From: Campylobacterales bacterium
GTDB lineage: Bacteria; Campylobacterota; Campylobacteria; Campylobacterales; Sulfurimonadaceae
NCBI GenBank assembly: GCA_026390165.1
Contig: JAPLGM010000004.1
Location: forward strand, 62,001 to 126,000
DNA: 64,000 nucleotides
Reading direction: 5' to 3'
Of this stretch, positions 1 to 64,000 are shown piece by piece. The position numbers were made by a program, and so were the translations under genes. Under the pieces are notes generated by a model that made no database searches, was not told the origin of the DNA, and saw only the letters and a program-made list of their open reading frames with translations. Position 1 is the stretch's first letter. Each line of letters starts with the position of its first letter.

Positions 1-118
1 TCAAAGGAGGGGGCTCTTTTCAAAGATACTTTTTCGTGAAATAATTAAACCTTAAGTGGAAAATGGTGATAATCAGGCACTTACAAGAATTTTTATTCTA
101 CATTAAAGGTCTCTTCCA
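1..118 (+). other. Upstream region of the giant surface protein gene
   Basis: No gene is visible here. The first 20 or so bases contain a G-rich run followed by CTCTTTTC, which could be the 3' arm and U-rich tail of a terminator of a gene lying before the window; this is a guess because the 5' arm is not included. AAAGG at 104-108 lies at a reasonable distance before the ATG at 119 and is the likely ribosome binding site. Confidence 0.4.
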
Positions 119-3100
119 ATGTTAAAAACAGCAGTAATCGGAAAAACAATCAACGGGGCAACACAAATTACTCGCATAATGGCAATTAGCGGAGATAAAA
201 TTATTTTGGTCGATGCAACAACAGGCCAGTCACCGAAAAAAGTGATAACGAAAATAGTGGATAAAGACCTTCATGTTTTTGCCGATGGGGCAACGGAGCC
301 CTCCGTGATTGTTAGCGATTATGCGTTGTATGATCAAACCATTCAAATCTCAGGACTTGGTTCGGGTGGTGAATATGTGAACTACGGAGTGACGACCACC
401 GATACGATGGAACTGGGAGCCATCAGTGCTGTACCTGCTACTTCATCTGCCCCTTTTATGTCTACTAGTGCATGGTGGGGTGTTGGAATTCTTGCTGTTG
501 CTGGTGGAGTTGCTGCTGCCGCAGGTGGCGGTGGAAGTAGTGGCAGTAGTACCCCTGTCACAGCTACAACACACACGGCTTCGTTGGTAGATAGTGTTGT
601 TAGTGGGGTTTCCTATACGACGAGTAGTGGTCTTAGCGGTGTTACTGATGTAAATGGCTCATTCAGTTACAAAGCGGGTGATATTGTCACATTCAAAGTG
701 GGCAATGCGACGATCGGCACATTCAATACCTCCAATATGAATTCAGATGGTATCGTTATGCCGCAAGATATTGTGGGGGTAGCTAGAACCGACACTACGA
801 ACACCGCCGTCGTCAATATCGCGCAGTTTTTACAGTCACTGGATAGTAACAATAACCCAGCGGATGGGATTGTTATAAATTCAACTACGGCTTCGTCGAT
901 AGGCACGGTTTCAGTACAAACGGCTACCGATACTGAGTTTACAACAGCGGGTGTTACGACGTTGGTTGCAGGAGCGACAGCAACTAACAATCTTAATCTT
1001 GTTGTAAATGATACTACCCATCCCACCGCAGCTATCACCCTTTCGGATACTGTGCTCAATAGTGGGGAAACAGCTACAGTTACAATTATTTTCTCTGAAG
1101 CGGTCGTAGGCTTTAGCAATGCGGATGTTACGGTTGCGAATGGAACCCTCAGCATATTATCGAGTCTGGACAATATTACGTGGACAGCTACTTTAACACC
1201 GACAGCAAATATTACCAGTACGGCTAATAGTATTAGTATAGCAAATACTTATTCTGATGTGGCGGGGAATATGGGGACGACAGCGACAAGTGCAAATTAT
1301 ACCGTTAGTACCACCATAGCCCCGCCTCCCCCTCCTTCTCTCATTATTACCGATGATGAAAACGCCGTGGGTAATATTGCTGGCGGAACCATCACCTATA
1401 CTTTCACGTTTAGCGATAGTGTTACTGGTTTTATTGCTGATGATATAGTCGTAACGGGTGGAACTAAAGGGACGTTTAGCGGGAGCGCTGCCGTTTATAC
1501 TTTGGATATAACTCCGATAGCAGGGGTTGAGGGGAATGTAACGGTTAGCGTAGCTTCTGGTGTAGCAATGGGTAGTTCAGGCAGTCAAAACAGTGTAGCT
1601 ATAGCTACTCCTCAAGCGGTAGATATGAAAGCTCCAACAGCAACAATAGTACTTTCCGATACCGCTATCAAAGTAGGTGAGAGTTCAACCGTTACCATTA
1701 TATTTTCAGAAGCTCCTGTAGGATTTAGCGAGCAAGACTTGAGTGTTGCCAATGGAACCCTTTCAGGAGGTGCCTTTGATGTTAGCGGTAAAATTTATAC
1801 AGCGACCTTTACCCCGACAGTCAACATCGAAAGCACTACGAATCTTATTACCCTAGCAAGTACCTATACGGATGTAGCAGAAAATACAGGGGCAGTGGCA
1901 ACAAGTTTGAACTATACAGTGGATGTAAAAGAACCGATTCTTACCATTACGAATGATGAGACATCGAATACGGCGAATATTGCGGGGGGAGATATTACCT
2001 ATACCTTTACCTTTAGTGAAGCGGTTAGCGGATTTATTGCTTCGGATATAACGGTTGTAAACGGTACAGCAAAAACCTTTACCAAAGTATCGGATAGTGT
2101 GTATACCTTAGGGGTAACGCCACAAGCCGGAGCTACGGGAGATATGAGTGTCACCGTTGCAGCATCGGCGTATAGTGATGTTGCGGGTAACACTAATACG
2201 GTGACGACCCAATCGATTCAAGTGATCGATATGCAAGCACCGACGGCAACGATTACGATGGGTGATAATGCACTTAAAGCAGGCGATACATCAACGGTTA
2301 CAATAGCTTTCTCGGAAGTGGTAAAAGATTTTACAAGTGCTGACATTACCGCACCAACCGGGACATTAGGGGCATTCACCACAGCAGATAATAAAACATG
2401 GGTAGCGACCTTTACCCCAACCGTCAATATGGATAATACCAGTAACGCAATTACCCTTGCCGATACTTATACCGATAGTAACCTCAATGTCGGTACGATA
2501 ACCGTTAGTAATTACACCGTAGATACAAAAGCCCCTACGGCTACGATTACAATATCCGATTCTGCGCTTAAAGCAGGCGATACATCAACGGTAACGATTA
2601 CTTTCTCTGAAGCGGTGACAAACTTTGCTAATGCAGACGTTGTGGCACCAAATGGGACATTAACGGCATTTACTAGTAATGATAATATTACATGGACAGC
2701 GACCTTTACCCCGACAACAAATATTGAAAATACAGCCAATGTCGTCACCCTTGCGAACACCTACACCGATGTTGCAGGCAATGGAGGGACAACCACGACA
2801 AGCAGTAACTATGCAGTCGATACAAACACACCAACAGCTACGATTACAATGTCGGATTCAGCATTAAAAGCAGGAGATACTTCTCTTGTAACCGTTAAAT
2901 TCAGCGAAGCCGTTGCAGGATTTGATAAAAATGATGTCACAGTTCAAAACGGAACAGTAGGTGCATTTACATCTTCTGATAATATCACGTGGACGGCTGC
3001 CTTTGCTCCGGACAGTAATATTGATAATACTACTAACACAATTACCCTTGCTGCAACCTATACTGATGGTGCAGGGAATACAGGCTTAACTGCTTCGAGC

Positions 3101-6100
3101 GCTAACTATGCAGTAGATACTAAAGCGCCGAGCGTGCTTACGCTTAACTTTCTAACAGCTAACGATACTGGATTAAGCAATACAGATAAGATTACAAGCA
3201 CTCCAATCATGAATATTTCAGGCACCGAATTAGGGGCAACATGGCAGTATAGTCTTAACGGCGGTAGCATATGGACTGATGGAAGTGGTAGTACTTTCAA
3301 TCTCTCTGACAACACCTCATATGCGATTGGTACAATACAAATTCGTCAAACAGATGCGGCAGGAAACGTCAGTAATGCTACAAGCAACACGGAAGTAATC
3401 ACCGCTGATACTGCTGGACCAAAACTCACAATTACGGATGATGAACCGATGGTTACCACCAATATGGACGGTAGTAACACGGATGGTACTACTGATGCGA
3501 ACGGTGCTGATGTTCTCTATACCTTTAAATTTGATGAAGTAGTCAAAGACTTTAGTGTTAACGACATTGTTGTAACCATGCAAAAAACAGACGGAACGGT
3601 TGATTACACCTACACAGCTGCTAGCGATCCGAGCGGTTCAATTTTTAAAACATTTACCGCTTCGCCTGATGGGATGACCTATACCCTTAGCGTTACGCCA
3701 AAAGTAGGGTATGAGGGAAATATGGCTGTAAGTGTTTTACCTTCACTCTATCATGATGTCGCGGGTAATATCGGAACGGTTGCTTCAGCCGCTTCAGTCC
3801 AAGCGGTAGATATGTTAGCTCCAGTGCTCAACGATACAGTATATGATGGAACTAGTGACTGGACGTACGATATTGCTAATCGAAAAATCATTTTCACATT
3901 AGATTCCCAGCTCCAAGCGGTCAGTATGGCAACCCCTGATAATTTTGTTGTCGAGCTCAATACGAAACCTGTCGCCGTTAAAGCGGTTGAAATGTTGGGG
4001 AATCAAGTAACTCTAATTATGTCAGAGGATTTTACCGCTACCGAGAGTGTTCGAGTTACCTATAAAGACGCTACCGGGAATATGAGTGCTGCTATCCAAG
4101 ACTTGGCAGGGAATGATGCTACTTCATTTACCTATCTCAAGCCCGATGTTACTCCTCCTACCGTGCTTGATATACATTTCAATAATTCGGGATTAAGTAT
4201 CGGGCAAAGCACGTTGGTAACCATTACATTTTCGGAAGAGGTTTCTGATGTATTGGTCAGTTTTCAAAACGGAACTTTAAGTGCTCTTGCGCCAAGTGCC
4301 AATGCTGCTATTTGGACAGCTACGTTTACCGCAAGCGCTGATGTGGAAGATTTGAGCAGCGTATTCACTACGGTTAGTTATCACGATTTAAATAAATTGG
4401 CAAATACAAGTCCAACACCTTATACATACGCCGTGGATACACACTCCCCTGGAGTTTCAATCAGTGATGATGAATTTGGCGTAGGCAATATTGCAGGTGG
4501 AACTATTACCTATACCTTTACTTTTACTGAGGCAGTTCGTGGGTTTACCGTAGGAGATGTAACAGTGGCAGGTGGTCAAAAAGCTACATCATTTGCTTCA
4601 GGTGTTGATGGTGATTCTGTTTATACTCTTATCGTAACACCAAATGTTGGGTTTGAAGGAAATGTAACTGTTGATGTTGCAGGAGGAAAAGTTTTTGATA
4701 CTTTTAGCAATCCAAATATAGCAGCAGACCAATCCATCCAAGCCGTAGATATGCTAGCCCTCGCTAAACCAACGATTACTCTCAAAACTGATAGCGGTTT
4801 TGATACAGCTGATGGAATAACGAATGTAAATGGTATTACAGTAACAGCTGATGCGTCTGTAGCACGTTGGGAATACAGTTTAAATGGCGGTACTTCATGG
4901 ACTACTGGAAGCGGAACAAACTTTAATATAGCAACTAACCACGCTTACGTGACAGGGGATATACAAGTTCATCAAATCGATACAGCGGGTAATACTAGTG
5001 CAGTAGAGAGTAATACGGATACGATTATTATCGATAAAACGGCTCCTCGCATTGCTACGACTACTCCAATTACAGTTGATGGGACGACAGGAACCATTAC
5101 GATTACTATGGATTCAGTGCTTAATCCTAATGACATTGCAAAAGAAAATTTTCTTGTTAACATAAATGGAACAACTCAAACGATTAGTGCGGCAAGCATT
5201 GATGGCTCTAATGTTCTCTTATATGTTCCATCTTTTGCTTCAAGCGCAAGTGTAAAAATCTCTTACGCAGATGTATCTGCTGGGGATGCTTTCCCATCGC
5301 TCAAAGATTTGGCAGGAAATAATGCCGTATCTTTTACAAAAATAGTGAATGACACTGCTGGTGCTCCTACGGCAATGATTATCTTGTCTGATGTGGCACT
5401 AAAAATAGGCGATACCGCGACAGTGACAATAGCGTTTAGTGAGGCGGTACAAAATTTTAGTAATGCAGACGTAACGGTTGAAGGCGGAACTCTCGGTACG
5501 CTCATTACTTCCGACAACATTACATGGACAGCTACTTTCACTCCGACAGCAGATCTCGAAAGCACCGTAAATGTTATTACTCTTGCTGATACATACACGG
5601 ATACAACAGGGGTTACAGGTACAACCGCGACAAGTCTTAACTATACTATAGATACCCATGCCCCGACTGTTACTATCACCAATGATCAGCTATCTCCGAC
5701 AGCAAATATCGCAGGTGGAACTATTACATATACGTTTACGTTTGATGAAATTGTTACTGGGTTTACGGCGTCAGATATTACGGTAGTAGGTGGTGTTAAA
5801 GGGGCATTAAGTGGAAGTGGTATGACATATACACTAGATATAACTCCGACTGCAGGATTTGAGGGAAATATTACAGTTGATATTGCAGGAGCAAAAGCGT
5901 TCGATGCAGCAGGAAATGCTAACACCGTTGCAACACAATCCATTCAAGCGGTGGATATGAAAGCCCCAACCCTAGCTATTACGGATGATGAGGCTGCCAC
6001 AACAGCAAATATCGCGGGTGGCGACATCACCTATACCTTCACATTTAGTGAAAATGTTGTCGGATTTACAGCAGATGACATCGCAGTGACCAATGGAATC

Positions 6101-9100
6101 AAAGGAATATTTAGCGGTAGCGGTTCATCCTATACCCTTGTGGTTTCACCAATAACGGGTTCGACAGCGCCTATTACGATTGATGTTCCTGGGGTAAATC
6201 AGGTTGATATTAGTGGCAATACGGGCACAAATATGACCGCTATTCAAGCGGTTGATATGAGTGCCCCGACAGCAACAGTTACTATGTCAGACTCAGCACT
6301 TAAAATCGGGGATACGTCAACAGTAACGATTGCTTTCTCTGAAGCAGTAGTGGGCTTTAGTAATGCAGATGTGACTACATTAAACGGTACACTAGGTACG
6401 TTTACAACTGCCAATAGTGGTATTACGTGGACAGCGACATTTACCCCTACCGCAAATATTGCAAATACTGTAAATAGTATTACCCTTGCCGATAGCTATA
6501 CGGATGTTAATCTCAATACAGGGACAGCGGCTTCAAGTGATAATTATACCATAGACACCATCGCTCCAACGGTCACGATTACCAACGATCAAGTGGGGAC
6601 AGCGAACATTGCCGGAGGAGATATTCTCTACACCTTTACCTTTAGTGAAGCAGTAACTGGATTTACAGTTCTTGATGTTGCGGTTGTAGGTGGAAACAAA
6701 GCAGCAGCATTGGTACAAACTTCTGCCACTACATATACTTTACTTGTTACACCAACAGGAACCGGTAATCTAACCGTTAATATTGCAGATGGTACTACTA
6801 CCGGTATCGCCGATACGGCAGGGAATCTAAGTATTGCGGCATTCCAATCAACCCAAGCCGTCGATATTCTTCCTCCGACGGTGACAAGTGTCAAGTTGTA
6901 TGATTCAACAGATACTGTGACGACTTCCTTAACAATCGGACAAACAGCTACCGTAAAAATTGTATTCAGCGAAGCCGTAACCAACTTTGACAACACCGAT
7001 GTTTCCCTTGCAGGGGCAAAAGGGACATTAGGAACATTGACAAGTGCTGATAATATCACATGGACGGGTCTCTTTACCCCTACGGCGAGTACGAGTGATG
7101 CTTCTAATATTATTCAGGTATTAAATACGTACACCGATGTGGCGACTAATAATGGAACAGTGGGTGTTAGTGGTAATTTCGCGATTGATACCCGTCCAAG
7201 CCCGGTTGCTGCACCGACATTTCATCTTACATCGGATACGAGCAGTGGAGCCAACAATACGGATGGTATTACAAAAACAAACGGCGTAACCGTGACGTTA
7301 GCGGTAGGCATCACCAACTGGGAATACAGCCTTGATGGCGGAACAACATGGACAACTGGGACAACCGTAGCTGGCGTCAGTAGTTTCAATCTTGTAGAGA
7401 ATACTTCCTATGCTGCGGGTCAAATCGAAGTGCGCCAAACAGATACGGATGGGAACATAAGCACCATCGCTTCCAATACACAAACAACGATAGTGGATAC
7501 GATTGCGGCTATCCCAATCATCTCTGCTGTTGCTACTAACGATGTGGTCGATGCATCTGAAAATGCCAATTTAGTCATTTCCGGTACGGGTGAAGCAGGT
7601 GCCACAGTGACATTAGCCGTGACGAATCAAACAGCTATCGTTGATGCTTCTGGAACTTGGAATATTGTAGTTCTTGATCCTGCCACGTCATTTGCGCAAG
7701 GTTCCGAAACATTATCCGTAACGCAAACGGATGTAGCGGGTAATGTCAGCTTGGCAGGCACTCGTGATATTTTCATTGATACGATAAGACCAATACTCGA
7801 TTCATTGATAGATGTAAAAGCCAATATAGGCTCTGATTCTATTGCATTAACGTTTAATGAAAATTTAGCACCGGTTGATTTTGCAAGTGCAGATAGCTTT
7901 ATTGTGGAAATCAATGGAATAGTTTATGATTCTGATAGTGCTATTAAATCCAGAGATCTTATATCTGCTGTTGCTACGACGGATAAAATAGTTACTTTGA
8001 TCTTTGATACAAACATCCATAATATCAATTTTGGGGATACGATTCGTGTTGGATACATAGGAGCAACAGGAGGTTCTACGACCGCTATTCAAGATTTGAT
8101 TGGAAACGATGCCCCTTCGTTTGGATACGTAACGGCAACCGTCGAAAATACAGATACTCCACCTGTGCTTACGAACATGATTGCCAATGGTTCCAGTCTT
8201 AGTTTGACATTTAACGAAGCATTAAATGCGTCAACTACTAATTTACCAGCAATAACCGATTTTACCGTGAAAGTAAACGGTGTAGTGGATGCCGTAAGTG
8301 CTGTTTCGATTACAGGGTCCAATGTTGCGTTGACATTAGCTACAGCGTATGCTAATAATGATTTAGTAGAAGTTACGTATAGAGATAATATAAGTACTAC
8401 TAATGCAATACAAGATTTAATAGGCAACGATGCGCTCTCATTTACCTATACATCAACGGCGGATACTGTATCCCCAAAAGCAACCATTACTATGAGTGAT
8501 TATGCACTGACAGTAGGAGAAACATCTACCGTAACGATTGCCTTTGACGAAGCGGTCAAAAATTTCAGTTTGGCAGATTTAACCGCACCCAATGGTACAT
8601 TAGGCGCGCTAACCACCACCGATAATATCACATGGACAACGACATTTACCCCAACGACAAATGTAACAGCAACAGTACAAACGATTGATTTGGCAGCAAC
8701 GTATAATGATATTGTGGGGAATGCAGGAACAGTCAAAAGTAGTGCAAACTACACAATTGACACACAAGCACCGCATCTTCTCGGTAGCTCAGCTAATGTG
8801 ACTACTCATGAAGTGACCTTTAACTTTGATAAAGCATTAGATCCCGTTAACTTTGCTCCAATTAGTATGTTTACAGCAACAGATGGTATAACGAAAGATC
8901 CTAATGATGCTACTAAATATGTTAATTATACAATTTCCAATGTTGCGATCCTTAATGATACAACAGGTGGTCACGCTACTGTCACGATTGATCCATCAAT
9001 TCTGTCAACAGCTAATACGATATGGACACTCGTCTATAATGATGCCCCAGGTAATGATACACAAGCACTTCAAGATATTTATGGGAGCGATGTCAGTTCG

Positions 9101-9451
9101 TTTACACAAGCTTTAAAAATAGGCACACCCTCTTTAACAACTATGATTGCCAGCGATAGTGCCGATACCATCGTGATGACCTTTAGTGAAAATTTAGATA
9201 CGGCTAACTTGCCGGCATTATCAGATCTACTTATCAATGTCAATACAGTTGACATAGCAGGTGCGATAGCTTCTATCACGGCTTCAGGAACCGATTTAAC
9301 ATTGCATATGAATGCAGGACAATTTGTTAGTAGTGACACAGTCAAAGTAACCTATAGTGATCCAACAGCAAATAACGATATTTTGGCAATTCAAGATTTA
9401 AATGGTAATGATGCATTATCGTTCACCAATACGGTAAATGCCGTTCTCTAA
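119..9451 (+). CDS. Giant multi-domain Ig-like/SWM-repeat surface protein (BapA-like adhesin)
   Basis: A 3110-residue repetitive protein, probably a secreted or surface-bound adhesin. Residues 1-110 resemble the prefix domain of BapA/SiiE-type adhesins rather than a Sec signal; a Trp/Gly/Ala-rich stretch and poly-Gly/Ser linker follow (about 118-147). Residues 155-300 form one domain with a VTDVNGSFSY motif. The rest is a mosaic of about 27 modules in four main classes: about ten with FSEAV...NGTL...DNITWTATFTPT...TYTDVAGN; about seven with NIAGGxITYTFTF...IQAVDM; three with YSLNGGxxWT; six SwmB-like units ending IQDLxGNDAxSFT, mostly towards the C-terminus; and one other bacterial Ig-like unit near residue 2500. 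The protein is rich in Thr, Ala, Asp and Asn, and I see no cysteine-rich or RTX nonapeptide region. No secretion-system genes are adjacent. Size, prefix and repeats suggest type I secretion, but no export signal can be proven from the sequence. Confidence 0.85.
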   Translation: MLKTAVIGKTINGATQITRIMAISGDKIILVDATTGQSPKKVITKIVDKDLHVFADGATEPSVIVSDYALYDQTIQISGLGSGGEYVNYGVTTTDTMELGAISAVPATSSAPFMSTSAWWGVGILAVAGGVAAAAGGGGSSGSSTPVTATTHTASLVDSVVSGVSYTTSSGLSGVTDVNGSFSYKAGDIVTFKVGNATIGTFNTSNMNSDGIVMPQDIVGVARTDTTNTAVVNIAQFLQSLDSNNNPADGIVINSTTASSIGTVSVQTATDTEFTTAGVTTLVAGATATNNLNLVVNDTTHPTAAITLSDTVLNSGETATVTIIFSEAVVGFSNADVTVANGTLSILSSLDNITWTATLTPTANITSTANSISIANTYSDVAGNMGTTATSANYTVSTTIAPPPPPSLIITDDENAVGNIAGGTITYTFTFSDSVTGFIADDIVVTGGTKGTFSGSAAVYTLDITPIAGVEGNVTVSVASGVAMGSSGSQNSVAIATPQAVDMKAPTATIVLSDTAIKVGESSTVTIIFSEAPVGFSEQDLSVANGTLSGGAFDVSGKIYTATFTPTVNIESTTNLITLASTYTDVAENTGAVATSLNYTVDVKEPILTITNDETSNTANIAGGDITYTFTFSEAVSGFIASDITVVNGTAKTFTKVSDSVYTLGVTPQAGATGDMSVTVAASAYSDVAGNTNTVTTQSIQVIDMQAPTATITMGDNALKAGDTSTVTIAFSEVVKDFTSADITAPTGTLGAFTTADNKTWVATFTPTVNMDNTSNAITLADTYTDSNLNVGTITVSNYTVDTKAPTATITISDSALKAGDTSTVTITFSEAVTNFANADVVAPNGTLTAFTSNDNITWTATFTPTTNIENTANVVTLANTYTDVAGNGGTTTTSSNYAVDTNTPTATITMSDSALKAGDTSLVTVKFSEAVAGFDKNDVTVQNGTVGAFTSSDNITWTAAFAPDSNIDNTTNTITLAATYTDGAGNTGLTASSANYAVDTKAPSVLTLNFLTANDTGLSNTDKITSTPIMNISGTELGATWQYSLNGGSIWTDGSGSTFNLSDNTSYAIGTIQIRQTDAAGNVSNATSNTEVITADTAGPKLTITDDEPMVTTNMDGSNTDGTTDANGADVLYTFKFDEVVKDFSVNDIVVTMQKTDGTVDYTYTAASDPSGSIFKTFTASPDGMTYTLSVTPKVGYEGNMAVSVLPSLYHDVAGNIGTVASAASVQAVDMLAPVLNDTVYDGTSDWTYDIANRKIIFTLDSQLQAVSMATPDNFVVELNTKPVAVKAVEMLGNQVTLIMSEDFTATESVRVTYKDATGNMSAAIQDLAGNDATSFTYLKPDVTPPTVLDIHFNNSGLSIGQSTLVTITFSEEVSDVLVSFQNGTLSALAPSANAAIWTATFTASADVEDLSSVFTTVSYHDLNKLANTSPTPYTYAVDTHSPGVSISDDEFGVGNIAGGTITYTFTFTEAVRGFTVGDVTVAGGQKATSFASGVDGDSVYTLIVTPNVGFEGNVTVDVAGGKVFDTFSNPNIAADQSIQAVDMLALAKPTITLKTDSGFDTADGITNVNGITVTADASVARWEYSLNGGTSWTTGSGTNFNIATNHAYVTGDIQVHQIDTAGNTSAVESNTDTIIIDKTAPRIATTTPITVDGTTGTITITMDSVLNPNDIAKENFLVNINGTTQTISAASIDGSNVLLYVPSFASSASVKISYADVSAGDAFPSLKDLAGNNAVSFTKIVNDTAGAPTAMIILSDVALKIGDTATVTIAFSEAVQNFSNADVTVEGGTLGTLITSDNITWTATFTPTADLESTVNVITLADTYTDTTGVTGTTATSLNYTIDTHAPTVTITNDQLSPTANIAGGTITYTFTFDEIVTGFTASDITVVGGVKGALSGSGMTYTLDITPTAGFEGNITVDIAGAKAFDAAGNANTVATQSIQAVDMKAPTLAITDDEAATTANIAGGDITYTFTFSENVVGFTADDIAVTNGIKGIFSGSGSSYTLVVSPITGSTAPITIDVPGVNQVDISGNTGTNMTAIQAVDMSAPTATVTMSDSALKIGDTSTVTIAFSEAVVGFSNADVTTLNGTLGTFTTANSGITWTATFTPTANIANTVNSITLADSYTDVNLNTGTAASSDNYTIDTIAPTVTITNDQVGTANIAGGDILYTFTFSEAVTGFTVLDVAVVGGNKAAALVQTSATTYTLLVTPTGTGNLTVNIADGTTTGIADTAGNLSIAAFQSTQAVDILPPTVTSVKLYDSTDTVTTSLTIGQTATVKIVFSEAVTNFDNTDVSLAGAKGTLGTLTSADNITWTGLFTPTASTSDASNIIQVLNTYTDVATNNGTVGVSGNFAIDTRPSPVAAPTFHLTSDTSSGANNTDGITKTNGVTVTLAVGITNWEYSLDGGTTWTTGTTVAGVSSFNLVENTSYAAGQIEVRQTDTDGNISTIASNTQTTIVDTIAAIPIISAVATNDVVDASENANLVISGTGEAGATVTLAVTNQTAIVDASGTWNIVVLDPATSFAQGSETLSVTQTDVAGNVSLAGTRDIFIDTIRPILDSLIDVKANIGSDSIALTFNENLAPVDFASADSFIVEINGIVYDSDSAIKSRDLISAVATTDKIVTLIFDTNIHNINFGDTIRVGYIGATGGSTTAIQDLIGNDAPSFGYVTATVENTDTPPVLTNMIANGSSLSLTFNEALNASTTNLPAITDFTVKVNGVVDAVSAVSITGSNVALTLATAYANNDLVEVTYRDNISTTNAIQDLIGNDALSFTYTSTADTVSPKATITMSDYALTVGETSTVTIAFDEAVKNFSLADLTAPNGTLGALTTTDNITWTTTFTPTTNVTATVQTIDLAATYNDIVGNAGTVKSSANYTIDTQAPHLLGSSANVTTHEVTFNFDKALDPVNFAPISMFTATDGITKDPNDATKYVNYTISNVAILNDTTGGHATVTIDPSILSTANTIWTLVYNDAPGNDTQALQDIYGSDVSSFTQALKIGTPSLTTMIASDSADTIVMTFSENLDTANLPALSDLLINVNTVDIAGAIASITASGTDLTLHMNAGQFVSSDTVKVTYSDPTANNDILAIQDLNGNDALSFTNTVNAVL
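2273..2592 (+). repeat. Example of near-identical tandem module DNA (294-bp period)
   Basis: A 26-bp stretch starting CTTAAAGCAGGCGATACA occurs identically at 2273-2298 and at 2567-2592, exactly 294 bp (98 codons) apart, and the sequence around each copy is also similar. It marks two adjacent Ig-like modules that diverged recently. Homologous recombination between such copies would remove or add a module without changing frame. Confidence 0.8.
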
Positions 9452-9455
9452 TTCT

Positions 9456-9505
9456 TTCTCCCATCCCCGTTTCCCAAGTGGGAGAAGCCCCCAAGCGGAG
9501 GCTCT
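9456..9505 (+). terminator. Hairpins after the giant surface protein gene
   Basis: An 8-bp inverted repeat TTCTCCCA (9456-9463) / TGGGAGAA (9479-9486) lies directly after the stop codon. A second small stem, GCCCCC/GGAGGC with one mismatch (9487-9502), follows and runs into TCTTT. Together they are a plausible terminator. The rest of the gap to 9613 shows nothing else. Confidence 0.5.
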
Positions 9506-9613
9506 TTCCTGCCCTTTTGGTGAATGTAGAGCATTCAATGCACAGCCTAACCAAATGATACCACTCTGGTTATACTTCCTTTATTAAAACCTCTTCACGT
9601 GTGAAAAAATCCT

Positions 9614-9958
9614 CTACGGCAAAAACTTAATCGCAGCAATAATAATACCGCCGACACTCACAGTGGTCGCAAATGACCATATCATAAAACGATCCATCCG
9701 CGTCGTGATTGCATCAAAACGTTTATCAACCTGCTCAAAACGTTTGTCCACTTGTTCAAAGCGTTTATCCATATCTTTTCGTAAATCGATCATTTCGGTT
9801 CGTAAATCTTGGTCGAGATGGACAAAATGATTGGTTTGCGCTTTGAGAACGAGAACAATCATCTCATCACTTGAAAGAGCTTTCCCCTCACCCATCTTGA
9901 TAACGATTTCTTGTGATTTTATGTCAAGCCACTGTTCAAAAATATTATCATCAAACAT
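9614..9958 (-). CDS. Small coiled-coil, C-terminally membrane-anchored protein
   Basis: A 114-residue protein that I cannot assign to a characterised family. It has a soluble acidic N-terminal half (residues 1-50). A heptad-like repeat then reads DKRFEQV twice followed by DKRFDAI (about 67-87), predicted as a coiled coil. A single hydrophobic helix ends the protein (about 92-112, ending in KFLP). This layout is typical of small tail-anchored coiled-coil proteins of unknown function in many bacteria. The gene stands alone between the giant adhesin and cdsA, and its start region faces the divergent cdsA promoter. The repeated DNA encoding DKRFEQV is prone to copy-number change. Confidence 0.6.
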   Translation of the reverse strand: MFDDNIFEQWLDIKSQEIVIKMGEGKALSSDEMIVLVLKAQTNHFVHLDQDLRTEMIDLRKDMDKRFEQVDKRFEQVDKRFDAITTRMDRFMIWSFATTVSVGGIIIAAIKFLP

Positions 9959-10041
9959 CGTTACCCTTTTTGAAATATGTTTGATGATTATATCAAAAAT
10001 TAGTAGGAGTTACATTTCTTCATTCATATCCAAAAATAAAA

Positions 10042-10050
10042 TGCTATAAT
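10042..10050 (+). promoter_or_regulatory. Extended -10 promoter element of the cdsA operon
   Basis: TGCTATAAT matches the extended -10 pattern TGnTATAAT and sits about 30 bp before the cdsA start. No good -35 hexamer is visible at the right distance, which fits the extended -10 type. Confidence 0.6.
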
Positions 10051-10083
10051 CGCACTATTTAAACACCCCATTCAGGAAGAGTG

Positions 10084-10845
10084 ATGCAACCATCCAAAAA
10101 CGCCTTACAAACTCGTATCATTACCGCTGTTTTCCTAGGATTAGGTGTTTTGACGATTGGGCTCATTAATAACTTTTGGTTGATTTGGCTCACTCTTGGA
10201 GCCATCTATATGCTCGCGTTCCATGAGTCTACTCGACTTTTTGGGATTAACAACAATTCGCTGTACGCGTATGCGGCGATTTTGTGGATCATTGCGGCGG
10301 TTTATCCCTACAGTGAAGATTTACTGATTGTTTCGGGATTGATTTTCGTGGGGGCGGTAGCGTATACCCAAAATATCCCATTTCGAAACTTTTTACCCTT
10401 CGTCTACCCCACCGCAGGGATGCTCTATCTCCTAAGCCTTTATCAAGAGTATGGGATAACGTCATTATTGTGGTTGTTGGTTGTCGTGGCTTCCGCAGAC
10501 ATTGGAGCCTATTTTGTCGGTAAAAGCATTGGGCATACCCCTTTTAGTATCTCTTCTCCATCTAAAACGAGGGAAGGGGTTTATGGAGGCATTGCCGTCG
10601 CCACAGTAGCTGGGTTTTTTATCGGTATAGGGATTGTCGAAAGTATATCTCAAGCGATTATTATCTCGATGGCAGTTGCTGTATCCGCAGTATTTGGTGA
10701 TCTATTTGAGAGTTATCTTAAACGTTCCGCAGGGGTAAAAGACAGTGGCAATATTCTCCCTGGGCACGGGGGGATACTGGATCGAATTGATGGGTATCTT
10801 TTTGGCTCTATCGTGATGCTCATCCTCTTACGGGGTCTGGCTTGA
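10084..10845 (+). CDS. cdsA: Phosphatidate cytidylyltransferase CdsA
   Basis: CdsA makes CDP-diacylglycerol from phosphatidic acid and CTP at the inner membrane, the entry point to phospholipid head-group synthesis. The protein of about 253 residues is strongly hydrophobic, with several membrane helices. The C-terminal family signature with S-x-x-KR, D-S-G and LPGHGGxLDRxDG is clear at about residues 213-240. ATG at 10084 is preferred over the GTG three bases earlier because AGGAAG lies well placed before it. The stop overlaps the next start (TTGA), so dxr is probably translated by coupling. Length and motifs are normal for the family. Confidence 0.95.
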   Translation: MQPSKNALQTRIITAVFLGLGVLTIGLINNFWLIWLTLGAIYMLAFHESTRLFGINNNSLYAYAAILWIIAAVYPYSEDLLIVSGLIFVGAVAYTQNIPFRNFLPFVYPTAGMLYLLSLYQEYGITSLLWLLVVVASADIGAYFVGKSIGHTPFSISSPSKTREGVYGGIAVATVAGFFIGIGIVESISQAIIISMAVAVSAVFGDLFESYLKRSAGVKDSGNILPGHGGILDRIDGYLFGSIVMLILLRGLA

Positions 10846-11918
10846 TCCTTCTTGGATCGACGGGCTCTATAGGGGTGAATGCCCTCCTTGTAGCAGAACG
10901 TTTTAATCTCTCTGTTGATACCCTTGTTGCAGGGAATAATATTGATCTTCTTAATCACCAAATCCAGAAATTCTCTCCCAAACATGTTGTTGTCCGAAAT
11001 GCTCATGATGTCGCTCGTGTTCATCATCCTCATGTCACATCAGGTGAGAAGGCTATTTTAGAGGCGATTGAAAATTCAGCGTCCGATTTTGTGGTTAATG
11101 CCCTTGTTGGATTCGCAGGATTTCGCCCCACCCTTAAAGCGTTGGAGTGTAGCAAACGGATTGCACTTGCCAACAAAGAATCGCTTGTTGTTGGGGGGGC
11201 ATTTGTCGATACCTCCCGTATTATCCCCATTGACAGTGAACATTTTGGATTGTGGTATCTGAATCAAACATCGCGTCCTATCTCTCGTATGGTTATCACG
11301 GCAAGCGGTGGAGCCTTTCGCGATTGGGCGTTAGCAGACGTTGCCAATGCGACCCTCTCCGATGCTCTGAAACATCCTAACTGGTCAATGGGGCAGAAGA
11401 TCACTATAGACAGTGCCTCGATGATGAACAAACTTTTTGAACTCCTCGAAGCACGTTGGCTTTTCGGGGAGGGGGAATACGATGCCCTTATCGAAACCCG
11501 TTCCCTCATCCACGCCCTTATCGATTACACCGATGGCTCTACCACCGCCCATTTCGCCCACGCCGATATGAAGCTTCCCATTGCCTACGCGTTGATGGGA
11601 GAGGTGAACGAACCTCTATTGGAACGTGTCGATTTGATCCGTGTCGGTTCTTTGGAATTTCGAGAGATTCAAAAAGAACGGTATCCTTTGTGGGAGCTAA
11701 AAGCTGACCTTCTGGCTAATCCACAACGCGGAGTGATCGTCAATGCTGCCAATGAAATCGCTATCGAACGGTTTGTGCAAGGCGAGATTAGTTTTGGTGC
11801 CTTATCGACTCTTATTTTAAAAACATATAGCCATTTTTCACAAACACCTCATTGCGTGGAAGAACTATTTTCTATCGACGAAGAGGTTAGAGCCTATACG
11901 CGGGTATTAACGTGTTAA
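10842..11918 (+). CDS. dxr: 1-deoxy-D-xylulose 5-phosphate reductoisomerase
   Basis: Dxr converts DXP to 2-C-methyl-D-erythritol 4-phosphate with NADPH, the committed step of the MEP isoprenoid pathway. The NADPH-binding GSTGSIG is at residues 5-11, ANKESL at 110-115, and the metal-binding D-S-E-H at 131-134. The 358-residue length is slightly short because the protein begins directly at the first beta strand. The start is a TTG that shares bases with the cdsA stop, a 4-bp overlap; no upstream start in frame gives a better N-terminus. A downstream prenyl synthase at 50.7 kb uses products of the same pathway. Confidence 0.95.
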   Translation: MILLGSTGSIGVNALLVAERFNLSVDTLVAGNNIDLLNHQIQKFSPKHVVVRNAHDVARVHHPHVTSGEKAILEAIENSASDFVVNALVGFAGFRPTLKALECSKRIALANKESLVVGGAFVDTSRIIPIDSEHFGLWYLNQTSRPISRMVITASGGAFRDWALADVANATLSDALKHPNWSMGQKITIDSASMMNKLFELLEARWLFGEGEYDALIETRSLIHALIDYTDGSTTAHFAHADMKLPIAYALMGEVNEPLLERVDLIRVGSLEFREIQKERYPLWELKADLLANPQRGVIVNAANEIAIERFVQGEISFGALSTLILKTYSHFSQTPHCVEELFSIDEEVRAYTRVLTC

Positions 11919-12442
11919 AAGTCTTAATCCTACACGGGTGGGGTGGTTCCGACAATCCTCATTGGCAGGCATGGCTTGCAAGCGAAGTAGTAAAAGAGTA
12001 TGGGATGGTTGCTTTTCCTCTTTTGGACAACCCTCACTTCCCGAGTAAGAATCGATGGATGAAGCAAGTCAAAGCGCTCTTGGAAGATGTGAATCCTGAT
12101 GTTGTTATTTGTCACTCTCTTGGATGTACATTGTGGCTTCATTTGTGTAATGAAGGGGAGATCGCTCCCGTTAAACGGCTTCTGTTGGTCGCTCCTCCAC
12201 GGTTGAGTTGTGAAATTGAAATTCTTAAAACTTTTTTCCCTATTTCAACTCCCGAAAACTTGTTTGCGAAAGAGGCAATGATGGTTACCTCAGATAATGA
12301 CCCCTATATGTCTCAAGAAGAGGCACAAGCACTTCAAAAATCACTAGGGATTGAGATGAAAGTATTAGAAAACGCAGGGCACATTAATGATGCGTCAGGA
12401 TACGGCGAATGGCCATGGGTCAAAGAGTGGGTGGGGAAATGA
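11912..12442 (+). CDS. Alpha/beta hydrolase of the RBBP9/YdeN type
   Basis: A 176-residue serine hydrolase of the small RBBP9/YdeN family. [18 protein letters not shown] at the N-terminus is the family hallmark (oxyanion region). The nucleophile elbow reads CHSLGC near residue 71, the acid is probably the Asp in SDNDPY, and the catalytic His lies in NAGHIN near residue 152. The substrate is unknown. GTG at 11912 overlaps the dxr stop by 7 bp and the gene's own stop overlaps tsaD by ATGA, so it belongs to the cdsA-dxr-tsaD transcription unit. Nothing in the sequence links it functionally to its neighbours. Confidence 0.85.
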
Positions 12443-13416
12443 TCCTAAGTATCGAAAGTTCATGTGACGATAGCTCTATTGCTATCACCGAGATTGCAAC
12501 CAAAAAACTGCTCTACCATAAAAAAATCTCCCAAGAACTGGAACATTCCAAATACGGTGGAGTTGTCCCAGAACTGGCAAGCCGTCTCCACGCCATTGCC
12601 CTCCCTGCGATTTTAACCGAATGTGAGCCGTGGTTTAATTCGCTTAAAGCCATTGCGGTGACGAATGCCCCAGGGCTTGGGGTAACGCTGATGGAGGGGG
12701 TTGTGATGGCGAAAGCGTTAAGTATTTCCCTCAATATCCCTATCTTGCCGATCAATCATCTCAAAGGGCACATCTATTCCCTCTTTATAGAGAAAGAAGC
12801 TCTCTTGCCTCTTACCGTGCTGTTAGTTTCAGGCGGGCATACTCAACTTATTGAAGTCACTTCCTACGACACAATGGAGACAGTAGCAACGACGATGGAT
12901 GATAGCTACGGGGAGAGTTTCGATAAAGTTGCTAAGATGTTGGGGCTAGGGTATCCGGGAGGGCCTGTCATTGAAAAACTCGCTCTAAGCGGTGACGCTT
13001 CTAAGTTCTCCTTTACCGTCCCCCTCTCCCAATCCCCTCTTATCGCCTTTAGCTATTCAGGGCTTAAGAATAATGTCCGTTTGTCTACATTAGAGGCATC
13101 TCCTGAAGATTATCCCAATATTGCGGCAGCATTCCAAAAAACAGCGACAGAGCATCTCATTCAAAAACTTAAAAAATATTTCAAAACCAAGCCGCCGAAA
13201 CGATTTGCTATCGTTGGGGGGGCAAGTGCCAATCTTCATTTACGTGGGCAAGTCGAGCAACTACTTTTAGCACATAAAGCTCAGTTACTGGTTGCACCAT
13301 TAGAGTATTGTTCCGATAATGCAGCGATGATCGGACGATGTGCGCTGGAGGCTTACGATCAAAAAGCATTTGTTGCTTATCGTGATATTTCCATCCAGCC
13401 CCGTTGTAAACTGTGA
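12439..13416 (+). CDS. tsaD: tRNA N6-adenosine threonylcarbamoyltransferase TsaD
   Basis: TsaD, with TsaB and TsaE, transfers threonylcarbamoyl to A37 of ANN-reading tRNAs (t6A). The ASKHA fold starts with [12 protein letters not shown]. The metal-binding histidines are at 107 and 111 (NHLKGH), and the [10 protein letters not shown] phosphate loop is at 128-137. The C-terminal CSDNAAMIG and the RDISIQPR end are typical. The 325-residue length is normal for the bacterial short form. ATG at 12439 overlaps the hydrolase stop; an in-frame ATG 30 bases earlier would add residues not seen in the family. It is the last gene of the cdsA operon. Confidence 0.96.
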
Positions 13417-13427
13417 TATAGCTTAAA

Positions 13428-13445
13428 CTAAAATATATATTTTAG
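13428..13445. promoter_or_regulatory. 18-bp AT-rich perfect palindrome before tpx
   Basis: CTAAAATATATATTTTAG is its own reverse complement and lies in the 93-bp gap between tsaD and tpx. Its AT-rich dyad shape resembles binding sites of Fur/PerR-type regulators. That would suit a peroxidase gene, but no regulator is encoded nearby and the assignment is speculative. Confidence 0.35.
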
Positions 13446-13509
13446 AATTCAGAGTAAAATTGTCCGATTTTTGTACAATTCTCATTATAAATAAAAATAG
13501 GAGCCCCAA

Positions 13510-14013
13510 ATGGCAACAACAAAATTCAAAGGTACCGACGTAGAACTTTTAGGCAATGAAGTAAATGTTGGTGATAAAGCACCTGCAATTACCGTAGTAA
13601 ATTCAGCTGGACTTGCTGATGTTACTGTAGGTGGCGCAACAGGTAAAAAACAACTTATCATTGTTGTCCCTTCATTGGATACAGGGGTATGTGCTACTGA
13701 AACACGTAACTTCAATGCAAAAGCAGCAGGTCTATCCGACGTGACAGTAACTATCGTATCTCTTGACCTTCCATTCGCTGCTGGCCGTTTTTGCCAAGCT
13801 GAAGGTATTGATAACCTAACCGTATGTTCTGACTTCCGTAACAAAGAATTTGCAAATGCTTATGGCGTATTGCTTGGTGGTTCTGTTCTTGCAGGTGTGA
13901 CTTGTCGCGCAATCTTCGCGGTTGATGCAGATGGTATCGTTACGTACAAAGAGATCGTTCCTGAAATCACTGAAGAGCCTAACTACGACGCTGCTTTGGC
14001 TGCTGTAGCATAA
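13510..14013 (+). CDS. tpx: Thiol peroxidase Tpx (atypical 2-Cys peroxiredoxin)
   Basis: Tpx reduces H2O2 and alkyl hydroperoxides using thioredoxin. The peroxidatic Cys is C61 (DTGVCATET) and the resolving Cys is C95 (RFCQAEGI), the same positions as in the well-studied E. coli enzyme. Length, 167 residues, is normal. AATAGGAG before the ATG is a good ribosome binding site. The gene is monocistronic, bounded by an AT-rich palindrome upstream and a hairpin downstream. It converges with the recA-eno operon. The protein is cytoplasmic or periplasmic; no signal peptide is visible. Confidence 0.96.
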   Translation: MATTKFKGTDVELLGNEVNVGDKAPAITVVNSAGLADVTVGGATGKKQLIIVVPSLDTGVCATETRNFNAKAAGLSDVTVTIVSLDLPFAAGRFCQAEGIDNLTVCSDFRNKEFANAYGVLLGGSVLAGVTCRAIFAVDADGIVTYKEIVPEITEEPNYDAALAAVA

Positions 14014-14021
14014 TTTCTTCG

Positions 14022-14048
14022 CTCGTCATTCCCGACTAGATCGGGAAT
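14022..14048. terminator. Hairpin between convergent tpx and AMIN gene; REP-like
   Basis: ATTCCCGA (14028-14035) and TCGGGAAT (14041-14048) form a perfect 8-bp stem with a 5-base loop, preceded by CGTC. No U-run follows. The CGTCATTCCCG core resembles the element at 33849-33873, suggesting a dispersed palindrome family. It may end transcription from both sides. Confidence 0.5.
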
Positions 14049-14081
14049 TTAGCTCTTCTCTTGTAAAACTCTTTTAAGCCA

Positions 14082-14696
14082 CTACTTACAAACGGCAGTG
14101 ATCCCTTTCTCATTTTTAGCTACATTACAAACATGATGACCATCCAGTGTCAACGTTGCTCGCGCAAAGGTTCCATGATAATCAATCCGTATTTTTTTGT
14201 AGGGGGAACCATTAAGATCTTTTTCAAAAGGTTCAAAGTTTTTTGTATGTTTAAAATCAATCACGAGACTCTCAGGCTCTGTTAGATTAAAAGTTCGAAG
14301 CATCTGCTCTTTGGTAAAGAAACTGATATGATTCCCTGAATTGATAATTTGAATAAAGTCTTGTTTCGTATGTGAAGAGGTTTTGGGCTCTTCTATTGGG
14401 ATTTTGTATGCTCCTGATTGCGATAAAACGAGAGGAGAACGCCAATCGATACTTTGGTCTATTTCAAGTTTACGGGTCTCAAAACTCCCATCAAGGTTTT
14501 GAAAGGTAAATGTTACCTCTTTGAGGATTCGAGATTGATCGGGGAAATTATAGGTCATTGAGGTGAGGGGTGGCTTATGTTCTGTCCGATTATTGCTAAT
14601 GGGAAAATTTTTATTTTCGGTCATAGGAAAAAAAGGATTTTCTCGTGCACACACAGACGAGATGAGCAGTGTTGAAAGTAAAAGTATTATTCTCAC
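14082..14696 (-). CDS. Periplasmic AMIN-domain protein
   Basis: A 204-residue exported protein: residues 1-16 are a signal peptide (LLLSTLLISSVCA). A Pro/Asn-rich linker follows, then an AMIN-like beta domain over about residues 60-204 (VTFTFQNLDGSFETRKLEID, then SLVIDFKH and KKIRIDYHGTFARATLTLDG). AMIN domains bind peptidoglycan or target periplasmic proteins to the division site or pole. No amidase domain is attached. It is the last gene of the recA-eno-FtsB-like string and overlaps the previous stop by 4 bp. Pairing with a DivIC-like membrane protein suggests an envelope or division role, which is inference. Confidence 0.75.
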   Translation of the reverse strand: MRIILLLSTLLISSVCARENPFFPMTENKNFPISNNRTEHKPPLTSMTYNFPDQSRILKEVTFTFQNLDGSFETRKLEIDQSIDWRSPLVLSQSGAYKIPIEEPKTSSHTKQDFIQIINSGNHISFFTKEQMLRTFNLTEPESLVIDFKHTKNFEPFEKDLNGSPYKKIRIDYHGTFARATLTLDGHHVCNVAKNEKGITAVCK

Positions 14697-15013
14697 GGTA
14701 CGACTACTCCACGCTTCGCTGTTTGGGCATCCGCATCCAATTCTTTTAATTCAAAATATTGTTTTTGAAGAGACGCATTTTCATTTTTGAGACGCTCAAT
14801 ATCATCAATTAAAAAATTTTGGTACTCTTCGAGATGGATGAGTACCAAAATGGAGTTATTTCCGAAAATAAGGACACCCAAATAGAAGAGCATCCCCCCG
14901 ACAAGTCCCGATACGAGAAGAAATTTGGACGTAGAGAGACCAAAACGACGTTCGCTAAAGCTTTGATACACATTGCTTGAGTCGATTATTTGGTCATGCT
15001 CTTCATAATTCAT
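14693..15013 (-). CDS. FtsB/DivIC-like single-pass coiled-coil membrane protein
   Basis: A 106-residue bitopic protein: a short cytoplasmic N-terminus, one membrane helix (about residues 31-55), and a periplasmic coiled coil (about 60-95, with IERLKNENASLQKQYFELKELD). This is the layout of FtsB/DivIC septum proteins, and similar genes follow eno in many Campylobacterota. The assignment rests on architecture and context, not on a diagnostic motif. Its ATG overlaps the eno stop (TAATG), and its stop overlaps the AMIN gene start, so expression is coupled to eno. Confidence 0.7.
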   Translation of the reverse strand: MNYEEHDQIIDSSNVYQSFSERRFGLSTSKFLLVSGLVGGMLFYLGVLIFGNNSILVLIHLEEYQNFLIDDIERLKNENASLQKQYFELKELDADAQTAKRGVVVP

Positions 15014-16281
15014 TATTGAAACAAGGCACTTCCGAGGTATTCACCGTACATTACTTCATTTTCGATTTCAAGAAGACGATTGTATTTAGCCGTACGTTCA
15101 CCACGAGCGGTTGAACCCGTTTTAATCTCACCACAGTTAAGTGCTACTGCAAAATCAGCGATAAACGCATCTTCACTCTCTCCTGAACGGTGAGACATAA
15201 CACATTTATAGCCATTACGTTGTGCGAGGCGAACGGTGAGCATCGTTTCAGAAACCGAACCGATTTGGTTGGGTTTGATAAGGATAGCATTCGCAATCCC
15301 TTTCGCAATCCCTTCTGCCAAAATATTGACATTGGTAACGAACAGGTCATCCCCAACGATTTGGATTTTATTGCCCAGTTTTTCGGTCATAATTTTCCAA
15401 CCAGCCCAATCATCTTCGCTCAGTCCATCTTCGATAGAGACGATAGGGTACTTAGAGCAAAGATCAACATAGTAATCAACCAATTGCTCAGAGGTGACAA
15501 CTCTGTTTTCAGAATCCAGTTTATAACCCCCTTCTGTTACTAATTCAGAAGCTGCAACATCAAGAGCGATACCTATTTGTTCCCCCGCTTTGTAGCCCGC
15601 TTTCTCGATCGCTTCCATAAGGATTTGGATCGGTTCTTCGTTGGAGGCCAAATCAGGGGCAAAGCCACCCTCATCCCCGAGTGCCGTGTTAGCACCGCGA
15701 TCTTTAAGAATTTTTTTGAGAGTATGATACACTTCAGCCGATGCACGTAACCCTTCGCTAAACTCTTCAAAGCCAACAGGCATAATCATATACTCTTGAA
15801 AATCGACACTGTTATCTGCATGCGATCCGCCATTGATGATGTTCAGCATCGGTACAGGGATAACCATTGCATTGGCACCACCGAGATAGCGATATAATGG
15901 AATTCTTAAACTTTTAGCGGCTGCACGTGCTACTGCCATGGAGACACCTAAAACGGCATTTGCGCCCAAATTACCGTAATTTTCGGTTCCATCAAGTTCT
16001 TTCATAACCGCATCGACCATCGCTTGATTAAATGGACTTAATCCCATAACGGCATCAGCAATTTCGTTATTAACATGCCCAACGGCTTTAAGAACCCCTT
16101 TGCCCATATAGCGTGCATCGCCATCACGTAACTCTAACGCTTCACGTTTACCTGTACTTGCACCACTTGGGACAATTGCACTCTCACATGTTCCATCACT
16201 TAACTTTACCGTTGCTTTTACCGTAGGATTCCCGCGAGAATCCATTACTTCAATCGCACTTACTTCATCAATAAAAATCAT
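15013..16281 (-). CDS. eno: Enolase
   Basis: Enolase interconverts 2-phosphoglycerate and phosphoenolpyruvate in glycolysis/gluconeogenesis. The 422-residue length is normal. Visible motifs are [15 protein letters not shown] near residue 40, GDEGGFAPD near 205, the metal ligands in [11 protein letters not shown] and VGDDLFVTN, and the signature LIKPNQIGS and SHRSGESED near 335-370. The start overlaps the recA stop by 4 bp (ATGA) and the stop overlaps the next start by 1 bp. This recA-eno order is a hallmark of Campylobacterota. No separate promoter is visible. Confidence 0.98.
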
Positions 16282-17318
16282 TCGTCCACCTCGTTCATTT
16301 CAGATTCACCCATTACCATAAGGTTATTGACCCCCATGGCGGATTTTATTTTTTCTTCTATTTTTTTTGCCAATTCTGGCTCATCTTTAAATTTTTGCTT
16401 GACGTTTTCACGCCCTTGCCCTAGCTTCGTGTCCTCGAAACTAAACCACGCTCCACTTTTGTCAATGATGTCAAGTTTGACACCGTAATCGACGAGTTCA
16501 CCCTCTTTGGAGATTCCCTCACCGAACATAATATCAAATTCTGCTTGACGAAACGGTGGTGCTACCTTATTTTTAATCACTTTTGCTTTGACACGGTTAC
16601 CAATTTGACTCTCCCCTTGCTTAAGGGTAGCGATTTTACGAATATCGATACGAACCGATGCGTAGAATTTAAGGGCATTCCCCCCTGTAGTCGTCTCGGG
16701 TGAACCGTATCCCATCGTTCCGATTTTCATACGGATTTGGTTAATGAAGATAATCGTACAGTTCATTTTGTGTAAAACACCCGTAAGTTTACGCAATGCT
16801 TTGGACATCAAACGTGCTTGAACCCCTACTTGTTGATCTCCCATCTCCCCTTCGATTTCCACTTTAGGGGTAAGGGCTGCTACGGAGTCGATAACGATCA
16901 AATCGACGGCACCACTGCGGGCAATGGTCTCAACGATATCAAGGGCTTGTTCGCCATAGTCGGGCTGGGAAACAAGGAGGTTTTCAACATCCACACCCAA
17001 GTTTTTGGCATAGCCCACATCCAATGCATGTTCCGCATCGATAAAGGCACAAATAGACCCTTTTCGTTGTGCTTCAGCAATAATATGAAGAGTGAGGGTT
17101 GTTTTTCCTGAACTCTCCGGTCCATAAATCTCAACCACACGCCCTTCCGGAACACCACCAATACCCAGTGCCAAATCAAGCCCAAGTGAACCGGTGCTAA
17201 TAGAACCTATTGGTTCGATAACCTTGTCACCAAGACGCATTAACGTCCCTTTGCCAAATGTTTTGTCGATTTGTTTCATTGCCAGTTCGAGTGACTTGAG
17301 TTTGTTTGGATCTACCAT
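16278..17318 (-). CDS. recA: Recombinase RecA
   Basis: RecA forms nucleoprotein filaments on single-stranded DNA for homologous recombination. The Walker A motif GPESSGKT is at residues 66-73, exactly as in E. coli. Walker [11 protein letters not shown], the L1/L2 loops ([19 protein letters not shown], and [17 protein letters not shown]) and a C-terminal acidic tail follow. Length, 346 residues, is normal. AGGAGAA precedes the ATG. The 181-bp gap to mqnD is a divergent promoter region; I see AT-rich -10-like sequences but no LexA-type box, which fits the absence of a classical SOS system in this phylum. Confidence 0.98.
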
Positions 17319-17499
17319 TGTCGTGTTCTCCTAAATAGGGTTAAAATATAAAATTAGACAATAATATGACAACTCGAAATAATTTATTAAAAATATGACA
17401 AATTGCAATACAATATATTCATTCGAATATTTATGACGATATTTTAGCGTTATTTCGTTAAAATTTATAATGATTTAATCAATTTAGAGGAACTTATAC

Positions 17500-18363
17500 G
17501 TGAAAAAAATGCTAATTGCCCACTCTCCCGATGCGGATGATATTTTTATGTACTATGCCATCAAATTTGGATGGGTGGGACGGCAGAATACTGTTTTTGA
17601 CAATATTGCCCTTGATATAGAGACCCTCAACACTGAAGCCCTCAAGGGGACGTACGATATTAGTGCTATTAGTTTCGGTCTCTATCCCCATATTCGCGAT
17701 GATTATGCTCTTCTTCGGACAGCAGTCAGTTTCGGAAGTGGCTATGGCCCTAAGCTTATTCGTAAAAAAGAGACGGTACTAAAGCGTCGTTTCAAGGTTG
17801 CCCTTAGTGGAAAATTCACCACGAATGCTCTCCTCTTTCGCATCGCTTATCCTGAGGCTAAAATTGTATATATGAATTTTTTAGAGATTGAGCAGGCTGT
17901 TTTGGAGGGTATCGTGGATGCTGGGGTTCTTATCCATGAGTCTATTTTGGGGTATGATCCTTCGTTGGTCGTTGAACGGGAGGTGTGGGATATATGGTGT
18001 GAACTCAGTGGAGGAGCGTTACCTCTTCCCTTGGGGGGGATGGCAATACGTCGTTCTTTGCCTCTCACAACGGCGATAGAGTATGAAAACACTCTTACGA
18101 AAGCAGTGCAAGTAGCACGCGATCATAAAGAGCTCCTCTCAAAAATGTTGATGGAGCGCTCCCTCGTACGTATCGATGCACAAACTCTTGAAAAATATTT
18201 AGAACTTTATGCTAACGACGACTCCATTACTCTAAACGATCATCCATTCGAAGCAATCAATAAACTTTTTGAGTTGGGGCATAAACATAACTTTTTTGAT
18301 GCCACCCTCAATGCAAAAGATTTTTGTATTCCCCATGAATATACATCTTTGAGAAATGCTTAA
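17500..18363 (+). CDS. mqnD: MqnD-family 1,4-dihydroxy-6-naphthoate synthase (futalosine pathway)
   Basis: A 287-residue member of the MqnA/MqnD periplasmic-binding-protein-like fold. MqnD converts cyclic dehypoxanthine futalosine to 1,4-dihydroxy-6-naphthoate in the alternative menaquinone pathway used by Campylobacterota. The start AHSPDADDIFMYYA is the MqnD hallmark (a binding-loop SPDxDD), and GKFTTNALLFR and DAGVLIHE fit the family. There is no signal peptide, as expected for the cytoplasmic enzyme. fliQ starts 4 bp after the stop, so the two are probably co-transcribed, although their functions are unrelated. Other mqn genes are not in the window. Confidence 0.9.
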   Translation: MKKMLIAHSPDADDIFMYYAIKFGWVGRQNTVFDNIALDIETLNTEALKGTYDISAISFGLYPHIRDDYALLRTAVSFGSGYGPKLIRKKETVLKRRFKVALSGKFTTNALLFRIAYPEAKIVYMNFLEIEQAVLEGIVDAGVLIHESILGYDPSLVVEREVWDIWCELSGGALPLPLGGMAIRRSLPLTTAIEYENTLTKAVQVARDHKELLSKMLMERSLVRIDAQTLEKYLELYANDDSITLNDHPFEAINKLFELGHKHNFFDATLNAKDFCIPHEYTSLRNA

Positions 18364-18366
18364 ATT

Positions 18367-18636
18367 ATGTTGCAAGAAGAATTAGTAGGATTGGGAATCG
18401 AAACCTTTAAAATTGCGTTGGTGCTAGCATTACCTTCCCTTTTGGTAGGGATGTTTTTAGGATTAGCGGTGAGTATTTTTCAAGCAACGACCCAAATTAA
18501 TGAAGCAACGCTTAGTTTTATCCCTAAGGTCATCGGCATTATTATCGTTATTGTGTTAACGATGCCATGGATGATGAATGAGATGCAAGATTTCACTATT
18601 CGGATGTTTAATATGATCCCGACGTTTATGCAATAA
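18367..18636 (+). CDS. fliQ: Flagellar biosynthesis protein FliQ
   Basis: FliQ is a small core component of the flagellar type III export gate (FliP-FliQ-FliR). The 89-residue protein has two membrane helices (about 17-40 and 53-75) with the family motif LGLAVSIFQATTQINEATLSFIPK between them. It follows mqnD closely and no other flagellar gene is present; scattered flagellar genes are usual in Campylobacterota. It implies a flagellated organism. Confidence 0.96.
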   Translation: MLQEELVGLGIETFKIALVLALPSLLVGMFLGLAVSIFQATTQINEATLSFIPKVIGIIIVIVLTMPWMMNEMQDFTIRMFNMIPTFMQ

Positions 18637-18645
18637 CGATAATTC

Positions 18646-18687
18646 TTGACCCCGGTCAATCGTTCTTAGTATCACAAACGGTATACT
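18646..18687 (+). promoter_or_regulatory. CRP/FNR-type operator and -10 element before the hemerythrin operon
   Basis: TTGAC-cccg-GTCAA (18646-18659) is a perfect dyad with the spacing of CRP/FNR-family sites. TATACT (18682-18687) is a plausible -10. If the start point is 18694, the dyad is centred at -41.5, the standard class II activator position. No -35 consensus is present, which fits activator dependence. AAGGAG follows before the ATG at 18711. Confidence 0.65.
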
Positions 18688-18710
18688 CTCGAAAAAGAAG
18701 GAGAGATACT

Positions 18711-19145
18711 ATGCTTTTGGAATTTATGAGAGACGATCATCGCGCATGTGATCACCTCTATACGGAGGCTGAGAATGCCCTTGCTGACAAAAAAGTTGAT
18801 GAAGCCAAAAAACTCTTTGGTGCATTTTACCGCGCTACCAACCACCATTTCGATATGGAAGAGAAAGAGCTTTTTATCACGTTTGAAAAACGGACGGGGA
18901 TGATGGGGGGACCTACGCAGATGATGCGTTATGAGCACCAACAATTACGCGCCCTTTTGGAATCAATGCTCCGATCTTTGAATGAAGAGAAATATGATGA
19001 CTTTTTCGGGCAAGGGGAGTCGATGATGATTATGCTTCAGCAGCACAATATGAAAGAGGAGCAAATGCTTTATCCGATGATTGACCGTGCCCTTAGCGGG
19101 GATGCAGAATTAATGATACAAAGATTGAAGGATATGCCCCAATGA
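18711..19145 (+). CDS. Hemerythrin HHE-domain protein
   Basis: A 144-residue four-helix hemerythrin-like protein expected to bind a di-iron centre. Metal-ligand candidates fall in the right order: H10 (DDHRACDHL), HH near 49-50, E54/E57, H75 (YEHQQ) and H112 with following Glu residues (QHNMKEEQMLYP). Such HHE proteins serve in oxygen or NO binding and in iron-sulfur repair. The stop overlaps the next start by 4 bp. The CRP/FNR-type operator and the following DUF2249 gene suggest regulation by oxygen or nitrosative conditions, which is inference from context. Confidence 0.9.
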   Translation: MLLEFMRDDHRACDHLYTEAENALADKKVDEAKKLFGAFYRATNHHFDMEEKELFITFEKRTGMMGGPTQMMRYEHQQLRALLESMLRSLNEEKYDDFFGQGESMMIMLQQHNMKEEQMLYPMIDRALSGDAELMIQRLKDMPQ

Positions 19146-19384
19146 GTACGTTGGATGTACAGGAATTCGATCACCCTGTGCCATTGGAGATGACGATCGA
19201 TGCGTTTAAAAAACTAACGGGGAGTGAAGTCCTTTTAATGATTCACCGTCGTGAGCCGATTCCCCTCTTTGAGATAATTACTAAAAATGGTGGCTTCTAT
19301 CGCTCGATGCAGGTGAATGAAAATCTCTGGCATATTTTTATCACCCGTGATCCCACCCTTGATTTGGGGGAATGCCGTGTTTAA
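19142..19384 (+). CDS. DUF2249-domain protein
   Basis: An 80-residue protein matching the small DUF2249 fold (TusA-like size). It has DHPVPLEMTIDAFKKL at the N-terminus, the central LMIHRREPIPLFEII strand, and an aromatic C-terminal strand. DUF2249 domains frequently sit beside hemerythrins and denitrification or NO-related genes; their biochemical role is not established. It overlaps the hemerythrin gene by 4 bp and the following membrane-protein gene by about 8 bp, so the three are surely one operon. There is no cysteine, so a sulfur-carrier role is unlikely. Confidence 0.85.
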   Translation: MSTLDVQEFDHPVPLEMTIDAFKKLTGSEVLLMIHRREPIPLFEIITKNGGFYRSMQVNENLWHIFITRDPTLDLGECRV

Positions 19385-20645
19385 CGGGCTCTCTCTCGAT
19401 CAAGCACCACCCATTTCAGTAGTGCTTCGCTTTTTTCTTACCCTCCCTGTTTTCGGATTGATCCTCAGCCTTTTTATGATTTTTTTTCCCATCGAAATTC
19501 TCACCCCTAATCATCCCTTTTCCCTTGCTGGTATCCATCTCCTTTTTTTGGGGATGATTAGCATGGGGATGATCGGAGCACTGTTTCAGATGCAAAGTGT
19601 TTTAGGGGGTGCACCCATCCCCTCACCGCTGGGAAACTCTATTATTATTCACACACTTTTAAGCGCGGGGATTCTTGCATTAGCGGGTGCCTTTATTTTG
19701 CAACTCCCCGAACTTTTTATTATTGCGGCTGTCTTGTTGGGGAGTGGCATCGTCTACTTCGCCCAAATTCTCCTCCCCTTACTCCTTGGAAAAATGGGCC
19801 ACGACACTCTCAAAGGGATGCGCTTCGCCCTTTTTTCTCTCCTCATTACCGCGATACTTGGGGTTGTTATGGCAAGCTCTTACGCCAATGGAAATTTTGA
19901 AAATACCCACGCAGCGATCAAAGCCTCTCACTACTCAATAGGTCTTATCGGCTGGGTTGCGGCACTCATCATCTATGTTGCTTTTCAAGTCGTGGAGATG
20001 TTTTATGTGACGACCCCGTATAGCGATTGGTGCAAAAACAATGTCAAACGGATTCTTGGAATCTCCCTTCTTCTCAAAGTGATTTGGCTCTTCACTGCAT
20101 TGCAATTTCCATGGGTGTTTGATATTTTTATTGCATTGTTACTGGTAGGATTTGTGATAACAACGGTGAAACGGTTACGCAGTCGCAAACGACGTGTGAG
20201 TGATGTGAGTATCTGGTTTTGGATGATGGGGATGGGGTTGTTGATGATTTCACTGCTCTCGTATGGTGCTTTGATGGTGCGTCATTATGAGCCCTTAGAA
20301 GCGATGAGTCTGATTGCATTTGCCCTCTTTGCTCTCTCGATCATTTTGGGGATGATGGGGAAAATTGTCCCTTTCTTGGTATGGTTTCACCTCAATGCCG
20401 CAGGATATATGGAGACCCCCATTATGTCGAATATTATCCCCGCTAAACGACTCAAAATGAGCTTTTTGCTTTTTGGATTCACCGCTTTGACGGCTCTTCT
20501 CTCCCCTTTTTTCCCATTGCTTTTAATCGCTTCGGGTCTTAGTGGGGTCGTATTATTTTCGTTATTGCTTTTTAATCTGGTAGCCGCCGCGAAACTCTAT
20601 CGCAACGTTCTTGCGACGGGGACGAGATTTACCTTTGAGCCTTAA
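19377..20645 (+). CDS. Polytopic membrane protein of the hemerythrin operon, NnrS/heme-copper-oxidase-like
   Basis: A protein of about 422 residues with roughly 12 membrane helices. I do not recognise a characterised family with certainty. Conserved-looking histidines within or near helices (GIHLLFLG, IIHTLLS, KASHYSIG, VRHYEP, VWFHLNAAG) recall NnrS-type or heme-copper-oxidase subunit I-like proteins. GTG at 19377 is chosen because GGGGGAATGCC precedes it and it overlaps the DUF2249 stop by 8 bp; an ATG 60 bases upstream would create a long overlap with non-membrane residues. It is translationally coupled to the hemerythrin and DUF2249 genes and probably serves the same stress response. Confidence 0.65.
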   Translation: MFNGLSLDQAPPISVVLRFFLTLPVFGLILSLFMIFFPIEILTPNHPFSLAGIHLLFLGMISMGMIGALFQMQSVLGGAPIPSPLGNSIIIHTLLSAGILALAGAFILQLPELFIIAAVLLGSGIVYFAQILLPLLLGKMGHDTLKGMRFALFSLLITAILGVVMASSYANGNFENTHAAIKASHYSIGLIGWVAALIIYVAFQVVEMFYVTTPYSDWCKNNVKRILGISLLLKVIWLFTALQFPWVFDIFIALLLVGFVITTVKRLRSRKRRVSDVSIWFWMMGMGLLMISLLSYGALMVRHYEPLEAMSLIAFALFALSIILGMMGKIVPFLVWFHLNAAGYMETPIMSNIIPAKRLKMSFLLFGFTALTALLSPFFPLLLIASGLSGVVLFSLLLFNLVAAAKLYRNVLATGTRFTFEP

Positions 20646-20666
20646 TCTCGGCTCATAATCTTTTTT
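20636..20666 (+). terminator. Terminator of the hemerythrin operon
   Basis: TGAGCC (20636-20641) and GGCTCA (20650-20655) form a stem around the stop codon, followed by TAATCTTTTTT. It is a classical Rho-independent signal and separates this operon from the convergent pit gene. Confidence 0.8.
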
Positions 20667-22149
20667 ATTTCGCGATAAAACTGAGACAGTAATAAATTCC
20701 AGCACTCAGTAATGCGGTTACCGGTAAGGTGAAAAGCCATGAGAGTAAAATAGTTTTCACCATACTTTTCTGCACGCCGCCTTCGGGCTCTGCAACCATC
20801 GATCCGGCAACAGCACTGGATACGATATGCGTTGTGCTGACCGGAGCATGGGCAAAGTTTGCTAATAGAATAGTTACCATTGCCATCGCTTGTGCCACGG
20901 TCGCTTGCATATAGTTAATCGGTTGAGATCCAATTTTCTCACCGATGGTAAGGACAATTCTTTTATAACCAATCATCGTTCCAATACTAAGGGCAAGCGC
21001 AACAGCAATAATGACCCATGTAGGAACGTATTCGGTTGCTGAGAGCATGGTCTTTCGTTGCGCTGCTATGTAATCGGATTTATCCTTGTCCATTATCAGA
21101 TAGGTTTTTTCGACTTGACCAAAAAAGTTATCCGAACATAAAATAGCGGTATGAACACGCCAACTATCTTGCGGTGAAAGTTGTGAATACGATTTAAGTC
21201 CATTAAGTTTGGTAGCAATAAGAGAAGTTGTTTCGTACACTTGGTTAACGTTACACTCTGCAATCGTATTTTTTGTTTTAAGGGCGCTGATTAGGTGTTT
21301 TTCACTCACAAGCTTATTGAGGGTTTCATTGTTCTCAGCATAAAAGTTTGCCAAATTTACAGCACTGTCTCGTGTTTGCTTGATTTTATATTCGTGAGAA
21401 TTCATATCGAGCGCGTAATAGGTCGGCAATATCCCGATTAGGATAATCATGATAAGACCGATCCCTTTTTGACCATCATTCGAACCGTGCGCGAAACTTA
21501 CCCCTGCACCCGTGGCAATGATCCCCATGCGCATCCAAAAGTTCGGACGCTTTCTTTTCGACTCGTTATCAGGTGTTTTGAAAAATTTTGGATTATGCAC
21601 AAATTTTCTCGTTGCCTTCATGAGTAAATAGGCAAAACCAAATCCCAAAAGAGGAGAAAGAGCCAATGCTGTCAATACACCGTACAAGGCTTTCCAGTTG
21701 ACGCTTTGTGAAAACTCAAACCCGTGCATAACACCAAACACGGTGCTGACTCCGATCAGTGATCCGATCAGCGAATGGGAACTGGAAACGGGTAAACCGA
21801 AATACCATGTCCCAAAATTCCAGATAACGGCGGAAAGTAGCAGGGAATAAATCATCACCAATGTCGCATTCTGATTGGATGCGACCATAATATCCAGTGG
21901 CAATAAATGGACAATGACGTATGCAACGCCGATACCCCCCATAATAACACCCACAAAGTTCATAATCCCCGACATGAGGACAGAATATTCGGCTTTCATG
22001 GAGTTGGTATAAATGATCATTGCCACCGAATTTGCAGTATCGTGAAAACCGTTAATCATTTCATAAAAGAGGGCGATACCTAACGATATAAGTAATAAAC
22101 TAAGGGTGAGAGTGTTGACATTATTCAATGCTTCCCAAATGACAGACAT
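20665..22149 (-). CDS. pit: Low-affinity inorganic phosphate transporter, Pit family
   Basis: A 494-residue inner-membrane H+- or cation-coupled phosphate transporter. Both Pit signature halves are visible: GFHDTANSVA near residue 36 and, after a central soluble loop, ANFAHAPVSTTHIVSSA near 440. The first half also shows GLPVSSSHSLIGSLIG and SFAHGSNDGQKGIG. A large hydrophilic insert lies between the halves (about residues 245-370). Four Pho-box-like repeats lie just upstream, so here even the Pit transporter seems to be under phosphate control. It lies beside the pst/pho cluster. Confidence 0.95.
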   Translation of the reverse strand: MSVIWEALNNVNTLTLSLLLISLGIALFYEMINGFHDTANSVAMIIYTNSMKAEYSVLMSGIMNFVGVIMGGIGVAYVIVHLLPLDIMVASNQNATLVMIYSLLLSAVIWNFGTWYFGLPVSSSHSLIGSLIGVSTVFGVMHGFEFSQSVNWKALYGVLTALALSPLLGFGFAYLLMKATRKFVHNPKFFKTPDNESKRKRPNFWMRMGIIATGAGVSFAHGSNDGQKGIGLIMIILIGILPTYYALDMNSHEYKIKQTRDSAVNLANFYAENNETLNKLVSEKHLISALKTKNTIAECNVNQVYETTSLIATKLNGLKSYSQLSPQDSWRVHTAILCSDNFFGQVEKTYLIMDKDKSDYIAAQRKTMLSATEYVPTWVIIAVALALSIGTMIGYKRIVLTIGEKIGSQPINYMQATVAQAMAMVTILLANFAHAPVSTTHIVSSAVAGSMVAEPEGGVQKSMVKTILLSWLFTLPVTALLSAGIYYCLSFIAK

Positions 22150-22177
22150 GACGTTATCCTAAGATTGAAATATGAGA

Positions 22178-22214
22178 TTACGAAACCATTACAAAACGGT
22201 TACGAGATTATTAC
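22178..22214 (-). promoter_or_regulatory. Putative Pho box of pit: four GTAA repeats, 11-bp period
   Basis: On the plus strand TTAC occurs at 22178, 22189, 22200 and 22211, exactly 11 bp apart. Read on the coding strand this includes GTAACCGTTTTGTAATGG. The pair GTAACC-N5-GTAAT is the same as that before the porin gene. Confidence 0.7.
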
Positions 22215-22273
22215 ACAATTATGCCAAGAGTCTCTTTTAACTGACTTTACACACGTAAGGTGCGTAAACTCAG

Positions 22274-24157
22274 TTAATCATAAAACCGAATTGTATTTCG
22301 CCCCGCTTCTTTCGCTGCATACATTGCTACATCGGCATGTTGAAAAAGCTTCTCTTCACTCTCCTCATCTGCTTTGAAAACCAACACACCAATGCTTGCG
22401 GTGCAGTGATGCTCAATAGTTGAAGCTTGATCACTGCTTATTTTAAAAGAGTAGATAGCGGACAAAGCAGAGAGGATTTTCTGCGCTATGACAGTTACCT
22501 CGCTTGTCGACTTTTCTTTCTCTTCATTTAACTCATGTATTATCACTGCAAATTCATCACCGCCGACGCGTGCTACTGTATCAATCTCCCGCACACAAGA
22601 TTTGAGCCTATGGGCTGCCTCAATGAGTAGTAAATCACCGGCAGAGTGGCCATGCGTATCATTGAGCGGTTTGAAATTATCCAAATCAAGATAGATGAGT
22701 GCTGAGTGCTTTTTACTTCGTTTACTGCTCGATATAGCTTGGTTAAGTCGGTCGTGAAGAAGACGGCGATTGGCTAATTTGGTAAGGGGGTCATAAAATG
22801 CCAACTCACGTATTTTGTCTTGCATCTCTTTGCGCTCAGTAATATCTCTGCTAATACCGTGATAACCGATAATATTCCGATTCTCATCAAACTCTGGTTT
22901 TGAGACAATTTCTCCCCATATCAAAGTACCATTTTTACATTTATGCTGTATCTCAAGTATTGAATAATCCTCATAAATTCCTTGTTTCTCATCCTCTTCT
23001 CTTTGATGGATTCTCTCCATAGCAGTTGCAATCCCCTCATCGGTAAAAAGCTCAAAAATATGGTGACCAATCAACTCATCAGGTCGAAAACCTATTATTC
23101 GTTCAACCGACGGGCTTATATAGGTAAAATGAAAATGTTTATCTGCTTTCCAGATTACATCTACCATATCCTCGGTGAGATTACGGTAGAGTGCTTCGCT
23201 GTTTCGAAGTTTCTCTTCTGCACTTTTACGATAGCTAATCTCGCGTCGTAATCTATAAACCCAATAGCCTATAATGAGGAATATCAGTGCAATAGCTAAG
23301 CCATATTTGATGAGGGTCTCACTCTTTATCCCCTGCTCAATATGCAACCAACGGTTGAACAGTGCATCCGTCTCCTCTTTGGGAATGGTCGCCATCGCTT
23401 TCGTTAAAATAAGAGCCAACGGTTCATTCCCTTTTGTAAGACCAAAACTCTGATGGCTTATATACTCTGTTTGACCGGAAAAACGCAAGGTATTAAAATT
23501 GTTTGTCTTGATTGAATAGTCTGCAACATTAGCATCCCCGACGTAGGCATCTGCCACGCCATCCACCACCATTTTGAGTGCCTCTTTAGTAGTGGATGCG
23601 GGTACAAGGATGATTTTAGGATAGTTTTTTTTCATCAACTCCTCCATAAAATACCCTTTTTCGACCGATACCCGTTTGTTGGAGAGTTGTTTCAAACTGC
23701 CGATGAAAGTCGCTTTCCCATTATCAATAATGATAGTCTGGGTATCTCGATAGGGTTCGCTAAAGGTAAGATATTCTGAACGTTCAGGCGTTTTAACAAT
23801 ACTGGTTATCATATCCAACTCACCACTTTTTGCCATATTGAGGAGTTGAATCCATGATTTGTTTTGTACTATTTCAAAGTGCAAACCCAGTGTTTTTTCA
23901 AGTCGGTGCATATAATCGACCACTATGCCAATATGATTGCCATCTTTGTCAATCCATTCGTATGGAGCGTACTCTGGATCCATCCCCACTTTTAGGGTAG
24001 GGTGCTGTGAGAGCCATTTTTCTTCGTTTTCAGTGAGGTGCAATTGCGCTGATTGATTAGTGATGGGTTGTGCAAACAACTGCATTACAAAAAAGATAAA
24101 TAAGAGAAAAGAAAAGCGAATAAGTGGCAGGATAAAATTTTTATTGAGTAGGTTCAC
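22274..24157 (-). CDS. Sensor diguanylate cyclase (periplasmic SBP_bac_3, PAS, GGDEF)
   Basis: A 627-residue membrane sensor likely to make cyclic di-GMP. Residues 1-30 are a signal/anchor. A periplasmic solute-binding domain of the amino-acid-binding type (SBP_bac_3) spans about 45-275 (WLSQHPTLKVGMDPEYAPYEW). A membrane helix lies at about 280-300, then a PAS/PAC domain at about 318-445 (FTYISPSVERIIGF, GYHGISRDITERKEM). A GGDEF domain covers about 450-627, with an intact VGGDEF active site and the DPLTKLANRRLLHDR start. No EAL domain follows. The gene lies upstream of pit in the same direction and close to pst, so a nutrient-linked ligand is possible but unproven. Confidence 0.92.
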   Translation of the reverse strand: MNLLNKNFILPLIRFSFLLFIFFVMQLFAQPITNQSAQLHLTENEEKWLSQHPTLKVGMDPEYAPYEWIDKDGNHIGIVVDYMHRLEKTLGLHFEIVQNKSWIQLLNMAKSGELDMITSIVKTPERSEYLTFSEPYRDTQTIIIDNGKATFIGSLKQLSNKRVSVEKGYFMEELMKKNYPKIILVPASTTKEALKMVVDGVADAYVGDANVADYSIKTNNFNTLRFSGQTEYISHQSFGLTKGNEPLALILTKAMATIPKEETDALFNRWLHIEQGIKSETLIKYGLAIALIFLIIGYWVYRLRREISYRKSAEEKLRNSEALYRNLTEDMVDVIWKADKHFHFTYISPSVERIIGFRPDELIGHHIFELFTDEGIATAMERIHQREEDEKQGIYEDYSILEIQHKCKNGTLIWGEIVSKPEFDENRNIIGYHGISRDITERKEMQDKIRELAFYDPLTKLANRRLLHDRLNQAISSSKRSKKHSALIYLDLDNFKPLNDTHGHSAGDLLLIEAAHRLKSCVREIDTVARVGGDEFAVIIHELNEEKEKSTSEVTVIAQKILSALSAIYSFKISSDQASTIEHHCTASIGVLVFKADEESEEKLFQHADVAMYAAKEAGRNTIRFYD

Positions 24158-24312
24158 CTATCTATCCTCTTTTTAGTATTGTACAACTATTTTTTGAATA
24201 CACGCGTTAATATTCATTCAATACAGTAAATAAAAATTAAGATATGATAATATGGAAATACGTAAAGTGGTAACTAATAATGCACTGTTTTATAAGAGAA
24301 AGATGGGCAAAA

Positions 24313-25098
24313 TCACCCAAATTTCCCCGTGATATACTCTTGGGTTAATTTTTCTTTTGGAGTGACGAATAACTCTTCCGTATAGCCAAGTTCGATCAAA
24401 TCCCCGAGATACATAAACCCTGTGTAGTCACTAACCCGCGCCGCTTGTTGCATGTTATGGGTAACGATAATGATAGAGACACGCTCTTTGAGTTCGATAA
24501 CGAGTTTCTCAATTCCCTGAGTCGAGATGGGGTCAAGGGCGGAGGTGGGTTCATCGAAGAGTAATACTTCAGGCTCAACTGCGATGGCCCGGGCAATACA
24601 TAAACGCTGTTGTTGACCACCTGAAAGACCGTTTGCATCGTGTTTTAGACGATCACTTACCTCTTTCCAAATGGCAGCGTCTTTGAGTGCTTTTTCAACA
24701 CGCCCATCGAGTTCAGATTTATTTTTGATCCCCTGAAGTCGCATACCGTAGGCAACATTATCGTAAATCGACATTGGAAAGGCTGTTGGTTTTTGAAAAA
24801 TCATCCCGATACGGGTACGTAGATGAATTAGATCCTCTTTCGGATCGAGGATATTGCGTCCGTCAAATTCGATTTCCCCCTCGTATTTATTCCCCGGATA
24901 GAGATCGTGCATACGGTTGAATGAACGCAATAGAGTCGTTTTACCGCATCCTGATGGTCCGATAAGTGCCGTAATCGAATTTTTAGCGATCGGCATTGTA
25001 ATCTTTTTGAGACTTGGAGCCGATGCCCCTTTATAGGTGAAATCAAAATTTCGTACTTGGAGGGCACACTCTTCTTTAATATCAATAATACTTGCCAT
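24313..25098 (-). CDS. pstB: Phosphate ABC transporter ATP-binding protein PstB
   Basis: ATPase of the high-affinity phosphate importer. The 261-residue protein shows Walker [10 protein letters not shown] at 47-55, signature LSGGQQQR, Walker B with [12 protein letters not shown], and the H-loop [13 protein letters not shown], all typical of PstB. pstA ends 3 bp upstream. It is the last gene of the pstCAB unit; no strong terminator is visible in the 155-bp gap that follows, which otherwise holds nothing I can identify. Confidence 0.97.
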
Positions 25099-25101
25099 TG
25101 G

Positions 25102-25947
25102 TTATTTCCCTTTTTTTCTCGTTAATAAAATCAATCGTCCCGCAATATTGAGACCCAAAATAAACATAGAGAGGATAAAGGCTGCCGCCCATCCCAGCTG
25201 TTGCCAATCCTCATAGGGACTGGTCGCATAGTTAAACATCGTCACGGTCAATGATGGCATAGCCTGATTCAAATCAGTGGTGAAAAAGTTATCGTTGAAG
25301 GAGGTAAAGAGTAGTGGTGCTGTCTCTCCAGCAACACGTGCAACACCAAGTAATACCCCTGTCAAAATCCCTGCTTTTGCTCCACGATACACGACACTGA
25401 GGATAACTTTGTACTTAGGCGCACCCAGTGCAAAAGCGGCTTCACGCAATGTTCCGGGGACAAGTTGAAGCATATCGTCGGTCGTACGCAAGATGATTGG
25501 GATCATTATGATTCCCAATGCAATTGCCCCTGCCCACGCACTGAAATGTCCCATCGGTAAAACAACAATGGCATAGACAAATGCACCAATAACGATGGAG
25601 GGGGCGGACATCATAATATCACTAATGTCACGGATAGTATTGGCAAGTTTGGAATTTTTGCCGTATTCACTCAAATATGTCCCCGCCAAGATCCCAAAAG
25701 GGACACCGACACCCGTTGCCATCCCCACAAGGATCAATTGACCTACGAGGGCGTGCTTAAGCCCACTATCCTCGTAACCCGGAGGAGCACCTTCGTAGAT
25801 AAAGATATTCCAGTTAAGGGCACTTAAGCCTTTCATCACCAAAACACCCAAAATCCAAAACAAAAAAGCCAACGCAATAAGGGCACTTAGGGTTGAAAAA
25901 ATCAATGCCAGTTTATTGATAAAAATCCGTTTTTGTACGGCAGTCAT
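25102..25947 (-). CDS. pstA: Phosphate ABC transporter permease PstA
   Basis: Inner-membrane permease subunit of the Pst phosphate importer. It has 281 residues and about six helices. The permease EAA loop is seen as AFALGAPKYKVILSVVYRGAKAGILTG-type sequence near residue 185, in the position expected for PstA. Its ATG shares one base with the pstC stop (TAATG), so the two permease subunits are made by coupled translation, which suits an equimolar heterodimer. Confidence 0.96.
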   Translation of the reverse strand: MTAVQKRIFINKLALIFSTLSALIALAFLFWILGVLVMKGLSALNWNIFIYEGAPPGYEDSGLKHALVGQLILVGMATGVGVPFGILAGTYLSEYGKNSKLANTIRDISDIMMSAPSIVIGAFVYAIVVLPMGHFSAWAGAIALGIIMIPIILRTTDDMLQLVPGTLREAAFALGAPKYKVILSVVYRGAKAGILTGVLLGVARVAGETAPLLFTSFNDNFFTTDLNQAMPSLTVTMFNYATSPYEDWQQLGWAAAFILSMFILGLNIAGRLILLTRKKGK

Positions 25948-26795
25948 TAGGCTCTCCTTGCTTTACGTAAAAAGTAAAATTTAGCAATAGCGATCACCAC
26001 AAAACTCATGATAAGAAGGGTAAGTGCCAGACCAAACAAGCTTGAAAAATACAAGGATGTATCGGCTTCCGTAAACTCATTAGCAAGGGTAACAGGGATA
26101 GAGGTTGTTGGACTGAGTATCGAAGTAGGGACTTTGTGAACATTCCCCATAACAAACGTCACCGCCATTGTTTCACCGATTGCACGCCCTAGAGCCAAGA
26201 TAAGGGAACCGATAATACCCGCCTTCGCGTAGGGGATAATAACATCTTTGATAACGTCCCATTGGGTACCGCCCAATGCGTAGGCAGACTCTTTAAGAAT
26301 ATCAGGAGTGGTATTCATCGCATCGCGCGTAACTGCTGCCATAAAGGGGAGAATCATAATTGCCAAAACAATCCCTGCGGCAAGAAGACCAATCCCCATA
26401 CCGCCAGTGAAATCACGCAAAATAGGGACAAAATAAAAGAGTCCCCACATTCCGTAAATAACAGAGGGGATAGCGGCGAGAAGCTCAACGCTCACCCCGA
26501 AGAACCCTTTAATCTTATCGTGTGCGATTTCACTAAGGAAAATAGCAACACCAATAGCAACAGGAATAGCGAGAATCATCGCCAAAAAGGTAGAGGCAAC
26601 TGAACCGAAAATCGCTGCATACGCCCCGAATTTATCAACGTTAGGAGCCCACTCGTCTTTGGTAATGAAATCCAATCCAAATGTCTGCATCGCTTCCATC
26701 GATTGATTGAACAATACGACAAATATCCATGCGACGATCAAGAGGATCAAAAATGCACTGATACGCGTCAGATTTTGAAAGATTTTATCGATCAT
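25947..26795 (-). CDS. pstC: Phosphate ABC transporter permease PstC
   Basis: Permease partner of PstA, 282 residues, about six membrane helices. The EAA loop reads SAYALGGTQWDVIKDVIIPYAKAG near residue 170, typical for PstC. It is the first gene of pstCAB. A Pho-box-like pair (26839-26856) sits 45-60 bp before its start, overlapping the stop codon of the preceding CCA-enzyme gene, so pstCAB appears to have its own phosphate-responsive promoter rather than depending only on readthrough from phoU. Confidence 0.96.
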   Translation of the reverse strand: MIDKIFQNLTRISAFLILLIVAWIFVVLFNQSMEAMQTFGLDFITKDEWAPNVDKFGAYAAIFGSVASTFLAMILAIPVAIGVAIFLSEIAHDKIKGFFGVSVELLAAIPSVIYGMWGLFYFVPILRDFTGGMGIGLLAAGIVLAIMILPFMAAVTRDAMNTTPDILKESAYALGGTQWDVIKDVIIPYAKAGIIGSLILALGRAIGETMAVTFVMGNVHKVPTSILSPTTSIPVTLANEFTEADTSLYFSSLFGLALTLLIMSFVVIAIAKFYFLRKARRA

Positions 26796-26838
26796 GCCAA
26801 GCCTTACCTAAAAATTTTTAGCAATTTTAGTACAGGAT

Positions 26839-26856
26839 GATTACAACTGCGTTACG
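26839..26856 (-). promoter_or_regulatory. Putative Pho box of pstCAB, overlapping the end of the CCA-enzyme gene
   Basis: Read on the minus strand: GTAACGCAGTTGTAATC, two GTAA units 11 bp apart (plus-strand TTAC at 26841 and 26852). The first unit includes the TAA stop codon of the upstream gene. It is weaker than the other boxes because the C after GTAAC is replaced by G. Confidence 0.55.
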
Positions 26857-28252
26857 GAGTAGTATTTGGAATGCTTTTGAGGTACATGTTCAGCCACTTC
26901 ATTGCCTCTTCATGGGTGTTAAAAATACCATCAAGCTGTGCCGTATAGGCAGTATCGAGAACCATTTTAAACGCGCGCGAGGGTGAGCATCCCAACGCGA
27001 TAAGATCACGACCCAAAAGAAGAGGTGAGGGGGGAGCGTGTAAAACGCCTAGCGTATTTGCACAGTTAAAAAGCCACTCTCCTGCATCAAAACAGTTCGG
27101 TCTCTCCCCGACAAAATCACGCCCATAAAAATCAGCTTGTGCTACACGGATCAAATCATCGAGGTGAACATGGGTAGAGAGGTGACGCACGGCACTATCA
27201 CTGGCATTGGTTTTAAAAAGTTTACGGATCGCTCCGTGATAACCTACAAGAGGAAGAATGCGATCTATCAACTCTTTCTCGTTGGTAATCCTCTCCAAAA
27301 ATTTTTTGGCAATTGTCACCCCTGCCTCCGCGTGCTTTGGGGCGTTGAGAACACCAGCACAAATGATAGTTGTGTGAGGTTTGCCGACATCGTGTAAGAG
27401 GATTGCAAAGAGGAGAATCAAATCCTGTTTTTTATCCCCCGTTTTTTGTTTCGCCATTGTATCCAGTGCCATGAGTGTATGAATCCAGACGTTCCCCTCA
27501 GGGTGAGAAAAATTGTCTTGAGGAGTTTTTTCCAGATCGATGAGTTCTTTAAAAAAAGCAAGACCTCCCATCTCTTTGAGCAATTCAAATCCAAGAGAGG
27601 GTTTGGGGGCGAGGAGTAACAATTTTTTTATCTCCTCGAAAATTCGTTCTTTTGGAAGTTCTTCGAGCGCACCGTTGGCAATCATCTCACGACATAACAG
27701 TAATAAATTTTTATCACACGAGAGGTCGTACCGTGCGGCGAATTGTACTGCACGCAAAACACGCAACGGGTCATCCCCAAAGGTTGCTTTATTAACATAG
27801 CAGAGGCGTTTAGCTTCTAAATCTTTTATCCCTTCGTAGGGATCTAAGAAGCTACGTGTGAGGGGATCATATCCAATGGCATTAATCGTAAAATCGCGAC
27901 GACGGGCGGCGGTAGTAAAATCGAGATCATTTTGCCAGTGTATCTCAAACCCCTTGTGGCCAAAACCTTGTTTGGATTCGATACGGGGAGGAGAAAAATC
28001 GAGATTATATCCCGCGTAAGAAAGTTTAAGAACCCCGAAGCTTTTACCGACGAGATTGACTTTCCCAAACTCCCCCAAAATACGTTCGAGGTGGTCGATG
28101 GAGGGTACACCGTAGAGTTCAATGTCAATATCGGTAGAGGGGAGACAAAGGAGACTGTCGCGTACATATCCCCCCACGATAATGGCTTTGATCCCGTAGC
28201 CGTTCAACCGTCCTAACAACTGTTCGATAGAGGGGTGTAGAGAGATCACCAC
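26852..28252 (-). CDS. cca: CCA tRNA nucleotidyltransferase / poly(A) polymerase family with HD domain
   Basis: A class II nucleotidyltransferase of about 466 residues that adds or repairs the tRNA 3' CCA end. It shows VGGYVRDSLL and DIDIELYG (catalytic aspartates), RRRDFTINAIGYDP, and the head-domain DPLRVLRAVQFAARYD. A C-terminal HD phosphohydrolase domain follows (ILLHDVGKPHT). The GTG at 28252 (or the next GTG at 28249) is chosen because it meets the phoR stop; a longer frame upstream lies entirely inside phoR. All five tRNA genes in this window already encode CCA, so repair is its likely job. Its position inside the pho cluster is unusual. Confidence 0.88.
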   Translation of the reverse strand: MVISLHPSIEQLLGRLNGYGIKAIIVGGYVRDSLLCLPSTDIDIELYGVPSIDHLERILGEFGKVNLVGKSFGVLKLSYAGYNLDFSPPRIESKQGFGHKGFEIHWQNDLDFTTAARRRDFTINAIGYDPLTRSFLDPYEGIKDLEAKRLCYVNKATFGDDPLRVLRAVQFAARYDLSCDKNLLLLCREMIANGALEELPKERIFEEIKKLLLLAPKPSLGFELLKEMGGLAFFKELIDLEKTPQDNFSHPEGNVWIHTLMALDTMAKQKTGDKKQDLILLFAILLHDVGKPHTTIICAGVLNAPKHAEAGVTIAKKFLERITNEKELIDRILPLVGYHGAIRKLFKTNASDSAVRHLSTHVHLDDLIRVAQADFYGRDFVGERPNCFDAGEWLFNCANTLGVLHAPPSPLLLGRDLIALGCSPSRAFKMVLDTAYTAQLDGIFNTHEEAMKWLNMYLKSIPNTTP

Positions 28253-29658
28253 TAAGATTTCTTTGTAGACTCGATAAGTGTATTCAGCGAAAACCCAAAT
28301 TTGGAACCCACTCCAAGGGTAGAATGGATAGTGAGAGTCGTTCCGTGAAGACGGAGGATATAACTCACGATAGAAAGACCCAATCCCATTGAGTTGTCCC
28401 AACGGTTTTTTTGGACACGGTAGAATTTATGGGTGATTTTTTCGAGGTCATCGGGGGCAATACCGATCCCCTTGTCCGTGACATTAAGTGTATTCTCTGT
28501 GAGTTTCAATTTCACCTCCTCTTCGGAGTATTTAAGAGCATTGTCGATCAGATTGGTAATGACCATCTCTATCATTGTTTTATCGGCATAAACCGTTTTG
28601 TGAAATGTCTCAAAGAGAATTCTTCGGTTTGAGTATTTGCTTTGTAAACCACAAACAATATCTGCACACACCTCTCCCAGATCAAAATGGGTTGGCTTGG
28701 TGGAGAGATCATTGTTCTCAAGCTTGACCGAGAGGGTAAGGCGGTCGAGCATTAGGGTTATTTTACGGGTATTGGAGAGAATTTTTTCTAAAAACTTATC
28801 CCGTATTTTAGCATCAATTTTGGGATCATCATGGAGCGTTTCGGCGTATCCCATAATCGCGGCAATCGGGTTCTTAAACTCATGGCTGATGGCGGAGAGG
28901 ATATCATTTTGTTGTTTGTTAATGAGTCTCAATCGGGCGGTATATTTGCGCTTTTGTTTGTCTCGATTACGCAGTTTCTTGACCAAATTTTTGAGCAAGA
29001 GGGAGAGATATAAAAACTCTTGAAAATATTGCGGTTTATGGATAGCTTGGTAATTTTTTTCCGCAATTGCATTGAGATACTGTGTAATCTGTCCAATATC
29101 ATGACGTGTCTTTTTTGATATTTTGTAGGCGATAATGAGGGCAATAAAGATAAAAATGACAAAAGAGGCAAGAAGCCTAAACCATAATTCATAAAAGTGA
29201 TGCATCACCCCACCCAATCCTGTAGAGAGACGAAAATAGAGCACTTTATGGGGAAGGGTAATCTTTTGGGCGACGTAGATAAAATCGGTTTTGAGTGTTT
29301 TAGAATAGCGTACTACCATCCCGTATGGTTGGGTCATCGATGCCATAATTTCGATACGCCCCGAATGATTTTCCATCATCCGTTTATTCGCATTCGTTTC
29401 GGCGATTACTGTCCCGTTCTCATCGATGATCGTAACCCGAAAGTCACTTTTTTCTGCGATGGAGCGTGCCAAGGCATCGTAGTCGTGTGCTGTTGTGATT
29501 TGGGGAATGAGAAGATTGATCGTTTGAAGAAGACGCTGTTCATTATCCTTAATCACCATCGATTTGAGGGTATAAAAACTGATAAGGGAGGCAATCAAAA
29601 GTGAGGCAATAAAAAGCCCCAAAATATTGAGAAAAAAGACTTGATGAATTCTTAACAC
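28252..29658 (-). CDS. phoR: PhoR-like sensor histidine kinase
   Basis: A 468-residue membrane kinase, probable partner of the adjacent PhoB-like regulator in phosphate sensing. TM1 is at about 8-30, a periplasmic sensor region at about 31-158, and TM2 at about 159-180. HisKA carries the phospho-acceptor H259 in SAISHEFKNP. The HATPase_c domain shows NLIDNALKYS, the G1 box TDKGIGIAPDD, and GLGLSIV near 430. A sizeable periplasmic domain is present, unlike E. coli PhoR. Its start overlaps the regulator stop by 7 bp. The name rests on operon context with phoU and pst. Confidence 0.85.
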   Translation of the reverse strand: MLRIHQVFFLNILGLFIASLLIASLISFYTLKSMVIKDNEQRLLQTINLLIPQITTAHDYDALARSIAEKSDFRVTIIDENGTVIAETNANKRMMENHSGRIEIMASMTQPYGMVVRYSKTLKTDFIYVAQKITLPHKVLYFRLSTGLGGVMHHFYELWFRLLASFVIFIFIALIIAYKISKKTRHDIGQITQYLNAIAEKNYQAIHKPQYFQEFLYLSLLLKNLVKKLRNRDKQKRKYTARLRLINKQQNDILSAISHEFKNPIAAIMGYAETLHDDPKIDAKIRDKFLEKILSNTRKITLMLDRLTLSVKLENNDLSTKPTHFDLGEVCADIVCGLQSKYSNRRILFETFHKTVYADKTMIEMVITNLIDNALKYSEEEVKLKLTENTLNVTDKGIGIAPDDLEKITHKFYRVQKNRWDNSMGLGLSIVSYILRLHGTTLTIHSTLGVGSKFGFSLNTLIESTKKS

Positions 29659-30326
29659 AGTGTATAACCGATTCCCCGCACGGTTTTTATATACTCTTTG
29701 GACTTATCGGGGTCGATTTTCTCTTTGAGACGGTTGATAGCAACATTGACGGTGCGATCTTGGTATACTTCATCCCCGCCCCAAACACTTTCGAGAAGGG
29801 TGTCCCGATCTAAAACTACGTTTTGATTGGAGATAAGGGTGTAGAGAAGATCAAACTCCAGCTTGGTAAGCTCAACGGGGTCAGCATCGATGAAAACGGT
29901 GCGAGCAGGGAGATTTAAACTAATATCCCGATAGACAACCATGCCGCTATCGGATACTTTTTTCGTCCGTCTTAGAATCGCTTTCACACGCAATGCGAGC
30001 TCTTTCATACTGAACGGTTTGGTGAGATAATCATCCCCTCCGCGCTCAAACCCCTCTTCAATATCGCTGTCTTTGTCTTTTGCACTGATAAAGATGACGG
30101 GAGTTTGTATCCCTCGCTGGCGCAACGATGCGATAAACTCAGACCCCTCAGCACCAGGGAGATTGCGATCCATAAGGATCAAATCAACGTGCTCTTCTTG
30201 GAGTACTTTGGTAACTCGTTTGGTATTGAGGAACCCTATCGTTTCATACCCCTCACGGGAAAGATTGAATTCGATGAGTTCGAGGATATCCACTTCATCT
30301 TCGACGATTAATATCAATGCATCCAA
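29652..30326 (-). CDS. phoB: PhoB-like response regulator
   Basis: OmpR/PhoB-family transcription factor of 224 residues. The receiver domain has E9/D10, the phospho-acceptor D53 (LMDRNLPG) and K103 (YLTKPF). The winged-helix domain ends in the typical NVAINRLKEKIDPDKSKEYIKTVRGIGYTL sequence pattern. TTG at 30326 is preferred over the TTGs at 30332 and 30347 because AGGAG stands seven bases before it. It lies between phoU and phoR and is the likely protein that binds the GTAAC-N6 repeats before pstS, phoU, pstC, the porin gene and pit. Confidence 0.88.
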   Translation of the reverse strand: MDALILIVEDEVDILELIEFNLSREGYETIGFLNTKRVTKVLQEEHVDLILMDRNLPGAEGSEFIASLRQRGIQTPVIFISAKDKDSDIEEGFERGGDDYLTKPFSMKELALRVKAILRRTKKVSDSGMVVYRDISLNLPARTVFIDADPVELTKLEFDLLYTLISNQNVVLDRDTLLESVWGGDEVYQDRTVNVAINRLKEKIDPDKSKEYIKTVRGIGYTLC

Positions 30327-30343
30327 TGCCAAGCTCCTGTGCC

Positions 30344-31015
30344 TCAATTGTAGATTCGTATCTCGCCGCCTTTTTGGGCATACAGTAAAAGGGCAGCGAT
30401 ATTAACGGTGCGATCACCTGTCCGCTCAAGTTTACGAAGTGTCCCCAAAATCTTGACATACTCGACAGAGAGCTCTCCCGAAACAATAATATTATTGAGA
30501 AGCTCTTTTTCCATAATAGAGAAAATATCATCATTCTTGGACTCTTCAACCATCACTTTGCGGTAAAGCTCTTCGGTATCACACTCATCCATTGCGTTCA
30601 AACACGCAAAAATGTATTGTAGCGCATTCAGAGTAGTTTTATGCAACTGGATGATACTCGGAATGAGAATTGTAAGATCACACCCTCTCACGCAGTGCTC
30701 TTGGAGCCGTCGATTGTATTTTTTTACCGCATCACCGATCCGATCGAGTTCATTGGTCATCTTCAAAAATGCGACCAGTTGACGGAGTTCTTCGGCTTCA
30801 GGGCCAAACAGTGCAAATGTTTTGATAATTTCGTTATCAATCGTATTCGCTTCACTTTGAAGATTTTTCAAATACGTTTTAGAGAGATCGTAATGAGAAT
30901 CATCATTTTTTTCAAATCCCTTTAATGTCTCTTCACTGGCAAGGATAATATCACTTACCAATGAACTAAGCATTGATCGAATTGCATTCATTTTATTTTC
31001 ATAGCGAGGGAGCAT
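30344..31015 (-). CDS. phoU: Phosphate transport regulator PhoU
   Basis: A 223-residue all-helical protein with two PhoU repeats. The metal-binding-type E/DxxxD segments appear as NELDRIGDAVKKYN near residue 95 and KLERTGDRTVNIAALL near 200. PhoU couples Pst transport activity to PhoR signalling. It is the first gene of the minus-strand operon phoU-phoB-phoR-cca, divergent from pstS. A Pho-box-like element (31061-31080) lies about 50 bp before the start. Confidence 0.92.
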   Translation of the reverse strand: MLPRYENKMNAIRSMLSSLVSDIILASEETLKGFEKNDDSHYDLSKTYLKNLQSEANTIDNEIIKTFALFGPEAEELRQLVAFLKMTNELDRIGDAVKKYNRRLQEHCVRGCDLTILIPSIIQLHKTTLNALQYIFACLNAMDECDTEELYRKVMVEESKNDDIFSIMEKELLNNIIVSGELSVEYVKILGTLRKLERTGDRTVNIAALLLYAQKGGEIRIYN

Positions 31016-31060
31016 TTGTTTACCTTATATAGGAATAATAAAAGGATTATAAGAGGTTTA

Positions 31061-31080
31061 GATAACGAGAAGGTTACAAA
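31061..31080 (-). promoter_or_regulatory. Putative Pho box of the phoU operon
   Basis: On the minus strand GTAACCTTCTCGTTATC: GTAACC and GTTATC start exactly 11 bp apart. It is one half of a back-to-back pair in the phoU/pstS divergent region. Confidence 0.65.
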
Positions 31081-31093
31081 CCCCATTTTTTTC

Positions 31094-31115
31094 TTGTAAC
31101 CTCACCGTTACCTGA
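31094..31115 (+). promoter_or_regulatory. Putative Pho box of pstS
   Basis: GTAACCTCACCGTTACC: GTAACC (31096) and GTTACC (31107) are 11 bp apart, and a weaker third unit GTTTTA follows at 31118, again 11 bp on. It is the mirror partner of the phoU box. Confidence 0.68.
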
Positions 31116-31163
31116 ACGTTTTAAACTTTCACACTTTAAATATTTCAAATAAGGGTTTCACTT

Positions 31164-32159
31164 ATGTTCAAAAACATCACCAAAGGTTTAGTGATAGCAG
31201 CAGTAGCAGCGACATCAATGATTGCAGCGGATAAAATCAACGGCGCAGGGGCAACCTTTCCAGCCCCTTGTTATTATGATTGGGCATATAACTACCAAAA
31301 AGGGACTCATGTCCGTGTGAACTACCAATCCATCGGTTCAGGCGGCGGTATCAAACAAATTTCTGAACGTATTGTCGATTTCGGTGCTACGGATGCTCCT
31401 TTGACACCTAAAGAGCTTGATGCAGCGAAATTGAATCAATTTCCAGCAGTTATCGGTTCTATCGTTGTTGCTCACAATATCCCAGGGGTTGCAGATGAAA
31501 AACTTAAACTCAAAAATAGTGTTGTAGCGGACATCTTTGCAGGGAAAATCACAATGTGGAATGATGCAGCAATTATGGCTGACAATGCGGGTGTTAACCT
31601 TCCTGCTGAAAAAATCATCGTTGCTCACCGTTCAGACGGATCAGGAACAACATACGTATTTACCGACTATTTGAGCGATGCATCTAAAATGTGGAAAAGC
31701 AAATTCGGTGTCGGTAAAGCGATCGGTTGGGCGACAGGTGTCGGCGGAAAAGGGAATGAGGGGGTAACGAATCTTATCAAACAGACTCCATACTCTATCG
31801 GCTACATCGAAAATGCGTACAAAGAGAAAAATCACCTCTCAGCCGCAACCTTGCAAACGGCAAGTGGTAAATGGATCACCGCAACAACTGCGAACTTCCA
31901 AAATGCGGTTAAACAAGCAAAATGGTCTAAAAAAGATCACTTTTACAGCTCACTTGTCCTTCAAGAAGGGAATGCCTATCCTATCGTAGCGGCAACTTTT
32001 ATCTTGCTTCCTCGTGAAAAAGCGGATGTCAATGCTGAAGTTATCAAATTCTTTGATTACTCATTCCGTAACGGGGATGCAGCGGCGGTAAAGCTAGGTT
32101 ATATTCCATTGCCCGTTGAAACAACAAACTTGGTACGTGAGTACTGGGCAGGTAAATAA
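31164..32159 (+). CDS. pstS: Phosphate-binding periplasmic protein PstS
   Basis: Substrate-binding protein of the Pst importer, 331 residues. Residues 1-22 are a signal peptide ending at MIAAD. GAGATFPAP begins the mature fold. Phosphate-binding loops are visible as NYQSIGSGGG near residue 54, DFGATDAPL near 76, and HRSDGSGTTYVF near 157. It is transcribed alone, divergent from phoU, with its own Pho box and a very strong terminator, so it can be made in excess over the membrane subunits encoded by pstCAB 4 kb away. Confidence 0.97.
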   Translation: MFKNITKGLVIAAVAATSMIAADKINGAGATFPAPCYYDWAYNYQKGTHVRVNYQSIGSGGGIKQISERIVDFGATDAPLTPKELDAAKLNQFPAVIGSIVVAHNIPGVADEKLKLKNSVVADIFAGKITMWNDAAIMADNAGVNLPAEKIIVAHRSDGSGTTYVFTDYLSDASKMWKSKFGVGKAIGWATGVGGKGNEGVTNLIKQTPYSIGYIENAYKEKNHLSAATLQTASGKWITATTANFQNAVKQAKWSKKDHFYSSLVLQEGNAYPIVAATFILLPREKADVNAEVIKFFDYSFRNGDAAAVKLGYIPLPVETTNLVREYWAGK

Positions 32160-32240
32160 GTTTTACTTTCCATTGGCGGGACTAAAGTCCCACCTCCAAG
32201 TAAAACTTAATCGGAAATGGGACTTTAGTCCCGTTCTTTT
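32158..32240 (+). terminator. Nested hairpin terminator after pstS
   Basis: A 16-bp perfect stem pairs 32177-32192 with 32218-32233 and is followed by TTCTTTTT. Each arm contains a 14-bp self-palindrome (GGGACTAAAGTCCC and GGGACTTTAGTCCC), so two small hairpins can form instead. A further 11-bp inverted repeat (32158-32168 with 32198-32208) overlaps the stop codon and competes with the 16-bp stem. Confidence 0.85.
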
Positions 32241-32248
32241 TATGTAGC

Positions 32249-32282
32249 CACCTCTAAGCATATTTCGATGTTTTTAGAGGTG
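32249..32282 (+). terminator. Secondary hairpin in the pstS-porin gap
   Basis: CACCTCTAA (32249-32257) and TTAGAGGTG (32274-32282) form a perfect 9-bp stem with a 16-base loop, followed only by TCTTAATA. It may be a weak backup terminator. Confidence 0.5.
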
Positions 32283-32330
32283 TCTTAATACGACCCACAT
32301 TTCTTCTTTCTCCTTCTTCTAAAGCTTGAT

Positions 32331-32366
32331 AGCCCGTCCTTGCGTATGCGTTCGGGCTTTTTTTTT
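32331..32366 (+). terminator. Rho-independent terminator before the porin promoter
   Basis: AGCCCG (32331-32336) and CGGGCT (32353-32358) form a stem followed directly by nine T. It is the third terminator-like signal in the 314-bp pstS-porin gap, which otherwise holds only the Pho boxes of the porin gene. Confidence 0.8.
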
Positions 32367-32394
32367 CTCCTATTATTTATTCATTCTCCTTATC

Positions 32395-32428
32395 GTAACC
32401 ATTTTGTAATCGTAACATTAAGGTAATC
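32395..32428 (+). promoter_or_regulatory. Putative double Pho box of the porin gene
   Basis: GTAACC at 32395 and GTAATC at 32406 are 11 bp apart; GTAAC at 32412 and GTAATC at 32423 form a second pair 11 bp apart. The core GTAACCATTTTGTAAT differs by one base from the pit box. Confidence 0.7.
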
Positions 32429-32473
32429 TTGTTTTTCTACAATACCGTTATTAAAAATCAGGAGTGATAACCA

Positions 32474-33802
32474 ATGAACAAATTAGCTTTATCTGCCCTT
32501 GCTGCGGCGATGATGTCTGGCGTAGTTTACGCGGATACAATGACACTATTTAGTGATCCAAAGACAGGTCAAGTATTTACTACTCCTGCTGCTGATCGTG
32601 TAGAGATGGGCGATTTCATTGATGCAAAAACCGTTGATATGGCAGACCGTGACCAAGAATCAAAATTTTCTGAATATCTTGATGGTCAAAAAAAGTTTGC
32701 AAAAGTAAAATCAAAAGCAAAAACACTTGAATTTAGCGGTACCCATTACTTTGGTTTGACATCTGTCAGCCCTGAAAGAACTGGAGCTAGTGTTGATAAT
32801 TCTATGGGCTTTGAACTTCGCCGTAACTACGTTCAAGTAAAAGCATTTATCAATGATAAAGACTTTTTCCGCGTAACCATGGATACAACAAAAGAGATTG
32901 GTTCAGGTACAAGTTATGCCAATATGTACGCAAAATATGCTTACCTTTACTTGGATAAAGTCCTTCCATACACGGGGGTAGAGATCGGTATTGCTCACCG
33001 TCCATGGATCGACTATGAGGAGCATAACTCATGGCATTACCGTTCAATCAATAAAGTTGCCATTGAGCAAAAAACCAATGCAACCGATAGCGGTCCGGAT
33101 TTGATTAACTCGGCTGACCTTGGTTTCAATTTGAAAACTAAAATGGAAAACTTCTCCTCTGAAATCGGTATGTTCAACGGCGAGGGCTATCATGCTGACA
33201 AATTAGCAGCGAACCAAGAAAACAGCAAAGATCTTTCACTTGAGTGGCGTTTGACAGCTCATATTTTGGGTGATGGTACAAAATTGGGTAAAAACGATCG
33301 AACAAAAGCTACATACGCTAACCTTTCTACCTATGGTTTAATGTCTAAAAACCATAAAGATAATGGTGTGGCTGTAGATGATGCAACTGAATACGATCGT
33401 TCTATCTACGGAGTTCACGCCGTTTATAACCAACCAGCATTCTTGATTGCGGCACAATATTATATTGCAAAAGATGAAGCACAAAATACTGTAGTAACAG
33501 ATGGTAAAGAATACAAAGGGTGGTCAGTGAATGCTGAAGTACGCCCAGCAACGGATTGGACTATCATCGGACGTTATGATGTCAGTGATATTGACAAAGT
33601 GGCTAAAGGGACAGGGCTTAAAACAAAAAGCCAAGATATGAAACAAACACTTTTGGGTGTAGCGTATAAAATGAATAAAAACGTAACGTTTATCGCATCA
33701 GGCAAACATATTACTGATGCTACAGAAACTGCAGTAGCAGCAACTTTGGATGCTGTAAAAGAGAAAAATGTTTATATGTTAACAACCGAAGTTAAATGGT
33801 AA
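32474..33802 (+). CDS. Outer-membrane porin, phosphate-selective-porin-like
   Basis: A 442-residue outer-membrane beta-barrel protein. Residues 1-20 are a signal peptide ending VVYAD. A hydrophilic region with a Lys-rich stretch (about 70-85) is followed by alternating beta strands to the C-terminus, which ends in a strand TTEVKW with the terminal aromatic residue typical of barrels. RRNYVQVKAFINDKDFFRVTMD resembles the OprO/OprP (phosphate-selective porin) family and general Campylobacterota porins. Substrate cannot be read from sequence, but the double Pho box before it and the pst neighbours favour phosphate or phosphoester uptake. Confidence 0.8.
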   Translation: MNKLALSALAAAMMSGVVYADTMTLFSDPKTGQVFTTPAADRVEMGDFIDAKTVDMADRDQESKFSEYLDGQKKFAKVKSKAKTLEFSGTHYFGLTSVSPERTGASVDNSMGFELRRNYVQVKAFINDKDFFRVTMDTTKEIGSGTSYANMYAKYAYLYLDKVLPYTGVEIGIAHRPWIDYEEHNSWHYRSINKVAIEQKTNATDSGPDLINSADLGFNLKTKMENFSSEIGMFNGEGYHADKLAANQENSKDLSLEWRLTAHILGDGTKLGKNDRTKATYANLSTYGLMSKNHKDNGVAVDDATEYDRSIYGVHAVYNQPAFLIAAQYYIAKDEAQNTVVTDGKEYKGWSVNAEVRPATDWTIIGRYDVSDIDKVAKGTGLKTKSQDMKQTLLGVAYKMNKNVTFIASGKHITDATETAVAATLDAVKEKNVYMLTTEVKW

Positions 33803-33810
33803 TTTAGATT

Positions 33811-33836
33811 GGATTCCGTGTTGTAGCACGGAATCC
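33811..33836 (+). terminator. Hairpin after the porin gene
   Basis: GGATTCCGTG (33811-33820) and CACGGAATCC (33827-33836) form a perfect 10-bp stem with a 6-base loop, 8 bp after the stop codon. It is followed by A-rich, not T-rich, sequence on this strand, so it may protect the mRNA end as much as terminate. Confidence 0.6.
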
Positions 33837-33848
33837 AAAAAAGTGTGG

Positions 33849-33873
33849 ATCCCGTATCGAGTACGGGATGACG
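33849..33873. repeat. REP-like palindrome
   Basis: ATCCCGTA and TACGGGAT form an 8-bp stem with a 5-base loop followed by GACG. Read on the minus strand it begins CGTCATCCCGTA, close to the CGTCATTCCCGA element after tpx. Confidence 0.5.
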
Positions 33874-33900
33874 ATAACAATTCCTGCAATGACGATAATA

Positions 33901-33909
33901 TGCTACAAT
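33901..33909 (+). promoter_or_regulatory. Extended -10 promoter element
   Basis: TGCTACAAT fits the extended -10 pattern and lies about 30 bp before the start at 33938. Confidence 0.5.
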
Positions 33910-33937
33910 CTCCCCTTATTTAACCCAAAGTGATTTT

Positions 33938-34345
33938 ATGGATAAAACAACCCCTCTTTTTGTTATGGGAACTTTACTCGTTATCTTAATACTTCTCGTT
34001 GGACTCTATGTATGGATCGGACGTTCCAAAAGAAAGATTGTACCTGAGATTATTGTCCCTGTAACGTTTGAATCCCTCCAAGCCATTATCCATCATCCCA
34101 GCTCAACGAATAGGGAGCTTAATCATGCGGTAAATACTATTATTGAACGATTTATTGACGTTGGAAGTGGAAACCGCGGATTTGAGAAGTATGCTTCATT
34201 ACTGAAAAAATTGTGTACCCATCCCCATACCGATTCAAAGATTATTTTACAGTTTGAAAAAGCGCTAAGAGTCGCGAATCCACGTTATAAAGAAGAGGTT
34301 GAGAAAGCTCTCAGCCTCGGACTGGCTGAGAGAGATAAGAGGTAG
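33938..34345 (+). CDS. Small membrane-anchored protein of unknown function
   Basis: A 135-residue protein with one N-terminal membrane helix (about residues 7-27, LFVMGTLLVILILLVGLYVW) and a basic, helical cytoplasmic domain. The domain contains HHPSSTNRELNHAVNTI, suggestive of a small alpha-helical repeat. I recognise no characterised family. It has its own extended -10 promoter and converges with the SurA-N-like gene one base away, leaving no room for a separate terminator between them. Confidence 0.65.
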   Translation: MDKTTPLFVMGTLLVILILLVGLYVWIGRSKRKIVPEIIVPVTFESLQAIIHHPSSTNRELNHAVNTIIERFIDVGSGNRGFEKYASLLKKLCTHPHTDSKIILQFEKALRVANPRYKEEVEKALSLGLAERDKR

Positions 34346-34346
34346 A

Positions 34347-34865
34347 TTAGAGTTTTACTTCGACTTTGGAAGAGGCACGAAGTGATTCTGTCGTTTTTGT
34401 CATTTGGGCTTTGAATTTTTCCATTTTGACAAACTGCATAATCTCTAGCTTTGCTTTATCGTAGGGGACTGTCTTGCCGTTTTGTTGCATTTTTGCTTTG
34501 TTCGCATCGTAAAATGCTTTGGTCTCTTTATCACTGACAGTGATTTTCCCCATTTGTTGTTTCATCCACATATCAACGGCAAGATCATCGCGCAAAGCGG
34601 CATAAGCAAGTTTGAATTGTGGGGTGTTCTGAATCCCGCTTTTAACCACTTCCTCTTTGATGAGGGTCTGATTGATGAGCTGATCGACAATTTGACGCTT
34701 CATTTTTGGATCAAGCTTATCAAATGTCATTCCAGGAATCGCTTTGGACATAAAAGCACTTGCATCATTGGAGGTGATCGCTTGACCACCAACGATGGCA
34801 AGAGTAACAGGAGCAGCAAGTGCAAAGGTAACAGCAGTCGCTAAAATAAGGGGGATACGGTGCAT
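34347..34865 (-). CDS. Periplasmic SurA-N-like chaperone without a PPIase domain
   Basis: A 172-residue exported protein. Residues 1-23 are a signal peptide (ending VTLA). The rest matches the helical N-terminal chaperone part of SurA/PpiD-type proteins: AIVGGQAITSNDASAFM, MKRQIVDQLINQTLIKEEVVKSG, then KITVSDKETKAFYDANKAKM and a C-terminal helix. The parvulin domain that usually sits between these helices is missing, so it should be a holdase-type chaperone rather than an isomerase. It appears monocistronic. Confidence 0.75.
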   Translation of the reverse strand: MHRIPLILATAVTFALAAPVTLAIVGGQAITSNDASAFMSKAIPGMTFDKLDPKMKRQIVDQLINQTLIKEEVVKSGIQNTPQFKLAYAALRDDLAVDMWMKQQMGKITVSDKETKAFYDANKAKMQQNGKTVPYDKAKLEIMQFVKMEKFKAQMTKTTESLRASSKVEVKL

Positions 34866-34926
34866 AAAATTCCTTTTAGTGTAAAAAAGTATTGTAACAA
34901 AAAAACGGTTTAATAAGGCAAGCTCC

Positions 34927-35142
34927 TCAGAGAGGATTGAGCTCTTTTTTCATATTTTTAGGGAGATGGGCGAAGGGATATTTGGGATCAACTCTCTCTT
35001 CATTGCCATCTTTGATAATAACTTCCAGTGTCATTTCACTGCGATCAAAATTAACAAGGGTATAAACCTTATCATCTTCCATATAGGATAAACGTCGCCC
35101 TTGCAAATTCATAAACGCTCTTTTCTTCGGTCTATATCCCAT
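34927..35142 (-). CDS. Small basic protein coupled to cvfB
   Basis: A 71-residue protein with a basic N-terminus (MGYRPKKRAFMN) and a beta-rich middle (LSYMEDDKVYTLVNFDRSEMTLEVIIKDG). I do not recognise it. Its start lies inside the end of the CvfB-like gene (11-bp overlap), with a GGAGAACGG-type ribosome binding site there, so the two are translated together. Codon use and overlap argue that it is real. Confidence 0.6.
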   Translation of the reverse strand: MGYRPKKRAFMNLQGRRLSYMEDDKVYTLVNFDRSEMTLEVIIKDGNEERVDPKYPFAHLPKNMKKELNPL

Positions 35143-35971
35143 AAATTCCGTTCTCCTTGATGGTTATTTTTTTCGCGTCACTAAGTTTCGTCAACGCTGC
35201 TTTAAAATTCTTCTTGCTCAGCCCAAATTTCTTTTGGATTTGTTCGGCGTCGCTTTTATAGTTGTAGGGGAGCATTCCTCCATTGTCAGTCATCATTTTT
35301 AGAATCTTCTCACTCGCATCATTGGCTTTTTCTTTTCCAACTTTTTGGAGAGTAAGATCAAGTTTCCCATCATCACGGCGCAGTTTCACAAAGCCGCTTT
35401 TGATTTGTCCCGAACGAATCGTCTCAAAAACCTCATTCGCATAAATCATCCCCTCATAACGATCATCTACAATCGCCTTGTACCCCATAGGCGTTTTAGC
35501 GATAATCATAAAAGTGACGGGGGTGTTAGGATAAAAAGTTTTCGGTGCATCGATCAGTGCCGCACTGATTTTCTCGGTTCCTACAAGACGGTTCGTCTGT
35601 TCATCCAAGATAACACGGACAATACGCTTCTCACCCACCTTGAAGGGGACTTTTTGCATCACGCGTGGAATAAAAAGGTCTTTGGGCAATCCCCAATTGA
35701 CAAACGCCCCGATAGCCGTAGTATCAACAACTTCGACGAAAGCCAGTTGATTGACCATCGCCTTTGGTAGCACCGTCGAAGCAACAGGGCGATCTTCACT
35801 GTCCGTATAGACAAATACGTCAATCGTATCGCCGACGTGCATAGTAGGGGTCACGTACTGGTTGGGCAATAAAACATCGCTCCCATCCAACGAGCGCAAA
35901 AAAAGCCCCGGAGTTGTATCTCTGTCGATAGTGAGGATATTTATTTCCCCGATTTTTAGTGTTTCATTCAT
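35132..35971 (-). CDS. CvfB-like S1-domain RNA-binding protein
   Basis: A 279-residue protein of the CvfB family: tandem S1-like beta-barrel domains and a C-terminal winged helix. Signs are IGEINILTIDRDTTPGLFL at the N-terminus, the second domain VVDTTAIGAFVNWGLPKDLFIPRVMQ near residue 80-105, a third domain with GYKAIVDDRYEGMIYANEV near 158-178, and a C-terminal helical domain with FGLSKKNFKAALTKLSDAKKITI. CvfB proteins bind RNA and affect gene expression post-transcriptionally; the targets here are unknown. It lies downstream of moeA with an 8-bp gap. Confidence 0.85.
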   Translation of the reverse strand: MNETLKIGEINILTIDRDTTPGLFLRSLDGSDVLLPNQYVTPTMHVGDTIDVFVYTDSEDRPVASTVLPKAMVNQLAFVEVVDTTAIGAFVNWGLPKDLFIPRVMQKVPFKVGEKRIVRVILDEQTNRLVGTEKISAALIDAPKTFYPNTPVTFMIIAKTPMGYKAIVDDRYEGMIYANEVFETIRSGQIKSGFVKLRRDDGKLDLTLQKVGKEKANDASEKILKMMTDNGGMLPYNYKSDAEQIQKKFGLSKKNFKAALTKLSDAKKITIKENGIYGI

Positions 35972-35979
35972 AGAGCGTA

Positions 35980-37212
35980 TTATAGCGTGTTTAGGTCGCT
36001 CGTTATTAACGACTTTTGCTCATCTGAACTCATACACCACCGCGTCGGGATAATCTTAACCTCTGCACTTTCTTCAAACTCCTCTACAGACGCATCTACC
36101 ATCATAAAGGCATTGGCACGGGACAATGGCAATATCATCCCCGGTCCAAATTTCTCACTGGGGGTAAATTTCTCCCCATCAAACCATCCGGGGATAAGGG
36201 AACGTTTCCCTTTTTTCATTTTAAAAGAGGTGCTTATTTTGGTTGTAATGGTAGAGAGATATTTATCTCGCTGACCACTGAGTGCCAGTATCGTACTTTG
36301 ACCAAAAAGTTCAAAACACAGTGCTGCTGCGAGTGGATTACCGGGAAGATTGAGGATGAGGGTAGTGCCTATTTTTCCAAAGGTCGTTGGTTTTCCTGGT
36401 TTGATGTCAACACTTTCGAAAAGTGTTTCCATTCCTAATGTCCGAAATGCCTCTTTGGTATAGTCCGCATCTCCGACACTTACCCCCCCTGACGTGATAA
36501 TAAAATCAGCATCCAATGCACTGCGAATATGATTTTGGATACTCTCTAGGGTATCTTCAGCGGTTCCGGTAAAGATCACATCACATCCGAGTTCTTGGGC
36601 ACGTGCTGCAAAGGTTGGGGTATTGGTGTTATAAAGCTGATGGGTACCGATGGATTCAAAGTGCATTTTAAGTTCATTTCCTGACGCGAAGAGGGCAACT
36701 TTCGGGATACGAAATGTGTGTACGTGGGTGCGCCCTTGAGAGGCTAAGAGGGTGATGTGATGGGCATACAATTTTGTCCCCTCTGCTAGTAGTAAATCTC
36801 CCGATTGAATGTCTTCCCCTTTAAGGCGAATATGCTGAGTGGCTTTAATAAAAGAGGGAAGGGTTACTTTCTCGTTCTGGTATGTTACCTCCTCAATGGG
36901 GACAATAGCCTCACATCTAGAGGGAATTTTGGCTCCCGTCATGATACGGATACATTGATCTTCGACCATACGAATATCTTCTTTGTCTCCCGCAAAAATC
37001 GTACACGATTGGGGGAGTGTTTTACCCGCATCGCTTAGAAAAACCGCATATCCATCCATTGCCGAGTTGTCGAATGGGGGGAGCGAATGTTTGGCGATAA
37101 TCTCTTGCGCCAAAACGCGCCCTAATGCATTTTCGATAGGGATAATTTCACTTCCGAGAGGGTTTCCTTGCGTGTATATAAGGGCTAACGCCTCTTCAAC
37201 GGATACTGCCAT
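35980..37212 (-). CDS. moeA: Molybdopterin molybdenumtransferase MoeA
   Basis: MoeA inserts molybdate into adenylylated molybdopterin to finish molybdenum cofactor. The 410-residue protein has the N-terminal LPPFDNSAMDGYAV motif, GAKIPSRCEAIVPIE, the MPT-binding ITSGGVSVGDADYTKE, and LPGNPLAAALCFELF. The ATG at 37212 is chosen because GGAGG lies seven bases before it; the longer frame upstream adds 13 residues with no family support. A Moco pathway implies molybdoenzymes elsewhere in the genome, such as nitrate, polysulfide or formate enzymes. Confidence 0.95.
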   Translation of the reverse strand: MAVSVEEALALIYTQGNPLGSEIIPIENALGRVLAQEIIAKHSLPPFDNSAMDGYAVFLSDAGKTLPQSCTIFAGDKEDIRMVEDQCIRIMTGAKIPSRCEAIVPIEEVTYQNEKVTLPSFIKATQHIRLKGEDIQSGDLLLAEGTKLYAHHITLLASQGRTHVHTFRIPKVALFASGNELKMHFESIGTHQLYNTNTPTFAARAQELGCDVIFTGTAEDTLESIQNHIRSALDADFIITSGGVSVGDADYTKEAFRTLGMETLFESVDIKPGKPTTFGKIGTTLILNLPGNPLAAALCFELFGQSTILALSGQRDKYLSTITTKISTSFKMKKGKRSLIPGWFDGEKFTPSEKFGPGMILPLSRANAFMMVDASVEEFEESAEVKIIPTRWCMSSDEQKSLITSDLNTL

Positions 37213-37271
37213 AACCAAACCTCCAGCCATATTTTGAATCATTATAGACAAAATAGGGTAAAATCTCCTTT

Positions 37272-37682
37272 ATGGAAGCACTATATACAATGGGATTAGA
37301 AATCCACACGTTCGGGGTTATTGTGTTGATGGGGGTGGTGATGTTTAATATAGTCATGCTTGCCTTGAGTCATCATCTGATTCGTTATGCTAAACGGATG
37401 CGGATTATTATGCCGATTTCTGCGTCATTGATCGCGTTGATCCTCCTTACGGGCTCAATTATGATGGCAGCAAAACATTTGCATTTTACGTTAGCCAATG
37501 ATGCAATGATTATTATTGGGGTTGTTATGATTGTTTTAGAGGCCAAACGGTATAAAACTCTCAAACGACGTACCGATATTACCCAAGAGGGGGCATTTTC
37601 TCTTTACAAACAAAAAGCATTTCGTCTGTTGGGGATTGAAGCTGTATTGCTTGTTGTTCTGAGCCTTTGGATGATGGGATGA
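37272..37682 (+). CDS. Small polytopic membrane protein of unknown function
   Basis: A 136-residue protein with about four membrane helices (roughly 12-32, 43-65, 70-88 and 118-135) joined by short basic loops. It has histidines in helix 1-2 (EIHTFGVIV, LSHHLIRY) that could bind heme or metal, but no family is recognised. It overlaps the rsmE start by 4 bp (ATGA) and is probably co-transcribed with it. A short divergent gap separates it from moeA. Confidence 0.65.
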   Translation: MEALYTMGLEIHTFGVIVLMGVVMFNIVMLALSHHLIRYAKRMRIIMPISASLIALILLTGSIMMAAKHLHFTLANDAMIIIGVVMIVLEAKRYKTLKRRTDITQEGAFSLYKQKAFRLLGIEAVLLVVLSLWMMG

Positions 37683-38347
37683 AATTTGCCCTTCATCCTC
37701 ACGCGGGATTAGATGAACTGGTTGTTTCAGGGGAAGAGTATAAATATCTAATAAAAGTGCGCCGCCATGGTGTAGGTGATGTGATTGTATTTCGACATCG
37801 AGATAATTTGCATCAAGAATATTCGTATATTCTTGAACACACAGATGGGCGCAACGGCTATTTTAGATTGGAAAGTTCTCGCGAATCACTGTGCGAAGCA
37901 CCCAAAAAATTGCATATCGGATGGTGTATTGTTGATCCGAAAACGATTGAAAAAACACTTCCCATGCTGATGGAGCTTGGTGTTGCTCAGATCACATTGA
38001 TCCATTGTAAGCGGTCTCAACGTAATTTTCGATTTGATTTTGACCGTTTTAACCGTATTATGGAGAGTGCGATGATGCAATGCGGACGAACCTCTTTTAT
38101 AGAATTTTCTGAAACTCCTGATCTGAGCACATTTTTAAATGCAAATCCTGAAGCCGTTGTTCTCGATTTTGGCGGGGAAGCGTTAAATCGTAATGAGGAA
38201 TTTGAGACGGTCGTTATCGGATGTGAAGGGGGCTTTGATGAGAACGAACGGAAACTTTTTGAGAACTATCGCTTACGTCATTTTAATTTACCGATGATTT
38301 TGCGCTCTGAGACGGCGGTTGTGGCGATAGCGTCACAGAATTTGTAA
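37679..38347 (+). CDS. rsmE: 16S rRNA m3U1498 methyltransferase RsmE
   Basis: RsmE methylates N3 of U1498 in 16S rRNA using S-adenosylmethionine. The 222-residue protein has an N-terminal PUA-like domain (VSGEEYKYLIKVRRHGVGD) and a C-terminal SPOUT knot domain with VVIGCEGGFDENE and MILRSETAVVA. ATG at 37679 overlaps the stop of the preceding gene. Slightly short at the C-terminus compared with E. coli, but the signature is intact. Confidence 0.93.
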   Translation: MKFALHPHAGLDELVVSGEEYKYLIKVRRHGVGDVIVFRHRDNLHQEYSYILEHTDGRNGYFRLESSRESLCEAPKKLHIGWCIVDPKTIEKTLPMLMELGVAQITLIHCKRSQRNFRFDFDRFNRIMESAMMQCGRTSFIEFSETPDLSTFLNANPEAVVLDFGGEALNRNEEFETVVIGCEGGFDENERKLFENYRLRHFNLPMILRSETAVVAIASQNL

Positions 38348-38364
38348 ATAAAGAAAATTTTCGC

Positions 38365-38370
38365 TATAAT
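38365..38370 (+). promoter_or_regulatory. -10 promoter element of rpmE
   Basis: A consensus TATAAT lies 84 bp before the rpmE start and just after rsmE. No clear -35 is visible. Confidence 0.5.
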
Positions 38371-38453
38371 CCGCGTCCAACAATCCGTCCCCAGGTATGG
38401 ATGTAAAACTAAAACCGATTGACGTACAACGCCGTCACTCACAAGGTAGAATT

Positions 38454-38657
38454 ATGAAAAAAGATCTTCACCCTAACGTCGTAGAGTGCGCAGTAAGTTG
38501 CGCTTGTGGTAATGCTTTTACTACTACTAGTATAAAAGAGACCATCCGTGTCGATATTTGTAATGAATGTCATCCATTCTATACGGGTTCTGAGCGCCAA
38601 ATGGATACTGCTGGACGTATTGATAAATTCAAAAAACGTTACGCATTAAATTCGTAA
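38454..38657 (+). CDS. rpmE: 50S ribosomal protein L31 (zinc-binding form)
   Basis: A 67-residue L31 starting MKKDLHPN. The zinc ligands are present (C16, C18, C36, C39, with C12 nearby), so this is the C+ type. ATG at 38454 is the family start; the longer frame upstream has no support. It begins the run rpmE-rsmI-rlmB that modifies or builds ribosomes. Confidence 0.97.
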
Positions 38658-38699
38658 TTTGAACCCTTGCCTCTTCGGGGGCAGAAATCGAGCACACTA

Positions 38700-39509
38700 A
38701 TGCTAAGCCTCGTCCCCACTCCTATCGGAAATATTTCTGATATCTCACTCCGTTCTCTTGAAGTTCTTTCTACTGCCGATGTCATCCTTTGTGAAGATAC
38801 CCGTGTTACCAAAAAGTTGATCCATTTACTTAAAGAACGGCACGGTTTAACGACCAATGAACCCCAATTTTTTAGCCTCCATTCCCACAATGAAGAGCAA
38901 TTCGTCTCCAAACTCACCAAAGATTTTTTTGATCCCAATGTTGTTTACGTCAGCGATGCAGGGATGCCAGGGATTAGTGATCCAGGGCAGATGCTTGTCC
39001 GTTATTGTTTGGATAATGGTGTTGCTTATGACATCCTTCCGGGGGCAAATGCTGTCTTGAGTGCCTTTGTTGCCAGTGGCTTTTGTGAGACAAAAATGCT
39101 CTTTTTCGGATTTATACCGCACAAAGGGAATGATCGCTCCGCTGCTCTTCAAGAGGCCCTCTTTAACGGATACACAACCGTTTTGTATGAGTCTCCGAAG
39201 CGTTTGGATAAACTCCTCTCCGAGATTGCCATTGTTGCCCCTTTGCGTCGTGTATTTTTAGCCAAAGAGATTACGAAAAAATTTCAACGCTTTTATCATG
39301 GGACAGCTTCAGAGTTGTTGTTAGAGATGGAAAAAGAGATACGGGGAGAGTGGGTTGCTGTGATTGAAGCCTCTCCTAATCAGGGGGGAAATGTGAGTGA
39401 AGCGGATATTTTAGAGCTTGACATTCCGAAAAAAGCGGCCTCCAAACTCATTGCTAAAATTACAGGGGAAAACCCAAAAGAGTGTTACACCCGTCTTTTG
39501 AAATTATAA
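38700..39509 (+). CDS. rsmI: 16S rRNA 2'-O-ribose C1402 methyltransferase RsmI
   Basis: RsmI methylates the ribose of C1402 in 16S rRNA. It has the tetrapyrrole-methylase fold: LVPTPIGNISDISLRSLEVL at the start, CEDTRVTKKL, VSDAGMPGISDPG near residue 90, and PGANAVLSAFVASG near 115. The 269-residue length is normal. ATG at 38700 gives the standard N-terminus MLSLVPTPIGN; an ATG 33 bases earlier adds unsupported residues. It lies 42 bp after rpmE. Confidence 0.95.
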   Translation: MLSLVPTPIGNISDISLRSLEVLSTADVILCEDTRVTKKLIHLLKERHGLTTNEPQFFSLHSHNEEQFVSKLTKDFFDPNVVYVSDAGMPGISDPGQMLVRYCLDNGVAYDILPGANAVLSAFVASGFCETKMLFFGFIPHKGNDRSAALQEALFNGYTTVLYESPKRLDKLLSEIAIVAPLRRVFLAKEITKKFQRFYHGTASELLLEMEKEIRGEWVAVIEASPNQGGNVSEADILELDIPKKAASKLIAKITGENPKECYTRLLKL

Positions 39510-39551
39510 AATGGGCTCACTGCCGAAGTGAACTTAGCGTTAGCGTAGCCA

Positions 39552-39570
39552 ATCGGAATTTTATTCCGAT
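39552..39570. repeat. Perfect hairpin between rsmI and rlmB
   Basis: ATCGGAAT and ATTCCGAT (8 bp) with a TTT loop, extended by GCC/GGC around a one-base bulge. No U-run follows. It lies 40 bp after the rsmI stop and may act as mRNA end structure or belong to a dispersed palindrome family. Confidence 0.55.
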
Positions 39571-39600
39571 GGCGTCTATAAAAGATAAAAGGAAAAAATT

Positions 39601-40278
39601 ATGCTTATTTACGGAAAACAACCGGTATTTTACGCCATTGAACGTCACAAAGATCGTATTAAAACCCTTTATCTCGCCAAAGAGGTTGATAAAAAAGAGT
39701 ACGGGCTTCTTATGAAAATGGGATTTGAGGTGAAGCGTATTCCTGAAAATGCGGCACAATCGATGGTAAAAGGGGGAAATCACCAAGGGTACATCGCGGA
39801 GATTTCTCAAATAGTCCCTTATGCTTCTCCTTTTTTGAAAAAATGTGGGTTTATCGTCGTTTTAAGCTCTATTACCGATATGGGGAATATGGGTTCATTG
39901 GTACGCAGTGCGTATGCTCTTGGAGTCGAAGCACTCGTTATTACAGGGATAAGAGAACCAAATTTGGAAAGCTTAATTCGAACGAGCAGTGGTGCGGCAT
40001 TAGATTTACCGATTGTCGTGATTCATAATATTTATGATGTGATGCATGAGCTTAAACAATCTGGATTTACCCTTTATGGTGCAACGCTGGAGGGTAAAAA
40101 TGTACGCGAGATGAGTTTTGACTCTAAGCGTGCGCTGTTTTTAGGCAGTGAGGGTGAGGGGCTGAGCGGTCGTGTTGAAAAAGGGCTTGATCATGGTGTA
40201 TCAATTGAAATGGCACACGATTTTGATTCACTGAATGTAGGTGTTGCTGGGGCAATTTTGATGGAGCGGATGCGATGA
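39601..40278 (+). CDS. rlmB: TrmH-family 23S rRNA 2'-O-methyltransferase (RlmB-like)
   Basis: A 225-residue SPOUT methyltransferase likely to modify the ribose of G2251 in 23S rRNA. It has the N-terminal substrate-binding domain (LIYGKQPVFYAIERH...GGNHQGYIAEI). The TrmH motifs follow: SSITDMGNMGSLVRSAYALG near residue 96, LFLGSEGEGLSGRVEKG near 180, and the knot IEMAHDFDSLNVGVAGAIL near 202. GGAAAAA precedes the ATG. The next gene overlaps the stop by 4 bp. Confidence 0.9.
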   Translation: MLIYGKQPVFYAIERHKDRIKTLYLAKEVDKKEYGLLMKMGFEVKRIPENAAQSMVKGGNHQGYIAEISQIVPYASPFLKKCGFIVVLSSITDMGNMGSLVRSAYALGVEALVITGIREPNLESLIRTSSGAALDLPIVVIHNIYDVMHELKQSGFTLYGATLEGKNVREMSFDSKRALFLGSEGEGLSGRVEKGLDHGVSIEMAHDFDSLNVGVAGAILMERMR

Positions 40279-41120
40279 GTTCTATTCAGACCTTCGAAGA
40301 TTTACAAAACTTAGGGGTCGATTCGCTTTATGAGCATACCCATATTACTCGGTATCAAATCGAACTGCTTTTGAATAAATCGTTTGATAAGCTTAGTCGA
40401 GTTCAGTTTATGGGATTTGTCTCCATCTTAGAGCGTGAATACAGCGTAGATCTCTCTTCTTTGAAGGAGGAATATGATGTACAAAATCCGATACTCCCTA
40501 TTTTTGATTCGGTAACTCCTTCGGAAGTTTTACAAGCACCCTCTACGTCTCGTTCGAAATGGATAGTAGGTGGAATTGGAGCGATAGCTCTTCTTCTGGT
40601 TATTGCTTCAATGACGCAAGGGGAACTTAGTAGCGCACCTAAAGAAGAGGTGCTAAAACTCAATACACCTCCATTTGAGATAGTAAAAAGTAATACGTCA
40701 GCTGAGAAAAATATTACAGTAGAGATCAATGCAACTGAGATAAACCTCAGTGAAAGTAACACAACGAGTAGTGTAGCTACAGTGATTCCAGCGGAAGATA
40801 ACACTACTATTGTTTCGGATGTTCAAGGGGTTGATTTTGGGCATGCGTTGAGTATTCAACCCTCCTCAAAAGTATGGGTGGGGATGATGGATTTAGCCAC
40901 AGGCGAAAAAAACCAACGAAAAACAAGTAAGCCTATTGTCATTGATACGACTAAAAACTGGCTCTTTATATTTGGACATGGAAGGCTTCATATTGTCACA
41001 TCTGAGGGGAGTAGAACGCTAAAAGAGAGAAATGTGGTGTGGTTTTCGTATGAAAATGGCGTTCTTAAACAGTTAAGTCGCGAGCAGTTTGAAGAAAAAA
41101 ACCATGGAAGTAGATGGTAG
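40275..41120 (+). CDS. Single-pass membrane protein, RodZ-like layout
   Basis: A 281-residue bitopic protein I do not recognise by motif. Residues 1-75 form a helical cytoplasmic domain (DSLYEHTHITRYQIELLLNKSFDKLSR) that looks like a modified helix-turn-helix. A membrane helix lies at about 94-112. A low-complexity Thr/Asn/Glu linker (about 120-180) and a C-terminal beta domain (about 185-281, WLFIFGHGRLHIVTSEG) follow. This resembles RodZ, a cell-shape protein with cytoplasmic HTH, one helix and a periplasmic beta domain. It overlaps rlmB and the next gene, so all three are coupled. A similar pair sits in the same place in Campylobacter as I recall it. Confidence 0.6.
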   Translation: MSSIQTFEDLQNLGVDSLYEHTHITRYQIELLLNKSFDKLSRVQFMGFVSILEREYSVDLSSLKEEYDVQNPILPIFDSVTPSEVLQAPSTSRSKWIVGGIGAIALLLVIASMTQGELSSAPKEEVLKLNTPPFEIVKSNTSAEKNITVEINATEINLSESNTTSSVATVIPAEDNTTIVSDVQGVDFGHALSIQPSSKVWVGMMDLATGEKNQRKTSKPIVIDTTKNWLFIFGHGRLHIVTSEGSRTLKERNVVWFSYENGVLKQLSREQFEEKNHGSRW

Positions 41121-41752
41121 TGAAACCTTTTTTTCTCCTTTTGAGTTTATTTTTAACATTGAAAGCTGCAGAAAATAAAAGTGAGTTATATCTTCATATT
41201 CTAAACGGAGGGGTTGTCTCGACCAAGATCATTGTGAGTGCATTAAATACGATGGGCGAGAGGGTTAATCTCTCTCGTTATAAGAATGATGTTCAAAGTA
41301 TTGAGATGGAGATGACCCTTAGTGGTCGAAAAGCTTTTGACCCCAAATATTTTAGGGAGCTTTTAGGCGAATCTGGGGTCGTTTTGACGAAGGGCTCTGT
41401 GAAAAACAAGAGTTGGAGTTTTGAGATAGATGCTACTACAGCCGTATGGAATATCCCCTCTATTACCCTCGACGAAGGGGCTCAGTTAGAAAAATCAACA
41501 CTCCCTTTTTGGTATAAAGTGGAGAGCATCAAAGAAATTTCGGTCGAGCCTCCCTACAGTGGACATTGGTGTCCTGATATAGCAGCGATGGATGCGAATA
41601 TGAATGTTTTAGGCTTACTTCGAATCTTTACCGCTCGTGATCAAATGAAGTTTTCATTACCAGAGGGGAGCACCTATTTAAAAGTCTCCTCTACGAATGG
41701 GATGAAGTTACTCAAAGAGGGGATGTGGATAGAAGGGATTAATGGACGGTAA
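41114..41752 (+). CDS. Exported protein of unknown function
   Basis: A 212-residue protein with an N-terminal signal peptide (about residues 1-18, FFLLLSLFLTLKAA). The mature part looks beta-rich: VVSTKIIVSALNTMGERVNL, then WSFEIDATTAVWNIPSIT and PPYSGHWCPDIAAMDANMNVLGLLRIF. One cysteine is present near residue 157. No family is recognised. It overlaps the RodZ-like gene by 7 bp and is presumably its partner in the envelope. Confidence 0.65.
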   Translation: MVVKPFFLLLSLFLTLKAAENKSELYLHILNGGVVSTKIIVSALNTMGERVNLSRYKNDVQSIEMEMTLSGRKAFDPKYFRELLGESGVVLTKGSVKNKSWSFEIDATTAVWNIPSITLDEGAQLEKSTLPFWYKVESIKEISVEPPYSGHWCPDIAAMDANMNVLGLLRIFTARDQMKFSLPEGSTYLKVSSTNGMKLLKEGMWIEGINGR

Positions 41753-41831
41753 CGGAATAAAAATTTCTATAAGCTTTTAAGCAGATGAAAAGTGTTAGAA
41801 TGGCGCAATTTTTTAATGGCAGGTATGAACC

Positions 41832-43052
41832 ATGTTTGATGAAATCCAATTTGATCGGATCAAACGACTCCCAAAATACGTTTTTGCGGAAGTTAATGAG
41901 CTTAAAATGGCTCGTAGACGTGCAGGTGCAGACGTTATCGATTTCAGTATGGGTAATCCAGATGGTGATACCCCTGAACATATTCGCAAAAAACTGATAG
42001 AATCAGCGCAAAAAACTAAAACACATGGCTATTCAGCATCCAAAGGGATTCCCAAGCTCCGTGGAGCGATTTGTGATTGGTATAAGCGTCGTTACGATGT
42101 TGATCTTGATCCTGAAACAGAAGCGGTAGCTACGATGGGTTCTAAAGAGGGATATGCCCATTTGGCATACGCTATTACCAATCCAGGGGATGTTGCCGTT
42201 GTCCCTGATCCAACGTATCCCATTCACTCGTATGCGTTTATTTTAGCGGGGGGGAATGTTCAAAAAATGGAACTCCCTTTTGATGAAGATTATAAAGTAA
42301 ATGAGGATCTCTTTTTTGAACGGCTTGAAACTGCCTTTCATATATCGTTTCCTAAACCGAAATACGTTGTGGTCAACTTTCCCCACAATCCGACAACGGC
42401 AACGGTAACCCCTGATTTTTATACCCGTATTGTTGCAATGGCGAAACGTGAACGTTTTTACATCATTAGTGATATTGCATATGGTGATTTGACTTTTGAT
42501 GGCTATAAAACTCCATCTATTATGTCCGTTCCAGGGGCAAAAGATGTGGCGGTTGAGAGTTTTACCCTCTCAAAAAGCTACAATATGGCTGGATGGCGCG
42601 TTGGCTTTTTTGTTGGAAACCCTAAGCTTATTGGAGCACTTCAAAAGATTAAAAGCTGGTTGGATTATGGGATGTTTACCCCGATTCAAGTGGCGGCTAC
42701 TATTGCCCTTAATGGGGATCAAAGTTGCGTACAAGAGATTACTGATAAGTACGACCATCGTCAAGATGTATTGATTGAGGCGTTTAACCGTTCAGGGTGG
42801 CCAGTGCGTCGTAACCAAGCCTCTATGTTTGTATGGGCACGTATCCCTGAGTGCGCCCGTCATTTGGGAAGTCTAGAATTTTCCAAGCGTCTTCTCGTCG
42901 AAGCCAATGTAGCTGTTGCTCCGGGGATTGGATTTGGGGAGTATGGAGATGAATATGTCCGTATCGCCTTGATCGAAAATGACAAACGTATCCGTCAAGC
43001 TGCCAAAAATATCAAAAACTTTTTGCAACAGTTTGAATGTAAGGGTGCTTGA
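41832..43052 (+). CDS. PLP-dependent aminotransferase, class I/II (alanine/LL-DAP aminotransferase type)
   Basis: A 406-residue fold-type I aminotransferase. The PLP-binding lysine is K248 in SFTLSKSYNMAGWRVGF. The NFPHNPT motif near 182-188 and SDIAYGDL near 213 match the class. The start VIDFSMGNPDGDTPEH is typical of AlaA/AlaT-like enzymes, which in this phylum are often annotated as LL-diaminopimelate aminotransferase; substrate choice cannot be made from sequence. hom follows with no gap, linking it to aspartate-family amino acids. Confidence 0.88.
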   Translation: MFDEIQFDRIKRLPKYVFAEVNELKMARRRAGADVIDFSMGNPDGDTPEHIRKKLIESAQKTKTHGYSASKGIPKLRGAICDWYKRRYDVDLDPETEAVATMGSKEGYAHLAYAITNPGDVAVVPDPTYPIHSYAFILAGGNVQKMELPFDEDYKVNEDLFFERLETAFHISFPKPKYVVVNFPHNPTTATVTPDFYTRIVAMAKRERFYIISDIAYGDLTFDGYKTPSIMSVPGAKDVAVESFTLSKSYNMAGWRVGFFVGNPKLIGALQKIKSWLDYGMFTPIQVAATIALNGDQSCVQEITDKYDHRQDVLIEAFNRSGWPVRRNQASMFVWARIPECARHLGSLEFSKRLLVEANVAVAPGIGFGEYGDEYVRIALIENDKRIRQAAKNIKNFLQQFECKGA

Positions 43053-44312
43053 GTGATTCATGTTGGTGTAATCGGAGCTGGAACGGTTGGACGCGCCGTT
43101 ATTGAGATTTTAAGAGAAAATGGGGCTATTATATCTGCTCGTGCTGGCGAAACAATCGTAGTAAAAAGTGCGGTAGTGCGCAATCTTGAAAAAGCAAGTG
43201 ATTTGGAACTGCCCATCTCACAAGATCCTTACGATATCCTCAATGATCCTGAAATAGATATCGTCGTTGAGCTTATGGGAGGGGTTGATCTCCCATTTGA
43301 ACTGCTTAAAGTAGCCCTTAAGAATGGGAAAGCGGTTGTGACGGCAAATAAAGCGTTATTAGCCTACCATCGATATGAACTGCAAGAGATTGCTGGGGAA
43401 ATACCATTTGAATTTGAAGCAAGCGTAGCGGGTGGAATACCCATTATTAATGCATTGCGGGATGGGCTCTCTGCGAATCATATTCTCTCTATTATGGGGA
43501 TTATGAATGGTACGTGTAACTTTATGCTGACCAAAATGATGAAGGAAGGGGTTGCCTTTGATACAGTTCTTTCAGAAGCACAATCGCTTGGTTATGCTGA
43601 AGCAGATCCGACGTTCGATATTGGAGGGTTTGACGCGGCGCATAAATTGCTCATCCTTGCATCCATCGCGTACGGTATTGATGCTAAGCCTGAAGAGATT
43701 TTGATCGAAGGGATTGAGGGAGTTACTCAAGCTGACATCGCATTTGCGAAAGAGTTTGGGTACACCATCAAACTACTGGGCATTGCCAAGCGTGATGGGG
43801 ACGAAGTGGAACTTCGTGTTCACGCTGCTTTAGTAAAAAATGAAGCGATGATCGCGAAAATCGATGGGGTAATGAATGGTATTAGCGTTGTTGGTGATCG
43901 TGTCGGTGAAACATTATATTATGGACCTGGGGCTGGAGGCAATGCAACAGCAAGCGCTGTTGTAGCCAATATTATTGATATTGTTCGCTCTGGAAAACGC
44001 TCCCCAATGCTTGGGTTTAACCATCCACTCGAAGAGGGACTACGCCTTAAAAACCGTGATGATATTCAGTCGAAGTATTATTTACGGTTGCGTATTTCTG
44101 ATAAACCGGGGATTTTGGCGAAAATCACCCAGCTTTTTGCCGATCATGCTATCTCAATTGAGGCCGTCATTCAGCGTCCAAGCGAGACGGAATGCGCTCA
44201 TTTATTGGTTGCTACTCATGAAGCATCTGAAAAAGCAATTCGGGACTTGATGGGTCAGCTTGAGAGGTTGGATGCTGTCTTAGAATCTCCTTATATGATA
44301 AGGATTGTATAA
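43053..44312 (+). CDS. hom: Homoserine dehydrogenase
   Basis: Hom reduces aspartate semialdehyde to homoserine on the route to threonine and methionine. The NAD(P)-binding GAGTVG is at residues 8-13. VTANKALLAYH, AGGIPIINALRDGL and GIMNGTCNFML are visible, as is the signature GYAEADPTFDIGGFDAAHK near 190. A C-terminal ACT domain spans about 345-419 (LRISDKPGILAKITQLFADHAISIEAV), expected to give threonine feedback. The GTG start follows the aminotransferase stop directly. Length 419 is normal for the monofunctional form. Confidence 0.96.
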   Translation: MIHVGVIGAGTVGRAVIEILRENGAIISARAGETIVVKSAVVRNLEKASDLELPISQDPYDILNDPEIDIVVELMGGVDLPFELLKVALKNGKAVVTANKALLAYHRYELQEIAGEIPFEFEASVAGGIPIINALRDGLSANHILSIMGIMNGTCNFMLTKMMKEGVAFDTVLSEAQSLGYAEADPTFDIGGFDAAHKLLILASIAYGIDAKPEEILIEGIEGVTQADIAFAKEFGYTIKLLGIAKRDGDEVELRVHAALVKNEAMIAKIDGVMNGISVVGDRVGETLYYGPGAGGNATASAVVANIIDIVRSGKRSPMLGFNHPLEEGLRLKNRDDIQSKYYLRLRISDKPGILAKITQLFADHAISIEAVIQRPSETECAHLLVATHEASEKAIRDLMGQLERLDAVLESPYMIRIV

Positions 44313-44327
44313 CGACAATCCTTATCA
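44296..44327 (+). terminator. Hairpin overlapping the end of hom
   Basis: TGATAAGGATTGT (44296-44308) and ACAATCCTTATCA (44315-44327) make a perfect 13-bp stem with a 6-base loop that contains part of the stop codon. It is followed by TTTGATGG. Confidence 0.75.
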
Positions 44328-44340
44328 TTTGATGGTACAC

Positions 44341-44360
44341 AAAAGGAATACATCCTTTTT
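44341..44360. terminator. Second, bidirectional-looking terminator after hom
   Basis: AAAAGGA (44341-44347) and TCCTTTT (44353-44359) form a 7-bp stem with a 5-base loop, A-rich before and T-rich after, as in simple Rho-independent terminators. Confidence 0.65.
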
Positions 44361-44464
44361 GTTACGCTAGCCACTTGGGCTAAAGCTTTCCTTTTCAAGG
44401 TAGAAATACTCTCTTATCAGCGTTAATAAAACTTTAACGTATCATCGTGTACAATACGCCTCCA

Positions 44465-44578
44465 CTTTACCCTCTCGGACAAAACGGTTGAATGTTTTTA
44501 ACTGCGTAGGCGTAGTTACAAGTATTGGTATACATACCGGTGTACCTACAAGAGGGTAAGGGATTTAAACATTCGGAG
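44465..44578 (+). promoter_or_regulatory. Alpha-operon leader with a pseudoknot-like fold
   Basis: Stem A pairs 44465-44475 with 44551-44561 (11 bp, one G-U). Stem B pairs 44490-44497 with 44567-44574 (8 bp) and crosses stem A, giving a pseudoknot topology. Two 7-bp hairpins (44500-44506/44511-44517 and 44527-44533/44540-44546) lie inside stem A. Stem B ends one base before GGAG (44575-44578), the Shine-Dalgarno sequence of rpmJ. TACAAT at 44450-44455 is a possible -10. In E. coli the alpha operon leader is a pseudoknot bound by S4; an analogous role here is inference. Confidence 0.6.
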
Positions 44579-44585
44579 CTTGACA

Positions 44586-44699
44586 ATGAAAGTTCGTTCT
44601 TCAGTGAAGAAAATGTGCGACGATTGTAAAATCGTTAAGCGCAAAGGGATCGTTCGCGTAATCTGCAAAACCCCAAAACATAAACAAAGACAAGGATAA
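44586..44699 (+). CDS. rpmJ: 50S ribosomal protein L36
   Basis: A 37-residue protein with the L36 start [20 protein letters not shown] and end HKQRQG. The zinc ligands C11, C14, C27 and H32 are intact, so it is the zinc-binding form. GGAG is well placed before the ATG. It opens the alpha operon directly after a structured leader; rpsM starts 2 bp after its stop. Confidence 0.97.
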
Positions 44700-44701
44700 A
44701 C

Positions 44702-45073
44702 ATGGCACGTATTGCTGGTGTGGACCTACCTAAGAAAAAACGTCTTGAGTATGCATTAACTTATATCTATGGTATCGGTTTACATACATCACGCAAGATT
44801 TTGGATGCTACAGGGCTTGATTATAACAAGCGTGTATATGAGCTTAGTGAAGACGATGCTGCGACTCTTGCAAAAGAGATTCGTGCGAGTAACATCGTCG
44901 TAGAGGGTGACCTCCGTAAGCAAGTTGCTATGGATATTAAAGCGTTGATGGATCTTGGTTCTTACCGTGGTCTTCGTCATCGTAAAGGTCTCCCATGCCG
45001 TGGTCAAAAAACCAAAACCAATGCTCGTACCCGTAAAGGTAAGAAGAAAACTGTCGGCTCAGCCACAAGATAA
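44702..45073 (+). CDS. rpsM: 30S ribosomal protein S13
   Basis: S13 sits in the head of the small subunit and contacts the P-site tRNA and bridge B1. The 123-residue protein shows [25 protein letters not shown] at the start, the helix-two-turn-helix, and the basic tail [26 protein letters not shown]. Second gene of the alpha operon. Confidence 0.98.
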
Positions 45074-45084
45074 GGGATTAGCGT

Positions 45085-45477
45085 ATGGCAAAAAGAAAAG
45101 CAACCCGTAAAAAAGTAATTAAAAAGAATATTGCTAAGGGTATCGTACATATCCTTGCATCATTTAATAATACACTTGTAACCGTAACGGACGAGATGGG
45201 TAACATGATCGCATGGAGCTCAGCTGGTTCACTCGGTTTCAAAGGGTCAAAAAAATCGACTCCTTTTGCTGCTCAACAAGCAGTAGAAGATGCGATGGGT
45301 AAAGCAATGGTCCACGGTATTAAAGAAGTGGGAATCAAGGTTCAAGGTCCAGGTTCTGGTCGTGAAACTGCAGTTAAAAGTGTTGGTGCTATCGAGGGTC
45401 TTCGTGTTTCATTTATGAAAGACGTTACTCCACTACCTCACAATGGATGTCGTGCGCCTAAGCGCCGACGTGTGTAA
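45085..45477 (+). CDS. rpsK: 30S ribosomal protein S11
   Basis: S11 is a platform protein of the small subunit. The 130-residue sequence has [18 protein letters not shown], the AAQQA helix, [14 protein letters not shown], and the conserved end [13 protein letters not shown]. It follows rpsM by 11 bp in the alpha operon. Confidence 0.98.
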
Positions 45478-45488
45478 GGAGCTTACTT

Positions 45489-46115
45489 ATGGCAAGATAT
45501 AGAGGACCCGTAGAAAAAATCGAAAGACGATTTGGTGTTAGCCTTGGATTAAAAGGTGAGCGTCGTTTAGCTGGTAAAAGTGCTCTTGACAAGCGTCCTT
45601 ATGGACCTGGTCAGCACGGTCAGCGTCGTACAAAAATTTCTGAGTACGGTACACAGCTTCGTGAAAAACAAAAAGCGAAGTTCATGTACGGTTTGAGCGA
45701 AAAACAAATGCACTCTTTGTTTGATGAAGCGAAACGTCGTCAAGGCAATACAGGTACAAACTTAATTATGTTACTTGAGCAACGTCTTGACAATGTCGTT
45801 TACCGTATGGGATTTGCAACGACTCGTCGTTTTGCACGTCAATTGGTAAATCACTGTCACGTACTCGTTGATGGTAAGCGTGTTGATATCCCTTCTTACC
45901 GTGTTAAACCGGGACAAAAGATTGAGATTAACGAAAAAAGCAAAAAGAATAACCAAGTTGTTCGTGCAATGGAATTGACTAACCAAACAGGTCTTGCTTC
46001 ATGGGTTGATATTGATCAAGCAAAAGTTTTTGGTATCTTTACACGTCTTCCAGAGCGTGAAGAGGTAGTTATTCCTGTTGAAGAGCGTCTAATCGTTGAG
46101 CTTTACTCGAAATAA
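45489..46115 (+). CDS. rpsD: 30S ribosomal protein S4
   Basis: S4 starts 16S rRNA assembly at the 5' domain and, in E. coli, represses its own alpha operon by binding the leader. The 208-residue protein ends its N-terminal domain with [15 protein letters not shown], and carries the S4 RNA-binding domain ([40 protein letters not shown]). The N-terminal zinc cysteines are absent (C- type). The pseudoknot-like leader before rpmJ makes autoregulation plausible. Confidence 0.98.
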
Positions 46116-46138
46116 TCAATAAAGAAAGGGCACTCAGC

Positions 46139-47134
46139 ATGAAAAAAATTAAAACTTCTCCGCTTCTCCCAAAAGAGTTTGTGGTTGAACAAATTAGCGC
46201 GAATGAAGCAAATATTATTGCATATCCATTTGAAACTGGATATGCAATTTCGATTGCACACCCTATTCGTCGTTTTTTGTTGAGCAGCTCAGTAGGGTTT
46301 GCCCCCATCGGGATTAAAATCGAGGGTGCAAAGCATGAGTTTGACTCAGTGCGCGGTATGCTTGAAGACATTTCAGATTTCATTATCAATCTCAAAGGGA
46401 TCCGTTTTAAGTTAAAAAACGATCTTAAAGAGAAAGAAATTGCCTACACTTTTGCAGGCCCTTGCGAAATTCATGGTAGTGATTTGGAAAATGATGATGT
46501 TGAAATCGTTACCCCTCATGGATTTTTGGCAACGTTAAATGAAGATGCAACGCTTAATTTTACGATCAAAATCTATCAAGGTATCGGATACGTACCAAGT
46601 GAAGAGATTCGTGATATGTTAGAAGATGGTTATATTGCTCTGGATGCGTATTTTACACCAGTTCGTCGTGCGACGTACGCTATAGACAATGTTTTGGTTG
46701 AAGACAACCCAAATTTTGAAAAAGTGACTATCAATATCCTGACTGATGGACAGATCTCTCCTGTCGATGCATTCAAAAATGCTCTTGACGTGATGTATGC
46801 TCAAATGGCTGTTTTTAATAGTGAAGTAAGCATTAAATCTGCCAATACTGTCGTTGAACGCAACGATGAGCATCCTGAATTGAAACGTTTGGGTGCACGC
46901 ATTGAGGAATTAGGTTTGAGTGCACGCAGTTTTAACTGCTTGGATCGCTCAAACATCAAATACGTTGGTGAAATTGTTTTAATGAGCCAAAATGATTTGA
47001 AAGAAGTTAAAAACCTTGGTAAAAAATCGTTTGAAGAGATTTTAGAAAAAATCACGGAATTCGGTTATGCTGTTGGGCAAGAACTCGCGGATGATTTAGT
47101 CATTGCGATCAAAAAGAAAATCGAAGCTGAATAA
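46139..47134 (+). CDS. rpoA: RNA polymerase alpha subunit
   Basis: The alpha subunit dimerises to start RNA polymerase assembly and contacts regulators through its C-terminal domain. The 331-residue protein has the NTD (about 1-235, with [28 protein letters not shown]) and a CTD (about 255-331) with helix-hairpin-helix [15 protein letters not shown]. The linker and CTD are complete. It is between rpsD and rplQ as usual. Confidence 0.98.
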
Positions 47135-47160
47135 GCTTTAAACCATCATAGGAATATTTT

Positions 47161-47511
47161 ATGAGACATCGCCACGGATACCGTAAGTTAGGTCGAACAA
47201 GCGCACATCGTGAAGCTTTGTTGACCAATCTTAGCATATCATTATTTGAACATGGTAAAATTGAGACAACGTTGATTAAAGCAAAAGAACTTCGTTCATT
47301 TGCTGAAAAACTAATTACAACTGCACGTGTGGGAGATGCGAACTCGCATCGCTCTATCTTTGCAGTTTTACAAAATAAAGAGGCAACAAAAAACCTTCTA
47401 GGTGTTGTTGCTCCTAAATATACGGAACGTAATGGCGGTTATACCCGTATTATTAAAACACGTATTCGTCGCGGTGATGCTACTCACATGGCAACTATTG
47501 AACTCGTATAA
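47161..47511 (+). CDS. rplQ: 50S ribosomal protein L17
   Basis: L17 is a large-subunit protein near the exit tunnel. The 116-residue sequence starts [24 protein letters not shown] and ends with [25 protein letters not shown], both diagnostic. Last gene of the alpha operon; a hairpin overlaps its stop. Confidence 0.98.
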
Positions 47512-47520
47512 CGAGTTCAA
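47498..47520 (+). terminator. Hairpin at the end of the alpha operon
   Basis: TTGAACTCG (47498-47506) and CGAGTTCAA (47512-47520) form a perfect 9-bp stem with a 5-base loop containing the stop codon. The tail is C/T-rich rather than a U-run. Confidence 0.65.
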
Positions 47521-47640
47521 CACCTTTCACCCCCTTAAAAAGAACTTCATCTAAAAACTATCATCATCGTATTACTCCTTGTTTAGTCCAAATTTCTTAT
47601 AGTGTCACAATGAATTCGCAGTAAAAAAAGGGTAAATAAT

Positions 47641-47916
47641 ATGATTCCATTCACAGACGAAGAGTTGATGCAGCCGGTGCGTCAGGTAATTGATAAAGTT
47701 CGCCCTTCATTGGCGCTTGATGGTGGTGATATTACTTTTTTAACGGTTAAAAATGGAACAGTGTATGTCCAGTTACAAGGTGCATGCGTCGGATGCGGAA
47801 GTAGCGGGAATACACTTAAGTATGGTGTTGAGAGACAGTTACGTATGGATATTCATCCAGAGCTTACTGTTGTTAATGTACCGCATGGTATGGAAAATCA
47901 GATCGATATCTTATAA
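47641..47916 (+). CDS. NifU-like C-terminal domain iron-sulfur scaffold (Nfu)
   Basis: A 91-residue single-domain Nfu protein. It binds or transfers an iron-sulfur cluster through C49 and C52 (GACVGCGSSGNTLKYGVE). RPSLALDGGDITFL is the usual start of the domain. No A-type or IscU domain is fused. It opens a new transcription unit after the 129-bp gap following rplQ, with a TATAGT -10-like sequence in that gap. Confidence 0.92.
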   Translation: MIPFTDEELMQPVRQVIDKVRPSLALDGGDITFLTVKNGTVYVQLQGACVGCGSSGNTLKYGVERQLRMDIHPELTVVNVPHGMENQIDIL

Positions 47917-47963
47917 ATTACGTTATGATGCGGATAGAATCTCGAAGAGAAAGAGGGGGAAAA

Positions 47964-48551
47964 ATGAAAATAGTATCGAAAGCCCTCCATACAGCAAATC
48001 AACATTTTATGGCAGGTCGATATCAAGAAGCATTACGGGAATATTCCCTTATTTTAAGAGAGAACCCTTTATTGAAAGAGGCCTATAATGGTGCCATTTT
48101 GTCTGATATGGCAATGAGTGGAGAGAGTGGGGCAGAAGCATTGTTTGATTACTACGCTATTTTAAAAAGTGAAGATGCACAGCAAGCTGATACCGTTATT
48201 TCAGAAATTTTAGAGACGATGGATGGGACATTGGAACAATTAGCTGGTTTGTTTAATGAGGGTATGATACAACGGCTTGATTATGTCGACGGTATTTTAT
48301 ACAATGAGTTTAAAGAACTTGTGATAAGTGAAAATGATTTTAAGCGTATTTTTGAAAATATTATGTTTTCAACGCGTGTCATCATTACCGAAAAAGAAGA
48401 TTTTGTAGATTTTCTCGATAATTTAATTGACAATGGATACAAAGAGATGGCGCTTAGTTATCTCGAAAGTGCATTGGGGGTTTATCCTAACGACACCCAA
48501 CTTCGTAAGCTACTTCGCAGGTTAGCAAAAGGAAAACGACTTGAAAATTGA
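47964..48551 (+). CDS. TPR-like helical protein of unknown function
   Basis: A 195-residue soluble protein. The N-terminus reads as a tetratricopeptide unit (ALHTANQHFMAGRYQEALREYSLILRENPLLKEAYNGAI); further helices follow and the C-terminus has another TPR-like pair (MALSYLESALGVYPNDTQLRKLLRRLAKG). ATG at 47964 follows AGAGGGGGA closely and is preferred over the ATG 39 bases upstream. It overlaps the murE start, so it may be coupled to cell-wall synthesis, but no function is known to me. Confidence 0.75.
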   Translation: MKIVSKALHTANQHFMAGRYQEALREYSLILRENPLLKEAYNGAILSDMAMSGESGAEALFDYYAILKSEDAQQADTVISEILETMDGTLEQLAGLFNEGMIQRLDYVDGILYNEFKELVISENDFKRIFENIMFSTRVIITEKEDFVDFLDNLIDNGYKEMALSYLESALGVYPNDTQLRKLLRRLAKGKRLEN

Positions 48552-49836
48552 GATCCAAGGGCAAACGTATCGTACTATTTCAGAAAATTCGGCTGAATGT
48601 GATTCATTATCTGCTTTTTTAGTGACAAAGCAAAATGAAAAATTTAAAGAGGATGCTCTCAATCGTGGGGTAACAACCTTATTGACCCCAAGTGAGTGCT
48701 GGGATCTCTTTGGACTTAATCGTATTAAAGTTATTGGTATTACGGGGACTAACGGTAAAACGACAACGGCAAGTGCAATTTATTCGATTCTCCTTGATTT
48801 AGGGTATAAGTGTGCCATGCAGGGGACTCGTGGGTTTTTTATGAATGATGAGAGTGCGGAGGGGAAAACGCTTACGACCCCTACGGTACTTAATACTTAT
48901 CGTCATATTGTCCAAGCGATTCAAGCAGGGTGTGAATATTTCATTATGGAAGTGAGCTCCCATGCGATTGAGCAAGAGCGGATTGCGGGGATAAAGTTTG
49001 ATCTTAAGATTTTGACCAATATTACCCAAGATCATCTCGATTATCATGAGAGTATCGAAGAGTATATTCGGATTAAGAATCTCTTCTTTGCTGATGACGC
49101 TAAGAAATTGATTAATAAAGATGAGCCCAAGGCAGAGTTTAACGTTAAAAATACCTTTACATACGGGGTCGAAAATCCAGCGACCTATAAGATTCTCGCC
49201 TATTCACTTAATAATGGGATTGGTGGAGTTTTAAAACATTTTGAGGAGCATGTCACCTTTGCAACCTCATTGCATGGCTTCTTTAACCTCTATAACATTA
49301 TTGCAGCGATGGCAGCCGTCCATTTAGTGAGTGGGGAGTCGTTAGAGAAAATCAGTGAAGTTATTGAAAATTTCGGTGGGGTCAGTGGACGGATGGAGGT
49401 GGTGAGTGAATCCCCCCTTGTTATCGTCGATTTTGCTCACACTCCTGATGGGATGGAACAGGTTCTTACTGCACTTAAAGAAAAAGAGGTACTTGTTGTC
49501 TTTGGTGCGGGCGGTGATCGTGATCGCTCAAAGAGACCTCTGATGGGGAGAGTCGCTGCGATGTACGCTAAAAAAGTATACGTTACGAGTGATAATCCCC
49601 GTTTTGAAGATCCCGATACGATTATTGAAGAGATTCTCTCTGGTATCGATGATAAGACAAAAGTTGTTGTTGATGTAAACCGACGAAATGCAATCTCTCA
49701 AGCCCTTCATGATAGAGCTGGGGATGAAGTTGTCCTTATCTTAGGTAAAGGGGATGAAACTTCCCAAATTATTTATGATCAATATTTCCCTTTTGATGAT
49801 CGGATTGTTGCCCGGGAGATTTTAGAACAACTTTAA
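48541..49836 (+). CDS. murE: UDP-MurNAc-L-Ala-D-Glu:meso-diaminopimelate ligase MurE
   Basis: MurE adds the third peptide residue to the peptidoglycan precursor. The 431-residue protein has the ATP-binding TGTNGKTT at 68-75, EVSSHAIEQERIAGIKFD, and NITQDHLDYH. The DNPR motif (YVTSDNPRFEDP) marks meso-diaminopimelate rather than lysine as substrate. The TTG start overlaps the preceding stop by 11 bp. The N-terminal domain is shorter than in E. coli MurE, as usual for this phylum. Confidence 0.95.
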   Translation: MKIEIQGQTYRTISENSAECDSLSAFLVTKQNEKFKEDALNRGVTTLLTPSECWDLFGLNRIKVIGITGTNGKTTTASAIYSILLDLGYKCAMQGTRGFFMNDESAEGKTLTTPTVLNTYRHIVQAIQAGCEYFIMEVSSHAIEQERIAGIKFDLKILTNITQDHLDYHESIEEYIRIKNLFFADDAKKLINKDEPKAEFNVKNTFTYGVENPATYKILAYSLNNGIGGVLKHFEEHVTFATSLHGFFNLYNIIAAMAAVHLVSGESLEKISEVIENFGGVSGRMEVVSESPLVIVDFAHTPDGMEQVLTALKEKEVLVVFGAGGDRDRSKRPLMGRVAAMYAKKVYVTSDNPRFEDPDTIIEEILSGIDDKTKVVVDVNRRNAISQALHDRAGDEVVLILGKGDETSQIIYDQYFPFDDRIVAREILEQL

Positions 49837-49895
49837 ATTTTTCCTTAAATAAGGGAATTTTTGAGACGTGTTAATGTGTATGGTGTGAATTTCGG

Positions 49896-49901
49896 TATAA
49901 T
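49896..49901 (+). promoter_or_regulatory. -10 promoter element of the ferredoxin-panD-ispA-tkt operon
   Basis: Consensus TATAAT, 51 bp before the ATG at 49952. No clear -35. AAGGAGAG follows close to the start codon. Confidence 0.5.
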
Positions 49902-49951
49902 TGCACCACTATTTTATGGCTATTAAAGCCTCAATTTTTAAGGAGAGTGCG

Positions 49952-50326
49952 ATGGGTGTTCCACAACCAGCGTTTTATATTTTTAAGTGTGAGCAAAGCT
50001 CGCCTCCGGGTATGCCAAAACCAAGTTGTGTTAATCCACAAACGCAAGATCTATTTCAACATTTGGCACAGACATTGATGCAAAAAGGGATTATTGGAAC
50101 CGTTCAACCTATCCGTACGGGATGTATGAACCGTTGTAATGTAGGACCTATTATGCTTGTAGAGCCGGGTCACGTTATGTACTCAGGATTGACCAAAGAG
50201 AAGATTACTGAGATTATTGATCGTCATATTATTGGTGGTGAAGTGGTTGCAGAGTATGTTATCCCCTCAGAACTTTGGGATATAGCCATTAGTCCCGAGG
50301 CAATGATGAAGCAGATGGGACGCTGA
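49952..50326 (+). CDS. Thioredoxin-fold [2Fe-2S] ferredoxin
   Basis: A 124-residue protein of the thioredoxin-like 2Fe-2S family. Cluster ligands are C13, C26 (within PPGMPKPSC), C58 and C62 ([11 protein letters not shown]), the C-x12-C...C-x3-C pattern seen in such ferredoxins. ATG at 49952 is preceded by AAGGAGAG; an ATG 51 bases upstream lacks family support. It probably passes electrons in the cytoplasm. panD starts 5 bp after the stop. Confidence 0.9.
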
Positions 50327-50330
50327 ACCG

Positions 50331-50696
50331 ATGTTAATCGAAATGCTCTACAGTAAAATTCATCGTGCAACCGTTACCGATGCCAATCTCAATTATGTAG
50401 GCTCCATCACTATTGATGAAGAGTTATTGGAAGCCTCTAAAATGCGAGTGGGTCAAAAAGTGGAAATCCTTAACATCAATAATGGAGAGCGTTTTTCAAC
50501 CTATATTATCTTAGGTGAGCGGGGGCAACGAGATATCTGTCTCAACGGTGCCGCTGCGCGTAAAGTACACAAAGGGGATAAAATTATTATTGTTGCCTAT
50601 GCAACCTATAATGATGAAGAGCGTGAAACGTATAAACCGACGGTTGTGTTGCTTGATGATGATAACGCTATTACCGATATAATCGAAAAGATATAA
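50331..50696 (+). CDS. panD: Aspartate 1-decarboxylase PanD
   Basis: PanD makes beta-alanine for pantothenate and coenzyme A. The 121-residue proenzyme has the self-cleavage site G24-S25 in [10 protein letters not shown], which produces the pyruvoyl group on S25, plus [10 protein letters not shown] and [18 protein letters not shown] near residue 72. Length and motifs are standard. Confidence 0.97.
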
Positions 50697-50704
50697 ACCT
50701 TACT

Positions 50705-51553
50705 ATGGAACAATTTGAGGCGTATTTATTGGCGCATTTGCCATCTGCACCCAGTTTTCATCCTTACTACGAAGCTTCATTGTGCCAAATGCTCAAAGGT
50801 GGTGGAAAGCGGTTCCGCCCTGCATTGCTTCTTGGAGTTGTTAAAGCTTATAATCCTCTTTTGGAACAAAGTGCATACAGCGCTGCTTTAGCACTGGAGC
50901 TTCTTCATACCTATTCCCTGATTCACGATGATTTACCAGCGATGGACAATGCTGCTTTACGGCGTGGTATTCCCACCCTCCACAAAACCTATAATGAGGT
51001 TACAGCGATTTTGGCGGGAGATGCCCTAAATACCTATGCATTTGAGGTACTCTCTAATGCCCCGTTTTGTGCGATGGTCATCGTCAAGCTTGTTCGAGAG
51101 CTCTCCTCAAATGGTGGGTTAAATGGAATGGTATTAGGGCAGGCAATCGATTGTCATTTTGAGAATACGCCATTAAATTTGGATCAAGTTAAAATACTTC
51201 ATATTCACAAAACAGGCAAGCTTATTGCGGCATCATTAAAAATGGGAGCAATTATTGTGGGGCGTGATGATATTGCTCAAGAGCTGTATGATTTTGGGAT
51301 AGATTTAGGATTACTATTTCAAATCCAGGATGATATTCTCGATGTAACGCACGACTCTGTAAGTGCAGGGAAAACGACTAATAATGATGAAGCTAAAAAT
51401 AGTTTCGTTACCTTGCTGGGATTAGAAAATACAATCGTTGAAGCTGAGCTATTGGCTCAAAAGTTAACGCTTCAAATGGAAAGTTTTGATAAGAATTTAC
51501 GACGTGAACTCTCTCCAACCCTTAGCTATTATATTAACCGACATAAGGAATAA
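50705..51553 (+). CDS. ispA: Polyprenyl (farnesyl/geranylgeranyl) diphosphate synthase
   Basis: A 282-residue trans-isoprenyl diphosphate synthase of the IspA size class, condensing IPP with allylic diphosphates. The first Asp-rich motif DDLPAMD is at 75-81 with RRGIPTLHK after it. The second is QDDILDVT near 210. GGGKRFRPALLL near 32-43 binds IPP. Chain length is probably C15-C20 from the residues before the first motif, but this is not certain. It uses the MEP pathway products served by dxr at 10.8 kb. Confidence 0.92.
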   Translation: MEQFEAYLLAHLPSAPSFHPYYEASLCQMLKGGGKRFRPALLLGVVKAYNPLLEQSAYSAALALELLHTYSLIHDDLPAMDNAALRRGIPTLHKTYNEVTAILAGDALNTYAFEVLSNAPFCAMVIVKLVRELSSNGGLNGMVLGQAIDCHFENTPLNLDQVKILHIHKTGKLIAASLKMGAIIVGRDDIAQELYDFGIDLGLLFQIQDDILDVTHDSVSAGKTTNNDEAKNSFVTLLGLENTIVEAELLAQKLTLQMESFDKNLRRELSPTLSYYINRHKE

Positions 51554-51556
51554 ACA

Positions 51557-53473
51557 ATGAGCAATGCAATGCGCCAAAAAATGGCAAATACAATTCGATT
51601 TTTAGCGACCGATATGGTTCAGCAAGCCAATTCGGGTCATCCAGGTGCACCGATGGGGTTGGCAGATATTGCTGTCGTCCTCTCTGAATATATGGTGCAT
51701 AACCCCAAAAATCCACAATGGCTTAATCGTGATCGTTTGGTATTCTCAGGGGGACATGGCACAGGCTTGATTTACTCTCTCTATCACCTTTGGGGATATG
51801 GGTTGGAAATTGATGATTTAAAACAGTTTCGCCAGATGGGGTCTCTTACCCCAGGGCATCCTGAATATGGTCATACGGCGGGGATTGAGATTACAACAGG
51901 TCCTCTTGGGCAAGGGATTGCCAATGCCGTTGGGTTTGCTATGGCATCCCAATATGTTGGTCACAAGGTGAATTCTGAGACGGCAAGCTTGATCGATCAC
52001 AGTGTTTATTGTTTATGCGGTGATGGGGATCTTGAAGAGGGGATCAGTTATGAGGCGTGCTCGATTGCTGGGCATATGGGTCTTGATAATTTAGTTCTTA
52101 TTTATGATTCAAACTGTATCACTATTGAAGGGTCAACAGAACTAAGTTTGAGTGAAAATATCCGTGACCGTTTTGAGTCTCAAAACTGGGCCGTTCTCGA
52201 AATTGATGGACATAATTTCGACGAAATTGACAGCGCTTTTACCCAAGCCAAAACGATTAAACGCCCTGTCCTTATTATTGCCAATACCGTTATTGCTAAA
52301 GGGGGCGGTAAAATGGAAGGGTCTCACCATGCGCATGGTGCCCCTTTAGGTCATGACGTCATTAAAACAGCGAAAATTGAGGCAGGATTTGATCCGGAAG
52401 CAACGTTTGCCGTCTCTGCTGATGTATTAGAGCGTTTCCGATGTGCGATTGAAAAAGGGGACTTGGCAGAGCGAGAGTGGAATCACCGTCTCAAAGAGTT
52501 GCCGTTGATGGAGCAAAACGAAGCGTATGAGCAACTGTTGAACCCTGATTTTAGTCGTATCCAATGGCCGACATTTGAAAAAGCCGATGCAACACGCAAT
52601 ACGAACGGAATTATTCTCAATGCGATTGCCAAAGCGATTCCCGGATTCTTGGGGGGGTCAGCCGATTTAGGACCATCCAATAAAACGGAACTCGTAGAGA
52701 TGGGAGATTTTCCAAAGGGAAAAAATATCCATTTCGGGATTCGTGAACACGCGATGGCATCCATTACCAATGCAATGGCATTGTACGGACCAATAATGCC
52801 CTTTAGTGCAACTTTTTTTGTTTTCAGTGACTATCTTAAACCTGCAGCTCGTATTGCAGCATTGAGCGGCATTCAACAGTTCTTTATCTGGACACATGAC
52901 AGTATTGGTGTGGGGGAAGATGGGCCGACCCATCAACCGATTGAACATTTGAGCCAATTTCGTGCATTGCCGAACTTTTATGTCTACCGTCCAGCCGATG
53001 GGGCTGAAAATGTCAAGTGTTGGCAAAAAGCGTTGACGATGAAAACTTCGCCGAGTGCCTTTGTCTGTTCTCGTCAAAATCTTCCTATATTATCCAATCC
53101 ATTAAAGGGTGATGTAGACAATGGTGGTTATTTGCTTGAAGAGCGTCCTAATGCAACCGTAACCTTGATGGCTTCAGGTTCTGAGGTCTCTCTCGCATTA
53201 GAGACAGCGAAAGAGTTAGAAAGACGTGGTGTCATGGCAAATGTCGTCAGTGTTCCGTGTTTTGATCTCCTTTTGGAAGAAACTCAAAGCTATATTGACT
53301 CTATTATCAAGCCAGAATCCCAAAAAGTAGCGATTGAAGCGGCACGTGGATTAGAGTGGTACCGATTTGCTGATACTGTAATTGCAATGGATAGTTTTGG
53401 GGCAAGTGCGCCGGCTGATTTATTGTTCAAACATTTCGGATTTAGTGCCGAAGCGATTGCGTCTAAAATTTGA
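51557..53473 (+). CDS. tkt: Transketolase
   Basis: Thiamine-diphosphate enzyme of the pentose phosphate/Calvin-type carbon rearrangements. The 638-residue protein has the N-terminal NSGHPGAPMGLADIA, TAGIEITTGPLGQGIANAVG, and the ThDP-binding GDGDLEEGISYEA motif near 153. The middle domain FGIREHAMASITNAMALYG and THDSIGVGEDGPTHQPIEH near 450-470 are typical. The 3' end overlaps the next gene (TGATG). Complete and of normal length. Confidence 0.97.
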   Translation: MSNAMRQKMANTIRFLATDMVQQANSGHPGAPMGLADIAVVLSEYMVHNPKNPQWLNRDRLVFSGGHGTGLIYSLYHLWGYGLEIDDLKQFRQMGSLTPGHPEYGHTAGIEITTGPLGQGIANAVGFAMASQYVGHKVNSETASLIDHSVYCLCGDGDLEEGISYEACSIAGHMGLDNLVLIYDSNCITIEGSTELSLSENIRDRFESQNWAVLEIDGHNFDEIDSAFTQAKTIKRPVLIIANTVIAKGGGKMEGSHHAHGAPLGHDVIKTAKIEAGFDPEATFAVSADVLERFRCAIEKGDLAEREWNHRLKELPLMEQNEAYEQLLNPDFSRIQWPTFEKADATRNTNGIILNAIAKAIPGFLGGSADLGPSNKTELVEMGDFPKGKNIHFGIREHAMASITNAMALYGPIMPFSATFFVFSDYLKPAARIAALSGIQQFFIWTHDSIGVGEDGPTHQPIEHLSQFRALPNFYVYRPADGAENVKCWQKALTMKTSPSAFVCSRQNLPILSNPLKGDVDNGGYLLEERPNATVTLMASGSEVSLALETAKELERRGVMANVVSVPCFDLLLEETQSYIDSIIKPESQKVAIEAARGLEWYRFADTVIAMDSFGASAPADLLFKHFGFSAEAIASKI

Positions 53474-54225
53474 TGAACGATTCAGCAGAGTACCTAAAGA
53501 AAAAAGCTTTTTTTGATTCGCTAATTACGTTATATGGGCGTAATGTGGCGGTGGAGATATTGAAAGATGAGTCAGTAAAGATTCATAAACTTCATCTCTC
53601 TAAAAGTAATCGCAGCGATGAGACAATGGATGAGATTCTCTCTTTGGCGCAAATGCGCGGTGTGGAGATTAAATACCATACTAAAGATGCCCTTTCCCGA
53701 ATTTCGAAAAACAGTGCGCAAGATCAGGGGGTAGCTCTCGATGTTGAAGCGCAAAATTATCGAAATGCTCAATCTATAGAGTCTGACTTCCCTAATGGTT
53801 TTCGTCTATTGGCTCTCGATGGAATTAATAACCCCCAAAATTTAGGGATGATTGTCCGCTCAGCGGCGGCGAGTACGATTGATGGGATAATTTTACCAAA
53901 GAAAAACAGCACTAAGCTCTCCCCTTTGGTCATGAAAGCCAGTGCGGGGACGCTCTTTAAAATCCCCATTTATTATTGTGAGACATTAAGTGATGTTTTA
54001 CCACTTAAAAACAGTAGTGTGATTACCCTCTCCTCCCATGCAGAGGATGATATTTACAGGTTAAAAATTCCAAGCCGTGCTATTTTTGTATTGGGGAATG
54101 AGTCCGAAGGGGTGAGTCGTGAGATAGAAGTATTATCGACACTTTCTGTATCTATCCCGATGCAACGGGGTGTAGAATCTCTCAATGTGGCAATTACAGC
54201 AGGAATTGTCTCCTTTTTGCCGTGA
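53473..54225 (+). CDS. TrmH-family RNA 2'-O-methyltransferase
   Basis: A 250-residue SPOUT methyltransferase, a second TrmH-family member in this window. The N-terminal substrate domain (AFFDSLITLYGRNVAVEIL) is followed by the motifs LALDGINNPQNLGMIVRSAAAS near residue 115, FVLGNESEGVSREIE near 210, and the knot VSIPMQRGVESLNVAITAGIV near 230. The target RNA is not deducible. ATG at 53473 overlaps the tkt stop; the radical SAM gene overlaps its own stop by 4 bp. Confidence 0.88.
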   Translation: MNDSAEYLKKKAFFDSLITLYGRNVAVEILKDESVKIHKLHLSKSNRSDETMDEILSLAQMRGVEIKYHTKDALSRISKNSAQDQGVALDVEAQNYRNAQSIESDFPNGFRLLALDGINNPQNLGMIVRSAAASTIDGIILPKKNSTKLSPLVMKASAGTLFKIPIYYCETLSDVLPLKNSSVITLSSHAEDDIYRLKIPSRAIFVLGNESEGVSREIEVLSTLSVSIPMQRGVESLNVAITAGIVSFLP

Positions 54226-55097
54226 AGTTTCACAGAGCCTATATTGAAATAACTAACATCTGCGGGTTAGCCTGCAGTTTTTGTCCCCCCAAAGAACAGC
54301 CAACCTCTACTATGACTCTTGACTTCTTTGAATCGACGTTGCTTCAGCTACAAGGGTACACTACTGAAATCGCTCTTCATGTCATGGGGGATCCGATGGT
54401 GCTCTCTAACTTAACCGATTATTTGGATAGTGCGGCAAAATACAATTTTAAAGTGATGATTACGACAAGTGGGTTTTATCTCGATGAAGGTCGACGACAA
54501 ACCCTTTTTCACCCTTCGCTTCGGCAAGTGAATATTTCTCTTAATAGTTTTAATAAAAACAGTGTATCTCGTACATTTGAAGCTTACATAGATCCTATTT
54601 TAGCCCTATGCGATGAAAAGCTTGCCAATCATAGTGATTTCTTTATTAATCTACGGTTATGGAATTTGGATGAAGCACAGAGTGCATTGGCATTTAATGA
54701 GAAACTTTTTAAGATATTAGAAAAGCATTTTTCACTAGATTCCATTATGGAAATGATTAGCGGTGATCGTCAATCGATTCGTCTAGCCTCTAAAATTCTT
54801 CTTCACTTAGAACAAACGTTTGAGTGGCCAAGTTTACAAAATCCACTTTTAGGGGATGGTTATTGTCATGGATTGAGTAAACAAATTGCTATTCTTGCTG
54901 ATGGACGTGTCGTTCCCTGTTGTTTGGACGGTGATGGGATCATAGAACTTGGTAACCTTCATGTGACAAATTTGGGTAAAATTCTCTCATCTAAACGGGC
55001 ACTTGAGATAACACAAGGGTTTGCGCACGCAATAGCACACGAAGAGCTGTGCCAAAAATGCAGTTATAAAGATCGATTTTCGAAAGGAGGTATATAA
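54222..55097 (+). CDS. Radical SAM / SPASM-domain protein
   Basis: A 291-residue radical SAM enzyme of unknown substrate. The cluster ligands are C14, C18 and C21 (TNICGLACSFC), with an HVMGDP segment (SAM/GGE-like) near residue 55. A short C-terminal SPASM region carries VVPCCLDGDGI near 232-242 and C277/C280 (LCQKC), ligands for an auxiliary cluster. SPASM enzymes often modify peptides, but no small precursor gene is visible nearby. The GTG start overlaps the methyltransferase stop, and corA follows after one base, so it lies in a housekeeping operon rather than a peptide cluster. Confidence 0.85.
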   Translation: MKFHRAYIEITNICGLACSFCPPKEQPTSTMTLDFFESTLLQLQGYTTEIALHVMGDPMVLSNLTDYLDSAAKYNFKVMITTSGFYLDEGRRQTLFHPSLRQVNISLNSFNKNSVSRTFEAYIDPILALCDEKLANHSDFFINLRLWNLDEAQSALAFNEKLFKILEKHFSLDSIMEMISGDRQSIRLASKILLHLEQTFEWPSLQNPLLGDGYCHGLSKQIAILADGRVVPCCLDGDGIIELGNLHVTNLGKILSSKRALEITQGFAHAIAHEELCQKCSYKDRFSKGGI

Positions 55098-55098
55098 A

Positions 55099-56052
55099 AT
55101 GATCAAATGTTTTGTTAAAAATGAAAATGCAATTGCATTGATTGATACTATGTCGGAACTTGATGGAGATAATATTGAAAAAGTGATCTGGATCGATATG
55201 TTAATGCCGACCTACGATGAAATTGTTTTTATTGAAAATACCTTTGATATTAAATTCCCGACCAAACAAGAGACTGAAGAGATTGAAATCAGTTCGCGTT
55301 ATTGGGAAGAGAGTGATCGTATTGAAATAAATACTTTTTTCTTGGTTAATACCAATCAAAATTCCCATAATGAGACCGTATCCTTTATCCTCTATAAAAA
55401 TTTATTAATTTCCATCCGCTATACTGCACTTTATGCTTTCGATGAGTTTAATCGTAAATTTTTTGCAGCACCCAAACAATTTGAGAGTGGCTATGATATT
55501 TTTGGTCAATTGATTGATATTCGTATTGATGCGGATGCAGATATTATTGAGCGACTCTCACGGGACATTACCCGTCTTCGTAAGCACGTTTTTACCGACC
55601 ATACAAATGATGATGAAGAGATATTGGAACGGATCTCCTCTTTGGAAGATTTGAATATGCAGCTTCGAGAGAATCTCAACGATAAACAGCGTATCTTGAG
55701 CTCTTTTTTGAAATCAACAAAATACAAGAATGCGCTAAAAACGGATGTCGCTATTATGCTTAAAGATATCAAGTCGTTGATTGATTATACCGATTTCAAT
55801 TTTGAGCGGCTGGAATATCTCCAAAATATTTTTGTTGGTTTATTGAGTATTGAGCAAAACAAAGTGATTAAAATGTTTACGATTATGAACGTTATTTTCT
55901 TGCCTCCGACGTTGATCGCCAGTATTTATGGAATGAATTTTGATTTTATGCCTGAAGTGCATTGGCATTTTGGCTATTTGATTTCAATATTTTTAATGAT
56001 AGGATCATCCATTTTCCCCCTCTATCTCTTTAAGCGTAAAGGGTGGATTTAA
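55099..56052 (+). CDS. corA: CorA-type magnesium/cobalt transporter
   Basis: A 317-residue CorA family channel for Mg2+ or Co2+. A large acidic N-terminal cytoplasmic domain with long helices (about 150-250) precedes two C-terminal membrane helices (about 258-277 and 291-310). The selectivity motif YGMN is at 277-280, followed by the MPE loop, both diagnostic. GGAGG stands before the ATG. Expected to act as a pentamer in the inner membrane. Confidence 0.95.
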   Translation: MIKCFVKNENAIALIDTMSELDGDNIEKVIWIDMLMPTYDEIVFIENTFDIKFPTKQETEEIEISSRYWEESDRIEINTFFLVNTNQNSHNETVSFILYKNLLISIRYTALYAFDEFNRKFFAAPKQFESGYDIFGQLIDIRIDADADIIERLSRDITRLRKHVFTDHTNDDEEILERISSLEDLNMQLRENLNDKQRILSSFLKSTKYKNALKTDVAIMLKDIKSLIDYTDFNFERLEYLQNIFVGLLSIEQNKVIKMFTIMNVIFLPPTLIASIYGMNFDFMPEVHWHFGYLISIFLMIGSSIFPLYLFKRKGWI

Positions 56053-56107
56053 GGTATGGGTGCACATACTAACGTACTAAATTAGTTAAAACATAAAGGA
56101 TAAACAG

Positions 56108-57256
56108 TTGGACAGGCGAATTCGCTATTTTATTGAAGATTATTGGGATATTTTTATAGGGTTATGTTCTATTGGACTTGCTTTTTTCGCTCACTATCAG
56201 GGTGATGGGATGCTGGCAACCATTTTAGCGGCTATAGGTATTGCCTCACTCTCTCTGACGGTTGCTGAAGTAGCGGATATTCTCTCGGAGCGTCTTCATG
56301 AACCGTACGGGAGCTTTGTATTAACTTTCAGTGCTGTTGTGGTTGAAATAATTCTACTTTATGTAATTTTACTTGAAGTCCGCCATTCACCTGAAGTATT
56401 GGAGACAGTTAAGGGGGGAATTATCTCTGCTGTTATTGTTGATTTAAACGTTTTATTAGGACTTTCAGTTTTTCTTGGAGGGCTTGCTTTCTCGCAACAG
56501 CAACATAATAAAGAGACATCAAGTGCCTATAGTACCGTTTTATTTGTTGCTTCATCAGCTCTATTAGTACCAGGATTACTGAGTCATACAGAGCATGGGA
56601 GTGAGGCGTTAACACATGTGAGCCATTTGATTGCAGGGGTATTACTCTTTTTTTATCTTATTATTTTCATTTTTCAAACCCGTACCCATACCCACTTTTT
56701 TAAAGCAACAGCACGAAGCCGTTTTTTTCGTCTTAAACGTAAGCTTGCCGAAGAAGAAGGGGAAATTGACGAAAACGATTCAAGTGATTATGTTTTTGAA
56801 CATCTCCCTACAGCAATCAATTTTATCTCGATTTTTGGTTTGATTGGAATGATTGCTTTTGGTGCAGAAATTTTTGCAGGAGAAGGGGTTAAGATTGCCA
56901 AAGAGTATGGGCTGTCATCGGGACTAGCAGGGCTTGTGATTGCAATTATCAGTGTCTCCCCAGAGATATTTACAGCAGTTCGTGCGGCACGAAACGATCA
57001 AATTCAGCGGGTGGTCAATATCGCCATGGGAGCATCTACCGTATCAATTATCTTAACCGTTCCGATTTTGATGATGTTAGCCTATTATTCAGGAATAAAT
57101 CTCACGCTCGATTTTAACCCACTGCAGATTGGGGCACTGTTGCTTACAATTATTTTAGTGTGGAAAACGACGGAAGAGGGAGAAACAAACTACTTTGAGG
57201 GGGCCTCTCATTTGATGTTCTTTATTAGTTATGCTATTATCGCAGCGTATTACTGA
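56108..57256 (+). CDS. Ca2+/H+ antiporter, ChaA/CAX family
   Basis: A 382-residue inner-membrane cation/proton exchanger with about 11 helices. The first alpha repeat shows LTVAEVADILSERLHEPYGSFVLTFSAVVVEIILL with GGIISAVIVDLNVLLG. The second shows GLVIAIISVSPEIFTAVRAARNDQIQRVVNIAMGASTVSI, where the ion-binding glutamate is in SPE. An acidic stretch (about 216-228) lies between the halves. The start is TTG at 56108 after AAAGGA. It overlaps yaaA (TGATG). ChaA-type members may also carry Na+ or K+. Confidence 0.88.
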   Translation: MDRRIRYFIEDYWDIFIGLCSIGLAFFAHYQGDGMLATILAAIGIASLSLTVAEVADILSERLHEPYGSFVLTFSAVVVEIILLYVILLEVRHSPEVLETVKGGIISAVIVDLNVLLGLSVFLGGLAFSQQQHNKETSSAYSTVLFVASSALLVPGLLSHTEHGSEALTHVSHLIAGVLLFFYLIIFIFQTRTHTHFFKATARSRFFRLKRKLAEEEGEIDENDSSDYVFEHLPTAINFISIFGLIGMIAFGAEIFAGEGVKIAKEYGLSSGLAGLVIAIISVSPEIFTAVRAARNDQIQRVVNIAMGASTVSIILTVPILMMLAYYSGINLTLDFNPLQIGALLLTIILVWKTTEEGETNYFEGASHLMFFISYAIIAAYY

Positions 57257-57996
57257 TGATGAAAATACTTTTTGCCCCCAGTGAGGGAAAACGAACAGGA
57301 GGGAATTACCCACCTATAAATTCCACCAGTCTAATTTTCCCTGAACTTTATAGGAAACGTCTTGAAGTGATTAGACGCTACGAAGCATTAGTTCAACAGG
57401 GGAGCGATGAAGAGTTAAAAAAACTTTTTGGACTTAAAGATATTCGAGAATTTGAACGCTATAAAATACCCTTTGAATCTGCTCCTACAATGAAAGCGAT
57501 AGAGCGTTATGATGGGGTAGCATACAATTATCTAAAGTATGAGACATTGAGTCAGACCGCCCAAGAATATATCGATACACATGTTATTCTCTTCTCCAAT
57601 CTTTTTGGCCCCATTGCTGCAGGTGACACTCTCCCCGATTACAAACTCAAACAAGGTTCTTCGATTGAAAAATTGGCTCTAGAAAAATATTATAAAGAAT
57701 ATTTTTCAAATTCACTTGATAATCTGAATGAAAATAAGGAGCTATTGGATCTGCGAGCAGGGTTCTATGATAAATTTTATACCCCAAAAAATTCCATTAC
57801 AACCTTGAAATTCCTCAAAGAAGGGAAAGTCGTGAGCCATTGGGCAAAAGCATACCGTGGAGTTGTATTACGTGCACTTGCAACCCATAAAACTGCCTCA
57901 ATTAGGGAGTTGTTAGCCCTATCTATTGAGGGATTAAGTGTTACTGATATAGTGGAAACAAAGAAGAAAAAGGAAGTTATTTACAAAATTGTGTAA
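57256..57996 (+). CDS. yaaA: YaaA/DUF328 peroxide-stress family protein
   Basis: A 246-residue (245 if the second ATG is used) member of the YaaA family, a DNA-binding protein that lowers free iron under peroxide stress in E. coli. Recognisable parts are KILFAPSEGKRTGGN at the N-terminus, YDGVAYNYLKYETL near 81, ILFSNLFGPIAAGDTLPDYKLKQG near 115, and VSHWAKAYRGVVLRAL near 195. It is coupled to the antiporter gene and is the last gene before the tRNA cluster. Confidence 0.88.
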   Translation: MMKILFAPSEGKRTGGNYPPINSTSLIFPELYRKRLEVIRRYEALVQQGSDEELKKLFGLKDIREFERYKIPFESAPTMKAIERYDGVAYNYLKYETLSQTAQEYIDTHVILFSNLFGPIAAGDTLPDYKLKQGSSIEKLALEKYYKEYFSNSLDNLNENKELLDLRAGFYDKFYTPKNSITTLKFLKEGKVVSHWAKAYRGVVLRALATHKTASIRELLALSIEGLSVTDIVETKKKKEVIYKIV

Positions 57997-58013
57997 TTTC
58001 TTTTGAATAACCC

Positions 58014-58042
58014 TTGACATATCAAAAAAAAAAGACTATAAT
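58014..58042 (+). promoter_or_regulatory. Consensus sigma-70 promoter of the tRNA-tuf cluster
   Basis: TTGACA (58014-58019) and TATAAT (58037-58042) are both perfect consensus and separated by exactly 17 bp, 21 bp before the first tRNA. A run of ten A lies in the spacer. Campylobacterota promoters often lack a -35 box, so this full match is notable and fits a very strongly expressed stable-RNA operon. Confidence 0.9.
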
Positions 58043-58062
58043 TTCGGCTCCATTTCACCAAT

Positions 58063-58139
58063 GCCGGCATAGCTCAGTTGGCTAGAGCAGCTGATTTGTA
58101 ATCAGCAGGCCCGGGGTTCAAGTCCTCGTGCCGGCACCA
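58063..58139 (+). tRNA. tRNA-Thr (anticodon TGT)
   Basis: A complete 77-base cloverleaf with acceptor GCCGGCA/TGCCGGC, anticodon stem CTGAT/ATCAG, loop TTGTAAT giving TGT, the GGTTCAAGTCC T-arm, and encoded CCA. First of four tRNAs before tuf. Confidence 0.95.
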
Positions 58140-58193
58140 TTGAATGAAATCGGAATGAATACCTTTTGTCAGTGTTAGACCAGATACGGCCGT

Positions 58194-58279
<86 letters not shown>

Positions 58280-58283
58280 TTAT

Positions 58284-58360
<77 letters not shown>

Positions 58361-58461
58361 CTGGGAGCTGAAGTACACATTTCATAATTACTACTTCATC
58401 ATTACCTTAAAACGTAAAATAGTTTTTAAGCTTCCAATTGCAAATTTATCATTGTTTATAT

Positions 58462-58536
<75 letters not shown>

Positions 58537-58590
58537 GTAATATTCTTGTAATTTTTTGAAAGCTTGAAAGCTATTTCAGCTGTTTTTAGG

Positions 58591-58596
58591 TATAAT
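58591..58596 (+). promoter_or_regulatory. -10 element for tuf
   Basis: Consensus TATAAT 37 bp before the tuf ATG, with no convincing -35. It suggests tuf has its own promoter besides readthrough from the tRNA promoter. TCGGAGGA precedes the start codon. Confidence 0.5.
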
Positions 58597-58632
58597 TCCA
58601 TTTTAGTTTACAATATTAAGTCGGAGGACACA

Positions 58633-59832
58633 ATGGCAAAAGAAAAGTTTGCGCGTACTAAACCACACTGCAACATCGGTACAATCGGTCACGTTGACCA
58701 TGGTAAAACTACGTTGACAGCAGCAATTACAGCGGTTCTTGCTACTAAAACGGGTGCGAAATTTATGGACTACGATCAAATTGATAATGCTCCAGAAGAG
58801 CGTGAGCGCGGTATTACAATCGCTACATCACACGTAGAGTACGAAACTGAAAATCGTCACTATGCACACGTTGACTGTCCTGGACACGCCGACTATGTTA
58901 AAAACATGATTACTGGTGCTGCTCAAATGGACGGAGCGATTCTTGTTGTTTCTGCAGCGGATGGCCCAATGCCACAAACACGTGAGCATATCCTTCTTTC
59001 TCGCCAAGTAGGTGTTCCATATATCGTTGTTTTCATGAATAAAGAAGATATGGTTGATGATGAAGAACTTCTTGAATTAGTAGAGATGGAAATTCGTGAA
59101 CTTCTCGATATGTACGAGTTCCCAGGTGATGACACTCCTATCGTTGCTGGGTCTGCATTACGTGCACTTGAAGAAGCAAAAGCTGGTAATCTTGGTCCAT
59201 GGGCTGATAAAATCATCAAATTGATGGATGAGGTGGATCGTTATATCCCTCAACCAATTCGTGAAACGGATAAAGATTTCTTGATGCCAGTTGAAGACGT
59301 TTTCTCAATCTCAGGACGTGGTACGGTTGTAACTGGTCGTATTGAGCGTGGTACTATCAAAATCGGTGAAGTAATCGAGATCGTTGGTATTCGTGATACA
59401 CAAACAACTACTGTAACTGGTGTTGAAATGTTCCGTAAAGAGATGGAAATGGGTGAAGCAGGCGATAACTGTGGAATCTTGCTTCGTGGAACTAAAAAAG
59501 AAGATGTTGAACGTGGTCAAGTTCTTTGTAAGCCTAAATCAATCAACCCTCATACAAAATTTGAGGCTGAGATTTATGTATTGAGCAAAGAAGAGGGTGG
59601 TCGTCATACTCCATTCTTTAATGGTTACCGTCCACAATTTTATGTTCGTACTACTGACTGTACAGGTGCTATCACCTTGCAAGAAGGTACTGAAATGGTT
59701 ATGCCTGGTGATAACGTAAAAATTATTGCTGAATTGATCCATCCGATTGCGATGGAAGAGGGTACTCGCTTCGCTATCCGTGAAGGTGGACGTACTGTAG
59801 GTGCTGGGGTTGTTTCTAAAATCCTTGCATAA
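58633..59832 (+). CDS. tuf: Translation elongation factor Tu
   Basis: EF-Tu carries aminoacyl-tRNA to the ribosome. The 399-residue protein has the P-loop GHVDHGKT at 19-26, the switch region [31 protein letters not shown], and NKEDM for guanine recognition. Domains 2 and 3 are complete to [13 protein letters not shown] at 58633 follows GGAGGA and is the family start; the frame extends 69 bases upstream without support. Confidence 0.99.
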
Positions 59833-59869
59833 TTTTCCCCAACCTTAGGGTTGGATTAAAAGGGTAAAT

Positions 59870-60022
59870 ATGCGCGAAAATATCCATTTAGCATGTGAAA
59901 AGTGTACACGTCGTAACTATCACACTACTAAAAATAAAAAAACACACACTGAGAAATTCTCAATGAAAAAGTTTTGTAAATTTTGTCGTGAGCACACGAC
60001 TCATAAAGAAGCAAAACTTTAA
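59870..60022 (+). CDS. rpmG: 50S ribosomal protein L33
   Basis: A 50-residue L33 with two CxxC pairs (LACEKC and KFCKFC), the zinc-binding type, and the conserved KKFCKFCREHTTHKEAK end. It lies between tuf and tRNA-Trp, the usual order in Campylobacterota. AAGGG precedes the ATG. Confidence 0.96.
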   Translation: MRENIHLACEKCTRRNYHTTKNKKTHTEKFSMKKFCKFCREHTTHKEAKL

Positions 60023-60055
60023 GTCGTTTCCCCTCGGGGATTCTATTATAGTTAT

Positions 60056-60131
60056 AGGTCAGTAGCTCCAATGGTAGAGCGCCGGATTCCAAATCCGATG
60101 GTTGCGGGTTCGAATCCCCCCTGGCCTGCCA
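60056..60131 (+). tRNA. tRNA-Trp (anticodon CCA)
   Basis: A 76-base tRNA with acceptor AGGTCAG/CTGGCCT, anticodon stem CGGAT/ATCCG, loop TCCAAA region giving CCA, T-arm GGGTTCGAATCCC, and encoded 3' CCA. It lies between rpmG and secE. Confidence 0.95.
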
Positions 60132-60192
60132 CCCATTTTTAACTAATGGTGCTCTCGGGCTTTATTGGTTCGAAATGTCCTAAGGATACCTA

Positions 60193-60378
60193 ATGAAGAA
60201 CAGTGTTAGTAGTGCTTTTCACCAAGCAAAATTAGAGCTTGCAAAAGTTATTTTCCCCACTAAACCGCAGGTTAAACAAGCGTTTGTTGCAGTTATGATC
60301 GTGGTAACGTTTATGGTCTTGTTCTTGGCATTGGTTGATTTCATTATGTCTTCTACCGTTTCGGCAATTTTGAGTTAA
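60193..60378 (+). CDS. secE: Protein translocase subunit SecE
   Basis: A 61-residue SecE with a short amphipathic N-terminal helix (AKLELAKVIFPTKPQVKQ) and one membrane helix (about 33-56). This is the short one-helix form typical of most bacteria. It holds SecY in the export channel. nusG follows by 9 bp. Confidence 0.95.
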   Translation: MKNSVSSAFHQAKLELAKVIFPTKPQVKQAFVAVMIVVTFMVLFLALVDFIMSSTVSAILS

Positions 60379-60387
60379 GGAAAAAGA

Positions 60388-60918
60388 ATGGCACACCGTT
60401 GGTACTCAATTCAAACATACGCTGGTAGTGAGCGTAGTGTTAAAGCTGCTATCGAAAACATTATTGCTGAAAATCATCTTGAAGATGTTATTACGGAAGT
60501 AATTGTACCGACAGAAGATGTTATTGAAGTGAAAAATGGAAAGAAAAAAATTACTGAGCGTTCTCTTTACTCAGGATATGTTTTTGCTAATATTGATTTA
60601 TCGATTGATTTGCAACACCGTATTCAATCCTTGCCTCGCGTAGCAGGATTTATTGGTGAAGCAAATAAGCCAACCCCTTTAAGCGATAATGACATTGCTG
60701 TTATTTTGGATCGTGTAACCAATCGTTCAGCTCCGAAACCTAAAGTCTTTTTTGACAGCGGTGAAATGGTTCGTATTGTAGATGGACCTTTCGCGAATTT
60801 TACAGGTACGGTTGATGAGTATGATCTTGAGCATGGAACATTAAAACTCAATGTCTCTATCTTTGGGCGTAGTACACCAGTTGATATTGCATACACGCAA
60901 GTTGAAAAAATTATTTAA
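60388..60918 (+). CDS. nusG: Transcription termination/antitermination protein NusG
   Basis: NusG links RNA polymerase to Rho or the ribosome. The 176-residue protein has the NGN domain ([21 protein letters not shown]) and the C-terminal KOW domain (about 122-176, [22 protein letters not shown]). No insertions. Second gene of the secE-nusG-rplKAJL string. Confidence 0.97.
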
Positions 60919-60938
60919 TCTCAAAAAAGGAAGCACAA

Positions 60939-61364
60939 ATGGCAAAAAAAATTACGGGCTACATCAAGCTACAAGTTAATGCTGGAGCGGCTAACCCAGC
61001 TCCTCCAGTTGGACCTGCACTCGGTCAACGTGGTGTTAATATCATGGAGTTTTGTAAAGCATTTAACGAGCGTACAAAAGATAAAGCAGGTTTTAAACTC
61101 CCGGTAGTTATTACTGTATATGCGGATAAAACATTCTCTTTTATCACTAAGCAACCACCTGCATCAGCTCTCATCATGAGAGCAGCCGGCCTTAAAAAAG
61201 GGACTGATAATCCGATGAAAAATAAAGTGGGTAAAATCACGAAAGATCAGTTAATGGAAATTGTTAAGCAAAAAATGCAAGACATGAATACTGATTGTAT
61301 TGAAGCTGCTGCAGCTACAATCGCTGGTTCAGCACGTTCAATGGGTGTTGATATTATTGACTAA
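60939..61364 (+). CDS. rplK: 50S ribosomal protein L11
   Basis: L11 forms the GTPase-associated centre with L10 and L7/L12. The 141-residue protein starts [40 protein letters not shown] and ends [12 protein letters not shown], both diagnostic. AAAAGGAAG precedes the ATG. Confidence 0.98.
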
Positions 61365-61393
61365 ATTTATCTCTTAGGGGATAGTTTGGTATG

Positions 61394-61425
61394 CTCTTCG
61401 ACCGCAAAGAGTCTAAACTCTGCGG
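61394..61425 (+). promoter_or_regulatory. Hairpin in the rplK-rplA gap
   Basis: CCGCA/TGCGG and GAGT/ACTC pair across 61402-61425 with a two-base bulge and a 4-base loop; CTCTT at 61394-61398 can pair instead with AAGAG at 61407-61411. Bulged stems of this kind resemble L1-binding sites, and rplA follows directly, so L1 feedback is possible. Confidence 0.4.
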
Positions 61426-61450
61426 CAGATTCTATTATTGGAGAATTACA

Positions 61451-62149
61451 ATGGCTGGAAAACGTTATAAAGAATTAAGTGGAAAAATTGATATGGCAAA
61501 AAGCTACTCAGTAGCAGATGCTTCTGCATTTTTGCAAGAGTTGAAATCAGCAAAATTTGACGAAACAGTTGAAATTGCTTTAAATCTTGGTGTTGACCCA
61601 CGTCATGCTGACCAAATGATCCGTGGCGCGGTTGTGCTTCCTCACGGTACGGGTAAAGTGGTTCGTGTGGCTGTTTTTGCTAAAGGTGCTAAAGCTGACG
61701 AAGCAAAAGCTGCAGGTGCTGATATCGTTGGTACTGACGATTTGGTTGAGCAAATCAAAGCAGGGAATATTAACTTCGATATCGTTGTTGCAGCTCCTGA
61801 TTGTATGGGTCTTGTTGGTCAAGTAGGTCGTATTCTTGGACCAAAAGGGATGATGCCGAATCCTAAAACAGGAACGGTAACTGCTGACATCGCAAAAGCT
61901 GTAAGCAATGTTAAAGGCGGACAAGTAAATTTCCGTGTTGACAAAAAAGGAAATATTCACGCTGGTATTGGTAAAGTAAGTTTTGATACTGATAAAATTG
62001 CTGAAAACATCAAAGCATTTGTTGGTGCTATTAATCGTGCGAAGCCATCAACAGCAAAAGGTCGTTATATCAAAAATGCAGCACTTTCATTAACAATGAG
62101 TCCTGCAATTAAATTTGATATTCAAGAGCTTCTTGATATTCGAAACTAA
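61451..62149 (+). CDS. rplA: 50S ribosomal protein L1
   Basis: L1 forms the mobile stalk near the E site. The 232-residue protein has [22 protein letters not shown] at the start, [17 protein letters not shown], and [29 protein letters not shown] at 61451 after GGAGAA is the family start; the frame upstream continues 60 bases without support. Confidence 0.98.
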
Positions 62150-62175
62150 TTTTTGTAAATACTTTATCTTATGGG

Positions 62176-62230
62176 CTGAAGAGAGTAGGGGACGAAAGTC
62201 TTAATCGGGTTTATCCGCCCCGCTTGAAGT
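62176..62230 (+). promoter_or_regulatory. Ribosomal L10-type leader before rplJ
   Basis: A GGGG (62188-62191) / CCCC (62218-62221) closing stem encloses two small hairpins: GAC-GAAA-GTC (62191-62200) and CGG-GTTTAT-CCG (62206-62217). Such a branched structure in the rplA-rplJ gap matches the position and general form of the L10 leader bound by the L10-L12 complex. Family assignment is by position and shape only. Confidence 0.55.
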
Positions 62231-62252
62231 TACTGTCTGGAAAGGAGAAATA

Positions 62253-62741
62253 ATGAATAAAACACAAAAATCTGAGATTGTTAACACATTAACAGAAGCA
62301 TTCAAGTCTGCAAATGCTGTTGTTATGTGTGATTATCGTGGTCTTACTGTCGGTAACCTCGAATCTCTCCGTAAAATTGCACGTGAAAAAGATACGAAAG
62401 TTCAAGTAGTTAAAAATACTCTTGCAACAATCGCTCTTAATAATGCGGGTATGTCTGGTATTGATATCGTTGATACTAACATTTTTATTTGGGGTGAAGA
62501 TGCTATTGCTGCAGCGAAAACTGTTGTTGAGTTTGCGAAGGCGAATGATAAATTCTCTCTTCGTACAGCATACATCGATGGTCAAGCAGCGGACGAAGCA
62601 AAAGTTCGTGCGTTTGCAACACTACCAGGACGTGAAGAGTTGCTTGGAATGCTCGCATCTGTTTGGATGGGACCAGTTCGCAACTTTACAATCGGACTCG
62701 ATGCTCTTAAACGTAAGCGTGAAGAAGAAGCTGCAGCGTAA
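62253..62741 (+). CDS. rplJ: 50S ribosomal protein L10
   Basis: L10 is the base of the L7/L12 stalk. The 162-residue protein has the N-terminal rRNA-binding domain ([31 protein letters not shown]-type segment) and a C-terminal helix that binds L12 dimers ([22 protein letters not shown]). AAAGGAG precedes the ATG, after a structured leader. Confidence 0.97.
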
Positions 62742-62809
62742 TTGCTGTAGGGAAAAATTGCAGATTTTATTATCGGCATAAAAAATTAAAAAATCATAGG
62801 AGAACTATT

Positions 62810-63178
62810 ATGGCTGTTACAAAAGAAGACGTTCTTGAGTTTATCTCAAACCTTTCTGTCCTTGAGCTTTCTGAGCTTGTAAAAGAATTCGAAGAAAAAT
62901 TCGGAGTATCTGCTCAACCTGTAGCAGTTGCTGGCGGTGCTGCAGCTGTTGTTGAAGTAGAAGAAAAAACTGAATTTGATGTTATCTTGAAAGACGCTGG
63001 TGAGAAAAAAATCAACGTTATTAAAGTAGTACGTGCACTTACAGGTCTTGGTCTTAAAGAGGCTAAAGATGCTGTTGATAATGCTCCAACAACGATCAAA
63101 GAAGGCGTTGGCAAAGATGTTGCTGAAGCTGCTAAAAAAGATCTTGAAGAAGCTGGTGCTGCGGTCGAAATCAAATAA
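62810..63178 (+). CDS. rplL: 50S ribosomal protein L7/L12
   Basis: The 122-residue stalk protein recruits translation factors. It has the dimerisation N-terminus ([27 protein letters not shown]), a short Ala/Val hinge, and the C-terminal domain [38 protein letters not shown]. It is followed by two strong hairpins before rpoB. Confidence 0.98.
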
Positions 63179-63187
63179 TTATTTGAA

Positions 63188-63213
63188 CTTTGGAGGCACT
63201 TGCCTCCACAAAG
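63188..63213 (+). terminator. First hairpin in the rplL-rpoB gap
   Basis: CTTTGGAGGC (63188-63197) pairs with GCCTCCACAAAG (63202-63213) with one bulge region and a 4-base loop. No U-run follows, so it may be partial terminator, pause or processing site. Confidence 0.55.
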
Positions 63214-63216
63214 TAC

Positions 63217-63259
63217 GGGCGCTTTTCCGAATTGATTTTTTCATTTCGGAAGAGTGCCC
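63217..63259 (+). promoter_or_regulatory. Long hairpin in the rplL-rpoB gap (attenuator or RNase III site)
   Basis: 63217-63231 pairs with 63245-63259: 15 bp with two G-U pairs and a U-rich 13-base loop. In E. coli the rplL-rpoB gap holds an attenuator and an RNase III site that lower rpoBC relative to ribosomal proteins; this structure sits in the same place. The remaining 90 bp to rpoB hold nothing else I can identify. Confidence 0.6.
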
Positions 63260-63342
63260 ATCCGTCGTTATAGGGTTGGGAAAGCTCAACTTTTAGACTT
63301 TACATTTTTTATCCCTATTCTGGGATCACACATTTCGATTGA

Positions 63343-64000
<658 letters not shown>

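Follow-up and report, generated by a model that had tools for sequence, protein, structure and literature searches.

The closest described systems are the Nss regulons of the same phylum, in which NssA, NssB, and NssC of Wolinella succinogenes and NssR of Campylobacter jejuni, all Crp-Fnr proteins with a Dnr-type DNA-binding domain, have nap and nos genes as targets (PMC11539149, PMC6682613). The Nss consensus is TTGA-N6-TCAA, and in Nitrosophilus labii such sites begin 48-49 nt ahead of the starts predicted for napA, norE, and nosB (PMC11539149). The same geometry is found in the promoter described here, which lies in a 64,000-nt stretch of DNA (the window) from a genome of the genus Sulfuricurvum and precedes an operon encoding a hemerythrin. 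A preliminary description of this promoter had connected its dyad with NssR, and the connection is borne out by the shared use of TTGA-N6-TCAA among Nss regulators (PMC11539149), although NssR itself is associated with TTAAC-N4-GTTAA and residues A180/Q181 (PMC1274295), whereas the regulators considered here have P180/E181 or P180/A181. A hemerythrin operon is not named as a target in these papers (PMC11539149, PMC6682613), and the literature on regulation in Sulfuricurvum yielded nothing on point for hemerythrin.

HcpR provides a second comparison. For HcpR proteins with Pro or Ser180 and, by implication, Glu181, Rodionov and colleagues predicted the site TTGACnnnnGTCAA, and hemerythrin-like genes are among the predicted targets (PMC1274295); for the HcpR1 branch of the delta-proteobacteria, the predicted site is wyTTGACnnnnGTCAArw. 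The genome analyzed here encodes a P180/E181 regulator, with the recognition helix PETLSR, beside hcp, and a site is present before hcp itself, but this site, TTGATTCGTATCAA, differs from the one predicted for HcpR, and a phmmer comparison with the PDB gave no close match to a solved HcpR. Both phmmer lists contain DNR of Pseudomonas aeruginosa (3dkw), and no other CRP/FNR structure in them is annotated as a denitrification regulator; the similarity of DNR is low (E 6e-9 and 3e-6), and other proteins outscore it for the hcp-linked regulator. The operator class, its position, and most of the regulon are already known, and what is added here is the hemerythrin operon as a strictly conserved member. 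Judged from sequence, the operon is very probably part of the known response to nitrate and nitric oxide, not a system of a new type.

The hemerythrin promoter and its counterparts in the genome

The operator is the perfect dyad TTGAC-CCCG-GTCAA (core TTGA-N6-TCAA; TTGACCCCGGTCAA) at 18646-18659 on the forward strand, beginning 10 nt past the stop codon of fliQ (18367-18636), with its centre between 18652 and 18653. The -10 box TATACT (18682-18687) follows exactly 22 nt 3' of the dyad, and the ribosome-binding site of the hemerythrin gene, AGAAGGAGAG, occupies 18696-18705, both on the same strand. Setting the last T of the -10 box as -7 puts the predicted transcription start at 18694 and the dyad centre at -41.5, as the preliminary description had calculated; the start is uncertain by about 2 nt in either direction, because sigma-70 starts in C. 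jejuni lie 4-8 nt from the -10 (PMC3847290). No TTGACA-like -35 was seen in the window in front of TATACT. This absence had been read as a sign of dependence on an activator, an argument that we dropped, since sigma-70 promoters of C. jejuni also generally lack a -35 box (PMC3847290) and its absence in Campylobacterota is therefore uninformative on this point. The dyad also lies within a longer inverted repeat (18632-18667), which was set aside because the two centres do not coincide.

The 2.64-Mb genome was scanned for the motif with the reversed pattern as a control. The perfect dyad TTGAC-N4-GTCAA occurs in five copies, against none for the reversed pattern, which places the dyad and its accompanying TATACT, both confirmed by direct reading, beyond chance. 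Four of the five copies lie 5' of genes, and all four are followed after exactly 22 nt by a -10 hexamer, so that the full composite (dyad, 22 nt, TANNNT) is found four times with zero mismatches and not once in the control; with up to two mismatches allowed, the counts fall to chance level (63 versus 60). Besides the hemerythrin operon, these composites precede napA1 and napA2 (both TATAAT) and moaA (TACAAT); NCBIfam identifies the gene after the first site as NapA and that after the third as MoaA. The fifth perfect dyad (C28:24804) is located within the 3' end of a sensor-kinase gene, has no -10, and was taken as chance. The core TTGAN6TCAA alone occurs at chance frequency within the window, and a further candidate there, TTGATATTGATCAA at 46006, sits in apparent coding sequence.

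Imperfect copies at the 22-nt spacing include TTGACCTGCATCAA, in front of a cytochrome c553 gene, and TTGACCCATATCAA, in front of a gene from an unnamed family with a cytochrome c gene after it. The hcp promoter, in which TTGATTCGTATCAA is separated by 22 nt from TAGACT, holds the only TTGAT-N4-ATCAA composite in the genome. The unnamed-family gene (L145:2114-3210) encodes 203 aa without a Pfam match. The genome also contains two separate nap loci (G000 C8 and C27), and an Rrf2-family (NsrR/IscR-like) regulator gene and a single-domain globin gene in divergent orientation (L009:174-1213), a pair that could represent a second NO-response circuit.

Conservation of the site within the family and the genus

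The genome scan called for in the preliminary description, extended here to the family, found the motif enriched before respiratory and NO-related genes. The perfect composite is present in 53 of 81 family genomes, and the control is nearly empty. At the 81 distinct composite sites, the next gene is most often napA (22) or nosZ (16), followed by cytochrome c553 (7), nrdD (5), globin (3), and NnrS (2); hcp, moaA, and hemerythrin or DUF2249-like genes are single cases, and 19 sites have no assigned next gene, one of them being the hemerythrin promoter of G031, where the hemerythrin reading frame had been overlooked. Elsewhere, in G079 (L319:3061-5534), a double dyad, of which one dyad has a -10 at class II spacing, precedes a cluster with another oxidase-like membrane protein (409 aa); the cluster adjoins a Crp-Fnr gene and a nitrite/sulfite-reductase-like gene.

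The hemerythrin promoter was compared among 27 sequences, namely that of the window and those of 26 orthologues from elsewhere in the genus. All 27 carry TTGA-N6-TCAA exactly 22 nt before the -10, an arrangement never obtained in shuffles, with TTGA at -48 to -45 and TCAA at -38 to -35 invariant. A single promoter has TAGACT as its -10; the other 26 have TATACT. In contrast, conservation in the 22-nt spacer falls to 0.41 bits per position, and the ATG lies at varying distances from the -10. The upstream sequences also differ between genomes, so the conserved site is not merely part of a recently shared block. The fifth base of the half-sites varies (T/G in 13, T/A in 11, C/A in 2, and C/G in 1), with TTGAT in 24 of the 27 whereas nap promoters prefer TTGAC. 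The conserved core is thus TTGA-N6-TCAA, and the TTGAC/GTCAA symmetry is peculiar to the window copy, the single C/G case. Among more distant hemerythrin operons, 14 of 53 have the full arrangement, against a shuffle mean of 0.002.

Strong support for a class II operator of the CRP/FNR type with a connection to nitrogen-oxide genes comes from the enrichment of the motif ahead of nap, nos, moaA, nrdD, globin, hcp, and NnrS genes, from its conservation in all 27 promoters, and from the linkage of regulator and operon in other genera, as described below.

Candidate regulators and alternative readings

A search with HTH_Crp_2 recovered three Crp-Fnr genes in the genome. One adjoins hcp; its product contains a single cysteine, and its residues 80-82 are AEM, resembling RAEM68V as deduced from a primer (PMC12750200), which contains Met68, the heme-binding position of HcpR; Met stands at that position in 20 of 43 relatives. 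The other two lie 5' of the two nap operons, a position that agrees with that of the NssA-like gene of N. labii. Both have the recognition helix PATLSR, and each is followed by a gene for a PilJ-domain membrane protein (PF13675) with weak similarity to NarQ. These loci (L009:18598-19988 and L011:9458-11001) are unusual for the P-A in the recognition helix.

In a sample of the genus, 17 of 17 genomes with the hemerythrin gene (here hmr) encode a PETLSR-type regulator (THETLSR in one), and two further genomes have a PETLSR regulator without hmr. Outside the genus, six genomes have a PETLSR Crp-Fnr gene next to the hmr-DUF2249-oxidase-like genes and transcribed away from them, with one TTGAC-N4-RTCAA dyad in the interval between regulator and hmr; at the 22-nt spacing these genomes have a weak -10 (AAAAAT), and the dyad might be autoregulatory. 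In three further genomes, a different hemerythrin gene lies opposite an orthologue of the hcp-linked regulator, and the two share a TTGAT-N4-ATCAA-type dyad. In L316 and L318, a relative of the 203-aa gene mentioned above follows such a second hemerythrin gene, divergent from the hcp-linked-regulator orthologues; in L317, the second hemerythrin gene is likewise divergent from the orthologue, and the 203-aa relative is absent. Most Sulfuricurvum genomes also hold another PETLSR Crp-Fnr gene, in a fixed cluster together with ferritin-like and predicted solute-binding-type genes (L209, L214, L215, L218, L225, L227, L228); this one was not found in the window's genome.

The regulator tree places the genus regulators in several clades of one larger group, and regulator orthology is therefore not one to one. 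In the window's genome the clade is the hcp-linked one, in most others it is another, and in G079 a third; no clade in the tree co-occurs one to one with hmr. The regulator of the hemerythrin operon is probably a Crp-Fnr protein of the DNR/HcpR/Nss type, because a gene of this kind is adjacent to the operon in six related genomes and beside hcp here; its signal could be NO, nitrate, or N2O. The presence of TTGA-N6-TCAA sites before nap, nos, and related operons agrees with an Nss-type regulon, while the PETLSR helix and the hcp linkage agree with HcpR.

We consider it likely that the dyad is a class II activator site at which such a protein switches on the operon together with nitrate-respiration genes. 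A Crp-Fnr dimer would bind TTGA-N6-TCAA centred at -41.5 and contact RNA polymerase beside the -10, and the hemerythrin-DUF2249-heme-copper-oxidase-like operon, both nap operons, moaA, and the cytochrome c553 gene would be activated together during nitrate respiration or upon NO build-up. The hcp-adjacent PETLSR regulator would be the most likely binder. Cross-regulation by the two nap-adjacent PATLSR regulators is plausible, since the window copy has nap-type TTGAC/GTCAA half-sites, and cross-talk between Crp-Fnr regulators may be possible more generally, given that the fifth base is the main difference between their sites. Against the activator proposal stand the preference for TTGAT in hmr promoters and TTGAC in nap promoters, so that the two sets of promoters may answer to different proteins, the lack of a regulator clade matching hmr one to one, and the weak -10 in the six genomes with adjacent genes.

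The half-sites also bear on the best of the alternatives, in which the nap-adjacent regulators are the main controllers and the signal is nitrate rather than NO. The window copy carries the half-sites typical of nap promoters, genes for such regulators stand directly 5' of both nap sites, and the PF13675 companion with its weak NarQ similarity would suit a nitrate signal. However, the PATLSR clade is missing from 8 of the 17 genus genomes that retain the hmr site, which weakens its candidacy as a necessary regulator of hmr, and 24 of the 27 hmr promoters, with TTGAT, are unlike nap sites; we regard this alternative as possible, if rather unlikely.

Repression of hmr by a roadblock over the promoter is improbable. 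The site does overlap the polymerase-binding region, in Nitrosophilus a Crp-Fnr gene has been described as negatively related to nosZ (PMC11539149), and the promoter geometry is less clear in the six divergent-pair genomes, but none of the 27 promoters departs from the exact -41.5 spacing, although spacer sequence and ATG distance vary, a constancy that fits a class II activator that must touch polymerase.

The preliminary description had proposed control by an oxygen- or NO-responsive regulator, of which the association with nitrogen-oxide genes is supported by the motif enrichment, while FNR-type oxygen sensing finds no support in the cysteines. Hemerythrins often have oxygen-related functions, TTGAT-N4-ATCAA-like forms in relatives fit the FNR consensus, and PETLSR provides FNR-type E-S-R contacts, all of which would suit an FNR site through which the operon answers oxygen limitation by way of a 4Fe-4S cluster. 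Yet the HTH_Crp_2 matches amount to just three Crp-Fnr proteins in the genome, and none of the three has an FNR-type N-terminal cysteine triplet plus central cysteine: the hcp-adjacent protein has its single cysteine, and the nap-adjacent clade has conserved cysteines near positions 11, 83, 88, and 135, which is not the FNR spacing. This makes the FNR reading most improbable. Finally, that the dyad is a chance palindrome after fliQ, with hmr expressed by fliQ read-through or from a constitutive promoter, is hardly credible, for even though the dyad starts so close to the fliQ stop, no convincing terminator was found between them, and the core motif alone is at chance frequency in the window, all 27 promoters keep the site although the sequences upstream of it are of several kinds, and its exact spacing is common to nap and moaA.

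Products and possible role of the operon

All three genes of the operon lie on the forward strand. The first (18711-19145) encodes a single-domain hemerythrin of 144 aa (PF01814, E 9.7e-18), whose relatives at 73-93% identity occur in MAGs mostly named Sulfuricurvum. The second (19142-19384) overlaps both neighbours and encodes a DUF2249 protein of 80 aa (PF10006, E 1.9e-11), a family linked to hemerythrins, heme-copper oxidases, and denitrification (PMC11218638). The third (19377-20645) encodes a membrane protein of 422 aa and probably starts at the GTG at 19377 rather than at 19317 as in the ORF list, given the conserved start VFNGLSLDQAPP in homologues.

The window's copy of the third protein has no match in Pfam or NCBIfam, and a few homologues give weak matches to the NnrS and COX1 profiles. 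Its AlphaFold model (pLDDT 93.4) has the 12-helix fold of heme-copper-oxidase subunit I, with VIA-align Z scores of 33.8 to cbb3 CcoN and 30-32 to the NO reductase NorB at about 12% identity; it shares its fold with NnrS and the cbb3/NOR heme-copper oxidases, and in two relatives an operator of the type described here precedes a true NnrS gene. Among 34 homologues, H54, H185, and H338 are invariant and H92 is nearly so; the first three would correspond to helices 2, 6, and 10 of CcoN. The six conserved histidine metal ligands were not found in these homologues, and the histidine pair for metal site B is absent from the alignment. Because only four histidines are conserved, the third-gene product is not a canonical oxidase or NO reductase. 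Homologues of this gene follow hemerythrin genes from Campylobacterota to Gammaproteobacteria.

The source of NO in this organism bears on the role of the operon. There was no match to NrfA in the genome, and its single PF00115 protein, presumably CcoN, suggests that there is no NorB; an internal NO source is accordingly not evident, which counts against the proposed trigger. Together with the two nap loci, this suggests that nitrate is reduced to nitrite only, and NO would come from side reactions or neighbours. We tentatively propose that the hemerythrin-DUF2249-degenerate heme-copper-oxidase operon is an NO-handling module, perhaps with a protective role, and a standard part switched on by the Nss/DNR/HcpR-type regulon even in nitrate reducers apparently without NO reductase and NrfA. 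If so, the module would combine a di-iron NO or O2 carrier with a heme membrane protein that lacks the usual binuclear-site ligands. The retention of the exact class II geometry across the genus while the regulator clades differ makes this promoter a case for studying regulon rewiring. A hitherto uncharacterised but widespread operon is tied at the level of individual bases to the nitrogen-oxide regulon, with the promoter, the site, and candidate regulators ready to hand.
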